This document shows, in pieces, positions 1-64,000 of a DNA stretch of 64,000 nt. The DNA is from Pelodictyon luteolum DSM 273 (GTDB lineage Bacteria; Bacteroidota; Chlorobiia; Chlorobiales; Chlorobiaceae). The notes below the pieces were generated by a model. That model saw only the letters and a program-made list of their open reading frames with translations. It ran no database searches and was not told the origin of the DNA. The stretch is from positions 1,365,001 to 1,429,000 of the forward strand of contig NC_007512.1 of NCBI RefSeq assembly GCF_000012485.1, written 5' to 3'. The translations under genes and the position numbers were made by a program. Each line of letters begins with the position of its first letter. Within the stretch, counting starts at the first letter, position 1.

Positions 1-1050
1 GTCGAGCAGGCGACGGTTCTCGTCCCGGAGACCGATGTTGCATCGCAGGCAACCCTCCATCAGCGGATATCCCGACACGTTCCGCACCAGAATACCCTCT
101 CCACGAAGATGCTGGAAGACCGCCCTCGGATCGGCAACGCGGATGATGAGGAAGTTCGTGTCGCTCATGAACGGCTGCAGGCCATCCATTCCCTCAAGTT
201 CAGAGTACATTCGTTCACGCTCATCCAGAATATACGATACCGAATCCTTAACAATAGAATAATTCGCGAGCACATGGCGGAGGGTGATCTCGGCAAGCCG
301 GTTCGATGCGAACGGAATTTTGGGTTTTGTGAGCTCGGCCATCAGCGCTTCCGGCGCTATAGCGAAACCGATGCGCATGCCGGCAAGGGCAAGCGCCTTC
401 GACATGGTTCTGAGGATCACCACGTTCGGAAGCTCATCGACTAAGGGAAGGGCTGAGGGATGGCGTGAAAACTCGATATAGGCCTCATCGACAAGCACGA
501 TGGCACCGGACTCCGTGGCTATGCGCCGGATGTCATCAGGAGAAAGGGACTTACCGGTCGGGTTGTTCGGCGTGGAGAGCACGATGAGGTCCACAGCCTC
601 AGCTTTAGCCCTTTCAAGAATAAGGTCGGCATCGAAATCCAGTCCCCGACGCATAGGCACTGAAACGATGTCGGCCTGCATGAGGAGGGCGATCTTCTCA
701 TACAATGAAAACGAAGGCTCCGGAATCAGGATCCTGCGGCCCGGACCGAGACACGCCATGAATATGGTGTAGAGCAGCTCGTTCGAGCCGTTGCCCATGA
801 TGACGCGGCCGGCCGGAACCCCCAGGAACTCCGCGTAGGCCTCGATCCCCCGGTAGGGCAGGATGTCGGGATAGCGGTTCCAGGGCTCGCGGACGAACTC
901 TCTGGTGATGGCCTCCTTGAGCCACATCGGAACGTCAAAGGGACTCTCGTTCTGGTTGAGTTTCACAGGGGCCTCCTGGCCCCCCTCCACCACGTATGCG
1001 CCTATCTTCTGAAGAGCCGGATTGAGGTGTCGGTGGATGTCGTTCTGCAT
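1..1050 (-). CDS. hisC: Histidinol-phosphate aminotransferase, 3' end cut by window edge
   Basis: This is a PLP-dependent class I/II aminotransferase that converts histidinol phosphate and 2-oxoglutarate to imidazole-acetol phosphate and glutamate in histidine synthesis. Reading the minus strand from the ATG at 1050 gives an open frame to the window edge (350 codons). It begins MQNDIHRHLNPALQKIGAYV and continues KLNQNESPFD, GNGSNELL, STPNNPTGKSLS, DEAYIEF and RTMSKALALAGMRIGFA. The NPTG loop, the DEAY aspartate that contacts the pyridine nitrogen and the Schiff-base lysine in the SKA motif are all present. The family is about 350-360 residues, so only a few C-terminal residues should be missing. 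Other branched-fold aminotransferases share these motifs, but the N-QNE-PFD start and SKA-GMRIG block fit HisC best. Confidence 0.9.
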   Translation of the reverse strand, partial: MQNDIHRHLNPALQKIGAYVVEGGQEAPVKLNQNESPFDVPMWLKEAITREFVREPWNRYPDILPYRGIEAYAEFLGVPAGRVIMGNGSNELLYTIFMACLGPGRRILIPEPSFSLYEKIALLMQADIVSVPMRRGLDFDADLILERAKAEAVDLIVLSTPNNPTGKSLSPDDIRRIATESGAIVLVDEAYIEFSRHPSALPLVDELPNVVILRTMSKALALAGMRIGFAIAPEALMAELTKPKIPFASNRLAEITLRHVLANYSIVKDSVSYILDERERMYSELEGMDGLQPFMSDTNFLIIRVADPRAVFQHLRGEGILVRNVSGYPLMEGCLRCNIGLRDENRRLLD

Positions 1051-1217
1051 GGGAATGCGGAGAGGAGTTGCTTACATATTGATTACGTTCTCTGGTCCGT
1101 TGAAAAATATCTTTTTCCGAGAATTCACGAAAATAAACTGGACAATGATCCTTTTTATTCGTACCTTAAAACAAGACAAAAAATATCCTGTATCTAAATC
1201 CTAGAAGGAGGACAACA
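1051..1217. other. Divergent intergenic region between hisC and the sigma-like gene
   Basis: This 167-bp spacer separates two divergently read genes and so must hold both promoters. It is AT-rich compared with the flanking genes, especially 1081-1200. No convincing -35/-10 pair could be fixed by eye. An AAGGAGG-like ribosome binding site at about 1204-1211 serves the gene starting at 1218. Confidence 0.5.
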
Positions 1218-1640
1218 ATGACGACGATCAAGAAATCCCCGATAGACCTGCTTGATGACATATACAGTCTTGCATACTGGATGACAGGCAGCGAGAAGGC
1301 CACAAGCGAGCTGGTCAACATGACCTATGTCAATGCCGATATGCGCTCTGAGGAAACCGCCATCCTCAAGACGTTCCGCGAGTGCTACATAGACCGGTAC
1401 GGCCAGGAAACAGACTTCTGCATCGACAGCATCGACTGCAAGCCGGAACGGAATCTTATGGCCGTGCTTCGCCAGTGGGCAGCCGACATAAAACTCAGCG
1501 TCCTGCTCAACGAGATTTCAGGGCTGAAGCACGCCGAGATCTCGGAAATCATCGGCAAACCGGTCGAGACCATCCGCACCTGGCTCTTCCTCGGCCGCAA
1601 GCTGCTTGTCTCCGACATGCTCCTGAAAGTCTCAGCCTGA
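1218..1640 (+). CDS. Small divergent ECF-sigma-like regulator
   Basis: The product is 140 residues. The C-terminal part (about residues 90-135) reads SVLLNEISGLKHAEISEIIG then KPVETIRTWLFLGRKLL, matching sigma-70 region 4, the helix-turn-helix that reads the -35 element. The N-terminus (LDDIYSLAYWMTGSEKATSE) resembles the start of ECF region 2. Between them the segment that normally carries the -10-recognising 2.3/2.4 helices is short and poorly conserved, and the protein is shorter than a usual ECF factor (about 170-200). It has an excellent ribosome binding site (AGGAGG) 7 nt before the ATG and its own terminator, so it is a single-gene unit. No anti-sigma gene is adjacent. It may be a true sigma factor or a sigma-like DNA-binding regulator. 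Confidence 0.6.
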   Translation: MTTIKKSPIDLLDDIYSLAYWMTGSEKATSELVNMTYVNADMRSEETAILKTFRECYIDRYGQETDFCIDSIDCKPERNLMAVLRQWAADIKLSVLLNEISGLKHAEISEIIGKPVETIRTWLFLGRKLLVSDMLLKVSA

Positions 1641-1672
1641 GCCGCTCAGGGCCCCAATGCAACAGTCGTGCA

Positions 1673-1706
1673 AAGACCGCCCTCCTTCACCGGGCGGTCT
1701 TTTGTT
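1673..1706 (+). terminator. Intrinsic terminator after the sigma-like gene
   Basis: A perfect 10-bp stem (AAGACCGCCC / GGGCGGTCTT) with a 9-nt loop is followed by TTTGTTTT. It ends the unit started at 1218 and separates it from hldD. Confidence 0.9.
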
Positions 1707-1803
1707 TTACGCCCTCCCTCACTATATTGGTCCTTAACTAGAGACGGTGCCCGCTGCAGGGAACCCAGAGGACAGCCCTGAGAACAATTTTCATCATCCC
1801 CGC

Positions 1804-2823
1804 ATGATCATCATCACCGGCGGCGCAGGATTCATAGGAAGCGCCATGCTTGCCGAACTCAACATCCTCGGAGAGGAAAACGTCACGATCGTTGACGAGC
1901 TCGGCCTCACCACCCCGCCGAAGTGGCGCAACCTCTCCGGACTAAGATACCGGGACTTCATCCATAAAGACGACTTCCCCGCCCTGCTTCAGCGCCATGC
2001 GCTCCAGGATGTGACGGCAATCATCCATATGGGTGCGAACAGCTCCACCACCGAGACCGACGCCGACCACCTTCTCAGGAACAACTACGAATACTCCAAG
2101 AAGATAGCCGCCTACTGCATGGAAGAGGGCGTAAGATTTATCTATGCCTCCAGCGCGGCAACCTACGGCGACGGAGCCGAGGGCTACACGGACGGCACAG
2201 AAGCCGTCGAGCGGCTGCGACCCCTGAACATGTACGGATACTCCAAACAGCTTTTCGACCGCTGGGCCATCCAAAACGGCGTCCTCGGAGCAGCAACCGG
2301 CCTGAAGTTCTTCAATGTCTACGGCCCCAACGAGTACCATAAGGGAGACATGTCGAGCGTGGTCTATAAAGCATACCACCAGATTCTGGAAACAGGGAAA
2401 GTAAAGCTCTTCAAATCGCACCGGGAAGGCTACACGGACGGCGGGCAGGAACGCGATTTCATCTATGTCCGGGACTGCACCGCCATCATGGCCTGGCTGC
2501 TCGAAAACCCCTCCGCCACCGGCCTCCTCAATGCCGGAACCGGCACGGCAAGGACATTTCGCGAGCTTGCCGAAGCAACGTTTTCAGCCCTCGGCCGCGA
2601 CCCTTCGATCGAGTACATCCCGATGCCCGAGGCGCTGCGGGACAAGTACCAGTACCATACCCGGGCGGAAACCGCCTCGCTCAGGGGATGCGGGTACGAT
2701 AAGCCGTTCACGACGCTTGAAGAGGGCGTCAGGGAGTATGTACAGCGCTACCTCATGCACGAGAGCCCGTTTCTCGACATGAATACAGACACGAAGGCCA
2801 ACCCACAACCCTCCGCAACTTGA
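1804..2823 (+). CDS. hldD: ADP-L-glycero-D-manno-heptose 6-epimerase
   Basis: This is an extended short-chain dehydrogenase/epimerase of 339 residues that makes ADP-L-glycero-D-manno-heptose for the LPS inner core. The chosen start gives MIITGGAGFIGSAMLAELN, placing the NAD(P)-binding GGxGFIG motif at the extreme N-terminus as in HldD. The frame is open upstream to a GTG at 1747, but that would add 19 non-conserved residues. The catalytic YGYSK (Tyr-x3-Lys) and ASSAATYG serine motifs are present, as is the ERDFIYVRD block typical of the family. The last codon overlaps the first codon of phoH, so the two are probably translated from one mRNA. Other GDP/dTDP-sugar epimerases are possible but fit less well. 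Confidence 0.88.
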   Translation: MIIITGGAGFIGSAMLAELNILGEENVTIVDELGLTTPPKWRNLSGLRYRDFIHKDDFPALLQRHALQDVTAIIHMGANSSTTETDADHLLRNNYEYSKKIAAYCMEEGVRFIYASSAATYGDGAEGYTDGTEAVERLRPLNMYGYSKQLFDRWAIQNGVLGAATGLKFFNVYGPNEYHKGDMSSVVYKAYHQILETGKVKLFKSHREGYTDGGQERDFIYVRDCTAIMAWLLENPSATGLLNAGTGTARTFRELAEATFSALGRDPSIEYIPMPEALRDKYQYHTRAETASLRGCGYDKPFTTLEEGVREYVQRYLMHESPFLDMNTDTKANPQPSAT

Positions 2824-3776
2824 CTACCAGGCAGATTGAGATAGAAGGCATCGAACCGGTCATCCTCTTCGGCCCGCACGACGCAAACCTGAAAACCCTC
2901 AAGAAAGCGTTTCCCGACGTCCGCATCAGCTCAAGAGGCGCGAAGCTCTCGCTGGAAGGATCAGGGGACGATGTCCGGGCCCTCGGCAGGATCATCGATG
3001 AAATGCGCCAGCTCGCTCTCCGGCACGGAGAAATCCTAGAAAGTGACCTCAATACCCTCATACACCTCACCATCTCCCCCGTTGAAGAGAGCGGAGAAGG
3101 AAAAGCGGCGGATGAGGACATCATCGTCTCGACGCAGGACTATGCCGTACGGGCCAAAACCAACGGGCAGCGGCGGATGGTGACTGAGGCCAAAACCAAC
3201 GATATCGTCTTTGCCATCGGTCCGGCCGGAACGGGAAAGACCTATACGGCTGTGGCCATCGCGGTCGCCGCATGGAAAGCCAAGACCGTCAAGCGCATCG
3301 TCCTAGCCCGGCCTGCCGTCGAGGCCGGCGAAAGCCTCGGGTTCCTGCCCGGCGACCTCGCCCAGAAAATAGACCCCTATCTGCGCCCTCTCTACGATGC
3401 CCTGCAGGACATGCTGACATCGGAAAAACTCCGTCTGCTCACCGAACGAAGGATCATCGAGATCGTTCCGCTCGCCTACATGCGCGGCCGAACCCTCAAC
3501 AACGCATTCATCATCCTCGACGAAGCCCAGAACGCCTCGACGAAACAGATGAAAATGTGCCTCACCCGTCTCGGGCTGAACTCCAAAGCCATCATCACCG
3601 GCGACGTCACCCAGGTCGACCTTCCGCAGGAAATCGAATCAGGACTCGGCAACTCGCAGAAGATCCTCAATGGGATCAAAGGGATCAGTTTCGTGCACCT
3701 TGACAAATCCGACGTGGTGCGTCACAAACTCGTGCGTGACATCATCAACGCTTACGAAATCCACGAAAAAAAATAA
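2820..3776 (+). CDS. phoH: PhoH-family ATPase
   Basis: This 318-residue cytoplasmic protein belongs to the PhoH-like P-loop ATPases, which are linked to RNA metabolism and stress. The Walker A motif is GPAGTGKTYTAVA (about residue 134) and Walker B is IILDEAQNA (about 235), followed by TRLG and ITGDVTQVDLP as in other PhoH proteins. The N-terminal 110 residues match the domain that precedes the ATPase in long PhoH proteins, so the protein is full length. Translation seems to begin at a TTG that shares bases with the hldD stop codon (TTGA). No ATG, GTG or clear ribosome binding site is available in frame, which suggests coupling to hldD. Despite the name, nothing here links it to the phosphate regulon 40 kb away. 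Confidence 0.9.
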   Translation: MTTRQIEIEGIEPVILFGPHDANLKTLKKAFPDVRISSRGAKLSLEGSGDDVRALGRIIDEMRQLALRHGEILESDLNTLIHLTISPVEESGEGKAADEDIIVSTQDYAVRAKTNGQRRMVTEAKTNDIVFAIGPAGTGKTYTAVAIAVAAWKAKTVKRIVLARPAVEAGESLGFLPGDLAQKIDPYLRPLYDALQDMLTSEKLRLLTERRIIEIVPLAYMRGRTLNNAFIILDEAQNASTKQMKMCLTRLGLNSKAIITGDVTQVDLPQEIESGLGNSQKILNGIKGISFVHLDKSDVVRHKLVRDIINAYEIHEKK

Positions 3777-3832
3777 CCCCTCCCGCCAATGGGCTCCGGT
3801 CCGCCGATGGACATACCGTCCAGACAGCCTCT

Positions 3833-3865
3833 CACCCCCGCACTACCGGGGGTGTTTTATTTTTA
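3833..3865 (+). terminator. Intrinsic terminator after phoH
   Basis: An 8-bp GC-rich stem (CACCCCCG / CGGGGGTG) with a 6-nt loop is followed by TTTTATTTTTA. It ends the hldD-phoH unit. The rest of the spacer up to 3998 holds in-frame upstream ATGs but no other clear signal. Confidence 0.88.
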
Positions 3866-3998
3866 AGCGAATTTTAAGCCGCCCTTCATCTCCGTTTAAG
3901 GATTGCGGGGCTATGTTATGATCAGTCGGTTGGATACCATACACAGCCGGCTGCAGCAGAGAAAGATGAAACCAATGAACAACAGAATGGAGATTATG

Positions 3999-4427
3999 AT
4001 GAAAAAAATGACACTGATGGCACTTCTGGGTACCACGAGCATGCTCCTCAGCACCCCGGGCTTTGCAGCGTACCGCGGCCCCGATGCGGCCGTTGTGCAG
4101 CCAAAGGGACCCCGTGCCGCAGCGGCCGCATCCGTCCGGGACATGCCTGAGAACTCGAGGGTCATGCTTGAAGGCCGCATCGTCAACAAACGCCGTGGCG
4201 ACTGCTACACCTTCCGCGACCGCAGCGGGGAGACGCTCCTGGAAATCAGGAACCGGACATGGAATGGCTTCAACGCCGACCATACCACCCTGGTCAGGGT
4301 ATTCGGCAAGACCGAGCGCCGTGGACGGCAAACCTGCGTGGAGGTCAAACAAATCGAGCGGGCAGACAGGGGCAGGATGGCGGTGGGCCCGCAGATGCGT
4401 CCCGGCACCATGGGACCCGGGCGCTGA
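3999..4427 (+). CDS. YgiW/BOF-type OB-fold secreted protein
   Basis: This is a small exported protein (142 residues) with a signal peptide MKKMTLMALLGTTSMLLSTP ending in GFA just before the mature part. The mature protein carries the bacterial OB-fold (BOF) pattern: MLEGRIVNKRRGDCYTFRD, GETLLEIRNRTWNG, TTLVRVFGKTER and VEVKQIE. Family members such as E. coli YgiW are periplasmic stress-tolerance proteins. The start was taken at 3999, with GGAG 6 nt upstream; the ATG at 3996 is equally in frame, and longer starts would bury the signal peptide. It is followed at 58 bp by a DUF4405 protein and then by a regulator and kinase. E. coli has ygiW next to qseBC, a similar arrangement. Confidence 0.8.
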   Translation: MKKMTLMALLGTTSMLLSTPGFAAYRGPDAAVVQPKGPRAAAAASVRDMPENSRVMLEGRIVNKRRGDCYTFRDRSGETLLEIRNRTWNGFNADHTTLVRVFGKTERRGRQTCVEVKQIERADRGRMAVGPQMRPGTMGPGR

Positions 4428-4485
4428 ACAAACCTGATACGTCAATAAATTATAACCCAAAATCATCAACCAACCCGTTCAAGCT

Positions 4486-5019
4486 ATGAAACTGACCATG
4501 AAATCCTGGGCAACTCCAATCGCCGCCGGCGCCTTCCTGATCTCGGGAGTTACAGGAGTGCTGATTTTTTTCCATATTGAAACGGGGCTGGTCGAACCTG
4601 TCCACAAGTGGCTCAGCTGGCTGCTTGTGGGCGGCGTTTCCGTCCATCTCCTGGCAAACTGGAAAGCGTTCAGCCTGTACTTTTCAAAAAACTCAGCCCT
4701 TGCCGTATTTGCCGCGGCAATGCTCGTGACCGCTCTTTCAGTAATGCCGTTCTTTGGTGACGAAGAGCATGAGAAAACAGAAAAAAGGACCGCCCGAAGT
4801 CTGGTGCGCGCTCTTGAGTCCTCTTCGCTCACTACCGTGGCGCTGGTCGTCAACGATACCCCTGAAACTCTCGACATGCGCCTCAAGAGGCGGGGCATCA
4901 AGGATACCGACCCATCTATGACCGTAAGCGCCATTGCTGATGCAAGCGGCATGGAAGCCGGTGACGTGCTGGCAATCCTCGTCGGAGGGAAAAACGGACA
5001 CGAAAAAGGCAACGACTGA
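4486..5019 (+). CDS. DUF4405-type inner-membrane protein
   Basis: The product has 177 residues. Three hydrophobic segments fill the first half (about 10-29, 42-58 and 68-85), with conserved-looking histidines in FFHIETG, EPVHKWLSW and SVHLLANW that could bind haem, as proposed for DUF4405/cytochrome b561-like proteins. The C-terminal half is soluble (VALVVNDTPETLDMRLKRRG, SAIADASGMEAGDVLAILVG) and resembles the small helical domain found after DUF4405. It sits 10 bp before the response regulator and so is probably co-transcribed with the sensor pair. A role in envelope redox or stress sensing is only inferred from this context. Confidence 0.65.
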   Translation: MKLTMKSWATPIAAGAFLISGVTGVLIFFHIETGLVEPVHKWLSWLLVGGVSVHLLANWKAFSLYFSKNSALAVFAAAMLVTALSVMPFFGDEEHEKTEKRTARSLVRALESSSLTTVALVVNDTPETLDMRLKRRGIKDTDPSMTVSAIADASGMEAGDVLAILVGGKNGHEKGND

Positions 5020-5029
5020 ACAGGAACCC

Positions 5030-5728
5030 ATGCGACTGCTGATCATTGAAGACGAACCGGGAATAGCCCGCTTTCTCAAGGAGGGTCTTGAAGAGGAGCA
5101 CTTTGCCGTCGACACGGCCTTCGACGGAGAAAGCGGGCTTGAGCTCGGCATGAGCAACGATTACGACCTCTGCCTGATAGACTGGATGCTGCCGAAACTG
5201 AGCGGCATCGAAGTCTGCCGCCAGCTCCGCAAAGCCGGTTCGGCAGTTCCGGTCATTTTCCTCACCGCCCGCGATACCCTCGACGACGTCGTCTTCGGCC
5301 TCGGGGCGGGTGCGGACGACTATGTAAAAAAACCGTTCGCATTCGAAGAACTCCTGGCCAGGATCCGCGCCCGCCTGCGACAGAACACACCAACCACGGG
5401 CCCGCTCACTGCAGGTGCACTTTGGCTCGATCCGGAAACACACCGGGCAGGGTGCAATCGGCATGATCTCACCCTTACACCCAAAGAGTTCGCCCTGCTT
5501 GAATACCTCCTGAGGAACCTTGACAGGGTCTGTACGAGAAGCCGCATCATCGAGCATGTCTGGGACATCCATTTTGATGCTGACACCTCAGTCATCGACG
5601 TCTATGTCAATTTTCTCCGCCGCAAACTCGAAGCCGCAGGATGCACGGGCCTCATCAAGACCGTCCGCGGGGTCGGCTATGTCATCCGAACACCTGAAGC
5701 AAACAACGAGGAGAAGAGTAACGAGTGA
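5030..5728 (+). CDS. OmpR/PhoB-family response regulator
   Basis: This is a 232-residue DNA-binding response regulator. The receiver starts MRLLIIEDEPGIARFLKEGL with the acidic pair ED, the phospho-acceptor Asp in LCLIDWMLPKLSG, the Thr in FLTARD and the Lys in DYVKKPFAFEELLARI. The winged-helix output domain follows (LTLTPKEFALLEYLLRN, SRIIEHVWDIHFDADTSVID, KLEAAGCTGLIKTVRGVGY). The ATG at 5030 was chosen because it starts the receiver exactly and has AGGA just upstream; the frame is open further upstream but encodes nothing receiver-like. Its stop overlaps the start of the sensor kinase. Its target is unknown; the neighbouring BOF and DUF4405 genes are the best candidates. Confidence 0.93.
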   Translation: MRLLIIEDEPGIARFLKEGLEEEHFAVDTAFDGESGLELGMSNDYDLCLIDWMLPKLSGIEVCRQLRKAGSAVPVIFLTARDTLDDVVFGLGAGADDYVKKPFAFEELLARIRARLRQNTPTTGPLTAGALWLDPETHRAGCNRHDLTLTPKEFALLEYLLRNLDRVCTRSRIIEHVWDIHFDADTSVIDVYVNFLRRKLEAAGCTGLIKTVRGVGYVIRTPEANNEEKSNE

Positions 5729-7143
5729 GTCTTCGGAACCGCATAGCGGTATACTACACCGCAGCCACAGCCGTGCTCATCGCACTGGTCTTCACCACGG
5801 TCTACCTGATGGTAGAGGGTGTGGTCTACCGGCACTTCGACCAGGAGCTGACGATGGCGGCCGCAAGGGTTGTGAGCATCACGGATGGACGCCTGAATGA
5901 CCGGCGCCCGATGGAAATGGAGGATTCTGACCGGGAAAAAGAGGACGATGAGCACCGCAAGCACCGCCGTGAACGCTTGAGGACGGAGTTCATACAGTAC
6001 TCCGCTGCCGATGGCACCCCCATCTCCCGCTCCGGCAATCTGGGACTGAACGCCCTTCAGGTAAAGACGGGCTCCACCGCTACCATCTACTTCAACACGA
6101 CGGTCGGCGGGCTTGCGGTCCGGCAGATCCAGCTCCCGGTTGAGGGTAACGGAGACCCTCAACCCAGATGGATCAGCGTGGCGCGTCCTCTCGGGGACGC
6201 CATCGCCATGCTCCTAGACCTCAGAAGTGTTCTCATGCTGTCGTTTCCAGCCATACTCATAACCCTCTTCGCCCTCACCCGCGCCATTGCAGCCAAAAGC
6301 ATCCGACCGGTCGAAGAAGCAATCATGGCAGCCGAAAACATCACCAGGGAACATTTCGAGCGCCGCATACCCCTGCCAGCGAACCGTGATGAGCTTTACC
6401 GGCTCTCTGCAACGTTCAACGCGCTCCTCGACCGCCTCCAGGAGGCATTCAACCGGGAAAAGCAGTTCACGGCAGACGCATCCCACGAACTGAAAACCCC
6501 ACTTTCTGCAGTGCAGGGCACCCTGGAGGTGCTCATCCGCCGTCCAAGGGAGCGGGAGCACTATGAAGAGCGCATCCGATTCTGTCTGCTGGAGCTGCAT
6601 CGCATGGCAGGCCTCATAGAGCAACTCCTCCTGCTTGCACGCCACGATGCCAGAGAGGTATCCGCCACCCTCCGCTCCATCGACATCAATGCACTCATCC
6701 GTGAGGTAGCTGAGCGACAGGAATCGCGCGCCGGAGAAAAGGAAATCACCATCCGGGTTCCAGAGGAGTCAAGCTTCATCGTAGCGGCTGATCGGGAAAT
6801 GCTCGGCATCATCCTTGACAATATCATCGCCAATGCTGTGAACTACTCCCCCCGGTCAAGAACGGTCACAATCAGAACCGGCACGGAAAACGGACTGCCG
6901 TTCTGCACCATCAGCGATATGGGGAAGGGCATCGAGGAAAGTAAGCTCGAGGCGGTGTTTGAGCGATTCTACCGGGTCGACGCGTCCAGAAGCATCGGTT
7001 CGGGAGGTTCGGGGCTAGGGCTCTCCATCGTCAAAAAACTGGCGGACCTGCAGGGAATAACGGTACGGGCGGAAAGCCGGCCTGGAGAAGGTGCCACGTT
7101 CCGACTGCTCTTCCCCTACCCTTCAGACAGTTCCAGCAGGTAG
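5725..7143 (+). CDS. Membrane sensor histidine kinase
   Basis: This is a 472-residue kinase that begins at a GTG overlapping the regulator's stop codon (GTGA). A first membrane helix lies at about 9-29, then a periplasmic region of about 130 residues with a very charged stretch (MEDSDREKEDDEHRKHRRER), a second helix at about 165-187 and a HAMP linker. The HisKA H-box is FTADASHELKTPLSAVQGTL (about 250), and the ATP-binding domain shows the N-box NIIANAVNYSP, DMGKGIEES and GSGGSGLGLSIVKKL. The charged, histidine-rich sensor loop could bind metal or a cationic ligand, but this is only a guess. The last 28 bp overlap the convergent gene that follows. Confidence 0.92.
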   Translation: MSLRNRIAVYYTAATAVLIALVFTTVYLMVEGVVYRHFDQELTMAAARVVSITDGRLNDRRPMEMEDSDREKEDDEHRKHRRERLRTEFIQYSAADGTPISRSGNLGLNALQVKTGSTATIYFNTTVGGLAVRQIQLPVEGNGDPQPRWISVARPLGDAIAMLLDLRSVLMLSFPAILITLFALTRAIAAKSIRPVEEAIMAAENITREHFERRIPLPANRDELYRLSATFNALLDRLQEAFNREKQFTADASHELKTPLSAVQGTLEVLIRRPREREHYEERIRFCLLELHRMAGLIEQLLLLARHDAREVSATLRSIDINALIREVAERQESRAGEKEITIRVPEESSFIVAADREMLGIILDNIIANAVNYSPRSRTVTIRTGTENGLPFCTISDMGKGIEESKLEAVFERFYRVDASRSIGSGGSGLGLSIVKKLADLQGITVRAESRPGEGATFRLLFPYPSDSSSR

Positions 7144-8414
7144 GACTTGATCGAGCGGTGCCTGCCGATGCCGAGCTTTTTGTGGATGCGGTAGCGCAGG
7201 CTCTCCACTCCGCGCGCAGAAACACCCATCATGCCCGACAGTTCCCGGTTCGTAGTGTTGTGCTTCATGAGAAGCAACGTCTGAAGCTCCCGCGGCGTAA
7301 GGCTCGGATGGATCTTCTCCAGAAGTGTGATGAAGGCCCGGTCCCGTTCGGCAAAACGAATGCCCGCCTGAGCATCCGCAATCGGAGCGGAGCTTCCGGA
7401 GGAAAACAACGATCGACATGTCGCAGCAATCCCCGCACCCCGCCCCGCATCGTCCTCCAGCGCCATAACCTTTCGGGCAATCGCATCAAGCGCAGCCCTT
7501 TTCTCGGCGACCGAACGCGAAACACTCTCCAACTTTTGTTCCTTCGAACACAACTGCAACAGCAGCCTTGATCGTTCTTCTTCAAATCCCTGAAGGGCTT
7601 GCCGGTGCAGTTCCATCTGCGCCTTCATGTGGTGTTTTTTCCGATCGAGACGCTGCTCATAGGAGCGGCGGAGGTCCGCCATCTCAGCCTGATGCTCGGC
7701 GGCTCTTGAGCGAAGGTCGTCCTGCATGCATGCAATGGAGCGAAGAAACGGATAGTATGGACTGTCAGCGGCCGGAAAAGGAACAACCTGATCAAGCATA
7801 TTGAACCATGTCATCTTTGCCACGGCACAAAGAAACTCCTGCAGGCGGGCATGCCCCTCATCCTTTGAAGTGCCCCAGAACGACGCTTGCGGCAGGGTAC
7901 CGCTCTTAAAGGCAAGGGTGCTTTCCACCGCGTCCTTGAAACTGTCGGCAAAGATGACCTCAATCTGAGCCGGAACCACCGATGCGGCAGTCTCCATCAT
8001 GGTCCTGAACGACGGGCGAAGGTTATAGAACACGATCAGCCTCAAGCTCGGAGACCACCGGTATAACAGATTGGTGATGTCTTTTTTATAGCCCCATGAC
8101 ATACCATCGACATCCTGGAGGTTCCAGATCCAGTGGATCGGGCTGCCCCGAAGCACGGGACTGTCAATGACCGAATGGATGAGATCGTTATCCATATAAT
8201 CCAGCACAACCGGCACGTCGGCCACCACCCTGCTGTGGATGATGTCATTGCCGATAACCGAAATCTCCTTGACGTAGCCGGCTGATCCATGCCGGACCGA
8301 CCACTCGGGAAGGCGGGTAACGGGAAGATGTGAAACACTGCATCGTTCCATTCCGTGAGGGGGAAAAATCTGGCGGAAAGCTCCGTCTTTAAATGTAGCC
8401 CCATTCGTGGACAT
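7116..8414 (-). CDS. LuxR-type HTH regulator with coiled coil and unknown N-terminal domain
   Basis: The product is 432 residues from the ATG at 8414. The C-terminus (about 370-430) is a GerE/LuxR-type helix-turn-helix: SLTPRELQTLLLMKHNTTNR then ELSGMMGVSARGVESLRYRI. Residues about 225-330 are rich in heptads of charged and hydrophobic residues (RRSYEQRLDRKKHHMKAQME) and should form a coiled coil. Residues 1-200 match no family recognised here; WNLQDVDGMSWGYKKDI and LRLIVFYNLRP suggest an alpha/beta STAS-like fold, with low certainty. No receiver domain is present. The frame stays open to 8789, but there it would run opposite to the first ferredoxin and its upstream region, so a start at 8414 (or 8351) is preferred. 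Its 3' end overlaps the sensor kinase convergently by 28 bp. Confidence 0.65.
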   Translation of the reverse strand: MSTNGATFKDGAFRQIFPPHGMERCSVSHLPVTRLPEWSVRHGSAGYVKEISVIGNDIIHSRVVADVPVVLDYMDNDLIHSVIDSPVLRGSPIHWIWNLQDVDGMSWGYKKDITNLLYRWSPSLRLIVFYNLRPSFRTMMETAASVVPAQIEVIFADSFKDAVESTLAFKSGTLPQASFWGTSKDEGHARLQEFLCAVAKMTWFNMLDQVVPFPAADSPYYPFLRSIACMQDDLRSRAAEHQAEMADLRRSYEQRLDRKKHHMKAQMELHRQALQGFEEERSRLLLQLCSKEQKLESVSRSVAEKRAALDAIARKVMALEDDAGRGAGIAATCRSLFSSGSSAPIADAQAGIRFAERDRAFITLLEKIHPSLTPRELQTLLLMKHNTTNRELSGMMGVSARGVESLRYRIHKKLGIGRHRSIKSYLLELSEG

Positions 8415-8543
8415 GAACAAATACTTCGTGATTGCACCAAGCAAGGACAGGAACTCTGCGCCGGCGGGTGCTGTTGTAAACTGACGAAGCCTGCCTCCCG
8501 TAGCCGGGAGGAACATCGACAATCTAAAAGAGGGAGAACCACC

Positions 8544-8732
8544 ATGGCACACCGCATCACAGAGACATGCACATATTGCGCTGCATGCGAACCCGAATGC
8601 CCTGTCAATGCGATTTCGGCAGGAGAAGAGATTTACGTCATCGATGAAGCCGCATGCGTCGACTGCATCGGCTACCATGATGAAGCGGCATGCGTGGCCG
8701 TCTGTCCGGTCGACTGCATCATCAAAGTATGA
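8544..8732 (+). CDS. 2[4Fe-4S] ferredoxin, Chlorobium type (copy 1)
   Basis: This 62-residue soluble ferredoxin binds two [4Fe-4S] clusters. Cluster ligands come from CTYCAACEPECP and from CVDCIGYHDEAACVAVCP, where the second motif has the eight-residue insertion (CxxCx8CxxxC) typical of green sulfur bacterial ferredoxins that accept electrons from the type I reaction centre and feed the reverse TCA cycle. The ribosome binding site is AGGGAG 8 nt before the ATG. A second very similar gene follows at 8912. They differ by about a third of their residues, so this is an old duplication. Paired ferredoxin genes are known in Chlorobium. Confidence 0.93.
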   Translation: MAHRITETCTYCAACEPECPVNAISAGEEIYVIDEAACVDCIGYHDEAACVAVCPVDCIIKV

Positions 8733-8845
8733 GCCGATGTTCCACCTTCGGGGCATGTGGGATCGCACTCGCGGGTAGCCTTCGTACAACGAAACCGGAG
8801 GAAAAGGCGCGCGGAGTTTTTTTTCGGGCGGGAAATTATCTTATA

Positions 8846-8874
8846 TTGACAAACTTGTATTGAATCGTTCTTTT
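8846..8874 (+). promoter_or_regulatory. Possible promoter of the second ferredoxin
   Basis: A consensus TTGACA lies at 8846-8851 in an AT-rich stretch about 60 bp before the second ferredoxin start. No good -10 hexamer stands 17 bp downstream (only TCTTTT-like sequence), so the call is weak. It would allow the second gene to be transcribed independently of the first. Confidence 0.3.
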
Positions 8875-8911
8875 TTACCTGTTTTAACAACTCTTAAGCG
8901 AGGAAGTCAAT

Positions 8912-9100
8912 ATGGCACTCTACATTACCGAAGAATGCACCTACTGCGGCGCCTGTGAGCCCGAATGCCCGGTCACCGCAATTTCAGCCGGCGACGACAT
9001 CTACGTCATCGACGCAGCAACCTGCACCGAGTGTGCCGGTTACGCCGATGCTCCCGCCTGTGCAGCAGTCTGCCCTGCAGAGTGCATCGTTCAGGGATAA
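8912..9100 (+). CDS. 2[4Fe-4S] ferredoxin, Chlorobium type (copy 2)
   Basis: This 62-residue ferredoxin parallels the gene at 8544. Cysteine motifs are CTYCGACEPECP and CTECAGYADAPACAAVCP, again with the long loop in the second motif. The glycine in CTYCGAC is an alanine in copy 1, and the C-terminus is AECIVQG rather than VDCIIKV. It has a GAGGA ribosome binding site and an intrinsic terminator 28 bp after its stop, so both ferredoxins end at the same point. The likely role is electron transfer from the reaction centre to ferredoxin-NAD(P) reductase and the 2-oxoacid synthases. Confidence 0.93.
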   Translation: MALYITEECTYCGACEPECPVTAISAGDDIYVIDAATCTECAGYADAPACAAVCPAECIVQG

Positions 9101-9123
9101 GCTCCGGAAACGGGCCCCAATCG

Positions 9124-9352
9124 AAAAGAGGCTGTCTCAGAATCAACGCTGGGACAGCCTTTTTTGCGTTCACAGCATACCCTTGATGTACTGAGATGCG
9201 GGTCCTGAGGACCACCAGCCTCAGTAGCTCATAACAATGACTGACGGATGAGTGACGAAGGAGTGACGAAGGAATGATGAGTGACGAAAAAGGGCCGCCA
9301 TTGCAGGCAGCCCGTTTGTGTCTGTTGCTGTCCTTTTGAGACAGCCTCTTTT
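9124..9352. repeat. 229-bp interval bounded by a perfect 16-bp inverted repeat (MITE-like)
   Basis: AAAAGAGGCTGTCTCA at 9124-9139 is the exact reverse complement of TGAGACAGCCTCTTTT at 9337-9352. GAGGCTGTCTCA is a common form of terminal inverted repeat in transposase-bearing insertion sequences. The interval has no credible coding sequence. It contains a short direct repeat, GAGTGACGAA, three times at about 9250-9288. No flanking target duplication is obvious. It could be a non-autonomous element or an IS remnant; the alternative is two related terminator hairpins. It accounts for most of the 302 bp without a gene between 9100 and 9403. Confidence 0.5.
9129..9166 (+). terminator. Intrinsic terminator after the ferredoxin pair
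   Basis: The stem AGGCTGTC / GACAGCCT, extended by partial pairing of CTCAG with CTGGG, is followed by TTTTTTGCG. Its left arm is also the left end of a longer inverted repeat (9124-9352), so the terminator may have been supplied by, or turned into, a mobile-element end. Confidence 0.75.
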
Positions 9353-9402
9353 TTTGTTATCATCCTTAAACGACCTACACCAACCCACCCCGGCATGTCG
9401 GC

Positions 9403-9576
9403 ATGATCAAAAACGCCCTCCTTACCATCCTTACATCGCTGCAACTGCTGCTGGCGGGCATCTGGCTCGTCATCCGCATCGTGCTGGAATACTTCGGGAT
9501 CATCAGCGACGGAAACGACCGCACGACCGGAATCAAGGGGCTGAGGGACGAATACAAAAAAGCCAACTACCGCTAA
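9403..9576 (+). CDS. Small single-span membrane protein
   Basis: An ATG at 9403 opens a 57-codon frame. It starts MIKNALLTILTSLQLLLAGI, continues with WLVIRIVLEYFGIIS and ends GIKGLRDEYKKANYR. One hydrophobic helix (about 5-33) and a short charged tail are clear, so this looks like a small inner-membrane protein. No strong ribosome binding site is visible. A minus-strand frame of similar length covers the same DNA but has no membrane or domain character. No family was recognised. Confidence 0.45.
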   Translation: MIKNALLTILTSLQLLLAGIWLVIRIVLEYFGIISDGNDRTTGIKGLRDEYKKANYR

Positions 9577-9601
9577 CCGCTACAAGTCTGGCGGTGCAAT
9601 A

Positions 9602-10336
9602 CTATTCAGCGGTCACCACGGTAAGATCGACGGCCTGCCCCGGGGATACATAGGCGCTGACCGCGGGACGCTGGCTGATGACGGTGTTCGGCACCAGAAT
9701 CGCGGAATACTCCTTCGTCACCCTACCCCGCTTGAGACCAGCCTCTGTAATGACCTTGTCGGCCTGCGAAAGCGACATGCCGAGCACGTCAGGCACAATA
9801 AGCTTCTCCATTCCCTCATCCGACTCTTCGAAGCGTCCCACTATCAGCGAAACCGATGAACCGGCCTTGACCGATACCCCTGCCGGAACTGATTGGGAGA
9901 GCACCCGTCCGTCCTCATCGCGGCTGCGGACGGGGCTGATCTGCACGTCGTCAATGGCGATATCCATCCGCGCCATGGTCTGCAGTGCATCGGACTGGAT
10001 GCGTCCCACGAGATCGGCCATGGGATAACTCGGTTTTTCCCTCCTGTTCAACACGAGATAAATGTCACGCCCCTTTTTGACCCTCTGGCCGGCGGCAGGC
10101 GACTGAGATAAGACAATGGTCGAGTCCACGCCGCTTATGTACTTCACGTGGTAGCGCTGTCTCGGATCGAACCCCTCCCAACGCAGTTTGGAAGCTGCAT
10201 CGTCATACTGGAGGCCTGTCACATCGGGAACGGTGACAGCACTGCCAAGGGAAACGTACCAGGGCATGATCACCCTGTCTATAACCCCGGCAACAAGAAA
10301 AACTATAAGAAAAATCAGTCCGGCTTTTTTCATCAT
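9602..10336 (-). CDS. PASTA-domain membrane-anchored protein
   Basis: This 244-residue protein has an N-terminal membrane anchor (MMKKAGLIFLIVFLVAGVID) followed by three PASTA repeats at about 33-100, 101-165 and 166-242. Each shows the typical pattern: VTVPDVTGLQYDDAASKLR with SQSPAAGQRVKKG, MADLVGRIQSDALQTMARM with SQSVPAGVSVKAGS, and LIVPDVLGMSLSQADKVI with SQRPAVSAYVSPGQAVDLTV. PASTA domains bind peptidoglycan fragments or beta-lactams in Ser/Thr kinases and penicillin-binding proteins. Here there is no kinase or transpeptidase domain, so the protein is a stand-alone periplasmic PASTA protein. It lies 75 bp downstream of the polyprenyl synthase on the same strand and may share its mRNA. 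Confidence 0.85.
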   Translation of the reverse strand: MMKKAGLIFLIVFLVAGVIDRVIMPWYVSLGSAVTVPDVTGLQYDDAASKLRWEGFDPRQRYHVKYISGVDSTIVLSQSPAAGQRVKKGRDIYLVLNRREKPSYPMADLVGRIQSDALQTMARMDIAIDDVQISPVRSRDEDGRVLSQSVPAGVSVKAGSSVSLIVGRFEESDEGMEKLIVPDVLGMSLSQADKVITEAGLKRGRVTKEYSAILVPNTVISQRPAVSAYVSPGQAVDLTVVTAE

Positions 10337-10411
10337 AACAAGAGAAAATCATAATCAGGTTCATAAAAGCACAAGGAGCGCTTCTGGCCGCACCAGGATA
10401 GCGCGGCAAGC

Positions 10412-11386
10412 TCAGTGCTGGCGGTTCATTACAAAATCGACCAGGTTCATAAGCGCCATCTTTGCCTTTCCCTCAGGAAATGGCTGAAGGGCAGCTCTCG
10501 ACTCGTCGGCAAAGCGTTCAGCCACGCCTGCGGCATAGGTGAGCCCGTCCATACGCTTCACAAACTCAATAACCTCGCCCCGCTTCAGCGCGCGTTTTCC
10601 GGAGTTCTTCAGGATGGAGCGGATCCGCCTCGCTTCGGAGGGGGCAGCATTCGAGAGAGCATGGATGAGCGGCAGGGTGATTTTCTTGTCGCGGATGTCG
10701 ATGCCCATCTCCTTGCCGGTTTTTTTTGAGTCGCCGGTATAATCAAGAAGATCGTCACGGATCTGGAAGGCAAGCCCCAGGTGCTCCCCATAGCGCTTCA
10801 TGGCGAGTATGCTCTTCTCGTCCGACGTTGCGCTGAGGGCACCCATGGCGCAGGAGGAGGCAATGAGGGAAGCCGTCTTGTCGGAAATGACGGAAAGATA
10901 GTCCTCCTCGGTGATGTCCAGGCTCCGGGTCTTCTGTATCTGGAGAATTTCGCCTTCACTCATGCGGCGTACTGCATCAGAAACCTGATGCAGAAATCCG
11001 TAGTCACCCGAGTCGAGCGAATAGAGCAGGCCCCGGGAGAGGAGGTAGTCGCCGATGAGAACGGAAATCTTGTTTTTCCAGATCGCATTGATAGAGGGAA
11101 GCCCCCGGCGCATCTCGGCGCCGTCGACAACGTCGTCATGGATCAGGGTAGCCGAATGCAGAAGCTCGACCATGATGGCGGCACGGTAGGTCGCATCCGT
11201 CACGCCTCCCGAGACTGCGGCGGAAAGCAGGACCATCGCCGGCCGGATCTGTTTGCCCTGCTGGCGGAGCACGTACCGGGTAACCTTGTCGACCAGTGTA
11301 TTCTGGGCATGCAGCAGCTCCCGATACTTCTTCCGGAAAATCTCGAGTTCATCGGCCACCGATGCCGTTACTTCATTGATATTCAA
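10412..11386 (-). CDS. ispB: Trans polyprenyl diphosphate synthase
   Basis: This 324-residue all-alpha prenyltransferase extends FPP or GGPP with isopentenyl diphosphate to make a long-chain polyprenyl diphosphate, probably the menaquinone or chlorobiumquinone side chain. The first aspartate-rich motif is LIHDDVVDGAEMRRG (about residue 85) and the second is FQIRDDLLDYTGDSKKTGKE (about 210). The upstream GKQIRPAMVLLSA motif is also present. The residues before the first DDxxD (VELLHSATLIHD) are small, consistent with a long product. Chain length cannot be settled from sequence alone, so the gene symbol is provisional; a GGPP or solanesyl synthase is possible. Confidence 0.85.
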   Translation of the reverse strand: MNINEVTASVADELEIFRKKYRELLHAQNTLVDKVTRYVLRQQGKQIRPAMVLLSAAVSGGVTDATYRAAIMVELLHSATLIHDDVVDGAEMRRGLPSINAIWKNKISVLIGDYLLSRGLLYSLDSGDYGFLHQVSDAVRRMSEGEILQIQKTRSLDITEEDYLSVISDKTASLIASSCAMGALSATSDEKSILAMKRYGEHLGLAFQIRDDLLDYTGDSKKTGKEMGIDIRDKKITLPLIHALSNAAPSEARRIRSILKNSGKRALKRGEVIEFVKRMDGLTYAAGVAERFADESRAALQPFPEGKAKMALMNLVDFVMNRQH

Positions 11387-11612
11387 CAGCTCCCCGGTCT
11401 TAATGGGTGAAAGGACGATACAATGCCCTGCAATTTACAAATATCGCGATTCCGCATGCAAATAAAATAACGACGCGGCATGTAGCGCACCACAGGGCGA
11501 TGCCGCTATCGGAGCGAGCAGGAAACAATGTTTGCCAACGTGCATCTTTGTTGCTATGTTTTGAAAGCTGCGCCATGACTCCCGAGCGACCACCTCCACA
11601 GAGAACCGAGCG
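11387..11612. other. Divergent intergenic region with a hairpin
   Basis: This 226-bp spacer lies between two divergent genes. A 7-bp inverted repeat GCGGCAT (11475-11481) / ATGCCGC (11500-11506) encloses an 18-nt loop; it is not followed by a U-tract on the plus strand. No coding sequence was recognised. Confidence 0.4.
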
Positions 11613-12596
11613 ATGAAGAAGGACGAAGAACCCTCCATACCCCCCCCTGATTCAGGGACTGAACAGGACGGCACCCGGCCCGGGACCCCGCCAGCAGAAG
11701 CCGAGTCCGTCGGAAACGGCAGCACGCCGCCTGAACCCGCTCCCGATGTAAACCAGGGAGAGCTGTTCGACCTCACACCGATTGATCCGGCATTGGCTGC
11801 CGTCGGCAACGGCCGGAAAACGTCCGCCGATGAGCTGAAAGACCCTCAGGAGGACAATGCTGAAGGCGGGGGGCACTTCATCGAACATCTTGACGAGATC
11901 CGAACTAGACTCATACGTTCGGCACTGGTCCTGGCCCTCGCCACCGGCCTCTCGGCCTTATACTCCGACTTCCTCGTCGACAACGTGCTGATCGGCCCCC
12001 TCAAGAGAAGCAGCGGCACCCTCCAGCTCCAGAACCTTGTGCCCTACGGCCAGATATCGATCTATCTTCAGGCGGTGTTCTTTTCGGGCTTCATCGTCTC
12101 GTTCCCCTTTCTTGCTCTCCAGCTATGGCAGTTCGTGGCGCCGGGGCTGCATGAACATGAGCGTTCGGCAGGGCGATTCTCAATCCTCTTCATCTCGCTC
12201 TCCTTTTTCCTCGGCATCATGTTCGGCTATTTCGTGTTCCTTCCGGTCTCTCTGGCCTTTTTCGCCTCGTTCGGCTCCCCCCTGATCGAGAACAACATCT
12301 CCGTCCAGGACTATGCCAGCTTCTTCATCGGCACCCTCCTGACCGCAGGGCTGGTGTTTGAGCTCCCCTTCATCTCCTATATACTCTCCAAGATCGGACT
12401 GCTGACTCCGGCTTTCATGCGCTTCTACCGGCGCCATGCCATTGTCACCCTGCTCATTGTCGCGGCACTCGTCACCCCGTCGACCGACATCGTCACCCAG
12501 CTGGTGATCGGCGTACCGCTCATCCTGCTCTATGAGGCAAGCATCCTGATTTCAGCGCATGTCAACCGCAACAACGCAGCTTTGAAACGCTCGTGA
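11613..12596 (+). CDS. tatC: Sec-independent translocase subunit TatC with long N-terminal extension
   Basis: This is the core receptor of the twin-arginine translocase, in the inner membrane. The TatC domain starts at about residue 87 with HFIEHLDEIRTRLIRSALVL, has six predicted membrane spans and contains the conserved FWQFVAPGL-like segment (LQLWQFVAPGLHEHER) and the conserved late motif YRRHAIVTLLIVAALVTPST. TatC proteins usually begin with this LxELR-like segment, so about 85 extra residues, acidic and proline-rich (EPSIPPPDSGTEQDG), precede it here. No ATG exists between 11613 and the domain, although a TTG near 11794 could start a shorter form. Stop and start codons overlap with the esterase that follows. 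Confidence 0.9.
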   Translation: MKKDEEPSIPPPDSGTEQDGTRPGTPPAEAESVGNGSTPPEPAPDVNQGELFDLTPIDPALAAVGNGRKTSADELKDPQEDNAEGGGHFIEHLDEIRTRLIRSALVLALATGLSALYSDFLVDNVLIGPLKRSSGTLQLQNLVPYGQISIYLQAVFFSGFIVSFPFLALQLWQFVAPGLHEHERSAGRFSILFISLSFFLGIMFGYFVFLPVSLAFFASFGSPLIENNISVQDYASFFIGTLLTAGLVFELPFISYILSKIGLLTPAFMRFYRRHAIVTLLIVAALVTPSTDIVTQLVIGVPLILLYEASILISAHVNRNNAALKRS

Positions 12597-13618
12597 CCAG
12601 CACTACTGGACATCAGCCCCGTCTGATCAATCTTCCTGTACAGGGAAAGACCCTGGAGGGCAACCCGCTCGGCGATCCCTCCCTGCGGCTGATGCCGGTC
12701 TACCTCCCTCCCTCCTACGACGACAAAAAGCGGTTTCCCGTCATCTACCTCCTGGCCGGATTCGCCTCGAGCGGAGCCTCGTTCACCAACTACTCGTTCA
12801 TGACGCCCTCGGTTCCCGAAATTGCCGAGCGGCTGATCGGCGAAAGAACGATGGAGGAGACCATCATCGCCATGCCGGACTGCATGACGCGCTACGGCGG
12901 CTCGCAGTATGTCGACTCCGCGGCTACGGGGAAGTATGAAACCTATCTGGTTGAAGAGATCGTCGGCGCTGTAGACCGGAATCTCAAAACACTGCCCGGA
13001 CGTGAACACCGCGCAGTCGCGGGCAAATCATCGGGAGGGTTCGGTGCACTCCGGCTCGCCATGCGCCACCCCGATGTGTTCTCTGCGGCTGCATGCCACA
13101 GCGGCGACATGGCCTTCGACCTGTCATACAGGCCGAACTTCCCCGCTGCCGCAAGGATACTTGAACGATACAACGGAAACATCGCCGCATTTTACGAGCG
13201 CTACTTCGCTTCACCGAAACCCCCGCAGGGAGAGTTCGCGCTGCTTGACCTGCTCGCCATGTCGGCAGCCTATTCGCCCGACAGGTCCCGGCAAGCACCG
13301 GAAAACATGCGTCTGCCGTTCGATCCCGAAACCGCGGAAACGATTGAAGAGGTTTGGCAGGAGTGGATCGGGTTCGATCCGGTGCAGATGCTGCAGGGCG
13401 AAGAGCACCGCCTTGCGCTCAGCTCTTTGAAGCTGCTGTTCCTTGACTGCGGAACAATGGACGAGTACAACCTCCAGTTCGGACTGCGCATTCTCACAAG
13501 GGAACTCCGGCGTTACGGCATAGCGCACCGCCATGAGGAGTTCATGGATTCGCACGGAGGCACCTCCTACCGCTACAAGGTATCGCTACCGGCGCTTGCT
13601 CTGGCAATCCGGGCCTGA
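12593..13618 (+). CDS. Esterase D/S-formylglutathione-hydrolase-like alpha/beta hydrolase
   Basis: This 341-residue cytoplasmic hydrolase starts at a GTG overlapping the tatC stop (GTGA). The family features are an early strand FPVIYLLAGFASSG, the nucleophile elbow GKSSGGFGALRLAMRHP (Ser at about 145) and a late catalytic His in MDSHGGTSYRY. This matches the PF00756 putative esterase family, which includes S-formylglutathione hydrolases, carbohydrate esterases and mycolyltransferases. The substrate cannot be told. It ends by overlapping the convergent coaE by 33 bp. Coupling to tatC is probably organisational rather than functional. Confidence 0.8.
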   Translation: MTSTTGHQPRLINLPVQGKTLEGNPLGDPSLRLMPVYLPPSYDDKKRFPVIYLLAGFASSGASFTNYSFMTPSVPEIAERLIGERTMEETIIAMPDCMTRYGGSQYVDSAATGKYETYLVEEIVGAVDRNLKTLPGREHRAVAGKSSGGFGALRLAMRHPDVFSAAACHSGDMAFDLSYRPNFPAAARILERYNGNIAAFYERYFASPKPPQGEFALLDLLAMSAAYSPDRSRQAPENMRLPFDPETAETIEEVWQEWIGFDPVQMLQGEEHRLALSSLKLLFLDCGTMDEYNLQFGLRILTRELRRYGIAHRHEEFMDSHGGTSYRYKVSLPALALAIRA

Positions 13619-14245
13619 AGCCGCGGCCTCTACAAGAACGCTGTACAGCCGCCCGGCCTCCTCTTTGAGCTTCGTCTTCCCGATGTCGTTGTTCACCACA
13701 TAGTCCGCCCGCGCAACCAGCATCTCCTGAGGCCACTGGAGTGCGATGCGCTTCCGTATGTCCTCAGGGGTGCCGAGCCCCCTCGTGACCGCCCGCTTGA
13801 TGCGGGTTTCGGTGTCGGCGGCGACGACAACAACAAAATCGAGGTCTGCGGCACGACCCGTCTCGAACAGGATGGCTGCCTCCATGACAAGAATCGCCGT
13901 CCCCCGCCCGAAGGCCTCAAGCGCCCTCTGGCGAAATGCGTTGTATACTTTCGGGTGGATAAGGTTATTGAGCGCCCCAAGCGTTGCGGGATGGGAAAAC
14001 ACCTCCCTTGCGATGCGCTTCCTGTCGAGACTGAGCTTGCCGGAACGGGTTTTAGAGTAAACGTCCTTGCCGAAAAGGGATTTGATGCCCTCCATAATTT
14101 CCGGATCAGAAACCTGCAGCTGGCGGGCGACCTTGTCAGCCTCGAACAGTTCGCAGCCCATCTTTTCCAGAAAACGGCACAGCGTGGACTTGCCGCTGCC
14201 GATGCCGCCGGTGACACCGACAAGGAACGGATGCGATGGGGTCAT
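13586..14245 (-). CDS. coaE: Dephospho-CoA kinase
   Basis: This 219-residue P-loop kinase phosphorylates the ribose 3'-OH of dephospho-CoA, the last step of coenzyme A synthesis. The Walker A motif is VGVTGGIGSGKSTLCRFLEK (residues about 8-27), followed by FEADKVARQL where CoaE has DAD. LIHPKVYNAFRQRAL corresponds to the conserved lid region, and LVMEAAILFETG to the substrate-binding segment. The ATG at 14245 was chosen because it begins directly before the P-loop strand; the open frame continues upstream without conservation. The start overlaps the stop of the lipoprotein gene upstream (ATGA). The 3' end overlaps the esterase. Confidence 0.92.
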   Translation of the reverse strand: MTPSHPFLVGVTGGIGSGKSTLCRFLEKMGCELFEADKVARQLQVSDPEIMEGIKSLFGKDVYSKTRSGKLSLDRKRIAREVFSHPATLGALNNLIHPKVYNAFRQRALEAFGRGTAILVMEAAILFETGRAADLDFVVVVAADTETRIKRAVTRGLGTPEDIRKRIALQWPQEMLVARADYVVNNDIGKTKLKEEAGRLYSVLVEAAASGPDCQSKRR

Positions 14246-14589
14246 TTGGGCGCGTCCGCTTTCTTTCGGATATTCTCCCGGACACGGACTAGCACCTTCT
14301 GCCATCGCTCGGGGTCAGTCCGGTACAAATCACTCTTCGCTTTGAGCTTCTCCATACTGAGACTGTGGCGCTCAAGCATCGAGGCAAGGGTTGCGGAATC
14401 GAGATCCGCAGTGATGGCTCCGCCGGTATCTTCCGATACGCCGGAGGTCAAGAGATACTCGCTGTAAAACTCGCTGAACCGGACATCGTCAGCGTCCAGT
14501 GTTGAGGAAGGCTTTCCCTGGCATCCGCCGAGGAGCGGAAGGAGGAAAAGGGCTGCAAGAACCATGCGGAGGGAACGGCTCGGTTTCAT
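14242..14589 (-). CDS. Small lipoprotein, possibly DUF4296-like
   Basis: From the ATG at 14589 the product is 115 residues. It starts MKPSRSLRMVLAALFLLPLL and then GGC, a clear lipobox with Cys about 23. The mature part is helical and charged: FSEFYSEYLLTSGVSEDTGG, LERHSLSMEKLKAKSDLYRT and DPERWQKVLVRVRENI. The order resembles DUF4296 lipoproteins of Bacteroidota and Chlorobi, which have a similar final ...FY..P..W..I.. segment, but I am not sure. It is coupled to coaE by a four-base overlap. Confidence 0.6.
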   Translation of the reverse strand: MKPSRSLRMVLAALFLLPLLGGCQGKPSSTLDADDVRFSEFYSEYLLTSGVSEDTGGAITADLDSATLASMLERHSLSMEKLKAKSDLYRTDPERWQKVLVRVRENIRKKADAPK

Positions 14590-14813
14590 CTGTCGGTTCG
14601 GATACGGTGTTGAAGGTGCCTGAAGCAAGCAGCCGTCATCCCTCAGGGCAGAGACGGCCGAAAATGATTTTTCAAGATTTAAGAAACTAAATCCGGAATT
14701 CAAAAGTTTATCATTTATTAATCATGCGCAGTAAACGCATACGGCACAATATAATCCACCTATAGCAAAGGCTCGGCAACCTCTCTTAAAAACAATAAAA
14801 AACACACTTCATC
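14590..14813. other. AT-rich region upstream of sodB
   Basis: This 224-bp divergent spacer precedes sodB. The segment 14680-14812 is AT-rich and has no recognisable Shine-Dalgarno sequence before the sodB ATG (ACACACTTCATC precedes it). A TTTATCATTTATTAATCAT stretch near 14706 slightly resembles a Fur-box half, too weak to call. Confidence 0.3.
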
Positions 14814-15416
14814 ATGGCCTACCAGCAACCAGCGCTCCCTTGGGCGGAAAATGCCCTTGAGCCCCACATCTCCGCTAAAACCCTAAGCTTCCATTACGGC
14901 AAGCACCATGCGGCATATGTCACCAACTACAATAACCTCGTCGGCGGCACGCCACTTGATGAAATGCCGATTGAGGATGTGATTGCCCAGACGGCCGGCG
15001 ACTCGTCCAAAATCGGGGTATTCAACAACGGAGCGCAGGCCTGGAACCACAGCTTCTACTGGAACTGCCTCACCCCGAACGGCGGTGGAAAGCCTTCCGG
15101 TGAACTTGCTGAAGCGATAGAAAAGGATTTCGGCGGCTACGATGCATTCCGTGAAGAGCTGAAGAATGCCGCAGCGACGCAGTTCGGAAGCGGATGGGCC
15201 TGGCTCGTGCTGGAGAACGGTACCCTGAAGGTTGCCAAAACAGCCAATGCAGAAACCCCCATGACAAAAGGCATGAAGCCGATCCTCACCATTGACGTGT
15301 GGGAACATGCCTACTACCTCGACTATCAGAACCGCAGACCGGATTACACGGCAGCCGTCATCGACAACCTCATCAACTGGGAATTTGCCGAAGAAAACTA
15401 CACGGCTGCACGCTGA
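14814..15416 (+). CDS. sodB: Iron-type superoxide dismutase
   Basis: This 200-residue cytoplasmic enzyme dismutates superoxide. The N-terminal metal ligand lies in LSFHYGKHHAAYVTNYN and the second in NHSFYWNCLTP. The last two (Asp and His) lie in TIDVWEHAYYLDYQNRRPDY. The segment AAATQFGSGWAWLVLENGTL, with Gln in the position typical of the iron-binding form, and the short N-terminus (AYQQPALPW) match FeSOD rather than MnSOD; dual-metal use cannot be excluded. Full length for the family. It is a single gene with its own terminator. In a strict anaerobe it protects reaction-centre and ferredoxin iron-sulfur chemistry from oxygen exposure. Confidence 0.93.
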   Translation: MAYQQPALPWAENALEPHISAKTLSFHYGKHHAAYVTNYNNLVGGTPLDEMPIEDVIAQTAGDSSKIGVFNNGAQAWNHSFYWNCLTPNGGGKPSGELAEAIEKDFGGYDAFREELKNAAATQFGSGWAWLVLENGTLKVAKTANAETPMTKGMKPILTIDVWEHAYYLDYQNRRPDYTAAVIDNLINWEFAEENYTAAR

Positions 15417-15441
15417 GGAATATACCAATAGCCTGCTGAAC

Positions 15442-15471
15442 AGGTGCCCCTTGAAAGGGCACCTTTTTTTT
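15442..15471 (+). terminator. Intrinsic terminator after sodB
   Basis: The stem AGGTGCCC / GGGCACCT encloses a 7-nt loop (CTTGAAA) and is followed by seven T. It directly abuts the old copy of the DUF4292 gene end on the other strand and may once have served both genes. Confidence 0.88.
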
Positions 15472-15543
15472 GAGCCAGAGCACCCCATCCGACTCTTCCT
15501 GACTCACAGCCCTCGCTTTATCCGGTACGGCAGGACGCATAGA
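15472..15543 (-). pseudogene. Detached second copy of the 3' end of the DUF4292 lipoprotein gene
   Basis: These 72 bp match 16412-16483 at 63 of 72 positions by my count, and in the minus-strand frame encode SMRPAVPDKARAVSQEESDG then VLWL, against SMRPVVPDNARVVSLEESDG then VPWL at the end of the intact gene. The stop codon is lost here (AAA in place of TAA). Homology stops at about 15543. It is a gene-end relic lying 940 bp beyond the functional end, with a decayed toxin-antitoxin pair in between. Confidence 0.8.
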
Positions 15544-15702
15544 TTCACGACAGCCGGCACCGGGATAAAGTTGCCGATCATGCATAGCAGGTGGGGTAAG
15601 TGAGGCTTCTGGAGGCGACGGCGGGGTATGCTTTCTGAACTATTTTGTAGATGAAGCCGTTCTTTTCCTGCCTTACTTACAAACCTTGTGAATACTTGAT
15701 CC

Positions 15703-15990
15703 ATGATAGAAATCACCAGCACAGAATTACGGCGGAATATGGGCAAGTACCTTGAACCTGCCACAACAAAACAGGAGCAGGTACCGGTCCGATACAGGAA
15801 CAAGCGGCTGTTTTCGTAGACCCTTGATGCCGTTAATGAGAGCCGCGCAGAAAAGACAGCGAAGAACGAGAAGTATTTTGAACAGCCGGAGGTGCTGAAC
15901 GCTATCCGTCAGGGAAAAGCCGACATAGAAGCAGGACGGTGCGTTACGATCAAAAACCCCAATAACATATGGGAAAGTATTCTCTCGTAA
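15703..15990 (+). pseudogene. Antitoxin of the Phd/YefM type, interrupted by a stop codon
   Basis: An ATG at 15703 opens a frame reading MIEITSTELRRNMGKYLEPA, the typical N-terminus of YefM/Phd-type antitoxins (ribbon-helix-like DNA-binding part), and VRYRNKRLFS. It then meets TAG at 15817-15819 (codon 39). The same frame resumes as TLDAVNESRAEKTAKNEKYF, EQPEVLNAIRQGKADIEAGR and ends NPNNIWESILS, exactly the toxin-neutralising tail of this family. A single nonsense mutation thus splits an otherwise 95-residue antitoxin. It overlaps the toxin start by 22 bp, as expected for an operon. Readthrough or suppression is possible but unlikely. Confidence 0.82.
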
Positions 15991-16264
15991 CTTCCGATCT
16001 CGAAAAAGCTCATCTGGCGGCGTCATACAAAACCGGAAATGCTAAACGCATCAAGAAAATCTCGTAAATATCCAGAGAGTGCTGGCGAATCATCCAAGAA
16101 CCGGGACAGGCAAACCAGAGCGACTCAAAGGGAATCTGAAGGGGTATTGGTCACGACACCTCAGTAATAAACATCGTATCGTGTATGAGATTATTGACAA
16201 CACCGTACCCGTTTATATCATCGAGGCCAAAGGGCATTACGATGACAAGCAGATTCCCCATTGA
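15969..16264 (+). pseudogene. YoeB/Txe-type mRNA interferase toxin, frameshifted
   Basis: The reading frame from ATG 15969 gives MGKYSLVTSDLEKAHLAASY and KTGNAKRIKKIS, then stops at TAA 16065. The neighbouring frame continues LVNIQRVLANHPRTGTGKPE, RLKGNLKGYWSRHLSNKHRI and VYEIIDNTVPVYIIEAKGHY to a stop at 16264. HPRTGTGKPE-LKGNL-GYWSR-HRIVY is the characteristic C-terminal core of YoeB ribosome-dependent RNases. A one-base frame change near 16055-16070 therefore breaks the toxin, and no full toxin can be made. The downstream part alone (from 16079) is open but lacks the N-terminal half of the fold. Confidence 0.85.
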
Positions 16265-16408
16265 TTGACCGACCCCCTACCCTCGCCTCACCCGCGGGGT
16301 TTTTTCAATTACCCAAAGCCAAGCATACTCCGCAAGCCCCCCTTTCTTTGATGGCATCACTTTCTGGGTTGAACACAGCGCCGATAAAGCACATGCCGGC
16401 ATGTCATC
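16265..16408. other. Remainder of the insertion between the duplicated gene ends
   Basis: After the toxin relic there is a weak possible terminator (ACCCC at 16272-16276 with GGGGT at 16296-16300, then six T). The remaining 100 bp hold no gene or clear signal. No integrase or transposase is present between the two copies of the gene end. Confidence 0.35.
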
Positions 16409-17269
16409 TTAGAGCCAGGGCACTCCGTCCGACTCTTCAAGACTCACAACCCTCGCGTTATCGGGTACGACAGGACGCATAGAGCCGTTTCTACGATTGA
16501 ATGCGCGTTCGTCATAGGAGATGACCAGCTGTCGCTCTCCCTTTCCCTCATCACCCTGCAGCACCATTTCGATTGTGCGGGGCACCATGGCGCTTTTACC
16601 GTCCACCATGCAGGCCTCGAAGTCCTTGAAGTGCATTTCGCTCGTGAGCCGCCCCGCGCCGTCCTTTACCTGAAGCGCACGAAGTGTACCGGAAGCGGAA
16701 TCTGCGACAACCACCTTCGCCCCTGACCCTGATGCAATGCTGAAAGAGACGAGTCCGTCTCCCTTCTGCACAGAACGGATGGCCCCGGCAGGCTCAGGGA
16801 TGTCCATAAGGCCGAGCAGCGAACCTGAAATGAGCATCGGCCCCGAACTGACGCCGAGTATTTTTTCGAGGTTCCGCTCGTTGTTTCCGCCGCTGAAATA
16901 GCGGTTACGGAGCATATCGTGCACCAGCACCGAATCCCGGCCGATGAAAATATCGGCGACAGGCAGGCCGATGAACCCGGCACTTACCAGCATGCGAGAC
17001 TCCCCCCCCCTGTTCACCCGTATGCTGCAATAGACCTTGTGACGATGCTTCAGGGTTTTGAGCCATACATCGGCGTAGCCGTCAACCGAGGTGATGAAGG
17101 GCGCCGATGCCCGCACACGCTGGTACAGGGCCGCATCCCCCTTTGAAAGCACTGCTTCTCCGAGAGGCAGCTCCTGTCGGGACACCGTCCGGAAACCCGA
17201 ACAGCCGGAAACCATAACCGAAAGCGCAAGCAGGAGAGCCCACGCCAAAACACCGTTTTTACGCATCAT
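16409..17269 (-). CDS. DUF4292 outer-membrane lipoprotein
   Basis: From ATG 17269 the protein has 286 residues. It starts MMRKNGVLAWALLLALSVMV then SGCSG, a lipobox with Cys at about 23. The mature part reads FITSVDGYADVWLKTLKHRH, SAGFIGLPVADIFIGRDSVL and a C-terminal EVMHF-like/IEMVLQGDEGKGERQLVISY region, consistent with the LolA/LolB-like beta fold of DUF4292 lipoproteins found across Bacteroidota/Chlorobi. GGAAGG precedes the start, which may also be the GTG at 17272. The gene end (72 bp) is duplicated at 15472-15543. The present terminus VPWL plus TAA therefore probably came with the insertion that separated the two copies. Confidence 0.7.
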   Translation of the reverse strand: MMRKNGVLAWALLLALSVMVSGCSGFRTVSRQELPLGEAVLSKGDAALYQRVRASAPFITSVDGYADVWLKTLKHRHKVYCSIRVNRGGESRMLVSAGFIGLPVADIFIGRDSVLVHDMLRNRYFSGGNNERNLEKILGVSSGPMLISGSLLGLMDIPEPAGAIRSVQKGDGLVSFSIASGSGAKVVVADSASGTLRALQVKDGAGRLTSEMHFKDFEACMVDGKSAMVPRTIEMVLQGDEGKGERQLVISYDERAFNRRNGSMRPVVPDNARVVSLEESDGVPWL

Positions 17270-17425
17270 CACCTTCCGTTTTTCGTGCTCGCGTCACCAT
17301 AGGGGGACGAAGCTTCATTATCCTCTTTGAAAACAGCATCCTGTAAAGCACATTGCAGTACAGGTGTTTTTTCAAGTGTACCCTAAAAAACACCACCGTC
17401 AAAACCACAACCCTACAACCGCGAC

Positions 17426-18607
17426 ATGCATTCCATACATCTCAAACCGAAAGAACACCGCAGAATCCAGAAGGGACACCTTTGGGTATTCAGCAATGAA
17501 CTCAGGGAACTTCCCCGCGACATCGCCGCCGGGGAAACCGTCCGACTGCACACCCATGAAGGAAAGCTTGTAGGGGCAGGCTTCTACAATCCCAACTCAC
17601 TCATCTCCTTCCGTCTGCTCACCCGCGGCGAAGAACTGCCTGACAGGGATTTTTTCCTCCGCAAGCTCACCGAGGCCCTCGCCCTCAGAGAGAAGGTATA
17701 CCAATTGGACGACACTGATGCCTGGCGTCTTGTGCACGGAGAGTCCGATGGTCTGCCGGGACTTATCGTGGACCGGTTTGCAAAGGGCATCGTCCTGCAG
17801 GCATTCTCTGCCGGAATGGACCTCCACCTGCCCCTCATCACCGAAATCCTGCAGGAACTGCTGAAGCCGGAAGTCGTGGTAGTACGCAATGAATCCGTGC
17901 TCCGGGAGCTTGAGGGCCTTCCGCTCTATCGTGACGTGGTCGCCGGCAGCAAAACAGCGGTCGTGCAGACAATCCATGATGCAGGCATCACCTTCAAGGT
18001 CGACCTCTATGAGGGCCAGAAAACAGGGTTTTTCCTCGACCAGCGTGAAAACCGCAGGATCCTCAGACGCTTCAGCAAGGGAGCAAGGGTGCTCGACGTC
18101 TTCACCAACGATGGCGGGTTCGGCCTCAACGCACTGGCTGGAGGAGCATCCTCCGCACTGCTCGTCGATGCATCTGAAGAAGCCCTGAAACGTGCCGAGC
18201 GCAATGCCGGACTCAACGGGATGGACAACTTCAGTCTCATGGCAGGGGACGCGTTTGACGTACTCCAGCAGATGATTGATGCCAAAGAACAGTTCGATAT
18301 CGTCATCCTCGACCCGCCAAGCTTTACAAAAAGCCGGAAAAACCTTCCAGTGGCACTCAAGGCATACAAAAAGCTCAACCAGCTCGGGCTGAAGCTCGTG
18401 AAAAACGGAGGGTTCCTGGCAACCGCATCGTGCAGCCACCATGTATCGGAGGAGGACTTCCTGCAGAGCATCCATCAGGCCGCACTCCTCAGTGGCACAC
18501 AGCTCAGGATGATCTACCGCAACTCCCAACCCTTCGATCACCCGGTGCTGCTCTCAATGCCTGAAACCGGATACCTCAAATTCGCCTGTTTCTACGTAAC
18601 CCGCTGA
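17426..18607 (+). CDS. rlmI: RlmI-family 23S rRNA cytosine methyltransferase
   Basis: This 393-residue class I SAM-dependent methyltransferase has an N-terminal PUA domain (about 1-75: [40 protein letters not shown]), a central EEHAD-like domain ([17 protein letters not shown]) and a Rossmann methyltransferase ([51 protein letters not shown]). The DPPSF motif and TASCSHHV cysteine are typical of the RlmI (5-methylcytosine 1962 of 23S rRNA) group. It stands alone between the lipoprotein promoter region and its own terminator. RlmK/RlmO-type relatives share the fold, so the exact target base is inferred. Confidence 0.85.
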
Positions 18608-18654
18608 ATATGCCTCTTTGGCCTGTGCTGTAAAAGCGCAGGCCGTTGATAAAA

Positions 18655-18714
18655 AAGCCCTATCTGCCATTCGCTGATCAGTTGCGGCAGATAGGGCTTT
18701 TTTTTACTTACGGC
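18655..18714 (+). terminator. Strong intrinsic terminator after rlmI
   Basis: A perfect 14-bp stem (AAGCCCTATCTGCC at 18655-18668 with its complement at 18696-18709) is followed by a T-run. It is symmetrical enough to act on both strands (A-run on the left) and so may also stop the minus-strand gene ending at 18770. Confidence 0.9.
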
Positions 18715-18769
18715 AAATGCGTCGCCAGCGACAAGCCTACGTCAAAAACCAAATCTCGGGTCGTCCCGT

Positions 18770-19840
18770 TTAGTTTTGATTGTCGTACCAGGCAACACTT
18801 TGCATCAACTCATCCGAGAGGTCAAAAATGTCTTCAAGAGATCCAATATCGAATTTCATTTCTTTTTTATTCTCCCCAAAAACAGTAACCGATTTTTTAT
18901 CGCTGGTCATACTGAAATAGAGTCTGCACACGGTTTTTCGGTTATTGTCATCTAAAAGAACAGCAAAATAGGATTGGGCATCTCGATACGCTAAACGTTT
19001 GACATCAACATTCCGGCGTAAAATTGACTTTACTATCATAAACGCCTCAAGTTCATCATCAGTTGTGACGATCTTAGTCCCTTCTTTTGGCGTCAACTCA
19101 TTCAACGCCGATTCTTTATTACTTTCTCCTTCTTTTGTCAACGCAGTCTTCAACCTTTCTGTAATGAGGTCTGATATATGCTGCTGAATTGACTTTTTGG
19201 TCAGCGAAGTAAACTGATCTAAGACTTTTGCAGTTACAATGCTGGGGTATACCTGTCGTGCAAAATACTTCACAAAATCAACAGATGGATTGATTAGCTC
19301 CTGCTTTATCAATTGCTTTAACTCATTTGTATATTTTAAATCGCTTGCGGTGTTAACTATACTATCAACGTCGAAGCTTGATTTATGAAATTTCTTCAAT
19401 TCTTCCAGTTGACCATCATTAATCTCTGTGATATCAAACTCAAGAAACGGCTTTTCATCCATTTTATTCTGTTGCACCAAATCCGAAAAGAACCTATAAC
19501 TCACCCCATTGGTCAACAAGCCAAACTTTGCCTGTGAAACATGGAAGTAGCGTAATAACTGGCCATCATGGAGATTTAAATCTTGAGCCCAGTGTTTGCA
19601 TTCAATCAAGATTGCCGGCACACCATCCTTAATGATTGCATAGTCAATTTTCTCCCCTTTTTTCAATCCAATATCCGCCGTAAACTCCGGAACCACTTCA
19701 ACTGGGTTAAACACATCGTATCCCAATGCCTGTAGAAATGGCATAATGAAGGCGTTCTTTGTCGCCTCTTCCGTTCCGATCTGCTCTTTAAGCTTTGAAA
19801 CCCTATCAGCTATGGCTTTCAGTGAATCCTTAAGGTCCAT
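18770..19840 (-). CDS. Stand-alone HsdR-N-type nuclease-fold protein in AT-rich DNA
   Basis: The product has 356 residues. The N-terminal 150 residues match the type I restriction HsdR_N domain: NAFIMPFLQALGYDVFNP, then EFTADIGLKKGEKIDYAIIK and VPAILIECKHW, giving the D-x(n)-E-x-K core of the PD-(D/E)xK nuclease fold. The C-terminal half (SFDVDSIVNTASDLKYTNEL, DAQSYFAVLLDDNNRKTVCR) is the conserved tail seen in free-standing homologues. No helicase, methylase or specificity subunit is nearby. Base composition is clearly different: I count 35% GC at 19321-19380 versus 60% at 20521-20580, so recent transfer is likely. A defence role is plausible but unproven. Confidence 0.75.
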   Translation of the reverse strand: MDLKDSLKAIADRVSKLKEQIGTEEATKNAFIMPFLQALGYDVFNPVEVVPEFTADIGLKKGEKIDYAIIKDGVPAILIECKHWAQDLNLHDGQLLRYFHVSQAKFGLLTNGVSYRFFSDLVQQNKMDEKPFLEFDITEINDGQLEELKKFHKSSFDVDSIVNTASDLKYTNELKQLIKQELINPSVDFVKYFARQVYPSIVTAKVLDQFTSLTKKSIQQHISDLITERLKTALTKEGESNKESALNELTPKEGTKIVTTDDELEAFMIVKSILRRNVDVKRLAYRDAQSYFAVLLDDNNRKTVCRLYFSMTSDKKSVTVFGENKKEMKFDIGSLEDIFDLSDELMQSVAWYDNQN

Positions 19841-20038
19841 GATGGTATGCGGGTAAGTACGTTGTCAAAGATTACCACTTCCACCAATGTACTATTATTT
19901 TTTCAGCCATAAAGCATAATCGCGGTAAAGTCGAGCACTTACACTCGTAAGACAAGCGTTGATCTTTATTAAAATGAAAGTAAATACTCCCGCATCTAAC
20001 ATCCCGGCTTTTGCGGGGAAGATGTGGTTGAGAGAAGA
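19841..20038. other. AT-rich spacer upstream of the HsdR_N-like gene
   Basis: These 198 bp share the low GC of the HsdR_N-like gene up to about 20000, then return to the normal composition at the end of the nucleotidase gene. No integrase, repeat pair or tRNA was seen that would mark an island border. Confidence 0.4.
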
Positions 20039-20629
20039 CTACCCCTGTGGCTCTTTTTCCCGCTCTTTGACGAGACGGTAGGCTTCCTCCCACGAAGAGG
20101 CCTTCGGAGCGGAGATGTGTCGGTTGGTGCTGTTGGAGAAGCAGATGGTGTAGAGGCCGCTTTCACGGAGCTGCAGGATATTGTCCGGGCTGTCCTCGAT
20201 GTATATGTCGGCACCCACTTGCGACTTCACCTTCATGAAACAGAGATCCCAGTAAGGAATGCCGTGACTGTCGAGCCACTCGACCGTCTGCTGCACGGCC
20301 GAAGCATGGAAGTAGTGGATGAAGAGACGGTGGGTGATGATGCGGATGCGGTATCCTTCATCGGAAAGCAGGCGGAGGTAGCGGCGGGCTCCGGGAACCA
20401 TCGGCATCGTCCGGAACAGTTCGCGCTGGGTGACAGCAAACCGGTGCAGGCTTTCATACTGCCCGGGGCCGCTGATGCCCCATTCGTCAAGTCCGTAGGA
20501 GACTTCCTCCGGAAGCTCATCGAGAGGCCGCTCCAGCCATTCCGAAGCGATACGACGCATGCGGTGGTAAAAATCGGCACAGACTCCGTCCAGATCGACG
20601 CCGATGACTGTTTCACGGGGGCTCTTCAT
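20039..20629 (-). CDS. HAD-family 5'(3')-deoxyribonucleotidase-like protein
   Basis: This 196-residue protein begins [20 protein letters not shown] with the HAD nucleophile motif DxDG ([10 protein letters not shown]), as in NT5C-type deoxyribonucleotidases. Motif II is a Thr in IRIITHRLF, and the late acidic motif is [13 protein letters not shown]. The inserted cap region ([20 protein letters not shown]) is also typical. The ATG at 20629 lies one base before the thioredoxin-like gene's stop codon, so the two are probably co-translated; the longer open frame upstream lies inside that gene and is rejected. Substrate specificity is unknown. Confidence 0.78.
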
Positions 20630-20630
20630 C

Positions 20631-21437
20631 TCAGAACGCCCTGTCGAACGACCTGCGGTGACGGATCGATACCTCATGCTCCTCGCCGAGAAAACGGAAG
20701 ATGGCGATGCAGGCGGTTCGTGATCCATCGTCATCATAGCCACGATTCCGCCGGAGCACATCAATGAACCCTTTCAGCGCACCGTCGAAATCCTCACGGC
20801 GCAAGCACTCGATTGCTGCAAGATAGTCCGCCCTGAGATCGTCCTCAGGAAATGCCGACAATGAGGCATCAAGAAGCCTGGAGAGCGTCTTCAAGGTACC
20901 CGCGAGCTCCATGTACTCAACCTCCGCATCCAGCTTCGGGGAAAGGGCGAGCACATACCCCGGTGCGGAAAAAAGCTTGAGTTTCAACAGAAGCGAGAGA
21001 GCCTTCAGATTCCCGGGTTCACTTTCAATCACGCCCTCAAGTACGGAAAGTGCCATCGAGAGCTTTCCCTCCCGTATGAACTCTTCCGCCAGCAGAACCT
21101 CTTTTGCATAAGGGCCCGGCACGGCCTTCTGGAGCCACTCCTCGATCTGGTGTTCCGCGAGCGCTCCGGTGAAGCTGTCCCGGACCTCACCTCCGGAAAA
21201 AAGCATCACGGCAGGAATGCCGCGGATCTGATACCGGGAAGCGATATCGGGGTACTCCTCGGTGTTGACCTTCACGAGTACCCACCCTCCGATATGCCTT
21301 TCAGCAAGTTTTTCGAGCACAGGGGCCAGCATGCGGCACGGCGCGCACCACTCAGCCCAGAAATCGACAAGAACCGGAAGATCATAGCTCCGATCTATGA
21401 CATCACGCTGAAAATCAAACGAAACGGGCTCAGCCAT
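20631..21437 (-). CDS. Thioredoxin-TPR chaperone of the CnoX/YbbN type
   Basis: This 268-residue protein has a thioredoxin domain at residues 1-110 ([20 protein letters not shown], then [20 protein letters not shown]) with an intact WCAPC redox site. It is followed by a helical TPR-type region ([40 protein letters not shown]). The order and size match CnoX (YbbN), a chaperedoxin that protects proteins from oxidative aggregation and hands them to GroEL/DnaK. E. coli CnoX has SxxC-type variation, but a WCxPC site occurs in many homologues. It is read divergently from copA. Confidence 0.85.
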
Positions 21438-21599
21438 AACTTGAGGAGGGGATATGTGGCAAAAACATCGTAGGGTTACGATACCATTTATTTTTGAGTT
21501 ATGCCACCCCGCATGAGTAGCTGCCGGTTATGAGCAATGGAACCCCGGGCATGGGTATTGCGTTTGAGCTACTATGAATAAATAAACCACAGAGAGGCA

Positions 21600-23861
21600 A
21601 TGAGCAGAAAAAAATACCGGGTAACGGGGATGAGCTGCGCAAGCTGTGCAAACATCGTGCAGAAGAAACTCACTGCCATGGAGGGAGTGGAGGGTGCCGA
21701 TGTGAACTTCGCAACGGAAAAGGCGACAGTTGAACTGTCGGACGGAGCCCCTCGGCTCGAAGCCATGAACAGTCAGCTTGAAAAGCTCGGCTACCGGCTT
21801 ATGGAAGAGGAGACGGAGCCCGGTATGGAAACTACCGACAGAACGCATGCTGGCGCACCCGAAGAACGGAAGGCAGGAGAGGAGAAACTGAAGTCCCTCA
21901 GGGCCATGAAGAGGACGGTGCTTCTGGTCCTCCCTCCCGCTATTCTGATGGTTGCCGTGATGCTCTACGGCATGCTGGTCCGACCGCTCCCGCACGATAT
22001 CTATAACCCGGTGGCGATGATCATTGCCACCATCATCCTCTTCGGCCCCGGCAAACCCTTCCTGAAAGGCGTCTCGGCCTTTGTCCGTTACCGTGCCGCC
22101 ACCATGGACACCCTGATCGGCATCGGCACCCTTGCCGCCTACACATACAGCTCGGCCATAACGCTTTTTCCCTCAGTCCGTGAGTTCCTGCAGGTCGATC
22201 CCCATACCTATTTCGATACTGCCGTAATCATCATAGGTTTCGTCCTTTCCGGGAAATATCTCGAGGCCCGGGCTAAACAGAAAACGGGTGAGGCCATCGA
22301 AAAGCTCATCGGCCTGCAGGCCAAATCGGCCATCATCGTCCGTGATGGAACGGAGATGACGGTGCCGGTTTCGGAGGTCCGGCGCGGCAACCTTCTGCGT
22401 GTGAAGCCGGGAGCCGTCATCCCGGTCGACGGCATCATTGCCAAAGGCACGGCAACCATCGATGAATCAATGGTAACCGGCGAACCGGTCCCCGTTGACA
22501 AAGCACCCGGGGAAGAGGTAATCGGCGGCACCATCAACAAGCAGGGATCGTTCACCTTCACCGCCATGCAGGTGGGTTCGAATACCATGCTGTCGAGAAT
22601 CATCGCCATGGTCGAGGAGGCCCAAGGCTCAAGGGCACCGATACAGAACATGGCAGACCGCGTCGCTTCGGTCTTCGTTCCCCTCGTGCTTCTCTTCGCG
22701 CTCCTCACCCTCCTGCTCTGGCTCTTTATCGGCTCGCTCACGATGGGGTTCGCCGCAGCGCTCCCCCTGGCCATCAACAGCTTCATCGGCATCCTGGTGA
22801 TCGCCTGCCCCTGCGCTCTTGGCCTTGCCACACCGACTGCCATCATCGTCGGAGTCGGCAGGGGTGCTGAAAACGGCATCCTGGTCAGAAATGCCGAGGC
22901 ACTAGAAAAGCTTGCTGCCGCAGACACCGTGGTCTTCGACAAAACCGGGACCCTCACCTCCGGCCGACCGGTAGTCACCGACATCGTTGCCCTCAACGCT
23001 GAACCGGAACGGTCGCATATCCTCCAGCTTGCGGCAAGCGTGGAGGCCCTCTCTGAACATCCTCTTGCCCGGGCAATCGTCGAGGCAGCAGAACAGCAGC
23101 AGCTTCAGCTGCTGGAAAGCCCGGAGTTCAAGTCAATGGAAGGGTTCGGCGTCAGCGCCCTTCTTGAGGGCAAACGGGTACAGGTGCGAAAGCCAACGGT
23201 GGAGGAATCCGCCCTGCCCTCAGCCTCGTCACTCCTGGCAGAGGGGAAAACCCTTGCCATTGTCGATGTGGAGGGAAGCGCAGTCGGAATGGTTGCGCTT
23301 GCCGACACCATGAAGGAAAACGCCCGTGATGCAGTGGAGGCGCTCAAGAGGCAGGGAGTAAAGGTCATCATGATGACAGGGGACCGGGTGGAGGCTGCAG
23401 AGTGGATTGCCCGTCAGGCCGGCATCGATACCGTCATGGCAGGCGTACCGCCAGAAGAAAAGGCGGAGAGGATCAGGGAACTCCAGCGCGAAGGCCGCAG
23501 GGTTGCCATGGCGGGAGACGGCATCAACGACGCCCCGGCCCTTGCCGTGGCAGACGCCGGCATTGCGATGGCCACAGGCACCGATATCGCCATTGCCGCT
23601 GCCGGCATCACCCTCCTGAAAGGAGATATCATGAAGGTCACGGAAGCGGTGCAGCTGGCGCGTGCGACACTGCGGGTGGTGCGCCGGAACCTGTTCTGGG
23701 CATTCTTCTACAACATTGTCGGCATACCGCTTGCGGCAGGAGCCTTCTACCCCCTGTTCGGACTGCTCCTCAACCCTGCTTTTGCGGGCATGGCCATGGC
23801 GGGAAGCAGTGTATCAGTGGTTGCCAGTTCGCTCTGGCTTAAACGGATGAGAATCCGCTGA
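21600..23861 (+). CDS. copA: Copper-exporting P1B-type ATPase
   Basis: This 753-residue inner-membrane pump exports Cu(I). One N-terminal HMA domain carries GMSCASCANIVQKKL (residues 11-25). The P-type core has TGEPVPVDK in the actuator, the transmembrane CPC in VIACPCALGLATPTA (about 400), the phosphorylation site DKTGTLTSG (about 447), SEHPLARAI in the ATP-binding domain and GDGINDAPAL in the hinge. CPC plus the HP motif define the P1B-1/P1B-3 class, and Cu(I) is the usual substrate. The ATG is preceded by GAGAGG. The small divergent region (21438-21599) is shared with the thioredoxin-TPR gene. No CueR or CopZ gene is adjacent. Confidence 0.95.
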   Translation: MSRKKYRVTGMSCASCANIVQKKLTAMEGVEGADVNFATEKATVELSDGAPRLEAMNSQLEKLGYRLMEEETEPGMETTDRTHAGAPEERKAGEEKLKSLRAMKRTVLLVLPPAILMVAVMLYGMLVRPLPHDIYNPVAMIIATIILFGPGKPFLKGVSAFVRYRAATMDTLIGIGTLAAYTYSSAITLFPSVREFLQVDPHTYFDTAVIIIGFVLSGKYLEARAKQKTGEAIEKLIGLQAKSAIIVRDGTEMTVPVSEVRRGNLLRVKPGAVIPVDGIIAKGTATIDESMVTGEPVPVDKAPGEEVIGGTINKQGSFTFTAMQVGSNTMLSRIIAMVEEAQGSRAPIQNMADRVASVFVPLVLLFALLTLLLWLFIGSLTMGFAAALPLAINSFIGILVIACPCALGLATPTAIIVGVGRGAENGILVRNAEALEKLAAADTVVFDKTGTLTSGRPVVTDIVALNAEPERSHILQLAASVEALSEHPLARAIVEAAEQQQLQLLESPEFKSMEGFGVSALLEGKRVQVRKPTVEESALPSASSLLAEGKTLAIVDVEGSAVGMVALADTMKENARDAVEALKRQGVKVIMMTGDRVEAAEWIARQAGIDTVMAGVPPEEKAERIRELQREGRRVAMAGDGINDAPALAVADAGIAMATGTDIAIAAAGITLLKGDIMKVTEAVQLARATLRVVRRNLFWAFFYNIVGIPLAAGAFYPLFGLLLNPAFAGMAMAGSSVSVVASSLWLKRMRIR

Positions 23862-23882
23862 AGAGTGAAGCAGAGTGCGGGA

Positions 23883-24554
23883 TCATGAAGCGCATGGGGG
23901 CACTGGAACCGATAAGGACAATCCGAGATGGCGGAGTACGGCCAGAAACTCATCCTCTACAGCAAGAGCACCGCTGAAGCGCTGCAGGCGGGTGAGGCTG
24001 TTTTGCACGATGACGCAGTCAATGCCGGCTGCATGGGCGGAATTGAAGCCCCGCAGGGAGTCTTCAACCGCCAAAGCGTGGCATGGGTCGACACCAAGCG
24101 TCTCGAGGGCTTTGCTGTAGGGTTCGGGGTGCGGTTTAGGCCGCTCTACGTCGTCATCGGCTATGATCAGCTCGAAATGGTCAAGCAGGCCGGTATGACG
24201 GTGCATCATGAGCACCTGGTCGCGTGGACTGCCGGTCACCATGGCCAGACGGACTTTTCCAGAAAGAAAAGAGAGTGTTTCAGACACACCGGGCCGGACC
24301 GGAACTTCACCCTGAAGACATCGCATGTAGCGGCTGTTGCGCCGGCGCAACATGTCGCCGGCATCATCCTCCTGCATGCCGAGCTCAATGGCGATCTGGA
24401 GGCTCCGTTTGGCATTGCCGAGATACTCCCTCGCCCATAAGGCTTCGGTGATCTCCAGCCCCGATTCCCGGAAAAACTCCTTTGTCACATCAAAAAAAAG
24501 ACGCTCCGTATCCAGCAGCAGGCCGTCGTTGTCAAGGAGCAGCAGTTCCTTCAT
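23883..24554 (-). CDS. HAD-family hydrolase, beta-phosphoglucomutase-like subfamily
   Basis: This 223-residue protein opens MKELLLLDNDGLLLDTERLF, giving the DxDG nucleophile pair (DNDG), followed by a helical cap (ALWAREYLGNAKRSLQIAIE), motif II Ser/Thr in VRLAMVTGSPRDQV, Lys-Pro in DVERPKPHPEPY and motif IV AVEDSLRGFNSAHAAG. The order is that of subfamily IA phosphatases and beta-phosphoglucomutases. A GAGGAG ribosome binding site stands 7 nt before the ATG. The start is 10 bp after the stop of the hybrid kinase, so the two are likely one transcript, though a functional link is not obvious. Confidence 0.8.
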   Translation of the reverse strand: MKELLLLDNDGLLLDTERLFFDVTKEFFRESGLEITEALWAREYLGNAKRSLQIAIELGMQEDDAGDMLRRRNSRYMRCLQGEVPVRPGVSETLSFLSGKVRLAMVTGSPRDQVLMMHRHTGLLDHFELIIADDDVERPKPHPEPYSKALETLGVDPCHALAVEDSLRGFNSAHAAGIDCVIVQNSLTRLQRFSGALAVEDEFLAVLRHLGLSLSVPVPPCAS

Positions 24555-24564
24555 AGAGCACTCC

Positions 24565-26301
24565 TCACGCTTCAAGCACTTCACGGATTTTGGAGGTCAA
24601 GGCGTCCCGGGAAAATGGTTTTCCGAGGAAGTGCAGCTCCGCACCCGCTTCGGCATCAGCAAATGCATCGGCCGCGTATCCCGACATGAAGAGAGTCTTC
24701 AGCCCGGCACGGGCCCGAGAAAGCTTTTCAGCCAGTTCCCGGCCGTTCATGCCGGGCATCACCATGTCGGTGAGGAGCATGGCAATCTCTCCATGATGCT
24801 GCTCTGCTCTGGCGAGGGCCTCATCCGCGTTTTCGGCATCGAGCACCCGAAAGCCGATGCTCTCAAGAAAACGGCGTGTGATATGGCGGACAGCGTCTTC
24901 ATCGTCAACAAGCAGGATGGTAAGATCCTCTGCGGAAACCGAGCCGGTCGATGCATCGGAAGTCGCTCCTGCAGGGCCGTCTGTGATTTCGAAAGAACGC
25001 GGAAGGAAGAGCTTCATGATGGTGCCATTTCCAGGGGTACTCTCAACACTCACGAACCCCCCGCTCTGCTCGACGATGCCGTATACCGTCGAAAGACCGA
25101 GTCCGGATGCCCCGCTGCGGGTCGAGAAGAAAGGCTCAAAAACATGCTCGAGCACTTCGGGCGCCATACCGTGTCCCGTATCGGACACTTCGACAAGCAC
25201 CATATCGTCCAGAGATATCTCGCCAATAGAGTCAGGCGTATGCCCTTCCATAGGAACGTTCCGTGTGACGATGTCGATCCTGCCGCCTCCCTCCAGCGCA
25301 AGAACAGCATTGTCAAGCAGGTTGGCTATGATTTCTTCGAACTGGGACGGGTCCATATTCACCGGCCAGAGCTCACTGCAAGAGGTAAAGGAAATCTCGA
25401 TTCCGCTGGCGTAGAGCGGTCTGACTGACTGCAGTACGCCGGCTATAGCATCATTACATGCGATGACTTTGGGAACGACAACCCGTTTGCGGGCGAATGA
25501 GAGAAGGCTTGTGGTCAGCTCTGCACAGTGCATCACCGCCTGGCGGATCTCTTCCAGACTCCCATCATGCTCCGAAGCGGGGCCAAGTCGGGAGAGCATA
25601 AGGTCGGCATGGCCGAGAATGGACTGGAGGCTGTTGTTGAAATCATGTGCGATGCCGCCGGCAATGCGGCTCACCGACTCCATCTTCCCCGCTTTGACGA
25701 GGAGCGAATGCATCCGCTCTTTTTCCGCCTCGATCCTCCGCCGCTCCCGTATGTCCCGCGCAACGCCGATGATGCCGGACAGATTCCCGTCTGCGTCCTG
25801 AAGGAACGTCGTCATCACCTCTGTGGGAACCACAGAACCGTCCTTGCAGAGCTGGTCGAACTCGCAGACCGCCGAGCGGGCCGTAATGTCTCCCTGTTGG
25901 AGCGCCGTCAGGCGGGACTGGATCTCCTCAGCGGCGACAAGTGCCGAGGCAGGGGTGAGGGCATCGAAAAGCGATTGACGACAGATCTCCTCGGGGGTGA
26001 ATCCTCTCAGGCTGAACACGGAAGGACTTGCATACACATAGCGGTTACGCCGGAAATCATATAGCCAGATGACATCGCCGCTGTTTTCAGTGAGAAAACG
26101 GAAAAAGGATTCTCCGCCGACCGTATCGATGAGGGGAAAGCCCTCCTTGGCCCCCTTAAGCATTCCGGAGACACCTCTGAGCGGGTCTTCATACTGCGGC
26201 CCGCTCTGGCAACGCACATGGCCGCCGGCATTATGAACAAAGCGCCGGGGCAGTTCCTCTCCGCCAACAGTCGCATCCTTCAACCGTGCGTTCTTCCTCA
26301 T
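24565..26301 (-). CDS. PAS-containing hybrid sensor kinase with C-terminal receiver
   Basis: From ATG 26301, which has AAGGAG 8 nt upstream, the protein has 578 residues and no membrane span, so it should be cytoplasmic. A PAS domain covers about 50-175 (NSGDVIWLYDFRRNRYVYAS, DADGNLSGIIGVARDIRERR). The dimerisation/phosphoacceptor helix is SRIAGGIAHDFNNSLQSILG (about 215), of the NtrB-like HDFNN type. The ATPase domain has NLLDNAVLAL, DTGHGMAPEV and SGASGLGLSTVYGIVEQSGG. A receiver follows at about 460-578 with VDDEDAVR, the acceptor Asp in LLTDMVMPGMNG and the Lys in LGKPFSRDAL. No DNA-binding partner gene is adjacent; the NtrC-type regulator at 53683 is the only orphan output protein in the window. 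Confidence 0.9.
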   Translation of the reverse strand: MRKNARLKDATVGGEELPRRFVHNAGGHVRCQSGPQYEDPLRGVSGMLKGAKEGFPLIDTVGGESFFRFLTENSGDVIWLYDFRRNRYVYASPSVFSLRGFTPEEICRQSLFDALTPASALVAAEEIQSRLTALQQGDITARSAVCEFDQLCKDGSVVPTEVMTTFLQDADGNLSGIIGVARDIRERRRIEAEKERMHSLLVKAGKMESVSRIAGGIAHDFNNSLQSILGHADLMLSRLGPASEHDGSLEEIRQAVMHCAELTTSLLSFARKRVVVPKVIACNDAIAGVLQSVRPLYASGIEISFTSCSELWPVNMDPSQFEEIIANLLDNAVLALEGGGRIDIVTRNVPMEGHTPDSIGEISLDDMVLVEVSDTGHGMAPEVLEHVFEPFFSTRSGASGLGLSTVYGIVEQSGGFVSVESTPGNGTIMKLFLPRSFEITDGPAGATSDASTGSVSAEDLTILLVDDEDAVRHITRRFLESIGFRVLDAENADEALARAEQHHGEIAMLLTDMVMPGMNGRELAEKLSRARAGLKTLFMSGYAADAFADAEAGAELHFLGKPFSRDALTSKIREVLEA

Positions 26302-26494
26302 GGCAACAACTCCTTTTTGGCGGGGGAGAAATTCATGATGGAACACTCTGCACATACCCTGCACGGAAAAACCAACCTGATGCATAATAGGAATAGTCTC
26401 TGTGGCCGTGTAGTCATTGGCGGCAAGTGGGGACCGCCGAAAGGCCACTGGTTCAATGTATGGAAACAGCTCAAGAAAGACAAACCGCCCGCAT

Positions 26495-27475
26495 TCACAG
26501 GTAGAGCATGCCCATCCGCACAATCTCCTCTTTCACCCGGTTCCTCAGTTCTTCGGGGGCAACCACTTCGGCTTCTCCTCCGTATCGCATCACCCAGCGC
26601 ATGACGGCCTCCAGAGAAGGAATCTCCATAGAAAGAGTGAGTGAGCCATCCTCATGCTCTTCGAGCTCCTGGGAAGAATGCCACTTTCTCTCCCTGATCC
26701 ACTGCGAGTGATGCGGGGAAAACCGGAGCGAAACCTTTACGAGCTGAGGTTCGCGAACATCCTCGAATGCTCCGGAAAGATATCGGCCCAAAGGAAACCC
26801 TTCCTGAAGACTGAAGACTTCATCGAGCGGCACTGCCTCGCTGATCCTTGAAACAGCAAAGGTGCGCACCTCCTGACTCAGCTCACACCATGCGACGAGG
26901 TACCATGAGGTGAGCACCTGCGAAAAATGAAGGCGATAGGGATGAATGGTGCTTTGTGTCGCAGCTCCGCTTCTTGACGAGTCATCGTAGATGATCCTCA
27001 TTTTCGTCTGTTGCCGGAGGGAGTCCTCGATGGAAGTGAAACAGGCAATCGAGACCAGCGGGTCGGAAAACCGGCCGAAGGAATGGATGTCGGACTCGGA
27101 TCGGTCGGCACAGGCCCCGGGAAGATACTGCAGCACCTTGTCGAGTGCACGGCTCACCTCATCATGGCAGGGCGTGCCGTGATACCCTGAGATTACTTTC
27201 TTGGTTGCCATAAGTGCCTCGGCCTCCATGGGATCGAGAAGCACCTCGGGAAGGAACTGCCATGCCCCTTCATAGGCAAACCCCCGTCTCCGGGAGTCAT
27301 AGACTATCGGGGCACCGAGCATGTCCTTCATGTAGCGGATGTCGGACCGGATGCTTCTTGGCGACACGTCGAAATAGCGGGCGACGGCGGAACAGTTGGG
27401 ATATCGGCTGTTGCGGAGCAGGCGGTCCAGATGCTGCATCCGTACCATCGGGGGCCGGAACTGTCTCATGGGCAT
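26495..27475 (-). CDS. HTH-WYL transcriptional regulator
   Basis: This 326-residue regulator has an N-terminal winged helix-turn-helix (RMQHLDRLLRNSRYPNCSAV, ARYFDVSPRSIRSDIRYMKD) and a WYL domain at about 150-240 with HPYRLHFSQVLTSWYLVAWC and EVRTFAVSRISEAVPLDEVF. A C-terminal WCX-like extension follows. WYL domains bind nucleotides or other ligands and often regulate defence or stress genes. It lies 107 bp downstream of the P-type ATPase on the same strand. The last residues (VRMGMLYL) run to 26495, leaving about 190 bp before the hybrid kinase. Confidence 0.88.
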   Translation of the reverse strand: MPMRQFRPPMVRMQHLDRLLRNSRYPNCSAVARYFDVSPRSIRSDIRYMKDMLGAPIVYDSRRRGFAYEGAWQFLPEVLLDPMEAEALMATKKVISGYHGTPCHDEVSRALDKVLQYLPGACADRSESDIHSFGRFSDPLVSIACFTSIEDSLRQQTKMRIIYDDSSRSGAATQSTIHPYRLHFSQVLTSWYLVAWCELSQEVRTFAVSRISEAVPLDEVFSLQEGFPLGRYLSGAFEDVREPQLVKVSLRFSPHHSQWIRERKWHSSQELEEHEDGSLTLSMEIPSLEAVMRWVMRYGGEAEVVAPEELRNRVKEEIVRMGMLYL

Positions 27476-27582
27476 GTACTACATTAAAACAATAACGAAA
27501 CGGTCACAGTATAGTTTAAAATAGGCGAATAATAGGCGAAAGTAAAAGTATTTATCTGTTTTTTACTGTGTAGGCAGATTCT

Positions 27583-30258
27583 TCAGGCTGCTTCAGGCTG
27601 GTTTTTGCGTATAAAAAGCTTTACCAGTTCAAGCACGGGAAGCACGGAGAGAGCCGGAAGCACCGTCAGGATCCAATCTTTTCCCTCAAGTCGGACCACG
27701 CCGAACGGCCCTTCAAAGAGGGGCACGAAAAGCACTGCGGCAAACATGCAGGACTCCCACAGCACCGCAAGGTTGAGCCAACGGTTGGCAAACGGACGGC
27801 GGAATACCGAGGCTGTGAGGGAACGGAAATTATAGGCTTTGAAAAACTCGATCAGGACGAGCGAAACGAAGGTCATGGTCATGGCTGTCCCGACAGAGCG
27901 CTCAGTATGAAGCGCGTAGGTGAACAGGAGGAGGTTGCAGAGGGTCGACCAAAGACCGCCGGCAAGCATGAGAGCCATGAGCGGAGGTGTGAAGACGCCG
28001 GTCTTCGGATCTGCAGGGGGACGGCGCATGATGCCCTCTTCAGGGGGATCGACGCCAAGAGCAAGTGCAGGAAGGCCATCGGTGGCCAGGTTGACATAGA
28101 GGATCTGCACCGCAGTAAGCGGCATCGGCAGACCCAGCAGCATGGCGCCCACAATGAGACCGAGCTCCCCGATATTGGATGAGAGCAGGTAGGTCAGATA
28201 CTTGCGGATGTTGTCGTAGATGCCCCGACCCTCTTCGATGGCATCGACGATTGAAGAGAAATTGTCGTCAGTGAGGGTCATGGCCGAGGCCTCCCGGGCG
28301 ACATCGGTGCCGGTGATGCCCATCGAGATGCCGATATCGGCCCGCTTCAGGGCCGGGGCGTCATTAACGCCATCTCCAGTCATTGCGACCACTTCGCCGT
28401 TTTTCTGCAATGCCTCGACAAGGCGGAGCTTGTGCTCGGGAGAGACCCGAGCAAACACAGAAACGGAGGCGGCAACGTCACAAAGGGCACCCTCATCCAT
28501 CGTCTTCAGCATCGCACCGCTCACCACACGCCCGTCACCGGGAAAGCCCAGTTCCTTGGCAATCGCCGCAGCCGTCAGAGGGTGGTCGCCGGTAATCATC
28601 ACAGGACGTATGCCGGCCTCGATGCATCGGCGGACAGCCGGCCCCGCTTCCGGACGGGGAGGGTCGATCATTGCTGCAAGGCCGAGAAAGGTCATTCCGG
28701 TTTCCGCACCCTCAAAATCCTCTGCATCCCGTCTGGCGAATCCGAGCACCCGCAGGGCGTTGCTTCCGTACAGGTCAGCCGCCGCCTGCATCTGGGTTTT
28801 CAAAGCATCATCGAACGGTACTGACGCACCGTCCATAGACACAGCTGAACAGCTCCGGAGCACCGCCTCCGGAGCCCCTTTCATGAACACCTGCCCCTTC
28901 CCCTCAATCCGGTGCAGGGTAAGCATCCGCCTTGTTTCGGATGAAAACGGGATTTCTCCGATGCGGGGACAGCGCTTTCTTTCAGCCTTTTCATCAATGC
29001 CGGCCTTGCGTGCTGCAACGACGAGAGCCCCTTCGGTGGGATCCCCGGCAACCGTCCAGATGCCATCCCCGTCCATCTCGAGACCGGCGTCGTTGCAGAG
29101 CACTGCCGCCAGAAGCAGCGCTTTAGCCTTATCGGGCATGAAGGAACCCTCTGCAACGGAGAGGGTTCCCTCGGGCAGATAGCCGGTGCCGCTGATGAGC
29201 ACCTCTCCCTCTCTGAGGCGGATCCTCCGGACGGTCATTTCATCGCGGGTCAGGGTACCGGTCTTGTCGGTACAGATCACCGTTGTGCTTCCGAGCGTTT
29301 CAACCACAGGAAGTCGGCGCATGAGTGCGTTTCGCCGGGCCATCCGCTGTACGCCGAGGGCGAGCGAAATCGTGACGACAGCAGGAAGGGCCTCAGGGAC
29401 CACCGCAACGGCAAGGGCAATACCGAAAAGCACCATCTCCATGAAGGGTCGTCCGTGCAGCAGCCCTGAAACGACGATGAAGAGAACAATCAGAAGCGCA
29501 GCTCTTGAGAGAAGGATGCCCACCCGGTCAAGGTTTTTCTGGAGCGGGGTCCGCTCCGGAGGAACCTCCCCGAGAAGCGAAGCAATCCTGCCGAACTCAG
29601 TCTGCATGCCGGTTGCCGTCACCACGGCCTCTCCCCGTCCGGCACGGATGGTCGTACCGGCAAACACCATGTTGAGCCTGTCTCCCGGAACGGCTTCCTC
29701 CCTAAACACGGAGTCTGCTGATTTTTCCGTCGCTTCAGACTCCCCCGTCAAGGGCGACTCGTCGACAATCATGCCATAGGAAGAGAAAATGCGGGCGTCG
29801 GCCGGCACCCTGTCACCCGCATCAAGGATGATGATGTCGCCAGACACAAGTTCCGATGCGTCAAGCGTTGACTCCCTGCCTCCCCGCCTGACCCGGGCCA
29901 TCGGTGCCGCCATCTTCCTGAGTGCAGCAACAGCCTGTTCCGCCCTGTACTCCTGGACAAAACCGAGCACCACGGCGAAAAGGACGATAATGGCGATTGT
30001 TGCCGCTTCAAGCCCCTCGCCGATCAGGAACGAAAGAGCGGCTGCAATGAAGAGGGTTATGACGAGTACATTGCGGAACTGAAGGAGGAGCAGGGAAAGT
30101 GGACGGACGGGGCGGACAGGGCGGATGATGTTCGCCCCTTCCTTATGCTTGCGCAGAAGGACGGCATCGTGCGTCAGTCCGTCCGGACCGGAATCAAGCC
30201 GGCGCATGGCCTCATCGGCCGGAAGCGCGTGCCATGGTACCCTGGAATCCGAATGCAT
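27583..30258 (-). CDS. P2-type cation-transporting ATPase (Ca2+-type)
   Basis: This 891-residue P-type ATPase has an N-terminal cation-ATPase domain (WHALPADEAMRRLDSGPDGL), the actuator loop VDESPLTGESEATEK, the transmembrane PEALPAV motif (about 283-289, the P2A/P2B calcium-type sequence rather than CPC), DKTGTLTRDEMTVR (about 330) and GDGVNDAPALKRADIGISMG (about 629). The C-terminal domain carries the remaining four spans (NIGELGLIVGAMLLGLPMPL, LYVNLATDGLPALALGVDPP). The NLATDGLPALALG segment is found in bacterial SERCA-like pumps. Substrate is probably Ca2+, but Mn2+, Na+ or K+ cannot be excluded. The WYL regulator follows on the same strand. Confidence 0.9.
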   Translation of the reverse strand: MHSDSRVPWHALPADEAMRRLDSGPDGLTHDAVLLRKHKEGANIIRPVRPVRPLSLLLLQFRNVLVITLFIAAALSFLIGEGLEAATIAIIVLFAVVLGFVQEYRAEQAVAALRKMAAPMARVRRGGRESTLDASELVSGDIIILDAGDRVPADARIFSSYGMIVDESPLTGESEATEKSADSVFREEAVPGDRLNMVFAGTTIRAGRGEAVVTATGMQTEFGRIASLLGEVPPERTPLQKNLDRVGILLSRAALLIVLFIVVSGLLHGRPFMEMVLFGIALAVAVVPEALPAVVTISLALGVQRMARRNALMRRLPVVETLGSTTVICTDKTGTLTRDEMTVRRIRLREGEVLISGTGYLPEGTLSVAEGSFMPDKAKALLLAAVLCNDAGLEMDGDGIWTVAGDPTEGALVVAARKAGIDEKAERKRCPRIGEIPFSSETRRMLTLHRIEGKGQVFMKGAPEAVLRSCSAVSMDGASVPFDDALKTQMQAAADLYGSNALRVLGFARRDAEDFEGAETGMTFLGLAAMIDPPRPEAGPAVRRCIEAGIRPVMITGDHPLTAAAIAKELGFPGDGRVVSGAMLKTMDEGALCDVAASVSVFARVSPEHKLRLVEALQKNGEVVAMTGDGVNDAPALKRADIGISMGITGTDVAREASAMTLTDDNFSSIVDAIEEGRGIYDNIRKYLTYLLSSNIGELGLIVGAMLLGLPMPLTAVQILYVNLATDGLPALALGVDPPEEGIMRRPPADPKTGVFTPPLMALMLAGGLWSTLCNLLLFTYALHTERSVGTAMTMTFVSLVLIEFFKAYNFRSLTASVFRRPFANRWLNLAVLWESCMFAAVLFVPLFEGPFGVVRLEGKDWILTVLPALSVLPVLELVKLFIRKNQPEAA

Positions 30259-30362
30259 GAGACCCTCCCGTGATGATCGGGTTTCCCGCCCCTTCTTGAG
30301 GGGCGCATGTCTCTACGGAGGAAAAAACACCGCCAGAGATGTTTTAAACGGAAGCCTGGAGC

Positions 30363-33300
30363 TTAAAAGTTTACGGCCACGGCCCTCGAGGCCTGAAGAC
30401 GGAACTTCTCTATCCAGTCAGGACCCGAATGCTTTATGGCAAGGGCGACGGTAAGATGCTCGGCCCGGAGTCCCATGTCGACGTTGCGGCCGAGTCCCTG
30501 GACGCAGGATGGACAGTTGGTCAGGATGACGGCATCCGGCGCTCCATGCATGGCCTGGCCGATAGCCTCCCGTTTGCGCTGGAGCATAGAATCGGTGATG
30601 TCGGGGCGAGACAGAGAGAGAGTGCCGGCCTCCGAACAGCAATGCGGAACCGGAGTGATGGCACCGAACCCGCCGATTTCGGCAATGACTTCCTGCGCCT
30701 TGCCGTGCAGTGAATCATGGCAGGGAGCGTGGTAGAGTCCCCGCGCCCCGCCCTCAAGCCTCATTCCCTGCTCCTGCAGCCAGGCCGCGGTGTCAATGAT
30801 TCTGCCGCCGAAGAGCCGGCCAGCCTCGATTGCGTCCAGTCCCTCCATGCATGTGCCGCAGGTCACCAGACAGGCATCGAATTCAATGTAGGAGAACATC
30901 TCCCTGATCTGGCTGAACATCACGCTGTTGCGGAGCACGATGCTGGAATACTGATCGGTTTTTGCATTGACATGGGCAGGAAATCCGCAGCAGAGAAACG
31001 GCGGGGGGATAACTACCCTGGCTCCCGCTTCGAGCAGGAGGTGGATGGCCGCCATCGATATGGTGGAGTTGAGCCGCTCGGAACCGCACCCCGGGAAATA
31101 GAAGACGCTGGAGGTGGCTTCCCGGGCAGGTTCGAACACGAGCACCTGGTCGGGGCCGCATTCGGGCAGTACGTCGCGCAGGGTCCCGGCAGGCACCTTC
31201 GGCACCGGCGAACGGAGCATACGTAGCGGGTAGAGTGCCGGAGGCTCGTTTTCGGGCTGAATGGGCCGTACGATGCGGGTACCTGCCCGCTGGGCGGCGC
31301 CTCCCATCTGGAGCACACTCTTGCGGAACAGCTGGTTGAAGGCCGGAGAGCGGCTTTCAAGATAGCTCAGGGTCATTTCAGTAACCGGAGAGGAGTGCTT
31401 GATGCCCCAACCCGAAAGGATTTCACGCTCAAGAACGGAGACGTCTCCTGTATCGATATCGACAGGACAGGGCTTGAGGCACTTGTGGCAGATAGTGCAG
31501 TGGTCGGCAACCTCCTCAAGCCAGCGGAGCAGGGCAAAATCGGTCGAGCGCTCGCGCTGCGCATCGAACAGCAGCGCCTCAATCAGCGAGCCGATGGCGA
31601 GGTTCTTGTTGCGCGGGTGATAGAACATCCCGCGTGCAGGATAGTAGACACAGCAGTCCGTCTTGCATTTTCCGCAGCGGATGCAGTAGTCGACCTTCCG
31701 TGACAGCGACTCGATCTGGGCCCGCTGCAGAATGTGGGCCTCAAGCTCGAGCATATTGAACGAGGGGGTGAAAATATGCTTGAGGAGCTCGAGGTCGTCG
31801 AGCTTGCCGGGGTTCATGAGTCCTTTGGGGTCAACCTTCCTGCGGTACAGCGAAAGCTCCTCAAGGATCGAGGGGTCGAGGTATTTCAGTTTGGTGACGC
31901 CGATGCCGTGCTCACCGGACACAACGCCGCCGAGCTCGACCACCTTTTCCATCACCCGGTCAATGACCCGGTCTGCCCGCTCCAGCATTGGCCGGTCGTT
32001 CGAGAGCACCGGCACGTTCACATGCACGTTGCCGTCACCGGCATGCATGTGGGTTGCGAGCACGATTCTCCGGTCGCGGATATAGCGGTATCTCTCTTCA
32101 AGCGCCTCCTGGACATCAGGGTACCCCTGCAGGAGCTCGCCAAGCTCGCCGGCCAGTTCTTCGACGATTGCAAGTGAACGGAGATCCTCAAGGGAAGCTT
32201 CCGATATCCTGTTGCCGAAAAGCCTGCAGAGATCGAGGCCTGCGGGGACTTTGGCGGCAAACTGCCCGTCATCCTCAACGACCTTGGCCCCCTGGAGGAC
32301 ATCGCGTGCACGCTCCATGAAAAGCAGCTGGGCGTGTCGTTCCTCCTCGATGTTCAGGCCGTCGATGAACCGCGCGAATTCTGCCAGAGCTTCGAGCGGG
32401 ATGACAATGTCCTCATTGAGCTTGAAGGCATTGGTACGCCGGGCGATGGCGCCGAGTTTCTTGCGGTCGGCCCAGAACCGTTCGGCCGCGGCATCATCGC
32501 GCGCCAGGAACATCAGGGTGTTGGGATGGCGGCTGAGAAGTTCCTCCACCCGCGCCACCCCGCGGCCCGCCTCTTCCTCCGTATTGCCCGCGATATCGAT
32601 GAGCAGAACCGCCTTCGGCGTCTGCGGCCTTGTGGCCTTCACCTTATAGTCAATCGCCCGGATGTACTCATCGTCGAAATGCTCAAGGGCGAGCAGGGCC
32701 TCGCCGCCTTCGGCCGGCAGCGGGAAAATCTTCGACAGTTCGACAATCACCCGGCTTGCTTCGTCCATATCGGGTCCGAAAAACTCCAGGCAGAGCGTTT
32801 TCTTGACCGGGTACTTTGGATAGAGCACGAACACGGCCGAGGTGATGACCCCGTCGGTACCCTCTTTCTGCAACCCCGGCACGCCGCCGAGAGCCTTGTT
32901 GGTGATGTCCTTCCAGAGGCCTTTCTTCCGGATGTCTGTGCCGAGCAGCTCAATGCGGTCGATCCTCCGGTCTGATTCGTCGCGGATCTCGAAGGCGACG
33001 GTATCTTCGTGCAGAATCTTGCGAAGCCGGTGGTCGGTTCTGCGGACGGTGATGTTCTCTCCCGTCGGCATGGCCATCCGCCACTCAAGCAGATTATCTA
33101 TGCATGTGCCCCAGCGCACCGCCATTTTGCCGCCGGCGTTTTCAGAAATATTGCCACCGATGGTACAGGACCATTCGCTGGTGGGATCGGTCGCAAACAC
33201 CAGTCCATGGTGATCGGCCTCGTGCATGGCCTTTTCGGTCACAACGCCTGCCTCCACTTCAATGACCGATGCGGTGCGCATCTGGCCGTCATCAAGCTCG

Positions 33301-34016
33301 AATTCACGGGCGGTGATCCCCTTGATGTGGTTCATCTTCTCCATGTTGACGATGACGCAGCCGGAATGCAGCGGAACCGCGCCACCCGTCAGGCCTGTTC
33401 CTGCACCGCGCGGAATGGCATGAAGCCCGAGGCTGGAAATGGCGGTGAGAATCGGGGCCACCTGCAGCTCGAGATCGGGCGTGACGACTGCGACAGGCAG
33501 ATGCAGGCGCCAGTCTGTGGCATCCGTCGCATGAGCAACAAGGGAAAACGGGTCGAAGAGTACGTTCTTCACGCCGACCACTGCGCCAAGCTCACGGCGC
33601 ATCCTCCGGCGAAGATCGGGAGTGAGGGCAACCACACGACGGAACCGCTCAACCTCTTCCTGAACGGCGGCAACGATCGCCGTGACGCGGGTTTCGCCGT
33701 TGGCCGATGCGGCAATGACCTCGAGGTCCGCCATCGCACGCTCGAACAGCCTGCGCCGCCGTGCAGCCGAATCGACCAGTTCCTGGAACAGATAGGGGTT
33801 GCGGCGATGGATGAGGATTTCGCCAATGATGCTCATCAGAAGGCGCGCCGAACGGCCCGTCACCCTGCGCTCACGCAGTTCGTCGAGCATACGGACGACA
33901 TCGGCTCCGAGCAGGAACGCAATGGCCTGACGGTCACCAGCCGAAGTGTAATTGAAGGGAATCTCCCTCGGTGTGCTTTGTGCCGATTTCTGGGATTTCT
34001 GGCCTCGTGTCAACAT
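30363..34016 (-). CDS. DUF3683/GlcD/GlcF-type FAD and iron-sulfur oxidoreductase
   Basis: This 1217-residue fusion joins modules that are separate in glycolate and D-lactate oxidases. DUF3683-like sequence fills about 1-150. An FAD-binding (PCMH) domain covers about 170-340 (LHAIPRGAGTGLTGGAVPLH, SEWSCTIGGNISENAGGKMA). The FAD-oxidase C-terminal domain follows at about 500-745, ending HMHAGDGNVHVNVPVLSND and VSGEHGIGVTKLKYL. Two [4Fe-4S] motifs are CIRCGKCKTDC (about 778) and CTICHKCLKPCP (about 838). Two cysteine-rich CCG modules close the protein (YFPGCGSERL, FLCCGFPA, and PHCCSEAGTL near 1125). It probably oxidises a D-2-hydroxyacid and passes electrons to quinone or another carrier. The substrate is not known. 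Confidence 0.88.
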   Translation of the reverse strand: MLTRGQKSQKSAQSTPREIPFNYTSAGDRQAIAFLLGADVVRMLDELRERRVTGRSARLLMSIIGEILIHRRNPYLFQELVDSAARRRRLFERAMADLEVIAASANGETRVTAIVAAVQEEVERFRRVVALTPDLRRRMRRELGAVVGVKNVLFDPFSLVAHATDATDWRLHLPVAVVTPDLELQVAPILTAISSLGLHAIPRGAGTGLTGGAVPLHSGCVIVNMEKMNHIKGITAREFELDDGQMRTASVIEVEAGVVTEKAMHEADHHGLVFATDPTSEWSCTIGGNISENAGGKMAVRWGTCIDNLLEWRMAMPTGENITVRRTDHRLRKILHEDTVAFEIRDESDRRIDRIELLGTDIRKKGLWKDITNKALGGVPGLQKEGTDGVITSAVFVLYPKYPVKKTLCLEFFGPDMDEASRVIVELSKIFPLPAEGGEALLALEHFDDEYIRAIDYKVKATRPQTPKAVLLIDIAGNTEEEAGRGVARVEELLSRHPNTLMFLARDDAAAERFWADRKKLGAIARRTNAFKLNEDIVIPLEALAEFARFIDGLNIEEERHAQLLFMERARDVLQGAKVVEDDGQFAAKVPAGLDLCRLFGNRISEASLEDLRSLAIVEELAGELGELLQGYPDVQEALEERYRYIRDRRIVLATHMHAGDGNVHVNVPVLSNDRPMLERADRVIDRVMEKVVELGGVVSGEHGIGVTKLKYLDPSILEELSLYRRKVDPKGLMNPGKLDDLELLKHIFTPSFNMLELEAHILQRAQIESLSRKVDYCIRCGKCKTDCCVYYPARGMFYHPRNKNLAIGSLIEALLFDAQRERSTDFALLRWLEEVADHCTICHKCLKPCPVDIDTGDVSVLEREILSGWGIKHSSPVTEMTLSYLESRSPAFNQLFRKSVLQMGGAAQRAGTRIVRPIQPENEPPALYPLRMLRSPVPKVPAGTLRDVLPECGPDQVLVFEPAREATSSVFYFPGCGSERLNSTISMAAIHLLLEAGARVVIPPPFLCCGFPAHVNAKTDQYSSIVLRNSVMFSQIREMFSYIEFDACLVTCGTCMEGLDAIEAGRLFGGRIIDTAAWLQEQGMRLEGGARGLYHAPCHDSLHGKAQEVIAEIGGFGAITPVPHCCSEAGTLSLSRPDITDSMLQRKREAIGQAMHGAPDAVILTNCPSCVQGLGRNVDMGLRAEHLTVALAIKHSGPDWIEKFRLQASRAVAVNF

Positions 34017-34075
34017 TCAATCAGGGGTCATGGTGTAAATAATAAAAATAACACAATCCGGAGGCATTCCATTCC

Positions 34076-34984
34076 TCAAGGCAGAAGAGCGCGAGCCCGT
34101 TCTCCCATATCGAGCTGGAACATTCCCGCGAGAGTCCGTTTTTCCGATGAGGAACCTGCAAACAGCTTGAATCCCATCATACTGGTCATCGACTGGACCG
34201 CACAGTTGATCCTGCCGATGAAAAGATCAAGATCGGTAACTTCATGCCGGACGTCGGAAGCCGCCTGCTCCATGAATGCCAGGAACTGCTGCTGGCGCAT
34301 CTCACCGATCCGCGAGGACCATGAGGCGTCTGATATCCGGAAAGCACAGAGCGGTTCATCAATCACGTACAGGTCTCCGAGCTGGAGCAGCTGGAGCCAG
34401 AAATCAAGGTCCGTGGTATAGGGCACCCGTGCGCTGTAGCCGCGGGTTCGAGGAATGGCTTCAGAGGGAAACATGCCGGATACCGGTTCGCCGATGATAT
34501 TGGTACCCATGCGCACCATCTTGCGGACCACCTCGACTGGTCCCTTGCGCCCTTCGTCCAGAAAGTTCACCTTGCTGATGAGCGTCTTTCCGTGGGAGTC
34601 GATGATGGCCCGCTGGGCACTGACGAGGCTGACGCCCTCGTTCATGGGATCCCGGAACGCAGCAACCTGTTTTTCCAGGCATGAGGGATAGAGTATGTCG
34701 TCGCCGCACACCAGCTTCACATAGCGACCCGACACCTCGCTGACGGCACGGTTCCAGTTTGCTTCAGGACCGAGGTTTCGCTCGTTCTGCTGAAGACGGA
34801 TGCGCGGATCGGCATAAGACGCCGCTATTTCGAACGACTCGTCCGTTGAATTGTCATCATAGATAAGCAGCTCAAAATCCTCGTACGTCTGGGAAAGTAT
34901 CGAGCGGATTGTTTCACCGATAAAACGTGCATTGTTGTACATCGGAACAGTCACGGTGACCATTGGACGGTTGCAACCGTTCAT
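34076..34984 (-). CDS. Family 2 glycosyltransferase
   Basis: This 302-residue GT-A enzyme starts at ATG 34984, with GGGAGG 7 nt upstream. The N-terminal nucleotide-sugar fold reads [20 protein letters not shown] and [20 protein letters not shown], followed by [20 protein letters not shown] and the DxD-type motif [11 protein letters not shown]. The C-terminal part includes [20 protein letters not shown], the acceptor-side ED-like region. No membrane span is seen, so it should be cytoplasmic or peripheral. It is separated from the oxidoreductase gene by 59 bp on the same strand. Its role in LPS or capsule assembly cannot be told. Confidence 0.85.
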
Positions 34985-35062
34985 ACCATTGCCTCCCATA
35001 CATTTATGGGCAGAGCCTTCATTACGGCGCCCCGCCTTCATCGATACGCTGTGTGTGTCCTG

Positions 35063-36379
35063 CTAGTCTGCAATATAGCGCGCGTCATGCTTCTCTGCCC
35101 ATCCGGGAGTCGCTTTTTTCCCTGAATCCAGCACTGTGGCCCCTGAAACCCTGGCGCCGCTGAGCCTCGTACGGCTCATGTTGGCCCTCCAGAGGTTCGC
35201 GCCACAAAGATCGGCGCCGCCGAGATCAGCTCCGGCAAGCGTTGCCCCCCTAAGGTCGGCACCCCGAAGGTCGGCGCCGCGCAGGTCAGCATCCCCGAGG
35301 TCCGTAAGCCGCATACCGGCCGCTGACAGGTCAGCGCCCCTAAGGTCGGCCCCAAAGAGGTTTTTGCCGGCGAAATCCGCTTCGCGGAGGTTGATGGCAA
35401 CAGGACTCTCAGTACGACGCATCCGGTTCCACCGGGTAACATTCTTCTTCAGCGACTCGTACTGTATGGCGTCATAGGGTGCATTCAAGGGACCGGTGCG
35501 CTGCCAGAGGTTCACAATCCCCTTGCGGGGAGCCTTTTCGGGACGCACGCTCTGCGCCCCCACGAGAGGAACAGCAGCGGAAGATGACGCTGCGGGTGCG
35601 GCAGTCTCTCCGGCCGACACGCCGGGGGCCACAGCCGTTCGGGCGGGTGGCGGAGCGGGGATGTCTGCGATGAACAGGGCGCCATGGGCCACTGCCCAAC
35701 GAGCCGTCGCATAGCTGCCGGAATCAAGCACGGTTGTTTCCGACACGCTTGCGCCTTGAAGCCTCATCCGGTCGGTGTTCGCCCTCCAGAAATATGCAGC
35801 ACGGATGTCAGCGTTCCCAAGGTCGGCACCGTTCAGCTGAGCTTCACGGAAATGGACCTCCTTCAGGTCCGCTCCGTGGAACACAGCACCGGTGCAGTCG
35901 GACAGCCGGAGGTCGGCCCGAACCAGGACGGCACCCGTACAATCCGCTCCATCGAGCACGGCGGACGCCAGATCCGCACCGTTCAGCCGGGCGCCCTGCA
36001 GGTTGGCGCTGGAGAGGATCGAAGATACGGCCGTAACTGAATCCAGCACTGCCCCCTTCAAATCCGCACCCGACAGGTTCGTCTGGCTGAGATCGGCTCC
36101 CCGGAGAACGGCACCGTGCAGATCGTATTCCATCAGTTTACGGCCCTTGAGGTCCGCGCCTGAAAGATCGGGATGCTCCGGGCCGCTCTGGCTCCGCATG
36201 GCGTTCCACGCCTGCCTGCCTTCGCGCAGCTTCAGAAGAAGAGACTGATCAGCGGCAGCAAGCGGTGCGGCACTTCCGAGAATGACCAATGCGCCAAAAA
36301 GAAACGGCAGGACGCGGGACGGCGGCAGGAAGTACCGGAATGAAAAGCCCATGGCGTTGATGGTGTACATGGGGTTCAT
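35063..36379 (-). CDS. Exported pentapeptide-repeat protein with two duplicated halves
   Basis: The product has 438 residues with a signal peptide (hydrophobic stretch about 18-42, ending APLAAADQ). Two right-handed quadrilateral beta-helix blocks follow. Block one (about 70-215) has repeats such as ADLKG, ADLSQTNLSG, ADLASAVLDG and ends WRANTDRMRLQGASVSETTV, LDSGSYATARWAVAHGALFI. Block two (about 325-438) has ADLRGADLRGADLRG and ends WRANMSRTRLSGARVSGATV, LDSGKKATPGWAEKHDARYI. The two blocks share their entry (WNxMR) and exit (VLDSG-AT-W-HxA-xIAD) sequences, so they arose by duplication; an alanine-rich linker separates them. The start overlaps the previous gene's stop (ATGA). Confidence 0.85.
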   Translation of the reverse strand: MNPMYTINAMGFSFRYFLPPSRVLPFLFGALVILGSAAPLAAADQSLLLKLREGRQAWNAMRSQSGPEHPDLSGADLKGRKLMEYDLHGAVLRGADLSQTNLSGADLKGAVLDSVTAVSSILSSANLQGARLNGADLASAVLDGADCTGAVLVRADLRLSDCTGAVFHGADLKEVHFREAQLNGADLGNADIRAAYFWRANTDRMRLQGASVSETTVLDSGSYATARWAVAHGALFIADIPAPPPARTAVAPGVSAGETAAPAASSSAAVPLVGAQSVRPEKAPRKGIVNLWQRTGPLNAPYDAIQYESLKKNVTRWNRMRRTESPVAINLREADFAGKNLFGADLRGADLSAAGMRLTDLGDADLRGADLRGADLRGATLAGADLGGADLCGANLWRANMSRTRLSGARVSGATVLDSGKKATPGWAEKHDARYIAD

Positions 36380-37680
36380 GCTGAGGGTCCGTTGTCTCCG
36401 GAGCCTGCATGAAGCTCCCTGTGGAGGTTGAAGGAAAGAAAGAGGACAGCTAGCCCGAACACCAGCCCGGACAGGCCGAGCAGAACGGCATTCTCAATGA
36501 AAAAGGCCAGCAAAACTCCCGTCGCCGAAACCAGCATCACGGTAAGCTGCATGAACGCCCGGTCCATTGCTGCAGATGAAAGCAGGCGGGAAAGGGCCTG
36601 GCCTTCCTGAAGCATCTCCAGAGAATCCTTCCTGACGATGGCGGGGATGACGATGTAGATCATTCCGATGAAAGAGAAGGTGATCCAGCCGAGCAGAGCG
36701 GCATGGGTGTGGGAATGGTAGATCCACATCGCATCCGGGCTGATGGGAGGATGCGCTCCGAACGGGATGCCCTTGATGAAGTAGACGTTCATGATGCCGT
36801 ATGCGCTTGTGGCGAAGAGAAGTGAAAGTCCACTGAAGAGGAACGCCAGAGCCGGATGGTGGAAGTTCTTCTTGAAGAAGGTGTAGAGGTAGGCTGCAAA
36901 GCCCCAGAGGATCGCCATGACGCCGAACAGTAGAACGTGGCTGACGAGCATCATCCCGAAATAGTGACCGATGAGGATGACGATGAGGAACACCAGAACC
37001 CCGCCGACAAACGTATAGAACCAGAGGCTGAAGAGACGCGTGATGAGTTCACGCTTCGGAGACTGCTTCCAGGCATAGGTATAGAGGAACCCCATGACGC
37101 TGATGGAGAGGGGGAAAGAGGAGCCGAGGAAATAGGCCGACTGCGTCACGAAAAACGGAATGAGGCCCTGTTCCGGGAACGCCTCCTTGAGGCCGAGGGT
37201 GAAGAGACCGAGGTTTGCGTTGAGCAGGAAGATGACATCGAAGATATAGTACCGGACCGAGACGTCCTTCCAGATCTTCGGGATGGAAAGCGTGGTGAAG
37301 ATCTCGTAGAGCGGGCCCATGACGATGATCATGAGAAACAGGCCGGTCAGCGCTTTCAGGAGCGGCCACTGCATCCATACCGCCACGGTGATGGAAACGA
37401 GGGAAAGCAGGACGGCGTAGATGTAGCGCCGCTGCCTCGGGGGGCTGATCTTCAGCTCCGGATAGATGGCCGAAGTCAGGTACCGGTTGAAGATGAGGAT
37501 GGCAAGGTTGCCGAACCCGATGAAAAAGAGGTACGGGTGAAGCTGGTTCAGGAAATGGCTGCCGGCAACGGCGCCGAGGGCTCCGAGAAGGGCGGCGACA
37601 GTGATGACTGAAATGGTGACGTAGAGAAACTGTCTGGCAACGCTGCCGGTCGATTCAGTGTGTGATGTAGGCTGCATCAA
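36376..37680 (-). CDS. Polytopic membrane protein related to haem-copper oxidase subunit I
   Basis: This 434-residue protein has about twelve hydrophobic segments. Near residue 320 it has DAMWIYHSHTHAALLGWITF and SFIGMIYIVIPAIV, the pattern of the low-spin haem helix (H-x-H-x-x-LLGW) of cbb3/NOR-type oxidase subunit I. No full set of the three copper histidines could be found, and no CcoO/CcoP or NorC subunit is adjacent, so respiratory activity is doubtful. It lies between a DoxX-like protein and the pentapeptide-repeat protein, with four-base overlaps on both sides, so the three are made together. A quinol-oxidising or NO-sensing role is only speculative. Confidence 0.6.
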   Translation of the reverse strand: MMQPTSHTESTGSVARQFLYVTISVITVAALLGALGAVAGSHFLNQLHPYLFFIGFGNLAILIFNRYLTSAIYPELKISPPRQRRYIYAVLLSLVSITVAVWMQWPLLKALTGLFLMIIVMGPLYEIFTTLSIPKIWKDVSVRYYIFDVIFLLNANLGLFTLGLKEAFPEQGLIPFFVTQSAYFLGSSFPLSISVMGFLYTYAWKQSPKRELITRLFSLWFYTFVGGVLVFLIVILIGHYFGMMLVSHVLLFGVMAILWGFAAYLYTFFKKNFHHPALAFLFSGLSLLFATSAYGIMNVYFIKGIPFGAHPPISPDAMWIYHSHTHAALLGWITFSFIGMIYIVIPAIVRKDSLEMLQEGQALSRLLSSAAMDRAFMQLTVMLVSATGVLLAFFIENAVLLGLSGLVFGLAVLFLSFNLHRELHAGSGDNGPSA

Positions 37681-38126
37681 AAGAGGCGTTTTGTGTTGTT
37701 CAGTTCAAGGATGGCGATGAGCGAAAGTGCTATGAGTGCAACATTCAGGGTCAGGGGGTTGAACGGCAGGGTCAGCATGCCGGGCTCGAAAATGCCGACG
37801 AAGAGGAGCAGCATGCACAACGTCACGATATTGAACCAGAAAACCCAGTTCCGGCGGGCCACAAGGAGGTAAAGACCGAAAACTATCTCCCCCGCTCCCA
37901 TCCAGGAAACCGCAATACAAGCCCACCGGTACACGGGAATGATATGGCCGAGGAGTTCGACTTCCCCGCTGCTCATGCAGTAGAGTTTGGGCACAGCCCC
38001 CTGGTAGATCCAGGAAAAGGCCAGAGCCACACGGCACAGGATGAGCACACTGCTCTCTGCGGACATGAATGCCATCGGGGAAAAACCCTTAGCCTTGGTG
38101 GACGTGGTGTCGTTCGGATTGTTCAT
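37677..38126 (-). CDS. DoxX-like membrane protein
   Basis: From ATG 38126 the protein has 149 residues with four membrane spans: LCRVALAFSWIYQGAVPKLY, WACIAVSWMGAGEIVFGLYL, FNIVTLCMLLLFVGIFEPGM and LNVALIALSLIAILEL. FSWIYQGAVPKL is the hallmark of the DoxX-like (PF13781) family, related to the thiosulfate:quinone oxidoreductase small subunit. AGGG precedes the start; the ATG at 38135 is an alternative. It is the first gene of a three-gene overlapping operon with an oxidase-like protein and a pentapeptide-repeat protein. Confidence 0.75.
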   Translation of the reverse strand: MNNPNDTTSTKAKGFSPMAFMSAESSVLILCRVALAFSWIYQGAVPKLYCMSSGEVELLGHIIPVYRWACIAVSWMGAGEIVFGLYLLVARRNWVFWFNIVTLCMLLLFVGIFEPGMLTLPFNPLTLNVALIALSLIAILELNNTKRLF

Positions 38127-38211
38127 GGTGTGCATCCCTGCAAAATACGAGAGTCCCGGTGACGATTCTGAAAATTCAGCACAAGCAAAAAAATCAAGGC
38201 GCCTGCATCCA

Positions 38212-38240
38212 ATAAAAAAGCGAACCGGAGTTCGCTTTTC
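38212..38240 (-). terminator. Intrinsic terminator after the PhoU-like gene
   Basis: The stem AAGCGAAC / GTTCGCTT (38217-38224 with 38230-38237) has a 5-nt loop and is followed on the minus strand by TTTTTTATT. It ends the phosphate cluster and lies upstream of the DoxX gene. Confidence 0.85.
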
Positions 38241-38284
38241 AATATGCCGGTGCATTCCTCTGTATCCTTCAACCCGTCAACGGG

Positions 38285-39016
38285 TCAGCAGAAATTGCTG
38301 GAAATGGAGCAGGAAATGACGGCGCACTCCCTGACATGGTCGAGGATCGAGAGGATCCCGGTATGGCTGATGATGTTCTGGTCGTTGACCGTCGACTTCA
38401 GCTTCTCCACAGCCTTGTCGTAAAGACCCTGGATCTCCTGCATCATGTCGAGGGTTTCGCGGGCATGCTTCGAGTTGCCGCTGACAAAGGCTTCAACCGC
38501 TTTCTTGATCATTTCAGCGGTGATGTCGCCCATTGGTTTCAGGCCGTATTCGTCCTTATGGAGCTCCTGCACATTCGAAAACTCGACAAACGGCGTCTTC
38601 TCGGCGATGTTGAGGGCAAACTGGGCCATTTTCTCCAGTTCCTGCAGGATCATGCGGGCATCGCGGACACCCTTCAGCTGGTCGGTATCGAGGGTCTGGA
38701 ACGCACTGTATGCAAGGGTGAGATACTCGACCTCGAACTTGCCCTTCTGGATATATTCTTCGTCGAACTTGAAGGCAGAGGCCGCCAGTTCGGTATTCTT
38801 CTTGGTTGAAGCCCTGATGCTGAGCATCAGGTTGTTTTCCACGTTCGAGGACAGCTTGGTGAGCTTCTGCTTGAGGGACTCAAGCTGCACGTGCACAGTA
38901 CCCTGGGGTTTGATGGAAAGACCGAACTTCTGGGGATCGATCTGAACGGTGAAGGCTTTCGGGGTTGCAGCAGTTTTCGGGGAATCACCGAAAAGTTTTC
39001 CTAACAGACTGGCCAT
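38285..39016 (-). CDS. PhoU-type protein, divergent second copy
   Basis: This 243-residue all-helical protein follows phoU in the phosphate cluster. After a 60-residue leader it shows two PhoU-like three-helix halves: LSSNVENNLMLSIRASTKKN, EVEYLTLAYSAFQTLDTDQL, and MGDITAEMIKKAVEAFVSGN with ILDHVRECAVISCSISSNFC at the end. The metal-binding ExxxD motifs of true PhoU (ERIGD and ERMAD) are not seen, although SILDHVREC occupies the final position. It ends in cysteine. A terminator separates it from phoU, so it may be under its own promoter. It may be a regulatory partner of PhoU or of an unlinked phosphate transporter. Confidence 0.7.
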   Translation of the reverse strand: MASLLGKLFGDSPKTAATPKAFTVQIDPQKFGLSIKPQGTVHVQLESLKQKLTKLSSNVENNLMLSIRASTKKNTELAASAFKFDEEYIQKGKFEVEYLTLAYSAFQTLDTDQLKGVRDARMILQELEKMAQFALNIAEKTPFVEFSNVQELHKDEYGLKPMGDITAEMIKKAVEAFVSGNSKHARETLDMMQEIQGLYDKAVEKLKSTVNDQNIISHTGILSILDHVRECAVISCSISSNFC

Positions 39017-39133
39017 AAGGATCGGACACCATGCTTAATGATTAAGGGAAAGAGTACGAGAAAAAGCGAGAGAAAACGGAATATCGCTTGTAAACTGAAT
39101 TTAGCTGTCGGGAGGGGTTAAATCAAAGAAAAA

Positions 39134-39166
39134 AACAGCAAAAAAGCCCGGCGGATAACCGGGCTT
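39134..39166 (-). terminator. Intrinsic terminator after phoU
   Basis: The stem AAGCCCGG / CCGGGCTT (39144-39151 with 39159-39166), with a 7-nt loop, is followed on the minus strand by TTTTTGCTGTTTTT. It marks the end of the pstCAB-phoU unit. Confidence 0.88.
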
Positions 39167-39191
39167 GAACTGCACTGTGGAAGCATGGTCT

Positions 39192-39878
39192 TCAATCTTT
39201 CAGCGACTGGATCAGCTTTTCATAGGAGATGTCGCTGTGCCGGACGATCTCGCCCGTCACAAGGTAGGTGACCTCATGGGCGATACGGGTGGCATGGTCG
39301 GCCATGCGCTCGATGTAGCGGGAGATGCTGAGGAGCGAGATCAGCTGATCGACGTTCAGGGCAGGGTCTTTCATGAGGGTAGCGACCTTCTTGAAAACGG
39401 CACTGTGGATGCTGTCGATCTCTTCGTCAAGGGCGCAGACCTTGTCGGCAAGGAAACGGTCCTTGTTGATGAATGCCTCGATCGACTTGCGGGTCATGTC
39501 GGCGGCAAGGCGGCCCATGGAATCGAAATCGAACATGGCAAGCATGTCGGGCTTGATGTCCGGCATGCGCTCGATGATGTGGACGGCAAGGTCGCCGATG
39601 CGCTCGAGATCGTCGTTGATCTTCATGATGGTGACGATCGTGCGCAGGTCCCGGGCAACGGGCTGCTGGAGGGCAAGGAACGCCAGGCAGCGCTCTTCAA
39701 GCCCGACTTCGGCAAGATCGATCTCAAAGTCGATGCGCCGGATTTCGCGGGCCTGCTCTTCATCCTGGTTGCGTATCGCTGTAAGGGCGTCGTCGAAGTT
39801 CTGAAGGACCTTTTCCGAGAGATGGACAAGGACATCTGAAAGGTCCCTGATATGTTCGTGTACCGGTCTGTCTGACAT
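39192..39878 (-). CDS. phoU: Phosphate transport regulator PhoU
   Basis: This 228-residue helical protein has two PhoU repeats, each with the metal-cluster motif: NDDLERIGDLAVHIIERM (about 85-102) and ISRYIERMADHATRIAHEVT (about 187-206). Both the E-R-I-G-D and E-R-M-A-D motifs are intact. PhoU represses the PhoR-PhoB pathway and Pst uptake when phosphate is plentiful. It is the last gene of the pstCAB-phoU run, 18 bp after pstB, and ends at a strong terminator. Its length matches the family. Confidence 0.95.
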   Translation of the reverse strand: MSDRPVHEHIRDLSDVLVHLSEKVLQNFDDALTAIRNQDEEQAREIRRIDFEIDLAEVGLEERCLAFLALQQPVARDLRTIVTIMKINDDLERIGDLAVHIIERMPDIKPDMLAMFDFDSMGRLAADMTRKSIEAFINKDRFLADKVCALDEEIDSIHSAVFKKVATLMKDPALNVDQLISLLSISRYIERMADHATRIAHEVTYLVTGEIVRHSDISYEKLIQSLKD

Positions 39879-39896
39879 GGCGTGTGAGTGGTTGCG

Positions 39897-40724
39897 TTAG
39901 CTGAATCTTCCGGTGATGTAGTCCTCAGTCATCCTATCCCTCGGATTGGTGAAGAGCTGCGAGGTGCCGGCATGCTCGACCAGCGTGCCCTCATAGAAAA
40001 ACATGGTGTAGTCTGAAACACGCGAAGCCTGCTGCATGTTGTGGGTGACGATCATGATCGTATAGCTGCCGCGAAGCTCCTGGATGAGGTCCTCGATCTT
40101 GGCTGTGGCCTTGGGGTCGAGAGCAGAGGTCGGCTCGTCGAGCAGAAGGATTTCGGGCTCGACGGCCAGCGTACGGGCTACGCAGAGCCGCTGCTGCTGT
40201 CCACCGCTGAGGCCGAGGGCGTTGCGCTCAAGGCGGTCGCTCACCTCGTCCCAGAGTGCCGCCTTGCGGAGGCTCTTCTCGACGACTTCAGCCAGCTGCT
40301 TCTTGTCGTTCATGCCGTGCAGACGCGGGCCGTAGGCGATATTGTCAAAAATCGATTTCGGGAACGGGTTCGGCTTCTGGAACACCATGCCGATCTTCTT
40401 GCGAAGCAGCACCTCGTCGGTGAGCTTGCCGTAGATGTCCTCTCCATCAAAACGCAGGGTACCGGTCGTATGGCAGCTCGGAATAAGATCGTTCATACGG
40501 TTGATGGCACGCAGGAACGTGCTCTTTCCGCAGCCGCTCGGTCCGATGATGGCCGTCACATATTTCGAGAGGATATCGGCGTTGACCTTTTTGACGGCTT
40601 CGAAGTCACCGTAAAAGATCGAGAAGTCCTTGGCGACGACATGGGGCTTGCCTCCGCCGCTCACGCTTTTTCGTTCAGAAGGGATGTAGATGTCGCGCGT
40701 TGCGGTCTTTGCAGGGGTGTCCAT
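39897..40724 (-). CDS. pstB: Phosphate ABC transporter ATP-binding protein
   Basis: This 275-residue ATPase powers the PstSCAB high-affinity phosphate importer. Walker A is [20 protein letters not shown] (about 61-80), the Q-loop is [10 protein letters not shown], the ABC signature [18 protein letters not shown] and Walker [14 protein letters not shown], with the switch His in IVTHNMQQA. These [10 protein letters not shown] and [11 protein letters not shown] sequences are specific to PstB. The ATG at 40724 is preceded by AGGAG 6 nt away and was chosen; ATGs at 40757 and 40751 are in frame and would add up to 11 residues. It follows pstA and precedes phoU. Confidence 0.95.
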
Positions 40725-40763
40725 GGAGATCTCCTTTTCTTCCGCTGTCATTTGCATGGTTAA

Positions 40764-42110
40764 TCAGCCTTTTAATTTCTTGGATATGCGGGCTCTGAGC
40801 AGTACCGCCGAAAGGTTCAGAAGGAGCACGATGCTGACAAGGGCAAGCACCATGCCGTACTGCACGTGGCGGATTTCGGCCGCCGCCTCATGTTCGCTGG
40901 CAAGGTTGTAGATATTCCACGACAGCGCCGGGGTCGGTGATGAAAGCACATCGGCAATGCCGATGGCCGAACCTACACTTACCGCTGCGGTGAAGATGAT
41001 CGGAGCGGTTTCGCCGGCCGCCCTGCCGAGACTGATGACGCCGCCGGTGATGATGCCGGGAAGCGCTGCAGGCAGGATCACGGTAACGATGGTGTTCCAT
41101 TTTGTGGAACCCAGACCGAGCGAAGCTTCTTTATAGGTTTTCGGCACCGCCAGTATCGCCTCTTCAGCCGCCCTGATGATGGTCGGCAGGATCATGATGG
41201 CAAGGGTAAGTGCACCGGCAAGCACGCTTTTGGATTCCGATACGTTCAGGGTATTGATGAAGAAGGCCAGACCGAACAGACCGAACACGATGCTCGGTAC
41301 ACCGGCAAGGGTGCTGTTTGCACTGCGCAGCATGCTGGTGAAGACGCCGTCCTTGGCATACTCGGTGAAATAGATGGCCGCGACAACACCAAGCGGAAAG
41401 GCGAAAAGCATGGCGCCGATGGCGAGGAAAAAGGTACCCTGGATTTCAGGCCATATGCCGCCGAAGATGTGGGCATCTATCGATGAGTCGGTGAGGAACC
41501 CCCAGTAGAGGGTGAAGCGAGGAAGCAGCATCTTTTCAGCGTTTTTCTCGACAAAACCGAACATCGGGGCAAGTTTCGTCCCCTCAAACGACTCGGCCCG
41601 GCGGACGAAGTACTCCTTGGCCATAACGTCGGGATCTGAATAGTCCCACTTGGACTCATAGAGCAGGGCGTGGAGTTTCTCCTCGGCCTTCTCCCACCGG
41701 GTCTGACCGTAACGGAAACGGGTCAGGATGGCCGAATCATCGCCGGGCGGAGGACCGAGCAGGGTCTGGAGCGCGGTCTTGACCGGGCCGTACTGCATAC
41801 GGTACTCCCTGGCCTTTTCAGGATCCATACCCTCAAGCTCAAGCTCGAAATCCGCAAGCATCCGGTACGCCTGGTCCCGGTACACGGCAACTTCAGCGAT
41901 TTCGCGCTCGAGCTCTGCCCCGTCACCGCGGTGGAACTCGTTATAGAGGAGCTTGCGATGCTCGATCGTTCCCTTGAAGAACACGGCGCCGAGTCCGTTG
42001 TAGATGATCGGCGTGATGACAATCAGAAGCGCAAGGGCCATGACGACGATCGAACCAATCCCGAGAGCGGTGAACGAACGGTCCAGTATTTTCCTTGTTC
42101 CGAGATTCAT
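40764..42110 (-). CDS. pstA: Phosphate ABC transporter permease PstA with a large soluble insertion
   Basis: This 448-residue permease is well above the usual 280-300 residues of PstA. One span lies at about 18-40, then about 145 charged residues (KLLYNEFHRGDGAELEREIA, LELEGMDPEKAREYRMQYGP) before the core. The core starts GTFFLAIGAMLFAFPLGVVA, has PSIVFGLFGLAFFIN, and the EAA loop is EASLGLGSTKWNTIVTVILP, followed by GGVISLGRAAGETAPIIFTA. The last two motifs are diagnostic for PstA. The large loop would face the periplasm, given the topology of the first span. Starts 36 bp after pstC. Confidence 0.92.
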   Translation of the reverse strand: MNLGTRKILDRSFTALGIGSIVVMALALLIVITPIIYNGLGAVFFKGTIEHRKLLYNEFHRGDGAELEREIAEVAVYRDQAYRMLADFELELEGMDPEKAREYRMQYGPVKTALQTLLGPPPGDDSAILTRFRYGQTRWEKAEEKLHALLYESKWDYSDPDVMAKEYFVRRAESFEGTKLAPMFGFVEKNAEKMLLPRFTLYWGFLTDSSIDAHIFGGIWPEIQGTFFLAIGAMLFAFPLGVVAAIYFTEYAKDGVFTSMLRSANSTLAGVPSIVFGLFGLAFFINTLNVSESKSVLAGALTLAIMILPTIIRAAEEAILAVPKTYKEASLGLGSTKWNTIVTVILPAALPGIITGGVISLGRAAGETAPIIFTAAVSVGSAIGIADVLSSPTPALSWNIYNLASEHEAAAEIRHVQYGMVLALVSIVLLLNLSAVLLRARISKKLKG

Positions 42111-42146
42111 GACTGCCTGTTTGGTATTATTGGAATCTTGAGGCTC

Positions 42147-43310
42147 TTACTGACCCGAAAGAATCTTCCTCTGGCGGACGACGATGCGCTCGCTGATGAG
42201 GTTGCTTATGAAGCTGATGACGAGGAGCAGGAGGCCCATGGCGAACAGCACATGATAGCGGGCCGAACCGGTCACCTGGTCTGCTTCGCCCATATCACCG
42301 GCGATGGTGGCCGTCAGGGTACGGACCGCCTCGAGGTAGTTGTACCAGGGATCGGGGATATGCGAAGAGTTGCCGGAAGCCATCCACACCACCATGGTCT
42401 CGCCGAGCGAGCGCATGATGCCGAGAATGACGGCGGCAAGAATGCCGCTGCTTGCGGCGGGAAGCACTGTTTTGACGAGTGTTTCAGCCCGGGTGGCGCC
42501 AAGTGCGTAGCTTCCTTCGCGGAGCTCGCGACCTACCGACTGAAGGGAATCCTCCGCCACACTGACGATCGTCGGCAGCGCCATGAAGCTCAGGATGATG
42601 GAGACGTTGAGGGCGTTGGTGCCGGTGAGGATCTGCATGCCGTTGAGCTGCGAACCCACCACGTAGAGCACGAGAAAGGCGAGAAGGGTGAAGAGCACCT
42701 GAAGCATGGTTGCATAGCGCTTGCGGCGAACCGGTTCCTCAATACCGGCAGTCAGGAGGTCGGAACCAACGATGACGGCAAGCAGCAGGAACGGTCCTGC
42801 AAGGATCCACCATACCCACATGAGCATGGGTCCGCCGCTTGTCTGGAGCAGCGGAGCGAGGATCACGAGCGCAAAGAAACCGAATGCGACAGAAGGAATG
42901 GCCGCAAGCATCTCAATTACCGGCTTGGCGTACTGGCGGACCGAAAAAGGAAGGATGTCGCTGAGGCAGACCGCTGCGGCAATGCCCATCGGGACAGCGA
43001 GGAGGGCCGAGCCGAGGGTGACCATGCCGGTGCCGTAGATGATGGCAAGTGCGCCGAACTCGCCGGGATCTCCTGCAGGGTACCAGTTGCTGCTGGTGAA
43101 GAATTCAGCGAATCCTCTCTGCTGGAAATAGGGAACGGCATCGACGGCGACGAAATAGAAAATGAAGAGAACGACGATGGCGACAAACGAGGCAATGAGA
43201 AGCAGAATGGATTCTCCTGCAGTCCTGGCGGCTTTCTGCATTTTCCGCCTCCCTTCGCTGACAACGAACGCGCCTGAACGGTTGCTGTCTCTGTTCACGT
43301 CTCCACTCAT
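42147..43310 (-). CDS. pstC: Phosphate ABC transporter permease PstC
   Basis: This 387-residue permease has the six-span core plus an extra hydrophobic pair at about 155-225. The PstC marks are IIYGTGMVTLGSALLAVPMG, PSVAFGFFALVILAP, the EAA loop LREGSYALGATRAETLVKTV and GIMRSLGETMVVWMASGN. The long hydrophobic insert (WVWWILAGPFLLLAVIVGSD to LFTLLAFLVLYVVGSQL) makes the protein longer than the E. coli form (319). It heads the pstCAB-phoU run, with 213 bp upstream that contain a candidate PHO box pair. Confidence 0.93.
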   Translation of the reverse strand: MSGDVNRDSNRSGAFVVSEGRRKMQKAARTAGESILLLIASFVAIVVLFIFYFVAVDAVPYFQQRGFAEFFTSSNWYPAGDPGEFGALAIIYGTGMVTLGSALLAVPMGIAAAVCLSDILPFSVRQYAKPVIEMLAAIPSVAFGFFALVILAPLLQTSGGPMLMWVWWILAGPFLLLAVIVGSDLLTAGIEEPVRRKRYATMLQVLFTLLAFLVLYVVGSQLNGMQILTGTNALNVSIILSFMALPTIVSVAEDSLQSVGRELREGSYALGATRAETLVKTVLPAASSGILAAVILGIMRSLGETMVVWMASGNSSHIPDPWYNYLEAVRTLTATIAGDMGEADQVTGSARYHVLFAMGLLLLVISFISNLISERIVVRQRKILSGQ

Positions 43311-43407
43311 GATGATACGGTTGGGTTCAGGTAACGGGGCGGATGCTGGTGCGTTGATTTCAATGCCTCAAATCTATACTCTTTAGCGAAAGAAAAAAAC
43401 GCGCACG

Positions 43408-43425
43408 TGTTACATCTTTGCAACA
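43408..43425 (-). promoter_or_regulatory. Candidate two-unit PHO box upstream of pstC
   Basis: TGTTACA (43408-43414) and TGCAACA (43419-43425) lie 11 bp apart, the same spacing and orientation as the four-unit array upstream of the porin gene. The pair stands about 98 bp upstream of the pstC start, in the only long spacer before the operon. It is shorter and weaker than the porin array. Confidence 0.45.
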
Positions 43426-43446
43426 ACGCCTGCCCAAAAAACAACA

Positions 43447-43476
43447 AAAGCCGGAATCGGGTTGCATTCCGGCTTT
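43447..43476 (-). terminator. Intrinsic terminator after the second pstS
   Basis: An 11-bp stem (AAAGCCGGAAT / ATTCCGGCTTT) encloses an 8-nt loop; on the minus strand it is followed by TTTTGTTGTTTTTT. It separates the pstS paralogue from pstC. Confidence 0.85.
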
Positions 43477-43523
43477 ATGAAAAGTATTGAGCTGCATGGA
43501 TCAGTGGTCCCCTTGAAGTCACA

Positions 43524-44336
43524 TCACTGGCTGATGAAGCCGAGTTCACTGATGATCCGCCGCCCGTCAGCAGTCGAGGGCAGTGCGAGAAACTGTTTGA
43601 TGCTACCCGTCGGCTGGCCGCTGGTATAGAAATAGAGCTTGCGCGACAGCTTGTAGGTACCGCTGCGGATGCTCGCGACGCTCGGCTTTACCCCATCGAC
43701 AGGAACCGCCCGGACTGAGGAGTCCAGAAATCCCATGCCGATGAACCCGATCGCAGAGGGTGTCGTCGACACACGGCTCTTCACGGCGCCGTTGCTGGCC
43801 TGGGACTCAGCCCTCGGCATGATAGGCACAGCCTTGCCGGTGACGAGCGTCTTGAACGACTCCTGGGTGCCGCTGTTCGACTCACGCTGGATCACCACGA
43901 TGCGGGAATTCGGTCCGCCGACCTCGCGCCAGTTGGTATAGCGTCCCTGATAGATCCCTGCGATCTGGGCCTTCGTAAGACCCCTGACAGGGTTCGAGGG
44001 ATGAACGACGATGGCAATGCCGTCAAGGGCGGCAACATGCGCTACCGGCTGAATACCTTTTTTCCTTGCAGCAGCGATTTCCTGTGTTTTCATATCACGC
44101 GACATGGCTGCAATGTCGCAGGCGCCGTTGATGAGGCTTTTGGCACCGTTGCCGCTCCCCGACTCGCTGACGGTGACCGGAACACCGTAGCGCTTCGTGA
44201 AATATGCCGCAAACGATTTCGCTATGGGTCCGACAGTCGTCGAACCATCAATCACAATCCCATTCCCTGCCGCAGACACCTCTGTGCCCATAAGCATCAG
44301 CGCCGCCAGCGCCAGCATCAACATCCTCTTCATCAT
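43524..44336 (-). CDS. pstS: PstS-type phosphate-binding protein, second copy
   Basis: From ATG 44336 the protein has 270 residues, with signal peptide MMKRMLMLALAALMLMGTEV then SAAG. The ligand-binding segments IVIDGSTTVGPIAKSFAAYF, VSESGSGNGAKSLINGACDI and QRESNSGTQESFKTLVTG are the phosphate-binding loops of PstS/PBP-like-2 proteins. It is about three-fifths identical to the protein at 44487. Differences cluster outside the pocket. It lies between the first pstS and pstC with a terminator on each side, suggesting independent control. A different affinity or a role as sensor is possible but unproven. Confidence 0.88.
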   Translation of the reverse strand: MMKRMLMLALAALMLMGTEVSAAGNGIVIDGSTTVGPIAKSFAAYFTKRYGVPVTVSESGSGNGAKSLINGACDIAAMSRDMKTQEIAAARKKGIQPVAHVAALDGIAIVVHPSNPVRGLTKAQIAGIYQGRYTNWREVGGPNSRIVVIQRESNSGTQESFKTLVTGKAVPIMPRAESQASNGAVKSRVSTTPSAIGFIGMGFLDSSVRAVPVDGVKPSVASIRSGTYKLSRKLYFYTSGQPTGSIKQFLALPSTADGRRIISELGFISQ

Positions 44337-44404
44337 ATGTTCCGGTTCAATTTGGTTCCCTCTGTGCAAGAAGAAGAAAGGTAGGAAAAAGAAGCCCCCC
44401 TTGA

Positions 44405-44443
44405 AATAAAAAAAGCCCCCCCGATGCAATGCACCGGGAGGGC
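44405..44443 (-). terminator. Intrinsic terminator after the first pstS
   Basis: On the minus strand the stem GCCCTCCCG / CGGGGGGGC (44415-44443, with a mismatch) is followed by TTTTTTTATT. It follows the first pstS by about 45 bp. Confidence 0.8.
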
Positions 44444-44486
44444 GTCATAACAGCAGCGCTCTAAGCCGCCACCACAGGGTGGAAGC

Positions 44487-45302
44487 TTACTGGTTCACGA
44501 AACCAAGTTCGCTGATCATGCGCATGCCCTCGGGGGTCTGGTTGAGCTCGATGAACTGCTTCACAGCGCCCTTCGGCTGACCGTTGGTGTACATGAAGAG
44601 CGGGCGGGAGATCGGGTAGGTACCGTCCTTGACCGAAGCAACGGTAGGAGCCACACCCTCAACACTCACAGCCTTCACAGAACCATCAACAAAGCCGAGG
44701 CCGAGGAAGCCGATGGCTGCAGGGGTGGAGGCAACACGGCTCTTTACAGCACCGTTGCTGGCCTGGGTCTCTGCACGCTTGGAGATCGGAGCTGCCTTGC
44801 CCATGACGAGGCTCTTGAAGGTGTCCTGGGTACCGCTGTTCGATTCACGCTGGATCTTGACGATCTCGGCAGTCGGGCCGCCGACCTGGTTCCAGTTGGT
44901 GATCTTGCCGGAGTAGATGTCACGGATCTGCGTCTTGGTAAGGTTCTTCACACGGTTGCTCGGGTTCACAACAATAGCCATACCGTCAAGAGCGACAACG
45001 TGCTCAACAGGATTGACGCCCTTTGCCTTTGCAGCAGCAATCTCGTTGGTTTTCATTGCGCGGGACATGTTGGCGATATCGCAGGTGCTGTTGATGATGC
45101 TCTTGGCACCGTTGCCGGAACCGGATTCGCTGACGGTCACATCGGTACCGGTGGTACGGGTGAAGTATGCTGCGAAGGACTTGGCAATCGGGCCGACGGT
45201 GGTGGAGCCGTCCATGACGATCTTGCCGGCGGCAGAAGCGTCACCGGAAGCCATCATACCGAAAACAGCCGCACCCATAAGGATTTTGCTGAAGAGTTTC
45301 AT
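44487..45302 (-). CDS. pstS: PstS phosphate-binding protein, first copy
   Basis: This is a 271-residue periplasmic phosphate-binding protein with signal peptide MKLFSKILMGAAVFGMMASG then DASAAG. The phosphate pocket loops are IVMDGSTTVGPIAKSFAAYF, VSESGSGNGAKSIINSTCDI and QRESNSGTQDTFKSLVMGKA. It is encoded just downstream of the porin and is followed by a second pstS and then pstCAB-phoU. As the component needed in the largest amount, separate termination after this gene fits the usual pattern. No clear ribosome binding site precedes the ATG. Confidence 0.93.
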   Translation of the reverse strand: MKLFSKILMGAAVFGMMASGDASAAGKIVMDGSTTVGPIAKSFAAYFTRTTGTDVTVSESGSGNGAKSIINSTCDIANMSRAMKTNEIAAAKAKGVNPVEHVVALDGMAIVVNPSNRVKNLTKTQIRDIYSGKITNWNQVGGPTAEIVKIQRESNSGTQDTFKSLVMGKAAPISKRAETQASNGAVKSRVASTPAAIGFLGLGFVDGSVKAVSVEGVAPTVASVKDGTYPISRPLFMYTNGQPKGAVKQFIELNQTPEGMRMISELGFVNQ

Positions 45303-45390
45303 GTCTAAGTAAGTGATTTGGTTTAGGAAACAAGAAAATAAAAGAGATTACGAGAGACTGCTCTGTTCCGCCGGTAGCGTGAAGATCCTT

Positions 45391-45430
45391 TAAAAAAGGC
45401 TGTCCTGCCGGAAAAGCAGGAGCAGCCTTG
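45391..45430 (-). terminator. Intrinsic terminator after the porin gene
   Basis: On the minus strand AAGGCTGCTCCTGC pairs with GCAGGACAGCCTT (one bulge; arms at 45396-45408 and 45416-45429) and is followed by TTTTTTAAAGG. It lies between the porin and the first pstS, so the latter either has its own promoter in 45303-45390 or depends on readthrough. Confidence 0.85.
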
Positions 45431-45494
45431 CAGGCCAACCACACAACCTGACGAAGAAAGAACACCACACACGAAAGAACAACACACAAAGTGA

Positions 45495-46574
45495 TTAGAA
45501 CTTCACGACAGCGTCAAGCTGGAAGAGGTGCTTTGTATCATCAACCTGAGCAGCTGTACCATCAATCTTATTGAAGTTAAAGTACGTTGCACCAAGCGTC
45601 ATATTCTGGATGAGCTGGTATGTGCTGCTAATTTTGAAGCCTTCACAGTTTGTCCCACCACCATTACGATCACTGTCAGTCATGGCTGGATTTACCGCGT
45701 CCTCCTCAAGCTGTACATACTCAACCGATCCTTCAATCTGACCGGGATTCTTTGCCTTACCAAGCTTTAAGCCGACAAGCATACCATCCCTACGCGAATC
45801 TGTAATGCCACTGAAATCGCTATTTTCAGCCATATTAGTAGCAAACTGACCGTAGACCTTCCAGGGTAGGGAAGACACCTTGCCTCCGACACTTCCAAAA
45901 AGCTCGATAATATCATATCCGAGTGATGGATCGGGCATATTATCGTAGCCATAGTAAGAGGCTCCGAGCTGATAGCCTAAATTGCTGACTTCACCCTTGT
46001 AGGATGCCTGTGCGGCCAGAATGTAGGTATCATCGCCAACGGAAGATTCATCATAGAAATATGAACCAGCGACGAGTGAAAGACCATCCTTCTCTTTTCC
46101 TTTGGCATCTTTCCCATACTGCACAGTCGCTCCCTCAATTGTAACGTCGCCGTCCCAGATGAGATCGTCTATAACCGCAAGAGTGCTCTTAGTTGCCCTC
46201 TTACCAAGAATCAAGTTGACATCACCATTGAGGAACATCGGATGATAATCGATATATGCCTCATTCAATAAGATGGTGTCCGCAGCAAAACTGTCATCTA
46301 GAGTCTCGTTCCTTGAAACCGGATCTGTGTCGTTTCCAGTAGCGAGCTGCAACCCAGCAGATAGCTCCTCGTTAATCCACATGTCGGTTCCAAAACGGAC
46401 ACGAATACGGTGGCGGTCACGGCTATTATCATCAGTCGTGCTGACATTATCATCAGTCAAACTAGACTCATAACGATAGCGGATATCCCCTTTCCAGTTC
46501 CAGTCTACTGCCTGGGCGTTGCTCGAGAACCCGAGAACGGCAGCCAGACCGATTAACATTGCTGTTTTTTTCAT
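45495..46574 (-). CDS. Putative outer-membrane porin of the phosphate cluster
   Basis: This 359-residue protein has signal peptide MKKTAMLIGLAAVLGFSSNA then QAVDWNWKGDIRYRYESS, alternating polar/hydrophobic beta-strands rich in Tyr, Gly and Asp, and a C-terminal phenylalanine (LDAVVKF), as in trimeric porins. It does not clearly match OprP/OprO by eye, but its place upstream of pstS, with a PHO-box-like array before it, suggests it lets phosphate through the outer membrane. Its GC content is lower than its neighbours' (42% by my count at 46441-46500), which may indicate acquisition from elsewhere or selection on surface protein codons. Confidence 0.75.
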   Translation of the reverse strand: MKKTAMLIGLAAVLGFSSNAQAVDWNWKGDIRYRYESSLTDDNVSTTDDNSRDRHRIRVRFGTDMWINEELSAGLQLATGNDTDPVSRNETLDDSFAADTILLNEAYIDYHPMFLNGDVNLILGKRATKSTLAVIDDLIWDGDVTIEGATVQYGKDAKGKEKDGLSLVAGSYFYDESSVGDDTYILAAQASYKGEVSNLGYQLGASYYGYDNMPDPSLGYDIIELFGSVGGKVSSLPWKVYGQFATNMAENSDFSGITDSRRDGMLVGLKLGKAKNPGQIEGSVEYVQLEEDAVNPAMTDSDRNGGGTNCEGFKISSTYQLIQNMTLGATYFNFNKIDGTAAQVDDTKHLFQLDAVVKF

Positions 46575-46650
46575 GATATGGTTTGGTTGGTTTGCGTAAT
46601 GTGTTGCATGATTGATTCTTTTTTCATGCGCTGATAATCTAGGCCTCCAG

Positions 46651-46690
46651 TGTTACAGGACTGTTAAGGCTTTGTAAAGAGATTGTTAAC
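46651..46690 (-). promoter_or_regulatory. PHO-box-like array of four 11-bp repeats upstream of the porin
   Basis: On the plus strand TGTTACA (46651), TGTTAAG (46662), TGTAAAG (46673) and TGTTAAC (46684) are spaced exactly 11 bp, start to start. Read in the direction of the porin gene they are GTTAACA, CTTTACA, CTTAACA and TGTAACA. PhoB- and PhoP-type regulators bind such 11-bp direct repeats. The array lies 77 bp upstream of the porin start codon, a suitable place for an activator. No similarly perfect array was found elsewhere in the window. Confidence 0.75.
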
Positions 46691-46700
46691 TGAGTCTTCA

Positions 46701-46961
46701 TCATATCTTCAAATCAGTGATCACCACCGCCCCGTGGAAGCGGCGATCAGGGAAAATGACCCGCCCTTTCTGGTTGATGACGACATGGGGATATCCCGCT
46801 TCGTCAAGCAGCGCAAGGATTTTAGCAAGATCCTTTCGACCGGCGGGCTTGATGATGATGTCAGCCAGGGCATCGACTTTCTTTACACTGTGGCGGGAGA
46901 GTTCCTCCCGGAGAAAGAACTCGCCCGCCACCGCTGTTTTCAGCGCTTCAAGGTTCAACAT
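46701..46961 (-). CDS. Small protein resembling half of an FAD-binding (MurB-like) domain
   Basis: This 86-residue protein starts at ATG 46961 with a near-perfect ribosome binding site (AAGGAGG, 6 nt). IIIKPAGRKDLAKILALLDE, HVVINQKGRVIFPDRRFHGA and VVITDLKI run in the order of the first part of a MurB/GlcD-type FAD-binding domain (VxPxxxxDL, LGGGSNxL, GxVI). The glycine-rich loop is replaced by INQKGRVIF, so FAD pyrophosphate binding is unlikely. It is the last gene after plsC and the GNAT gene on the same strand, 72 bp away. It could be a regulatory or adaptor protein or a relic still translated. Confidence 0.55.
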   Translation of the reverse strand: MLNLEALKTAVAGEFFLREELSRHSVKKVDALADIIIKPAGRKDLAKILALLDEAGYPHVVINQKGRVIFPDRRFHGAVVITDLKI

Positions 46962-47033
46962 GGTATCCTCCTTCCTGCGGCTTCACGAAAAAACTGCAGA
47001 GCTCCTTACCTGCAGCCCGGCGCCTTAGGGCGC

Positions 47034-47726
47034 CTACCCCCCTGCTATCGGCCGGCGGCCGAGAAGGGCCTGACGGGCGGCCTTCCGCTGTTCCTTGCGC
47101 TCAATGACCGCATGAATGCCCTCGCTGAGCTCCATATAGATGCGGTTGCGGCTGTTCTTGATGCGGCGAAAGAGTTTCAGGATGTCGAGCGTAAGGATGA
47201 TGCGGGTGGAGCTGCAGTTCAAGTCACCAAACAGGTGTTTGCCCACCACCTCGAACCCGAGCACGCGGGTATGGAAGTTGAAGGGAGAGTTGGCCTCCCC
47301 TTCGAAGACGTCAGTAATGAAATGGGTATAGTCGCGCTCGACCACTTCGGCAGTTGCGGCGCGCATAAGACGCAGCGCAATACGGGGGTTGCGGCGGTAC
47401 TCGCCAAGAATCATGAACCGGCCGATTTCAGCGTAGCGTCCTGCGGTCCTGAGCTTTTCGACATCTATCCCCGGCTCGAACTTCACTTCGTACCGTTCGG
47501 GCAGTTCAAGCGGCGGATCGTAGAGGAGGCGGATGACGCCGGCAGGCTTTCCGCTGACCTCGGCAATGAACCAGGACAGGGTATCGCTTTTGAGAACATC
47601 CTCGGGGATCTGCCCTTCGACGCCCGCTATCCAGTTCTTCTCTATGCGGAAGACCTGCTCAATGACCTCGAGCACCCGGCTGCGGTCACAGGCGCTCTCC
47701 ACTCTCCTGACGGTAACACTCGACAT
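47034..47726 (-). CDS. GNAT acyltransferase of the FeeM/OlsB/AHL-synthase-like kind
   Basis: This 230-residue protein starts at ATG 47726 with GGGAGG 7 nt before it. RVLEVIEQVFRIEKNWIAGV, SWFIAEVSGKPAGVIRLLYD, GRYAEIGRFMILGEYRRNPR, IALRLMRAATAEVVERDYTH and FHTRVLGFEVVGKHLFGDLN follow the fold of long-chain N-acyl amino acid synthases (FeeM) and related acyl-homoserine lactone or ornithine-lipid acyltransferases. These move an acyl group from acyl-ACP to an amine. It stands directly after a PlsC-type acyltransferase on the same strand (15 bp), as OlsB/OlsA pairs do. The amine acceptor is unknown; no LuxR-type signal receptor with an AHL domain is present. Confidence 0.65.
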   Translation of the reverse strand: MSSVTVRRVESACDRSRVLEVIEQVFRIEKNWIAGVEGQIPEDVLKSDTLSWFIAEVSGKPAGVIRLLYDPPLELPERYEVKFEPGIDVEKLRTAGRYAEIGRFMILGEYRRNPRIALRLMRAATAEVVERDYTHFITDVFEGEANSPFNFHTRVLGFEVVGKHLFGDLNCSSTRIILTLDILKLFRRIKNSRNRIYMELSEGIHAVIERKEQRKAARQALLGRRPIAGG

Positions 47727-47741
47727 GGCGGTCCTCCCGGT

Positions 47742-48569
47742 TTACAGGGCACCCTCCCCGACCGCAAACGGCGGACGGGATACGGACCCGTATGGTTGTT
47801 GGTAAAGTGCATGATGTTCGTTCGGCATGGGTCCCTGATAGCGTTTGCCTGACAGGTCTGCAAGGCAGTGCATGACCCTGTGGGTCACTTCATTTGCCAG
47901 TGCGGCACGCCGCTGCACACCGCCCTGTTCCTCTTTCTTGACGGCACGGTAGGCTTCCGACTGCAGGGTGAAGTCGATCGGGGTGCCCACCCGTATGATG
48001 GTGCGCCCGAGGATGGGGATGCGTCCCTTCTGTATGCGGAGCGGGAAGTCGATGCCGACAGGGATTACCGGGGCACCGGTCGTGAGGGCAATGTGGCCGA
48101 TACCGCTCTTGCCTTTGGCCAGGGCATCGGCATTGCGGTTGCGCCGCCCTTCGGGGAAAATGCCGATGCTCCTGCCGGAAGCGATCTTGCGGCAGCAGCG
48201 CTCGACGGTATCTTCCGCCATCCGGACCGGCCGTGAGGATTCTATCCAGGAGAGGGTGGAGCGCTTGTTATAGACATAGACGGGATCGATCATCCCCATC
48301 AGCTTGCCGAGTACCGGCACCCTGCCGTACATCCAGTCGATGACGAAGCTGATTGTGCGCCCGCCCATGTGGTAGATGAAAAAGATCGGGACCATCAACG
48401 CTTCAGCAGAATTGTTGTGGTTGAAGGCGAAAATGTATGGCCGTCCGTCACCGGGGAGGTTCCCGAGCCCTTCCGCCTTCAAAAGGAAGAAGTTCGGAAG
48501 CATCAGGAGCCGGAGGAGCAGCGCCCGCATCGGGGAGAGCCGGGGAAGCGGCCTGAAGTAGTCTTTCAT
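47742..48569 (-). CDS. PlsC-type 1-acylglycerol-3-phosphate acyltransferase-like protein
   Basis: This 275-residue acyltransferase has a hydrophobic N-terminal part and the LPLAT motifs: IFAFNHNNSAEALMVP (motif I), RVPVLGKLMGMIDPVYVYNK (motif II region), GRSIGIFPEGRRNRNADAL (motif III) and GAPVIPVGIDFP (motif IV). Motif I is H-x4-E instead of the usual H-x4-D; the acidic residue that pairs with the catalytic His is thus Glu, or it lies elsewhere. FPEGRR is intact. Its coupling with the GNAT gene suggests an O-acylation of an N-acyl amine rather than phosphatidic acid synthesis, as OlsA does. Confidence 0.75.
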   Translation of the reverse strand: MKDYFRPLPRLSPMRALLLRLLMLPNFFLLKAEGLGNLPGDGRPYIFAFNHNNSAEALMVPIFFIYHMGGRTISFVIDWMYGRVPVLGKLMGMIDPVYVYNKRSTLSWIESSRPVRMAEDTVERCCRKIASGRSIGIFPEGRRNRNADALAKGKSGIGHIALTTGAPVIPVGIDFPLRIQKGRIPILGRTIIRVGTPIDFTLQSEAYRAVKKEEQGGVQRRAALANEVTHRVMHCLADLSGKRYQGPMPNEHHALYQQPYGSVSRPPFAVGEGAL

Positions 48570-48789
48570 ACGCAGTAAGCCTTATTGGCTGAGCCGCCAA
48601 GAAGCGGCAGGGGTTTTCAGGGTACAGAAGAAAGAACGTCTTTATGTGTTGACGAACAGTTACGGGGGTGCAACGATTCTGCAAATTTGAAGAGGGTGCG
48701 GGAAGGGCCGGAGGAGGGAAATTGAAACAAATAATGCATCGGGGCTGTTTTAAGCTTTGTGCAGATAAACGATTTTTTATTTTCCCCCT
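48570..48789. other. Divergent spacer before the methyltransferase gene
   Basis: This 220-bp spacer separates the PlsC-type gene and the methyltransferase. A TTGACG-like sequence lies near 48648 and an AT-rich run near 48765-48785. No coding or repeat structure was recognised. Confidence 0.35.
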
Positions 48790-49479
48790 ATGACAAACCA
48801 TTGGCACAGTTCAGAAAAATTCAACCGGCAGGCAGAAGGCTGGGACGACAATCCCCGCAGACTCGCCATTGCCGAAGCCGTCTTCAAGGCTCTTGCCGAA
48901 GCGGTACAATTCACCGAGAGAACCGAAGCGCTTGAATTCGGATGCGGGACAGGCCTGGTGACCATGCAGGTCGCCCCGCGGGTACGGAAGGTGACGGCCA
49001 TCGACACCTCGCACCGGATGCTCGGCGTGCTTGAGGGCAAGATCATGGCGACAGGGACGAAGAACATCGACTCTCGCTGCCTTGATTTGACCGTCCCTGA
49101 TGAAATGCGCCGTCTGCCGAAAGGGCACTTCAACGTCATATACGCGAGCATGACGCTCCATCACATCGACGACACATCCTCGTTCCTTCAGGAACTTTCG
49201 GAGCTGCTCGCCCCCGGCGGAACGCTTGCCATGGCGGACCTTGACCTCGAAGATGGCTTTTTCCATGACGATGCCGATGAGAAGGTTCATCCCGGATTCG
49301 AGCGGCCGGCCCTTGCGGCCATGCTTCTGGCGGCAGGCCTCCAGAACCCGACGTTCCGGACCGCAGCCACTATCGAAAAGAAAAACCGGACGGGAAGAGA
49401 AGCATCCTACCCCATATTCCTCGCCACGGCAACCAAACCGGAAGCCTCGAAGGAACAGCCGGAGAGCGCGGCCGAATGA
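48790..49479 (+). CDS. Class I SAM-dependent methyltransferase
   Basis: This 229-residue enzyme has the Rossmann methyltransferase motifs: motif I LEFGCGTGLVTMQVAPRV (about 45-62), motif II KVTAIDTSHRMLGVL, motif III GHFNVIYASMTLHHIDDTSS and motif IV FLQELSELLAPGGTLAMADL. The YASMTLHHIDD segment resembles UbiE/COQ5-like and Methyltransf_11 enzymes acting on small molecules. The substrate is not known. Its stop overlaps the start of the phosphoglycolate-phosphatase-like gene (ATGA). Confidence 0.82.
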   Translation: MTNHWHSSEKFNRQAEGWDDNPRRLAIAEAVFKALAEAVQFTERTEALEFGCGTGLVTMQVAPRVRKVTAIDTSHRMLGVLEGKIMATGTKNIDSRCLDLTVPDEMRRLPKGHFNVIYASMTLHHIDDTSSFLQELSELLAPGGTLAMADLDLEDGFFHDDADEKVHPGFERPALAAMLLAAGLQNPTFRTAATIEKKNRTGREASYPIFLATATKPEASKEQPESAAE

Positions 49480-50138
49480 GCTGCAAGGCGGTCATCTTCG
49501 ACCTTGACGGGACCCTGCTCGATACCCTCAAGGACCTCTCCGTCACCCTCAATGCCGTGCTCTCGGCAAACGGCCACCCCACCCATCCGCTCGAACACTG
49601 CCGCTACCTTGTCGGCAGCGGCATGCGCGAACTCGTCCGCAAAGCCCTTCCCGACGGAGTCGGCACACCCGACACCATCGAGAGGATCCTCGGGGAACTT
49701 CTGGAGCAGTACGCACTCAACTGGAACGTGCACTCGCAGCCCTACCCGGGCATTCCGGGAATGCTCGACGGGCTGGAGCGGCTTGGAATGAAAAAAGCCA
49801 TTCTCTCCAACAAGGCCGACCGGTTTACGAAGCTCTGTGCCCGGCATCTTCTTGCAGACTGGCATTTCGATGTTGTCATGGGCCACCATGACGCAATCGA
49901 GCACAAGCCCTCACCCGAAGGGGCGCTCCTCGTAGCGGAAATGATGGGTGAAAAACCCTCTGACATTCTCTATGTCGGCGATACCGGCATCGACATGCTG
50001 ACGGCCAACCGTGCCGGCATGTACCCGCTTGGCGTACTCTGGGGGTTCCGGCCTGAAGCGGAGCTGGTGGAAGCCGGGGCACGCTCGCTTACAGCCGATC
50101 CCGAAGGGATACTACTCCATCTGGAGGGCTGCGCCTGA
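49476..50138 (+). CDS. gph: HAD phosphatase of the phosphoglycolate phosphatase family
   Basis: This 220-residue enzyme begins MSCKAVIFDLDGTLLDTLKD (DxDGT motif with GTLLDTL as in Gph), has the cap HPTHPLEHCRYLVGSGMREL, motif II Ser in MKKAILSNKADRF, the Lys motif EHKPSPEGAL and motif IV YVGDTGIDMLTANRAG. The GVLWGFR segment near the end is typical of Gph. It is coupled to the upstream methyltransferase. It may also be a broader-range phosphatase (PpaX-like), so the symbol is a family-level assignment. Confidence 0.85.
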   Translation: MSCKAVIFDLDGTLLDTLKDLSVTLNAVLSANGHPTHPLEHCRYLVGSGMRELVRKALPDGVGTPDTIERILGELLEQYALNWNVHSQPYPGIPGMLDGLERLGMKKAILSNKADRFTKLCARHLLADWHFDVVMGHHDAIEHKPSPEGALLVAEMMGEKPSDILYVGDTGIDMLTANRAGMYPLGVLWGFRPEAELVEAGARSLTADPEGILLHLEGCA

Positions 50139-50178
50139 AGGGCAGAGTGAGGGTGGCGAGCGGCTGGAGTGAACCCTT

Positions 50179-51252
50179 TCAGGCCAGAAGGTGAAGGCGG
50201 GAGAAGACGTAGTCAAGGGAGTCCTCGTTCAGCACAATCCTGTAGTACCCTGTCGATCCCAGCTCATGCGGGCTGTTGTCGCGGTCGCTCGTAAAGCGGC
50301 GGCTCCGTTTTCCGTTGTACCAGTAGACAAGCCGGATGCGGTTTCCCTCGATTTCAAGGGCGGTAATGCCCCTTTTTCCGATGGCGCACCCTGAATTGAA
50401 CACGCTCGGGATGGTGATGTTATTATAGAGCCCGCTGCGAAGTCCTATCCTTTTTCCCTCGCGGTAGCATGCCTCAAGCTCCCCCTTCAGCTCCGCAATC
50501 TTCCCTTCGATTGATACCTTCTCACCATTCTCTGCTGATGAATACGCCCTGCAGAGCTCTTCTATCCGGTAGTTGAGGTAGTCGACTTTCGAGAGCGACT
50601 CGAAAAGGGGACGGTGGGTATGGCCGATGATCGACACAACCTTTGCCTCGTTCGAAAACTCGTAGATGGATTTTTCAATGGCGAACCGGCGGCGGCTGTT
50701 GTAGGCGATCGAGAAGTTCCGGATACCGACCGGCTTTGCGATGTAGCGGAGGAAAAAGATTACGGCCCGGCTGACGATGGGATAGGACTCCCAGAGCAGC
50801 ACGGAAGCCTGGTGGCCGTGGAACACAAGGATGGTCTCGTCCCCGTAGGAAAACTTCACCGACTCGACCAGCGAGTCGGCAAGCGGGTAGGAGCGGTTGC
50901 CTGCAAGTTCCGTGTCGTGGTTGCCGATGGTTTTCCAGAGAAACGACGTCCTGCTGAACTCCCCGAAAATATCGTACATGGAGGTCCAGGCCCGGGAAAT
51001 CTCATCGAGCGGGAACTTGAAGAGTTCCTCTATGTCGCCATTCAACACGAGACCGTACTTTTCAGGAAGGTAATAGGTCGAAAGCATAGCCTCGATGAGG
51101 TCGCTGTTGCGACGGAACTCGTCGCGCCGGCCGCCGTTGCCCATATGGAGGTCGCTGAGGATCAGGACCCGGGTATCGGTTTCAAGGCTTACCTTGCTTG
51201 CGTTCTGGAGCAGTCGCTCCAGATGGGGGTGTTTCTTCTTATGAATGCTCAT
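50179..51252 (-). CDS. Calcineurin-type metallophosphoesterase
   Basis: This 357-residue protein has the binuclear-metal motifs in order: RVLILSDLHMGNGG (D-x-H), LVLNGDIEE (GD), TIGNHDTEL (GNHD), ILVFHGHQASVLLWES (H) and VVSIIGHTHRPLFES (GHTH). A further C-terminal region of about 110 residues (VDYLNYRIEELCRAYSSAEN, IRLVYWYNGKRSRRFTSDRD) is not part of the core. Metal-dependent phosphoesterases of this type act on nucleotides, lipids or nucleic acids. It is preceded on the same strand by a PHP-domain protein, 58 bp away, so an operon is likely. Confidence 0.85.
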   Translation of the reverse strand: MSIHKKKHPHLERLLQNASKVSLETDTRVLILSDLHMGNGGRRDEFRRNSDLIEAMLSTYYLPEKYGLVLNGDIEELFKFPLDEISRAWTSMYDIFGEFSRTSFLWKTIGNHDTELAGNRSYPLADSLVESVKFSYGDETILVFHGHQASVLLWESYPIVSRAVIFFLRYIAKPVGIRNFSIAYNSRRRFAIEKSIYEFSNEAKVVSIIGHTHRPLFESLSKVDYLNYRIEELCRAYSSAENGEKVSIEGKIAELKGELEACYREGKRIGLRSGLYNNITIPSVFNSGCAIGKRGITALEIEGNRIRLVYWYNGKRSRRFTSDRDNSPHELGSTGYYRIVLNEDSLDYVFSRLHLLA

Positions 51253-51310
51253 AGTGACTGCTGTGCCGCGCTTCGCCCTCCTGCCCCTGAATCAGCCGCC
51301 CTCGGGGCCA

Positions 51311-52093
51311 TCATCTGCATACCCTGACAGAACCCGTCCCTTTGAGCGGTCCTCCCCTGTACAGGAAAAGCGAAACTGCGGCGTTGGTCCGGATCGCCTC
51401 TTTGACCGCTTCGACATTGCCGCGGCATCGCAGGAGGGTCTTCCATGAGCGAAGGTGTTTCTCCTCGTGGAAGTCGGAGTTAGCGATATAGTTAAATTTT
51501 TTCAACCCCACAACATTAAACAGGTCATCACGGTTTGCGACCTCCCATGCGTCGAACATGGTGGCGTATTCTTCATGATTGTTCCAAAGATGCTCGGAAG
51601 GCGCTTCACCCGAGTGGTTCCGGACATACGGGTGGCAGGCAACCGACACGGCCCCCTGCCGGCGGATCTCCCGGAGCAAGGGCTCCACCGGAAGGTCGGG
51701 GCTTATGAATTCCTTTACGTCGAGGGCGAGGATGTGGTATTTCGAGGTGTTGTTGGTAAGCTCAATGCCGGGGATGAGCAGCATGTTCCATCGCTCCCAG
51801 GCAACCCGGGAGGCCTCCCAGAGTTCGTGCAGGTACTCGCTGAACCGTTCGGGTGGCACGCTGCAGTGCGGACCGGGCAGCTGGAAGCTCGCGGTGTCAA
51901 GCACATGGTCGGTAATGGCAATCACGTCGAAGCCGGTGCTGCCGTACAGTTCGACCACATCCTGAAGCGAAAGCTCGCCATCGCTCCAGCGTGTATGGAT
52001 ATGGAAATCACAGTAGAGCCAGTCCATATGGATCGCACAATAAGGGTGGGAAAAGGGGCGCAGAGGGACCGCAGACAAGGTAGGATATTCCAT
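51311..52093 (-). CDS. PHP-domain metal-dependent phosphoesterase
   Basis: From ATG 52093 the protein has 260 residues. The PHP motifs are YCDFHIHTRWSDGELSLQDV (H-x-H and D), VIAITDHVLDTA (DH), PGIELTNN (E), VSVACHPYV (CHP) and the late YIANSDFHEEKHLRSWKTLL (D-x-H). This is a PHP phosphoesterase of the TrpH/RNase AM-like kind. The start is uncertain: ATG 52027 (MDWLYCDFH) would place the motif at the extreme N-terminus, and an upstream GTG at 52135 is also open. A product of nucleic acid or phospholipid chemistry is not decided. Confidence 0.82.
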   Translation of the reverse strand: MEYPTLSAVPLRPFSHPYCAIHMDWLYCDFHIHTRWSDGELSLQDVVELYGSTGFDVIAITDHVLDTASFQLPGPHCSVPPERFSEYLHELWEASRVAWERWNMLLIPGIELTNNTSKYHILALDVKEFISPDLPVEPLLREIRRQGAVSVACHPYVRNHSGEAPSEHLWNNHEEYATMFDAWEVANRDDLFNVVGLKKFNYIANSDFHEEKHLRSWKTLLRCRGNVEAVKEAIRTNAAVSLFLYRGGPLKGTGSVRVCR

Positions 52094-52160
52094 TCCCTGA
52101 ATTCCACCGTTATTGTTAACTTCATGAAAAATCACGCCACACCCTTAAACCTCAAGCCCA

Positions 52161-52820
52161 TTGATTGACAGCGAACGATTCAGGCAAATCAGGAGCATGC
52201 TCCGCCGCCGCCAACCGGACCTGACGGTGGTCATGGACAATGTCAACAAACCCCACAACCTCTCCGCCCTCATCAGGAGCTGCGATGCCGTCGGCATCCA
52301 CGACCTGCACGCCGTTTCGAAACAGCGATCCATCCATACCCGGCAGCATGCCGCAGCGGGCTCAAGCCGCTGGACCCGGCTGCACCTCTGGCATGAGATC
52401 AAGGAGCCCTGCAGTGCTCTCCGCCGGGAGGGCATGCAGCTGCTTGCGGCAACCAACGTTGCGGCAGCCGTTGACTTCAGGGAGATCGATTACACCCTCC
52501 CGACCGCCGTAATCCTCGGTGCGGAATGGGACGGGGTATCGAAGGAGGCCATAGGAGAGGCCGACCGGACGATCATGGTACAGACGCACGGGATGGTGGA
52601 GTCGCTGAACGTCTCGGTGGCAGCTGCAGTGATCCTCTTCGAAGCAGAACGACAGCGTAGCCTGAATGGAATGTACAGGGAACTCCGGATGGAAGAGGAA
52701 CAATACCGGAGGCTGCTCTTCGAGCTATCCTACCCCCGCCTTGCCGAGCAGCTCACCCTAAAAAAGCTCCCCTACCCCGCACTTGATGAGGACGGCGGCA
52801 TATTCCCCTTGGAGATGTAG
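52161..52820 (+). CDS. trmH: tRNA (Gm18) 2'-O-methyltransferase
   Basis: This 219-residue SPOUT enzyme closely follows E. coli TrmH: RFRQIRSMLRRRQPDLTVVM, NVNKPHNLSALIRSCDAVGI, AVDFREIDYTLPTAVILGAE, MVQTHGMVESLNVSVAAAVI and YPRLAEQLTLKKLPYPALDE. The knot residues (GAEWDGVS, MVESLNVSVA) are intact. The only start matching the family N-terminus is the TTG at 52161; the next ATG (52197) would lose 12 conserved residues. It overlaps the convergent hypothetical gene by 49 bp. Confidence 0.9.
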   Translation: MIDSERFRQIRSMLRRRQPDLTVVMDNVNKPHNLSALIRSCDAVGIHDLHAVSKQRSIHTRQHAAAGSSRWTRLHLWHEIKEPCSALRREGMQLLAATNVAAAVDFREIDYTLPTAVILGAEWDGVSKEAIGEADRTIMVQTHGMVESLNVSVAAAVILFEAERQRSLNGMYRELRMEEEQYRRLLFELSYPRLAEQLTLKKLPYPALDEDGGIFPLEM

Positions 52821-53131
52821 CAGGTAAACCGGCCCTCGCCCTCCCTGCCTTCGATATGGCGGTGAAGAAGCCAGAGCAGATGGTCTATTTCATCAAGAAG
52901 CCGGGAGTGGTTGAACGCAAGGGCGACGAGGAACATCGGGAACGAGATGTGCTCACGGCGGAGCTTGCGGAGTACGTTGCCCATCGCACGGGCCATCACA
53001 GGAAAACCGGGTGACTGTTCGGGTATTATCGACGGAGCATCGGGAGGCAGGGGCGCGTAATCGCAACTGAAACAGAAATCCTCGTTCCCGTCCCATTCGA
53101 TGACGATACGGTATGGTTTTGGCGCACTCAT
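52772..53131 (-). CDS. Conserved-looking hypothetical protein
   Basis: From ATG 53131 the product has 119 residues and no recognised family. It starts MSAPKPYRIVIEWDGNEDFC, then FSCDYAPLPPDAPSIIPEQS, and a helical middle with VMARAMGNVLRKLRREHISF and LDEIDHLLWLLHRHIEGREG. The frame is free of membrane spans. Start with CAT at 53129-53131 is inside a longer open frame by two codons. The 3' end overlaps trmH by 49 bp convergently. Coding is supported by amino-acid pattern (no unusual runs) rather than by homology. Confidence 0.5.
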   Translation of the reverse strand: MSAPKPYRIVIEWDGNEDFCFSCDYAPLPPDAPSIIPEQSPGFPVMARAMGNVLRKLRREHISFPMFLVALAFNHSRLLDEIDHLLWLLHRHIEGREGEGRFTCYISKGNMPPSSSSAG

Positions 53132-53214
53132 ACACAAGCGGTTTTAGCGCTATATAACCAATTCACGGAACGCGGCACAGCCAGCTTTGTTAAGGCTCTG
53201 CAAAAAAAAGAAGC

Positions 53215-53439
53215 CTAAGGCTCCATTTTCAATGAAGGCGGGATGCTGGCGCGCAGCTTCAGGAGCTGCTCGAGGATCGCCTGCAGGTCTTCGGTAATGG
53301 CGCCAAGCAGTTCGGTAAATTCCGTCCTCTCACGCACACTCATTGCAGCGATCTTCTGTTCCTTCAGGAGCAGTTCGGTGACGGCGGCATCAAGCGCCGT
53401 GCAGGAATCGGTAAGTTTCCTGACAATTCCCTTCTTCAT
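53215..53439 (-). CDS. Small helical hypothetical protein
   Basis: From ATG 53439 the product is 74 residues: MKKGIVRKLTDSCTALDAAV, TELLLKEQKIAAMSVRERTE and FTELLGAITEDLQAILEQLL, with a heptad-like pattern of leucines. It should be mostly helical, perhaps an oligomeric coiled coil. No family or good ribosome binding site was recognised. The frame is open to 53487 with a GTG/ATG choice upstream. Confidence 0.45.
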   Translation of the reverse strand: MKKGIVRKLTDSCTALDAAVTELLLKEQKIAAMSVRERTEFTELLGAITEDLQAILEQLLKLRASIPPSLKMEP

Positions 53440-53682
53440 GGTGAACGTCACAGCGGGGAGCGTTGTTTGAATGCACAGGCTGAGCAATAACTTCTTGCAA
53501 GAACCATACCACCGCCCATATCACGCCGGATACCCTGCATAGAGCCCTTTACAGAAAAAAACTTTTCCGGTTGCGGTACAACTGTCTCAAAACAGGCCGG
53601 CATTGCACCCGGCGGGCATTTAGCGTATATTTATCAACACCATCACGTGCCGGTGACACGGCACAAACAAAGATCAGCTGCA
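53440..53682. other. Spacer upstream of the NtrC-type regulator
   Basis: This 243-bp divergent spacer contains no recognised gene. It becomes AT-rich near 53610-53650 (TTTAGCGTATATTTATCAAC), consistent with a promoter for the regulator. No GG-N10-GC sigma-54 promoter was identified. Confidence 0.35.
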
Positions 53683-55143
53683 ATGGCGCTACAAAAGCAA
53701 CCTAAAACCGTCCTTGTTGCCGACGACAGTTCGGTCATCAGGACCCTGATGCAGCATCTCCTGAAAAAGCTCGGCTACCGGGCAATCACGGCAGAGAACG
53801 GCACCAGCTGCATCAGAACTCTTGAAGAGGAGCCCGTCGATGTGCTCCTGCTTGACTTGAACATGCCCGAAAAGGACGGAATGGAGGTGCTTTCCTGGGT
53901 TCGGGAACAGGGGATGACACTGCCGGTGATCATCATCACCGCTCTTGAGGACGTGAGTCAGGCAGTGCAGTGCATGAAAATGGGGGCATATGAATACCTG
54001 ACGAAGCCAGTGGAAAACGAACGGCTTGAAATCATCCTCCGCAATGCCCTCTCGGAATCATGCCTCAAAGAAAAGGTTGCCGTTCTTGAAAAGGAGCTCA
54101 TAGCCAAGGACCTCTTCCGTGAGATCCGCGGAAACAGCCCTGCACTCCGCCGCTCTATCGACCAGGCGATGCAGGTGATGGAAACAGACATGAACGTACT
54201 TCTGAACGGCGAAAGCGGCACCGGCAAGGAACTGTTCGCCAAGGCCATCCACCACGGAAGCAGGCGCAAAGGCGGACCGTTCGTCACCATCAACTGCGCG
54301 GCGATTTCGAGCGAACTGGCCGAAAGCCTGCTGTTCGGGCATACGAAGGGGGCCTTCACCGGCGCAACCGCCGATCATGCCGGGTACTTCGAACAGGCTG
54401 ACGGCGGCACCATCTTCCTTGATGAGATCGGAGACATGAGCCTCGATATCCAGGCCAAGGTCCTGCGTGCGCTCCAGGAAAAAAAGATCCGGCGGGTTGG
54501 AGAAAAGAAGGAGCGGGCGGTCGACTTCCGGCTGGTGTCAGCCACCCACCGGGATTTCTCACAATCCATCACCGACAAGAGCTTCCGTGCTGATCTCTAC
54601 TACCGGCTGGAAGAGTACCCGCTCTATATTCCTCCGCTCAGGGAACGGCAGGAGGACATCATACCGCTCGCCGAACATTTCCTTCAGGAATTCTGTAAGG
54701 CCAACGGCCTCGACACTCCGGTCATTGCTCCCGAAGCCCTTCTTTCGCTGCAGTCGCACCCCTGGCCGGGCAACGTCCGCGAACTGCAGAACATCATCCG
54801 CCGCGCTGTACTGACTGCCGGAGAGGGCAGGATTGCATCCTTCATGCCGCAGGGATCGCAACAGAAGAGCACACCGCAACCCTCATCCCTGCCGATCTCT
54901 GTTCCGGCAGAGACCACCCCGACATCCGCACCGGTAAAGCCGGAGAGGGGAACTGAAAATCAGGCGATTCTCAAAGACATCGAGCTGCAGGCCATCGTCG
55001 ACACCTACCGGGAGTGCGGCGGCAACCAGAGCAGGACCGCCGAACTTCTCGGCATCAGCCGTTCCACCCTCATCAGGAAAATGAAGCGCCACGGACTCAC
55101 AAGGAGTGTTTCCATCGCACCGGCTGACAGGAAAAGTGATTGA
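53683..55143 (+). CDS. NtrC-family sigma-54-dependent response regulator
   Basis: From ATG 53683 the protein has 486 residues. The receiver (about 8-125) has VLVADDSSVIRTL, the acceptor Asp in VLLLDLNMPEKDGMEVLSW and Lys in EYLTKPVENERLE. The AAA+ domain (about 150-375) shows LLNGESGTGKELFAKAIHHG (Walker A), LLFGHTKGAFTGATADHAG (the GAFTGA loop that contacts sigma-54), GGTIFLDEIGDMSLDIQAKV (Walker B) and HPWPGNVRELQNIIRRAV. The C-terminal Fis-type helix-turn-helix is CGGNQSRTAELLGISRSTLI. All functions are intact. No cognate kinase lies next to it. The stop overlaps the start of the Nudix gene. Confidence 0.93.
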   Translation: MALQKQPKTVLVADDSSVIRTLMQHLLKKLGYRAITAENGTSCIRTLEEEPVDVLLLDLNMPEKDGMEVLSWVREQGMTLPVIIITALEDVSQAVQCMKMGAYEYLTKPVENERLEIILRNALSESCLKEKVAVLEKELIAKDLFREIRGNSPALRRSIDQAMQVMETDMNVLLNGESGTGKELFAKAIHHGSRRKGGPFVTINCAAISSELAESLLFGHTKGAFTGATADHAGYFEQADGGTIFLDEIGDMSLDIQAKVLRALQEKKIRRVGEKKERAVDFRLVSATHRDFSQSITDKSFRADLYYRLEEYPLYIPPLRERQEDIIPLAEHFLQEFCKANGLDTPVIAPEALLSLQSHPWPGNVRELQNIIRRAVLTAGEGRIASFMPQGSQQKSTPQPSSLPISVPAETTPTSAPVKPERGTENQAILKDIELQAIVDTYRECGGNQSRTAELLGISRSTLIRKMKRHGLTRSVSIAPADRKSD

Positions 55144-55667
55144 TGCAGCGCTTAAGAGAGGCAGTGACACAGGCAGTGACACATGAAATGACCGGAAGCG
55201 TAAGCATGGAGGCCGGAAGGCATGAGGGAGCGAGCATCATCATCCATGATGGCCGCGGCTCTGTCCTGCTGTTTTTACGCGACAATATACCCGCCATACC
55301 CTACCCCGGCATGTGGGACCTTCCCGGCGGACATATCGAACCGGGAGAGACCCCATACGAATGCATCGTAAGGGAAATGCTGGAGGAGATAGAAACGGAC
55401 GTCAGGGAGTGCGGACTCTTCAGGGCCTACCCTTTCAGCGACCGGAAGGAACATGTCTTTGTGATCCAGCGAGAACTGAGGGTCCGGGAAACTGTGCTGC
55501 ACGAAGGCCAGATGCTCCGCTGGTTCACGAAAAGAGAAACGGAGGAGACCGCACTTGCGTACGGGTTCAACCGTGTGCTCAGAGAGTGGTTCGAAGAGTT
55601 CAGCGGATCGTTTCCAGATACCGCTCAGCGTCCACAGCAGCCATGCACCCCGTTCCGACCGCGGTAA
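55143..55667 (+). CDS. Nudix hydrolase
   Basis: This 174-residue protein has the Nudix box GHIEPGETPYECIVREMLEE, with E-R-E-x2-E-E-x-E intact, following PYPGMWDLPG. It begins at an ATG overlapping the regulator's TGA; a TTG three bases earlier is also in frame. The first 30 residues (MQRLREAVTQAVTHEMTGSV) are a helical leader outside the core. Substrates of such proteins are nucleoside-diphosphate derivatives, and a specific one cannot be named. The last 68 bp overlap trxB convergently. Confidence 0.8.
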   Translation: MQRLREAVTQAVTHEMTGSVSMEAGRHEGASIIIHDGRGSVLLFLRDNIPAIPYPGMWDLPGGHIEPGETPYECIVREMLEEIETDVRECGLFRAYPFSDRKEHVFVIQRELRVRETVLHEGQMLRWFTKRETEETALAYGFNRVLREWFEEFSGSFPDTAQRPQQPCTPFRPR

Positions 55668-56535
55668 CGGCCTGGCGGTAGATGAAGTCCTGTACATCGC
55701 CGCAGGCGAATACGCCCTGAACGCTTGTTTCAGTGGAAGATTTCTTCGTTAGGATGTAGCCATAGTCGTCGATATCGAGCTGGCCCTCGAACATTTTCGC
55801 ATTGGGCGCATGGCCGATAGCCATGAATACCCCATCGCATGCATGCTCTTCAAGCTCCCCGGTTTTCACGTTCTTCAGCCTGATGCCGGTTACCTTCTGT
55901 CCGTCACCCAGAATCTCGTCGACAACAACGTTCAGCATGGTGTCGATTTTCGGGTTCTTGCTGGCACGCAGGCTCATGATCTTCGATGCACGGAACTCTT
56001 CACGCCGGTGCACGAGCACAACCCTCGAAGCGAACTTGGTGAGATAGAGCGCCTCTTCCATCGCAGTATCTCCTCCGCCGATCACGAACACCGTGCTGTC
56101 ACGGAAAAAGAAACCGTCACAGGTGGCGCAGGCCGAGACCCCGCGTCCTCGGTAGCGGTCTTCCGACTCAATGCCGAGCCATTTGGCGTTGGCACCGGTG
56201 GCGATGATGAGGGCGCGTGTCAGAATCTCGCTGCCGTCCTCAAGGGTAAGCGAAAATGGACGACGGGAAAGGTCGGCTTCCGTCACGCTGCCGAACTTGA
56301 ATTCCGCATTGAACTTCGTCGCCTGATCGCGCATCCGCTGCATCAGTTCGGGTCCCTGGATCCCCTCGGGGAACCCGGGAAAGTTCTCGATTTCCGAGGT
56401 GATCATCAGCTGGCCGCCGGGCTGGTACCCATCGATGACGAGGGGCTTGAGGTTCGCTCTGCCGGTGTATATGGCTGCGGTATAGCCGGCAGGACCGGTA
56501 CCGATGATGACGATATCACGGACGTCTCCTTCCAT
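55600..56535 (-). CDS. trxB: Thioredoxin reductase
   Basis: This 311-residue flavoenzyme transfers electrons from NADPH to thioredoxin. It begins MEGDVRDIVIIGTGPAGYTA with the FAD-binding GxGxxG, has GGQLMITSEIENFPGFPEGI, the redox-active CATC in GVSACATCDGFFFRD, the NADPH-binding VIGGGDTAMEEAL and the late FACGDVQDFIYRQAVTAVGT. ATG 56535 was selected over the longer frame, which reaches into the intergenic region. trxA lies just upstream on the same strand, with the two starts 430 bp apart, so both are probably controlled together. Some green sulfur bacterial homologues act as ferredoxin:NADP oxidoreductases, but the CATC motif points to a true disulfide reductase. Confidence 0.93.
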   Translation of the reverse strand: MEGDVRDIVIIGTGPAGYTAAIYTGRANLKPLVIDGYQPGGQLMITSEIENFPGFPEGIQGPELMQRMRDQATKFNAEFKFGSVTEADLSRRPFSLTLEDGSEILTRALIIATGANAKWLGIESEDRYRGRGVSACATCDGFFFRDSTVFVIGGGDTAMEEALYLTKFASRVVLVHRREEFRASKIMSLRASKNPKIDTMLNVVVDEILGDGQKVTGIRLKNVKTGELEEHACDGVFMAIGHAPNAKMFEGQLDIDDYGYILTKKSSTETSVQGVFACGDVQDFIYRQAVTAVGTGCMAAVDAERYLETIR

Positions 56536-56635
56536 GGCGCATTCGGATGTTGATGGTTCGAAAAAAGTGAGGTACGGGGAAAAAAGGCAGCGCCCCGGCA
56601 CGTCATGCCGGGGCATGTTCGCTGCACTGGAGAAA

Positions 56636-56965
56636 TCAGCCGATATGCTCGTCGATTTTCTTTGCGATCATGTTCTTCGGCATGGCGCCAACCATCTGGT
56701 CGACAACCTGGCCGTTCTTGAACACCAGCATGGTCGGGATGCTGCGGATGCCGTACTGGGCAGCCGTATTGGGGTTATCATCGACATTGACCTTGGCAAT
56801 GACAGCCTTGCCTTCGTAGTCGCCTGCAAGCTCTTCGATGACAGGTCCGAGCATCATGCAGGGTCCGCACCATGCAGCCCAGAAGTCAACGAGTGCAACC
56901 TTGCCCGACTCGAGGACTTCAGCCTTGAAGTTCTGGTCGGTAGCCACGAGATATTTTCCGCTCAT
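56636..56965 (-). CDS. trxA: Thioredoxin
   Basis: This 109-residue cytoplasmic thioredoxin has the active site FWAAWCGPCMMLGPVIEELA and the cis-proline loop YGIRSIPTMLVFKNGQ. It starts MSGKYLVATDQNFKAEVLES, the usual N-terminal strand. Length and motif are standard. trxB follows 100 bp downstream on the same strand, so this is a thioredoxin/thioredoxin reductase pair. Confidence 0.95.
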   Translation of the reverse strand: MSGKYLVATDQNFKAEVLESGKVALVDFWAAWCGPCMMLGPVIEELAGDYEGKAVIAKVNVDDNPNTAAQYGIRSIPTMLVFKNGQVVDQMVGAMPKNMIAKKIDEHIG

Positions 56966-57048
56966 TTAAGGTATCCGATTAAATTGTTTAACAAGTAAAA
57001 CTCCATATAAATACATCTCGACGAATGAGGAAAGTAACAAAAAAACAG

Positions 57049-60000
57049 CTACCCCGCAATTTTGACATTGTCCGGTCCCAGAATTTCCTCAAGCTGCAGG
57101 AGGGCATCCTCGTCGGCATCGAAGGGTGAACTGCGGGCAAACACATTGAGGGTTTCGATGGACTCGCCTGCCTGCACCCTGACCTCAAAGTCAACCGGCG
57201 TATCGCCCCGGTGCCGATCGAACACCTGCTTGACCTTCCGGAGGCGTTCAAGCTGCGTATCCTCGTCTGCATCGACCTTGAGCACGATTTTGCGGATCAG
57301 GGTTTTACGGACCTTCTCTACCGGCAGGACCTCCCGGACGAGCAGTTTCAGCATTCCCCCGCTCACTTCAGCCTCTGCGACAAGCATCACGACCCCGTCC
57401 GGCTTGAGCAGGTGGGCGTACTGTTCGTAGACGCTGGCGAAGACCGTAAAGTCCGCCTTGCCGGTAAAGTCCTCTATAGAGCCGAACAGCATCTGCTTGC
57501 CCTTGCGGTCGCAGTAGGGTTTGGTAGAGACGACGAGACCGATGACGCGGTACTGGCGGGAAAGGGTGATTTCGCGCATGTGGAGCTGAAGCGAAGAGAA
57601 CGCAGCCCAGTCGCGGCGCCACGGGGAGAGCGGATGGCGGCTCAGGTAGAACCCTACCAGCTTTTTTTCGTGCATCAGCTTCTCAGGTTCCGGCATCTCC
57701 GCGGCAGGCTCCATGTCGGGATAGTGGGCATCCTCTTCCACCGTGCCCTCTTCGACGCTGAAGAAACCGCATTGGCCTAGGGTGACGGCCCGGTTTTCAA
57801 TCTGGCCGAACTTGATGGCTTTGTCGATGTTTGCAAGCAGGCGGGCCCGGTGCGGATCGATTTCGTCGAACGCGCCACAGAGAATGAGGCACTCGAGCGC
57901 CTTACGGTTCATTACCCGCTGATCGACCGAAGCGGTCAAGTCGAACAGGTTCAGATAGTCCCGTTTTCGGCGAAGCCGGGCTGTAATAATGGCCCTTGCC
58001 GCACCGCCGACCTGTTTGATGGCGCTGAGCCCCACACGGATGGCCGGCGGGCCGGTCGAGTCGTCGACGGAAAAGAGTGCGTCGCTTTTGTTGATGGACG
58101 GCGGAAGAATCGAAATCCCGAAACTCTTGGCCTCGTCAGTGAGATGCTTCATCCGCTCGGTGTCGCCGATCTCGCTGTTGAGGATGGCAGTCATGAACTC
58201 GATGGTATAGTGCGCCTTCAGCCATCCCGTCCAGTATGCAAGAACCCCGTATGCCGCAGAATGGCTCTTGTTGAAGCCGTACCCGGCAAACTCCGCCATC
58301 AGCTCGAAAACCCGGGTCGCCAGGGAGTCATGCACCCCCTGCTCCACGCCGCCCTTGACGAAGTCCGCCTTGAACTTCTCCATGATCTCGGGCTTTTTCT
58401 TGCCCATCGCCTTGCGGAGATTGTCGGCCTTAGCCATCGAAAACCCGCCCATCACCTGCGAAATCTGCATGACCTGCTCCTGATAGACGATAACCCCGTA
58501 AGTCTCCTTCAGGATGGTTTCCAGCATGGGGTGCATATAGTCGATGGTCTCGCGGCCGTGCTTGCGGTCTACGAACAGGTCGACGGCATTGCGTTTTTCA
58601 TCGATGCGTGCATTCAGCGCCCCGGGACGGTAGAGGGCGCTCATGGCGATGATGTCTCCGATCTGGGTCGGCTGGAGGCGGGTCATGTAACTCTGCATCC
58701 CTGATGACTCGAACTGGAAGATTCCAGCCATCTTCCCCTCCTGGAAAATCTTGAAGGTCTTCCGGTCGTTCATCGGCACCTCTTCAAGCTCGATGTCCAC
58801 CCCGTGGCGTTTTTTGATGAGCCGGAGGGTTTCGTCGATGACAGCCAGGGTCACCAGGCCGAGATAGTCGATCTTCAGAAGCCCTGCCGTTTCGATCCAG
58901 TTCTTGTCGAACTGGGTGACCACCTGCTTCTCCCCCGCCCCGTCCGCGCTTTTCGGTTTGCCGGCTGCAGGCTCGTCAAGATCGATTTCATCGGCGTACT
59001 GGCGCTCCTCTGTCTCGATCTTGTTGGAGACATAGAGCGGGACCTGCTCCTCGAGAGGTCCTTCGGTAATGACGACCGCGCCTGCGTGCATGGAAACGTT
59101 TCGTGCCCGCCCTTCGAGCGCCCGGGCATAGTCCATGAGCTCGCGGATCTCGGGTGTGCTGTCGGCGTACTCCCTAAGCTCCTTGACCTCGAGCAGCGCC
59201 TTTTCAAGGGTGGTGCCGGGCCTTGAGGGCACCAGCTTGGCCAGCCGGTCCGCAACCGAAAGCGGCACCTCGAGCACCCGTGCAGCATCGCGGATTGCCG
59301 CCTTGGCGCCGAGGGTGCCGACGGCCACCACCTTGGCCACGCTTTCGGGGCCATATTTCTCTACGGTGTACTCAAGCACCTTCTGCTTGCCGACCGGCGT
59401 GAAGTCTATGTCGATATCGGGCATCGAAAGACGCTCGGGATTCAGGAACCGCTCAAAGAGCAGTTTGTACTTCAGGGGGTCGATGCGGGTGATGCCGGTA
59501 AGGTATGCGACGATGCTTCCGGCCGCCGATCCCCTGCCGGGGCCAACGGAATAGCCCATCTTCCGGGACGCCTGGATGAGGTCGCTGACAATGAGGAAGT
59601 AGGAGCTGAACCCCATCTTTTCTATGACGCCGAGCTCCAGCTCGATGCGTTCCTTAACGTCCTCGGGTGTAATGCCGTCCTCCGGGTTGTCGCCGTACTT
59701 TTCACGGGCACCCTCCCATGTCAGGTGGCGGAGGTAGGCCGCCTCGTCCGGGAACGCTTCGGGAACAGGAAAATGCGGGAGGATCGGATCCTTCTCTGAA
59801 AATGCGTAGGTGCAGGCCTCTGCGATCCGGAGGGTGGCGGAGAGCTCGCCGTACCGGTCGTCGAAGAGCAGCCCCATTTCTTCGGGAGATTTCAGGTAGT
59901 ACTCCTTGCCGGGAAGGGCAAGCAGGTTCTGGCTCGATAGTTTCTCCTTCGTCCGGTTTGCCACCATCGCCCGGTAGCACCCGGCGTCACGCCGCTCAAG

Positions 60001-60615
60001 GTAGTGGACGTTGTTCGTCGCCACCAGCGGGATCGAGAGTTTTTCACCAAGCGCCACGGTCGCGGCATTCAGCTCGTCATCATAATGGGTGCTGTGCCGC
60101 TGCAGTTCAAGATGGAACCGGTTGCCGAACACCTCGCGGTAATACGCTGCCTGCGACTCGGCCTCTCCGGCGGCTCCTGAAAGGAGGGCCCTGCCGATAC
60201 GGCCGGAACTATAGGCGGAAAGACAGAAAAGGCCGTCATGGTAGGTTTCAAGCAGTTTCGGATCGACATGCGGCATGCCGTTGTGGAAACCGTCCTTTGA
60301 TGCCCTTGAGAGCAGGACACAGAGGTTCCGGTACCCTGTTTCATTCTGGACGAGAAGGACGAGCGAGGGCGCCTGGGCCTGTTTCTGCTGGTGCTCTTCG
60401 CCCTCAAGCAGCAGGAGTTCGCTGCCGATGATGAGCCGTACCCCGGCACCTGCGGCATCGCTGAACAGCTCCGGCATATTGAAGATGGCGCAGTAATCGG
60501 TCACTGCGACACTCTTCATTCCGAGTGATGCCGCCTTGGTGAACAGTTCGCCCGGAAATATCGGGCTGCTCTGCATCGAATAGTGCGTATGGGCGTGAAG
60601 GTGGACGAAATCCAT
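57049..60615 (-). CDS. dnaE: DNA polymerase III alpha subunit
   Basis: This 1188-residue C-family polymerase is the replicative polymerase catalytic subunit. It starts MDFVHLHAHTHYSMQSSPIF (PHP domain). The catalytic aspartates lie in LSMPDIDIDFTPVGKQKVLE (about 400), after GPGRGSAAGSIVAYLTGITR, and the fingers/thumb show KAALRD-like VGTLGAKAAIRDAARVLEVP. A helix-hairpin-helix region and the OB domain (YRVIGLVVSTKPYCDRKGKQ) follow. The start at 60615 puts the PHP motif at the N-terminus as in DnaE1. Length fits DnaE1, not error-prone DnaE2. It is preceded by 134 bp and a GT4 gene on the same strand. Confidence 0.95.
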   Translation of the reverse strand: MDFVHLHAHTHYSMQSSPIFPGELFTKAASLGMKSVAVTDYCAIFNMPELFSDAAGAGVRLIIGSELLLLEGEEHQQKQAQAPSLVLLVQNETGYRNLCVLLSRASKDGFHNGMPHVDPKLLETYHDGLFCLSAYSSGRIGRALLSGAAGEAESQAAYYREVFGNRFHLELQRHSTHYDDELNAATVALGEKLSIPLVATNNVHYLERRDAGCYRAMVANRTKEKLSSQNLLALPGKEYYLKSPEEMGLLFDDRYGELSATLRIAEACTYAFSEKDPILPHFPVPEAFPDEAAYLRHLTWEGAREKYGDNPEDGITPEDVKERIELELGVIEKMGFSSYFLIVSDLIQASRKMGYSVGPGRGSAAGSIVAYLTGITRIDPLKYKLLFERFLNPERLSMPDIDIDFTPVGKQKVLEYTVEKYGPESVAKVVAVGTLGAKAAIRDAARVLEVPLSVADRLAKLVPSRPGTTLEKALLEVKELREYADSTPEIRELMDYARALEGRARNVSMHAGAVVITEGPLEEQVPLYVSNKIETEERQYADEIDLDEPAAGKPKSADGAGEKQVVTQFDKNWIETAGLLKIDYLGLVTLAVIDETLRLIKKRHGVDIELEEVPMNDRKTFKIFQEGKMAGIFQFESSGMQSYMTRLQPTQIGDIIAMSALYRPGALNARIDEKRNAVDLFVDRKHGRETIDYMHPMLETILKETYGVIVYQEQVMQISQVMGGFSMAKADNLRKAMGKKKPEIMEKFKADFVKGGVEQGVHDSLATRVFELMAEFAGYGFNKSHSAAYGVLAYWTGWLKAHYTIEFMTAILNSEIGDTERMKHLTDEAKSFGISILPPSINKSDALFSVDDSTGPPAIRVGLSAIKQVGGAARAIITARLRRKRDYLNLFDLTASVDQRVMNRKALECLILCGAFDEIDPHRARLLANIDKAIKFGQIENRAVTLGQCGFFSVEEGTVEEDAHYPDMEPAAEMPEPEKLMHEKKLVGFYLSRHPLSPWRRDWAAFSSLQLHMREITLSRQYRVIGLVVSTKPYCDRKGKQMLFGSIEDFTGKADFTVFASVYEQYAHLLKPDGVVMLVAEAEVSGGMLKLLVREVLPVEKVRKTLIRKIVLKVDADEDTQLERLRKVKQVFDRHRGDTPVDFEVRVQAGESIETLNVFARSSPFDADEDALLQLEEILGPDNVKIAG

Positions 60616-60749
60616 AGGTGCCGTGCTCTCCTGGGGTATGAAAAGGGATGGAGTAATATGTGCATTGCAAGGCAAACATGCACTATCCGGCGTCATGAAA
60701 AATCAGACCATAAGCCCCCCTCTCATCCCTTTCGGGGGCATCAGCACGT

Positions 60750-61880
60750 TCATGATCGGTCAGCGGCACCTGCCGGGCGGCCAAGCAGGCGATGCAGGGG
60801 TTCCGGCCGGCGTTCAGGCTGCAGCACGGATTCAAGACGGCGATCGGGGAGAAGATCCATATAGAGCGACTCGTAGGAGCGGACCATCGCATCGGCCGAA
60901 AAGCGCTCGAGGAATTCCTGACGGCACCGGCTGCGTGAAATGGTATCAATCTCCCGGATGGCATTGATGAAATCCATCCGGCTGTTGCAGACGAATCCGG
61001 TCTTGCCTCCGGTGATGATTTCCGGAGCTGATCCGCATCCGCGGACGATGACCGGAGTGCCTGAAGCAAGGGCCTCGATCATGACGAGCCCGAACGGCTC
61101 GGGCCAGTCGATGGTGTTGAGCAACGCCCGTGCGTTTTTCAACAGCTCCCTTTTCCTGCACTCATCCACCTCGCCGACATACTCGACGAGCGGATGCTGG
61201 AGAAGCGGCTTGATTCGCTGATCAAAATACTCCCTGTCGACAGGGTCTATCTTGGCTGCAACCTTCAGGCGCACCCCGCAGGCAATTGCAAGCATCATGG
61301 CCTGGTCAGGACGCTTTTCCTCTGAAAATCTGCCGAGGTAAAGGAAATAATCGTCGGGATGCAGATTGTAGTCGAACGAGGAGGGAGGGTAGCCGTGGTA
61401 GATGGTCCCGACCCAGTTGATGTCGGGGACAGGACTGCGCTGATTGTCGCTGATCGACACTAACGGGAGATGTCGGTATCTGCGGAGAATTGCGGCATAG
61501 TCGTCGATATCAAGACGGCCGTGCATGGTGAAGACGGTAGGCGCCTTTGCGTGAACGGCGAATGGAAAAGTCACGTACTCGAGGTGGGAGTGGATGATAT
61601 CGAACTCGTCCGCCATCTCGCCGTACACCTGGGCAAGCATCAGCATCGTCGTAATCAGCGGAGAGTGTTCCTTGCGTCCAAGCCGCAGTCCTTCCCGGAC
61701 CGGTGCGATGAGCCTTGCGCTTGTAATCGAATCGCCCGAAGCGAAAAGGGTGACATCATGACCGCGGGCGACAAGACCTTCGGTAAGGTGGTAAACCACC
61801 CGTTCGGTGCCTCCGTATTTTTTTGGCGGCACCCGTTCAATAAGCGGGGCGATCTGTGCAATCCTGAGCTGCGTGTTCAT
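60750..61880 (-). CDS. Family 4 glycosyltransferase
   Basis: This 376-residue GT-B enzyme opens MNTQLRIAQIAPLIERVPPK followed by KYGGTERVVYHLTEGLVARG. The C-terminal half has YLGRFSEEKRPDQAMMLAIA and the E-x7-E motif region PFGLVMIEALASGTPVIVRG, typical of GT4 retaining transferases. It has a moderate cytoplasmic profile with no membrane span. The gene ends 18 bp from the GH65-type gene upstream, so both are likely co-transcribed and should work on the same glucan or disaccharide. The acceptor sugar is not known. Confidence 0.85.
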   Translation of the reverse strand: MNTQLRIAQIAPLIERVPPKKYGGTERVVYHLTEGLVARGHDVTLFASGDSITSARLIAPVREGLRLGRKEHSPLITTMLMLAQVYGEMADEFDIIHSHLEYVTFPFAVHAKAPTVFTMHGRLDIDDYAAILRRYRHLPLVSISDNQRSPVPDINWVGTIYHGYPPSSFDYNLHPDDYFLYLGRFSEEKRPDQAMMLAIACGVRLKVAAKIDPVDREYFDQRIKPLLQHPLVEYVGEVDECRKRELLKNARALLNTIDWPEPFGLVMIEALASGTPVIVRGCGSAPEIITGGKTGFVCNSRMDFINAIREIDTISRSRCRQEFLERFSADAMVRSYESLYMDLLPDRRLESVLQPERRPEPLHRLLGRPAGAADRS

Positions 61881-61898
61881 CGGTCATCTCCTTCTGAT

Positions 61899-64000
61899 TC
61901 ATGATGCAGTGTATGGAAGTTCGGTAAGGACATTCGTTCTGATCCTGCTTGTTTTGCGGTAAAGGGTGAGCGGCAGTTCGATATCTTCAAGGGAGTGCAC
62001 CAGCACCGACACCCGGTCGTGCAGCACCTTCACATCCACCGTCCGGTCCCGCCAGCGGACCGAGAAGGAGAGGCTCTCCCACTTTTTCGGCAGCCAGGGT
62101 TTCAGGACCAGCCGGTCGGACTTGATTGAAAATCCTCCAAATCCGGAAATGACCGTCTGCCAGGTTCCGCCGACCGCTGCGGCATGTATGCCGAGATCGG
62201 TGTTTTTGTGGAGGTTTTCAAGGTCGAACAGCGCCGTTTTCATGAAATAGCTGTAGGCATGCTGGCGCCGGCCGGCCTGGATTCCCATTATGGCGTGAAC
62301 GCAGTGGCTGAGTGATGACTTGTGCGCCGTGCGCTTTTCATAGAAATCGTAGTTGACTTCGATCTCTTTACGCGTGAATGCATGAGGAAAGAGCATGATC
62401 ATCATCAATACATCTCCCTGCTTGATGAGACGGGTCGAAGCAATGTTGCGGTATGTCACACCGCGGGGAAGCACCGGGTGCCCTTCACGGTCGAACCGGT
62501 CGATCACATGGTCTTTCAGGGCGAAATAGCCGTCGAACTGCTCGATGACCCCTGTTTTCTGATCTCGCCTGAAGCCGAGCTTGCGGCTCATCCTCAGCCA
62601 TGCCGCTGCTTCGGCACGGGTGAGGGAAAGTCGTTCGGAAAGGGCTTCGAGCACCTCCGGCCGGGATTTGCCGACATGCTTGAACAGCATGGCCGCCAGT
62701 TTGAGGTGCCATTTGACGAGCGCATTGGTATAGGCATTGTTGTCGACATGCTCATGGAACTCATCGGGCCCGATGACGCAACGGATCTCGCATCGCTCCC
62801 CGCTGTCGATCACACGGGAGGCCCAGAAGCGCGCCGTGAGGAAAATCATCTCCAGTCCGCAGTCAACGAGAAATGCCTCGTCTCCCGTAACACGGAAATA
62901 CTTTTCCACACCGTATATCACATCAGAAACGATGTGATCCTCCTCCGCCCCCGTATAGATGAACCGGATGGTCCGCTCAAGCTTGGAGGCGAAACGCGGG
63001 GTCACATCAACACCGGTCGTTGCCGACTCCCATGCGTATTTTGCCCCTGCGTACCCCAGCCTCCGGGCGTTTTCCCTCGCACCCGGCAGCGTGTTGAACC
63101 GGTAGAGCAGCATGTTTCTGGCGATATCCGGGAAGTTGTAGATGAAGAACGGAAGGATGAAGATCTCCGTATCCCAGAACACGTGGCCGAGATAGCCCTC
63201 ACTGCTGAGAAACTTCGCCCCGACTCCCCCCGGTGCCGGCGGGCCGTTGATGAGAAGCTGGTAGATGTTGTAGCGAAGGGCTTTCTGGGCGGCATCATCA
63301 CCCTGTATCTGGACGTCGGCCTGTTTCCACCGTTCATCCCAGAGGCTCACATGGGAGCGGATCTCCGTCTGAACGCCCTTACGGACAAAGGCGCGGAGCC
63401 GGCATATGGCGTCTTTCATCATGGCCTCCGGCGGCACTTCCCTGGCGGTGGTGACAACGGAAAGCTTTTCAAACAGGTAGGGCTTTCCCCGCTGGACATC
63501 GAGGGTGATTTCGCTGGTGAACTTCTCCCCGTAGATCCTCGGTTCCCATTTCAGATGCTGCCCCGGCGGTGCAACCAGCCGCCAGGAAGCTGCCTCGGCA
63601 ATGCGCATTTCCTGCTCCCGGGTCTTCATCTCCAGGTACATGAAGTTGCGTCCGCGCTCGATTTTTTCGAGCTGCAGGTGCTTCAGCAGTTCTTCAGGAA
63701 AGTAGCCGCGATTGCAGACACCGCCGTTCAGCCCGCTGAACACGCGGAGCGGACCGGAAAAATTCCGCGGGGTTATTCTGACAAGCATGCATCCGTAATG
63801 CTGGTTATGCAGCATGACAATGCGGAGGGTCTCAAGGGTGAGGATCTTTCCTGTAGGGTGGCGGTAGGTGGTTCTACGGTGCAGCGCACCTTTTTTGAGG
63901 TCGAGGATCTGCTCATGCTGGATGGCGCGGGAGGTGGACAGGCAGAACTTCTGGCCCTCCACCCAGAGCGACAGGTCGGTCCACATCGGGCACTTGACCA
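61899..64000 (-). CDS. GH65-family glycoside phosphorylase/hydrolase, 5' end cut by window edge
   Basis: The open frame reaches the window's right edge, and an ATG at 63986 lies inside it, preceded by in-frame codons without a stop, so the true start is probably outside. The visible 700 residues match GH65 (maltose, trehalose or kojibiose phosphorylases): N-terminal beta-sandwich (FSTSRAIQHEQILDLKKGAL-like region), the (alpha/alpha)6 barrel with GYLGHVFWDTEIFILPFFIY and the catalytic acid in CVIGPDEFHEHVDNNAYTN, then KQGDVLMMIMLF and the phosphate-site-like SSLSHCVHAIMGIQAG. The GT4 gene follows immediately. It may make or break an alpha-glucoside used for osmotic or carbon storage roles. Confidence 0.85.
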   Translation of the reverse strand, partial: VKCPMWTDLSLWVEGQKFCLSTSRAIQHEQILDLKKGALHRRTTYRHPTGKILTLETLRIVMLHNQHYGCMLVRITPRNFSGPLRVFSGLNGGVCNRGYFPEELLKHLQLEKIERGRNFMYLEMKTREQEMRIAEAASWRLVAPPGQHLKWEPRIYGEKFTSEITLDVQRGKPYLFEKLSVVTTAREVPPEAMMKDAICRLRAFVRKGVQTEIRSHVSLWDERWKQADVQIQGDDAAQKALRYNIYQLLINGPPAPGGVGAKFLSSEGYLGHVFWDTEIFILPFFIYNFPDIARNMLLYRFNTLPGARENARRLGYAGAKYAWESATTGVDVTPRFASKLERTIRFIYTGAEEDHIVSDVIYGVEKYFRVTGDEAFLVDCGLEMIFLTARFWASRVIDSGERCEIRCVIGPDEFHEHVDNNAYTNALVKWHLKLAAMLFKHVGKSRPEVLEALSERLSLTRAEAAAWLRMSRKLGFRRDQKTGVIEQFDGYFALKDHVIDRFDREGHPVLPRGVTYRNIASTRLIKQGDVLMMIMLFPHAFTRKEIEVNYDFYEKRTAHKSSLSHCVHAIMGIQAGRRQHAYSYFMKTALFDLENLHKNTDLGIHAAAVGGTWQTVISGFGGFSIKSDRLVLKPWLPKKWESLSFSVRWRDRTVDVKVLHDRVSVLVHSLEDIELPLTLYRKTSRIRTNVLTELPYTAS

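Follow-up and report, generated by a model that had tools for sequence, protein, structure and literature searches.

What reads a short array of direct repeats ahead of the porin and phosphate-transport genes of a green sulfur bacterium, and which genes does it control? The array lies in Pelodictyon luteolum DSM 273, within a 64,000-nucleotide stretch of DNA (NC_007512.1, positions 1,365,001 to 1,429,000) that was analysed as a whole and is called the window here. A sequence-only reading had described four PHO-box-like units at an exact 11-bp period in front of a porin followed by pstS-pstS-pstCAB-phoU, and both statements are borne out. TGTTACA, TGTTAAG, TGTAAAG and TGTTAAC begin at 46651, 46662, 46673 and 46684 (window bases 46651-46690), and the genes follow in the order porin, pstS, pstS, pstC, pstA, pstB, phoU and a second PhoU-like gene, all on the minus strand, with pstA and pstB placed by open reading frame and order (Table 1). 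The orientation had to be revised: units of the TGTTAAG type are present, but the porin is encoded on the minus strand and TGTTAAG is the word on the other one. Read in the sense of the porin, the array is TTAACA-N5-TTTACA-N5-TTAACA-N5-GTAACA, that is TTAACAATCTC TTTACAAAGCC TTAACAGTCCT GTAACACTGGA, followed by GGCC and then by TAGATT. A plus-strand open reading frame at 46683-47852 was rejected as a target of the switch, being a mechanical reading frame that overlies minus-strand genes. From sequence and conservation we infer, with a probability of roughly 88%, that the array constitutes a Pho box of four units, bound over the -35 position by a PhoB-type activator that would drive the porin-pst operon, and that a second box would control the neighbouring acyltransferase operon.

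Table 1. Features of the phosphate locus, in window coordinates (R1 is the motif model described in the text)
Feature	Position	Strand	Basis
Second PhoU-like gene	38285..39016	-	TIGR02135 61.7 bits, under cut-off
phoU	39192..39878	-	TIGR02135 195 bits, cut-off 130.25
pstB ATPase	39897..40757	-	ORF and conserved order only
pstA permease	40764..42110	-	ORF and conserved order only
pstC permease	42147..43310	-	PF00528 E 2.3e-14 and position
pstS2	43524..44429	-	PF12849 E 4e-44
pstS1, phosphate-binding protein	44487..45302	-	TIGR02136 285 bits, cut-off 206.6
Outer-membrane porin (Porin_5), first gene after box	45495..46574	-	PF16930 E 1.3e-32; AlphaFold pLDDT 86.6, general-porin fold
-10-like element TAGATT	46636..46641	-	9 bp past last unit; TAnnTT conserved in aligned loci
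Predicted Pho box, porin-pst operon	46651..46689	-	TTAACA 46689-46684, TTTACA 46678-46673, TTAACA 46667-46662, GTAACA 46656-46651; period 11 bp
86-aa protein between GNAT gene and porin box	46701..46961	-	No Pfam match; NCBIfam 27.1 of 259 bits, weak
GNAT, FeeM-like N-acyltransferase, candidate aminolipid synthase	47034..47726	-	Acetyltransf_1 above cut-off; FeeM 24.3 bits, cut-off 27
PlsC-like O-acyltransferase, first gene after second box	47742..48569	-	PF01553 E 4.7e-16; TIGR00530 40.2 bits, under cut-off
Second, weaker predicted Pho box	48642..48685	-	TTTGCA, GTTGCA, GTAACT, TCAACA at 11-bp spacing; R1 E 2.6e-4 (G000:C1:1413637-1413687)

The array is unique in the genome as an exact match only; relaxed patterns also match controls. 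Four TGTNA-N6 units occur once in the window without mismatch and, with up to two mismatches, as two overlapping matches, both at the array, against 0.03 expected in shuffled sequence. Over the 2,364,842-bp genome, four TGTWA units match at the array alone, and allowing two mismatches gave two overlapping matches, compared with one for a reversed control pattern. Three TTNACA units have a single exact match genome-wide, which is the array, while at up to two mismatches four matches (three of them at the array) stand against three for the control. As for the first gene behind the array, its predicted structure resembles OmpM1 most closely, then MOMP, OmpF and others among the best 50 of 861 fold matches. 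A phosphate-selective porin of the OprP/OprO type was rejected, as neither protein is among these best 50 and the Pfam family is Porin_5.

Conservation upstream of orthologous porin genes had been chosen beforehand as the point on which the proposal could fail. The porin has a match in 38 of 41 genomes of the window's family, taken to be the Chlorobiaceae, and the array precedes porin and then pstS in all 30 porin loci retrieved, two of which (L010, L011) were inspected separately; a motif model, introduced below, matches 41/41 family genomes. Because the array was located in each locus as the TTWACA fit that scored best over about 260 bp, it is register and -10 element, not score, that support the weakest cases, L031 and L032 (15 of 24). 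For the alignment we used 25 loci, leaving out two near-duplicates (L004, L012) and one locus out of phase (L025); L010 and L011 were absent from the set. Per column, the array carries 1.18 bits of information, compared with 0.12 for the 34 columns upstream of it, 0.22 for the four that precede the -10 element and 0.58 for the 15 that follow this element. Among periods of 7 to 16 only 11 stands out, with 18.8 of 20 against 13.9-14.7 for the others (25 loci).

The element TAnnTT, itself a predicted -10, lies 9-10 bp past unit 4 in 25/25 aligned porin loci. Its full form TAnnTTTG, with the Bacteroidetes-type -7, is present in five of the 25 (L018, L019, L022, L030, L032); at this position the window reads TAGATTAT. 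As expected of a Pho box, the array consists of direct repeats, each some 6-7 bp long, that recur with an 11-bp period, deviating once in L025 (G008), where 12 bp separate units 1 and 2, and it spans the predicted -35 position about 10 bp before the predicted -10. The commonest units, TTTACA / TTT(A/G)CA / TTAACG / TCAACA, do not follow the E. coli-type CTGTCA consensus.

To follow the box beyond the porin loci, we used R1, a sequence-only model built on 29 of them, the E-values of which are rough. Its matches include 12 genomes outside the training set (G001, G005, G012, G013, G017, G019, G030, G031, G032, G035, G037, G040), among them G017, almost identical to the window. In 36/41 genomes the porin ortholog has the top match ahead of it, at a distance of at most 250 bp; in G005, G014 and G040 it precedes pstS, in G035 a Porin_4 gene followed by pstS, and in G012 it falls at a contig edge, with a second match preceding pstS. 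Across the phylum, R1 matches 70 of 296 genomes at E <=0.001, namely 65 of the window's family and 5 of 231 others. No family genome was found among the match-less genomes listed in that scan, in what seems to be an order by kinship, and ten listed genomes from other families of the order gave no R1 match. Three of the five matches outside the family (L150, L151, L152) adjoin a pstS-like gene, each with four TTAACA-like units: in L150 and L151 the box has a PstS-like gene on one side and a TonB receptor on the other (assigned by Pfam in L151, by likeness in L150), and in L152 it leads pstS, a gene for a 365-aa protein without Pfam match, pstC, pstA and pstB. For the other two, G191 and G206 (L153, L154), no site reached a weight-matrix score >=17 in the stretches fetched; these matches are unconvincing, and either unexplained or due to chance.

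A second box in the window sits 72 bp before the ATG of the PlsC-like acyltransferase gene; no clear -10 was found for it. With a weight matrix derived from porin boxes only, a plsC match of 40% identity required and known duplicates dropped, this position beat 60 shuffles in 36 of 37 plsC loci (p <=0.033; minimum possible 0.016). The one failure was L176, and L166 was left out as an artefact, its operon lying at the edge of the stretch. Scores ranged from 2.8 to 31.5, L176 apart. In the control regions the same test succeeded in 0/23 cases for pstB, 5/23 for pstC and 8/23 for mtase, all scores for pstC and mtase being negative; the mtase region carries the plsC box on the opposite strand. Where the acyltransferase operon lies away from the porin (G011, G013, G027), the box is still ahead of it, with R1 E-values of 0.29, 0.0036 and 0.66 and a shuffle p of 0.016 each.

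The second gene of this operon, a GNAT, is found in 32/41 genomes at E 1e-30; the nine genomes without it all have the porin/pst box, and three of these nine are <90% complete. One stop codon each was counted inside the GNAT matches G001:C1:407232-407894 (TGA) and G005:C68:1777-2436 (TAG). FeeM is matched by 23 of 27 relatives and Acetyltransf_5 by 5 of 27 (E 0.01). In the structural comparison (model pLDDT 68.3), the four top Foldseek matches are FeeM 2g0b at a TM-score of about 0.5, with other GNATs close behind; when solved structures were searched with a profile of the GNAT, nothing credible emerged. These likenesses suggest that the PlsC-like/FeeM-like operon probably makes a phosphorus-free acyl-amino-acid lipid under phosphate stress. 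In 24 loci the acyltransferase genes have the 86-aa protein of Table 1 as a conserved neighbour.

Among relatives, the box precedes phosphate genes across many genomes. Behind it we found pstS (L087, L088, L089, L090, L109, L111, L112, L113), phoU (L077, L085), TonB receptors (L074 and L162 by Pfam; L076, L080, L156, L160, L163 and L164 by likeness) and a TonB-plug protein (L075). An acid phosphatase (TIGR03397 666.9 bits, cut-off 362.75) follows a membrane protein behind the box in L159 and, by likeness, in L106, L165 and L168, and in L104 the membrane protein of such an operon was the only gene seen. Further box-led genes encode a metallophosphoesterase/phytase-like protein (L084), a PHP protein (L086), a NUDIX protein (L081, and as second gene in L167), an ABC permease (L161; by likeness L166) and a cold-shock-like protein (L158; by likeness L157 and L167); the sites in L081, L084 and L086 are weak, scoring 21.6, 19.9 and 19.3. 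At L106 +11775, a box-like site lies ahead of a gene for a leucine-rich-repeat-like protein, which, like the cold-shock-like genes, lacks an evident phosphate role.

In L102 (G035:C59), a Porin_4 gene replaces Porin_5 under a strong box and is followed by pstS-phoB-phoR, the promoter being kept and the porin swapped. The cold-shock-like gene of L157 and L158 (G173, G227), 70 aa long and divergent from phoB, has two boxes ahead of it, separated by about 146 bp, and in L099 (G021:C11, 838-1436) a box lies ahead of an arsenate-reductase-like gene (under cut-off), likewise divergent from phoB; a link between arsenate and phosphate is plausible there.

The candidate for the protein that reads the box is encoded at C1:737346-738050, about 670 kb from pst. 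The best NCBIfam model for this regulator is PhoB (226.9 bits, under the cut-off of 296.2), and it has a counterpart in 41/41 genomes at 69-100% identity. For the adjoining kinase, of which a fragment was scanned as the locus ends inside it, PnpS is the best model, WalK the second and phoR_proteo the third, all under cut-off. A kinase stands beside the PhoB-like regulator in L034 and L102, with NCBIfam equivalog cut-offs not reached. In three genomes (G025, G035, G037) phoB-phoR comes after box, porin and pstS on the same strand, and phoB lies within about 5 kb of the box in twelve more loci (L081, L099, L104, L106, L157, L158, L159, L161, L165, L166, L167, L168), many of which were fetched because of the box. 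No box was found before phoB in the window's own genome, where R1 lists two sites, neither of them at phoB. The recognition-helix region reads RTIDTHVTRLREKL in the PhoB-like regulator and RTVDVHIRRLRKAL in E. coli PhoB, a difference that may explain TTRCA instead of TGTCA. A further OmpR-type regulator and kinase at window positions 4934-7143 (plus strand), the regulator having CopR-type and RppA as best models under cut-off, are not the candidate Pho pair.

Based on these data, several explanations can be weighed. The assignment to a PhoB/PhoP-type regulator made in the sequence-only reading is supported by the matches throughout the family and by the many phosphate genes behind the box. Motif shape alone, however, cannot separate PhoP/PhoB from WalR/YycF-type regulators, while context can. 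WalR/YycF recognizes TGTWAH-N5-TGTWAH, usually as two units and at cell-wall targets, unlike the Chlorobium array with its four units and phosphate-gene targets. It is conceivable, if unlikely, that another OmpR-family regulator of WalR/YycF type binds the array in response to envelope stress, with the porin as the envelope gene and pst as a passenger. WalK is after all the second-best model of the candidate kinase, and the genome has seven Trans_reg_C matches, of which those other than the PhoB-like regulator may also be candidates. YycF sites predicted in Staphylococcus epidermidis have the unit and spacing of the Chlorobium array and include TTAACA-N5-TTTACA before pstS (PMC5405149), a pair found in the array itself; since WalR/YycF-type proteins also use this unit, the target genes have to decide. 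In relatives many of these are phosphate genes, namely pstS, phoU, acid phosphatase and phytase-like genes, the box stands directly before pstS in L109 and L111, and the regulator pair follows box, porin and pstS in the three genomes named above, all of which argues against an envelope regulator. Taken as a whole, the box-led genes speak for phosphate more than for envelope stress.

It is very improbable that the array is a Pho-type operator whose main effect is to repress or tune the promoter instead of activating it. Pho-type regulators can also repress, but at E. coli Pho promoters the activator is usually positioned 9-10 bp before the -10, and here the last unit ends at just this distance from the -10-like element in every aligned locus, with the array covering the -35 position. 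It is scarcely credible that the repeats arose by chance or are neutral, even though relaxed patterns match controls too: the array is conserved where its upstream flank is not and recurs in the 12 genomes outside the training set and in 27 more genomes of the family from the phylum scan, and even where the acyltransferase operon lies away from the porin, a box still precedes it.

In the activator reading, the PhoR-like kinase (C1, about 738 kb) would phosphorylate the PhoB-like regulator at low phosphate. Regulator dimers would then line up in tandem on the TTNRCA units, along one helix face over the -35 position, and would recruit RNA polymerase for transcription of porin-pstS-pstS-pstCAB-phoU, with TAGATT predicting a start near 46629. 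The weaker second box would bring the PlsC-like/FeeM-like operon under the same control. Green sulfur bacteria very probably use the switch to turn on phosphate uptake at low phosphate, and perhaps also to turn on phosphorus-saving membrane lipids.

The array supplies a concrete, testable Pho-regulon signature for green sulfur bacteria, and the second box predicts a phosphorus-free lipid pathway that is switched on along with phosphate uptake. More tentatively, and with considerable doubt, the graded TTTRCA-to-TTAACR box with its TAnnTT(TG) promoter might represent a Pho switch ancestral to green sulfur bacteria and to related lineages in their phylum, and might in green sulfur bacteria also drive an undescribed FeeM-like/PlsC-like pathway replacing phospholipids by phosphorus-free acyl-amino-acid lipids. 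Pho switches of this kind are known elsewhere, and the green sulfur member appears to be new: a published Pho box of green sulfur bacteria was not found in the open-licence literature, which is weak evidence of absence. One study, in the text of which the word 'phob' does not occur, describes Pho genes of C. phaeoferrooxidans KB01, and competition of Chlorobium for phosphate serves it in an argument on early-Earth oxygenation (PMC6616575).

How, then, does the array relate to known systems? In the E. coli phoB promoter (NC_000913), the coding strand reads TTTTCATAAAT CTGTCATAAAT CTGACGCATAA. It has in common with the Chlorobium array direct repeats on the coding strand at an 11-bp period, and in its TTTTCA and CTGTCA, as in the Chlorobium units, positions 5-6 are CA. 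The likeness to CTGTCAT that had been proposed therefore holds on the coding strand, for TTTRCA against TTTTCA/CTGTCA in 11-bp phase, but not by way of TGTTAAG, which belongs to the other strand. The units themselves differ, with four of TTTRCA/TTAACR in Chlorobium compared to the CTGTCAT of the E. coli PhoB box, and the PhoB-like regulator is 39% identical to E. coli PhoB. The Bacillus subtilis PhoP box consists of four TTAACA-type units at about 11-bp spacing before the -10; compared with this form, the upstream units of the family tend to TTTRCA and the downstream ones to TTAACR/TCAACA. For the acyltransferase operon, the closest parallel drawn here is the OlsBA ornithine-lipid pathway, in which an N-acyltransferase works with a PlsC-like O-acyltransferase and which in Sinorhizobium is under PhoB. 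The Chlorobium operon contains the same pairing, with Pho control predicted in this case, but unlike OlsBA its N-acyltransferase is nearer to FeeM than to Acetyltransf_5.
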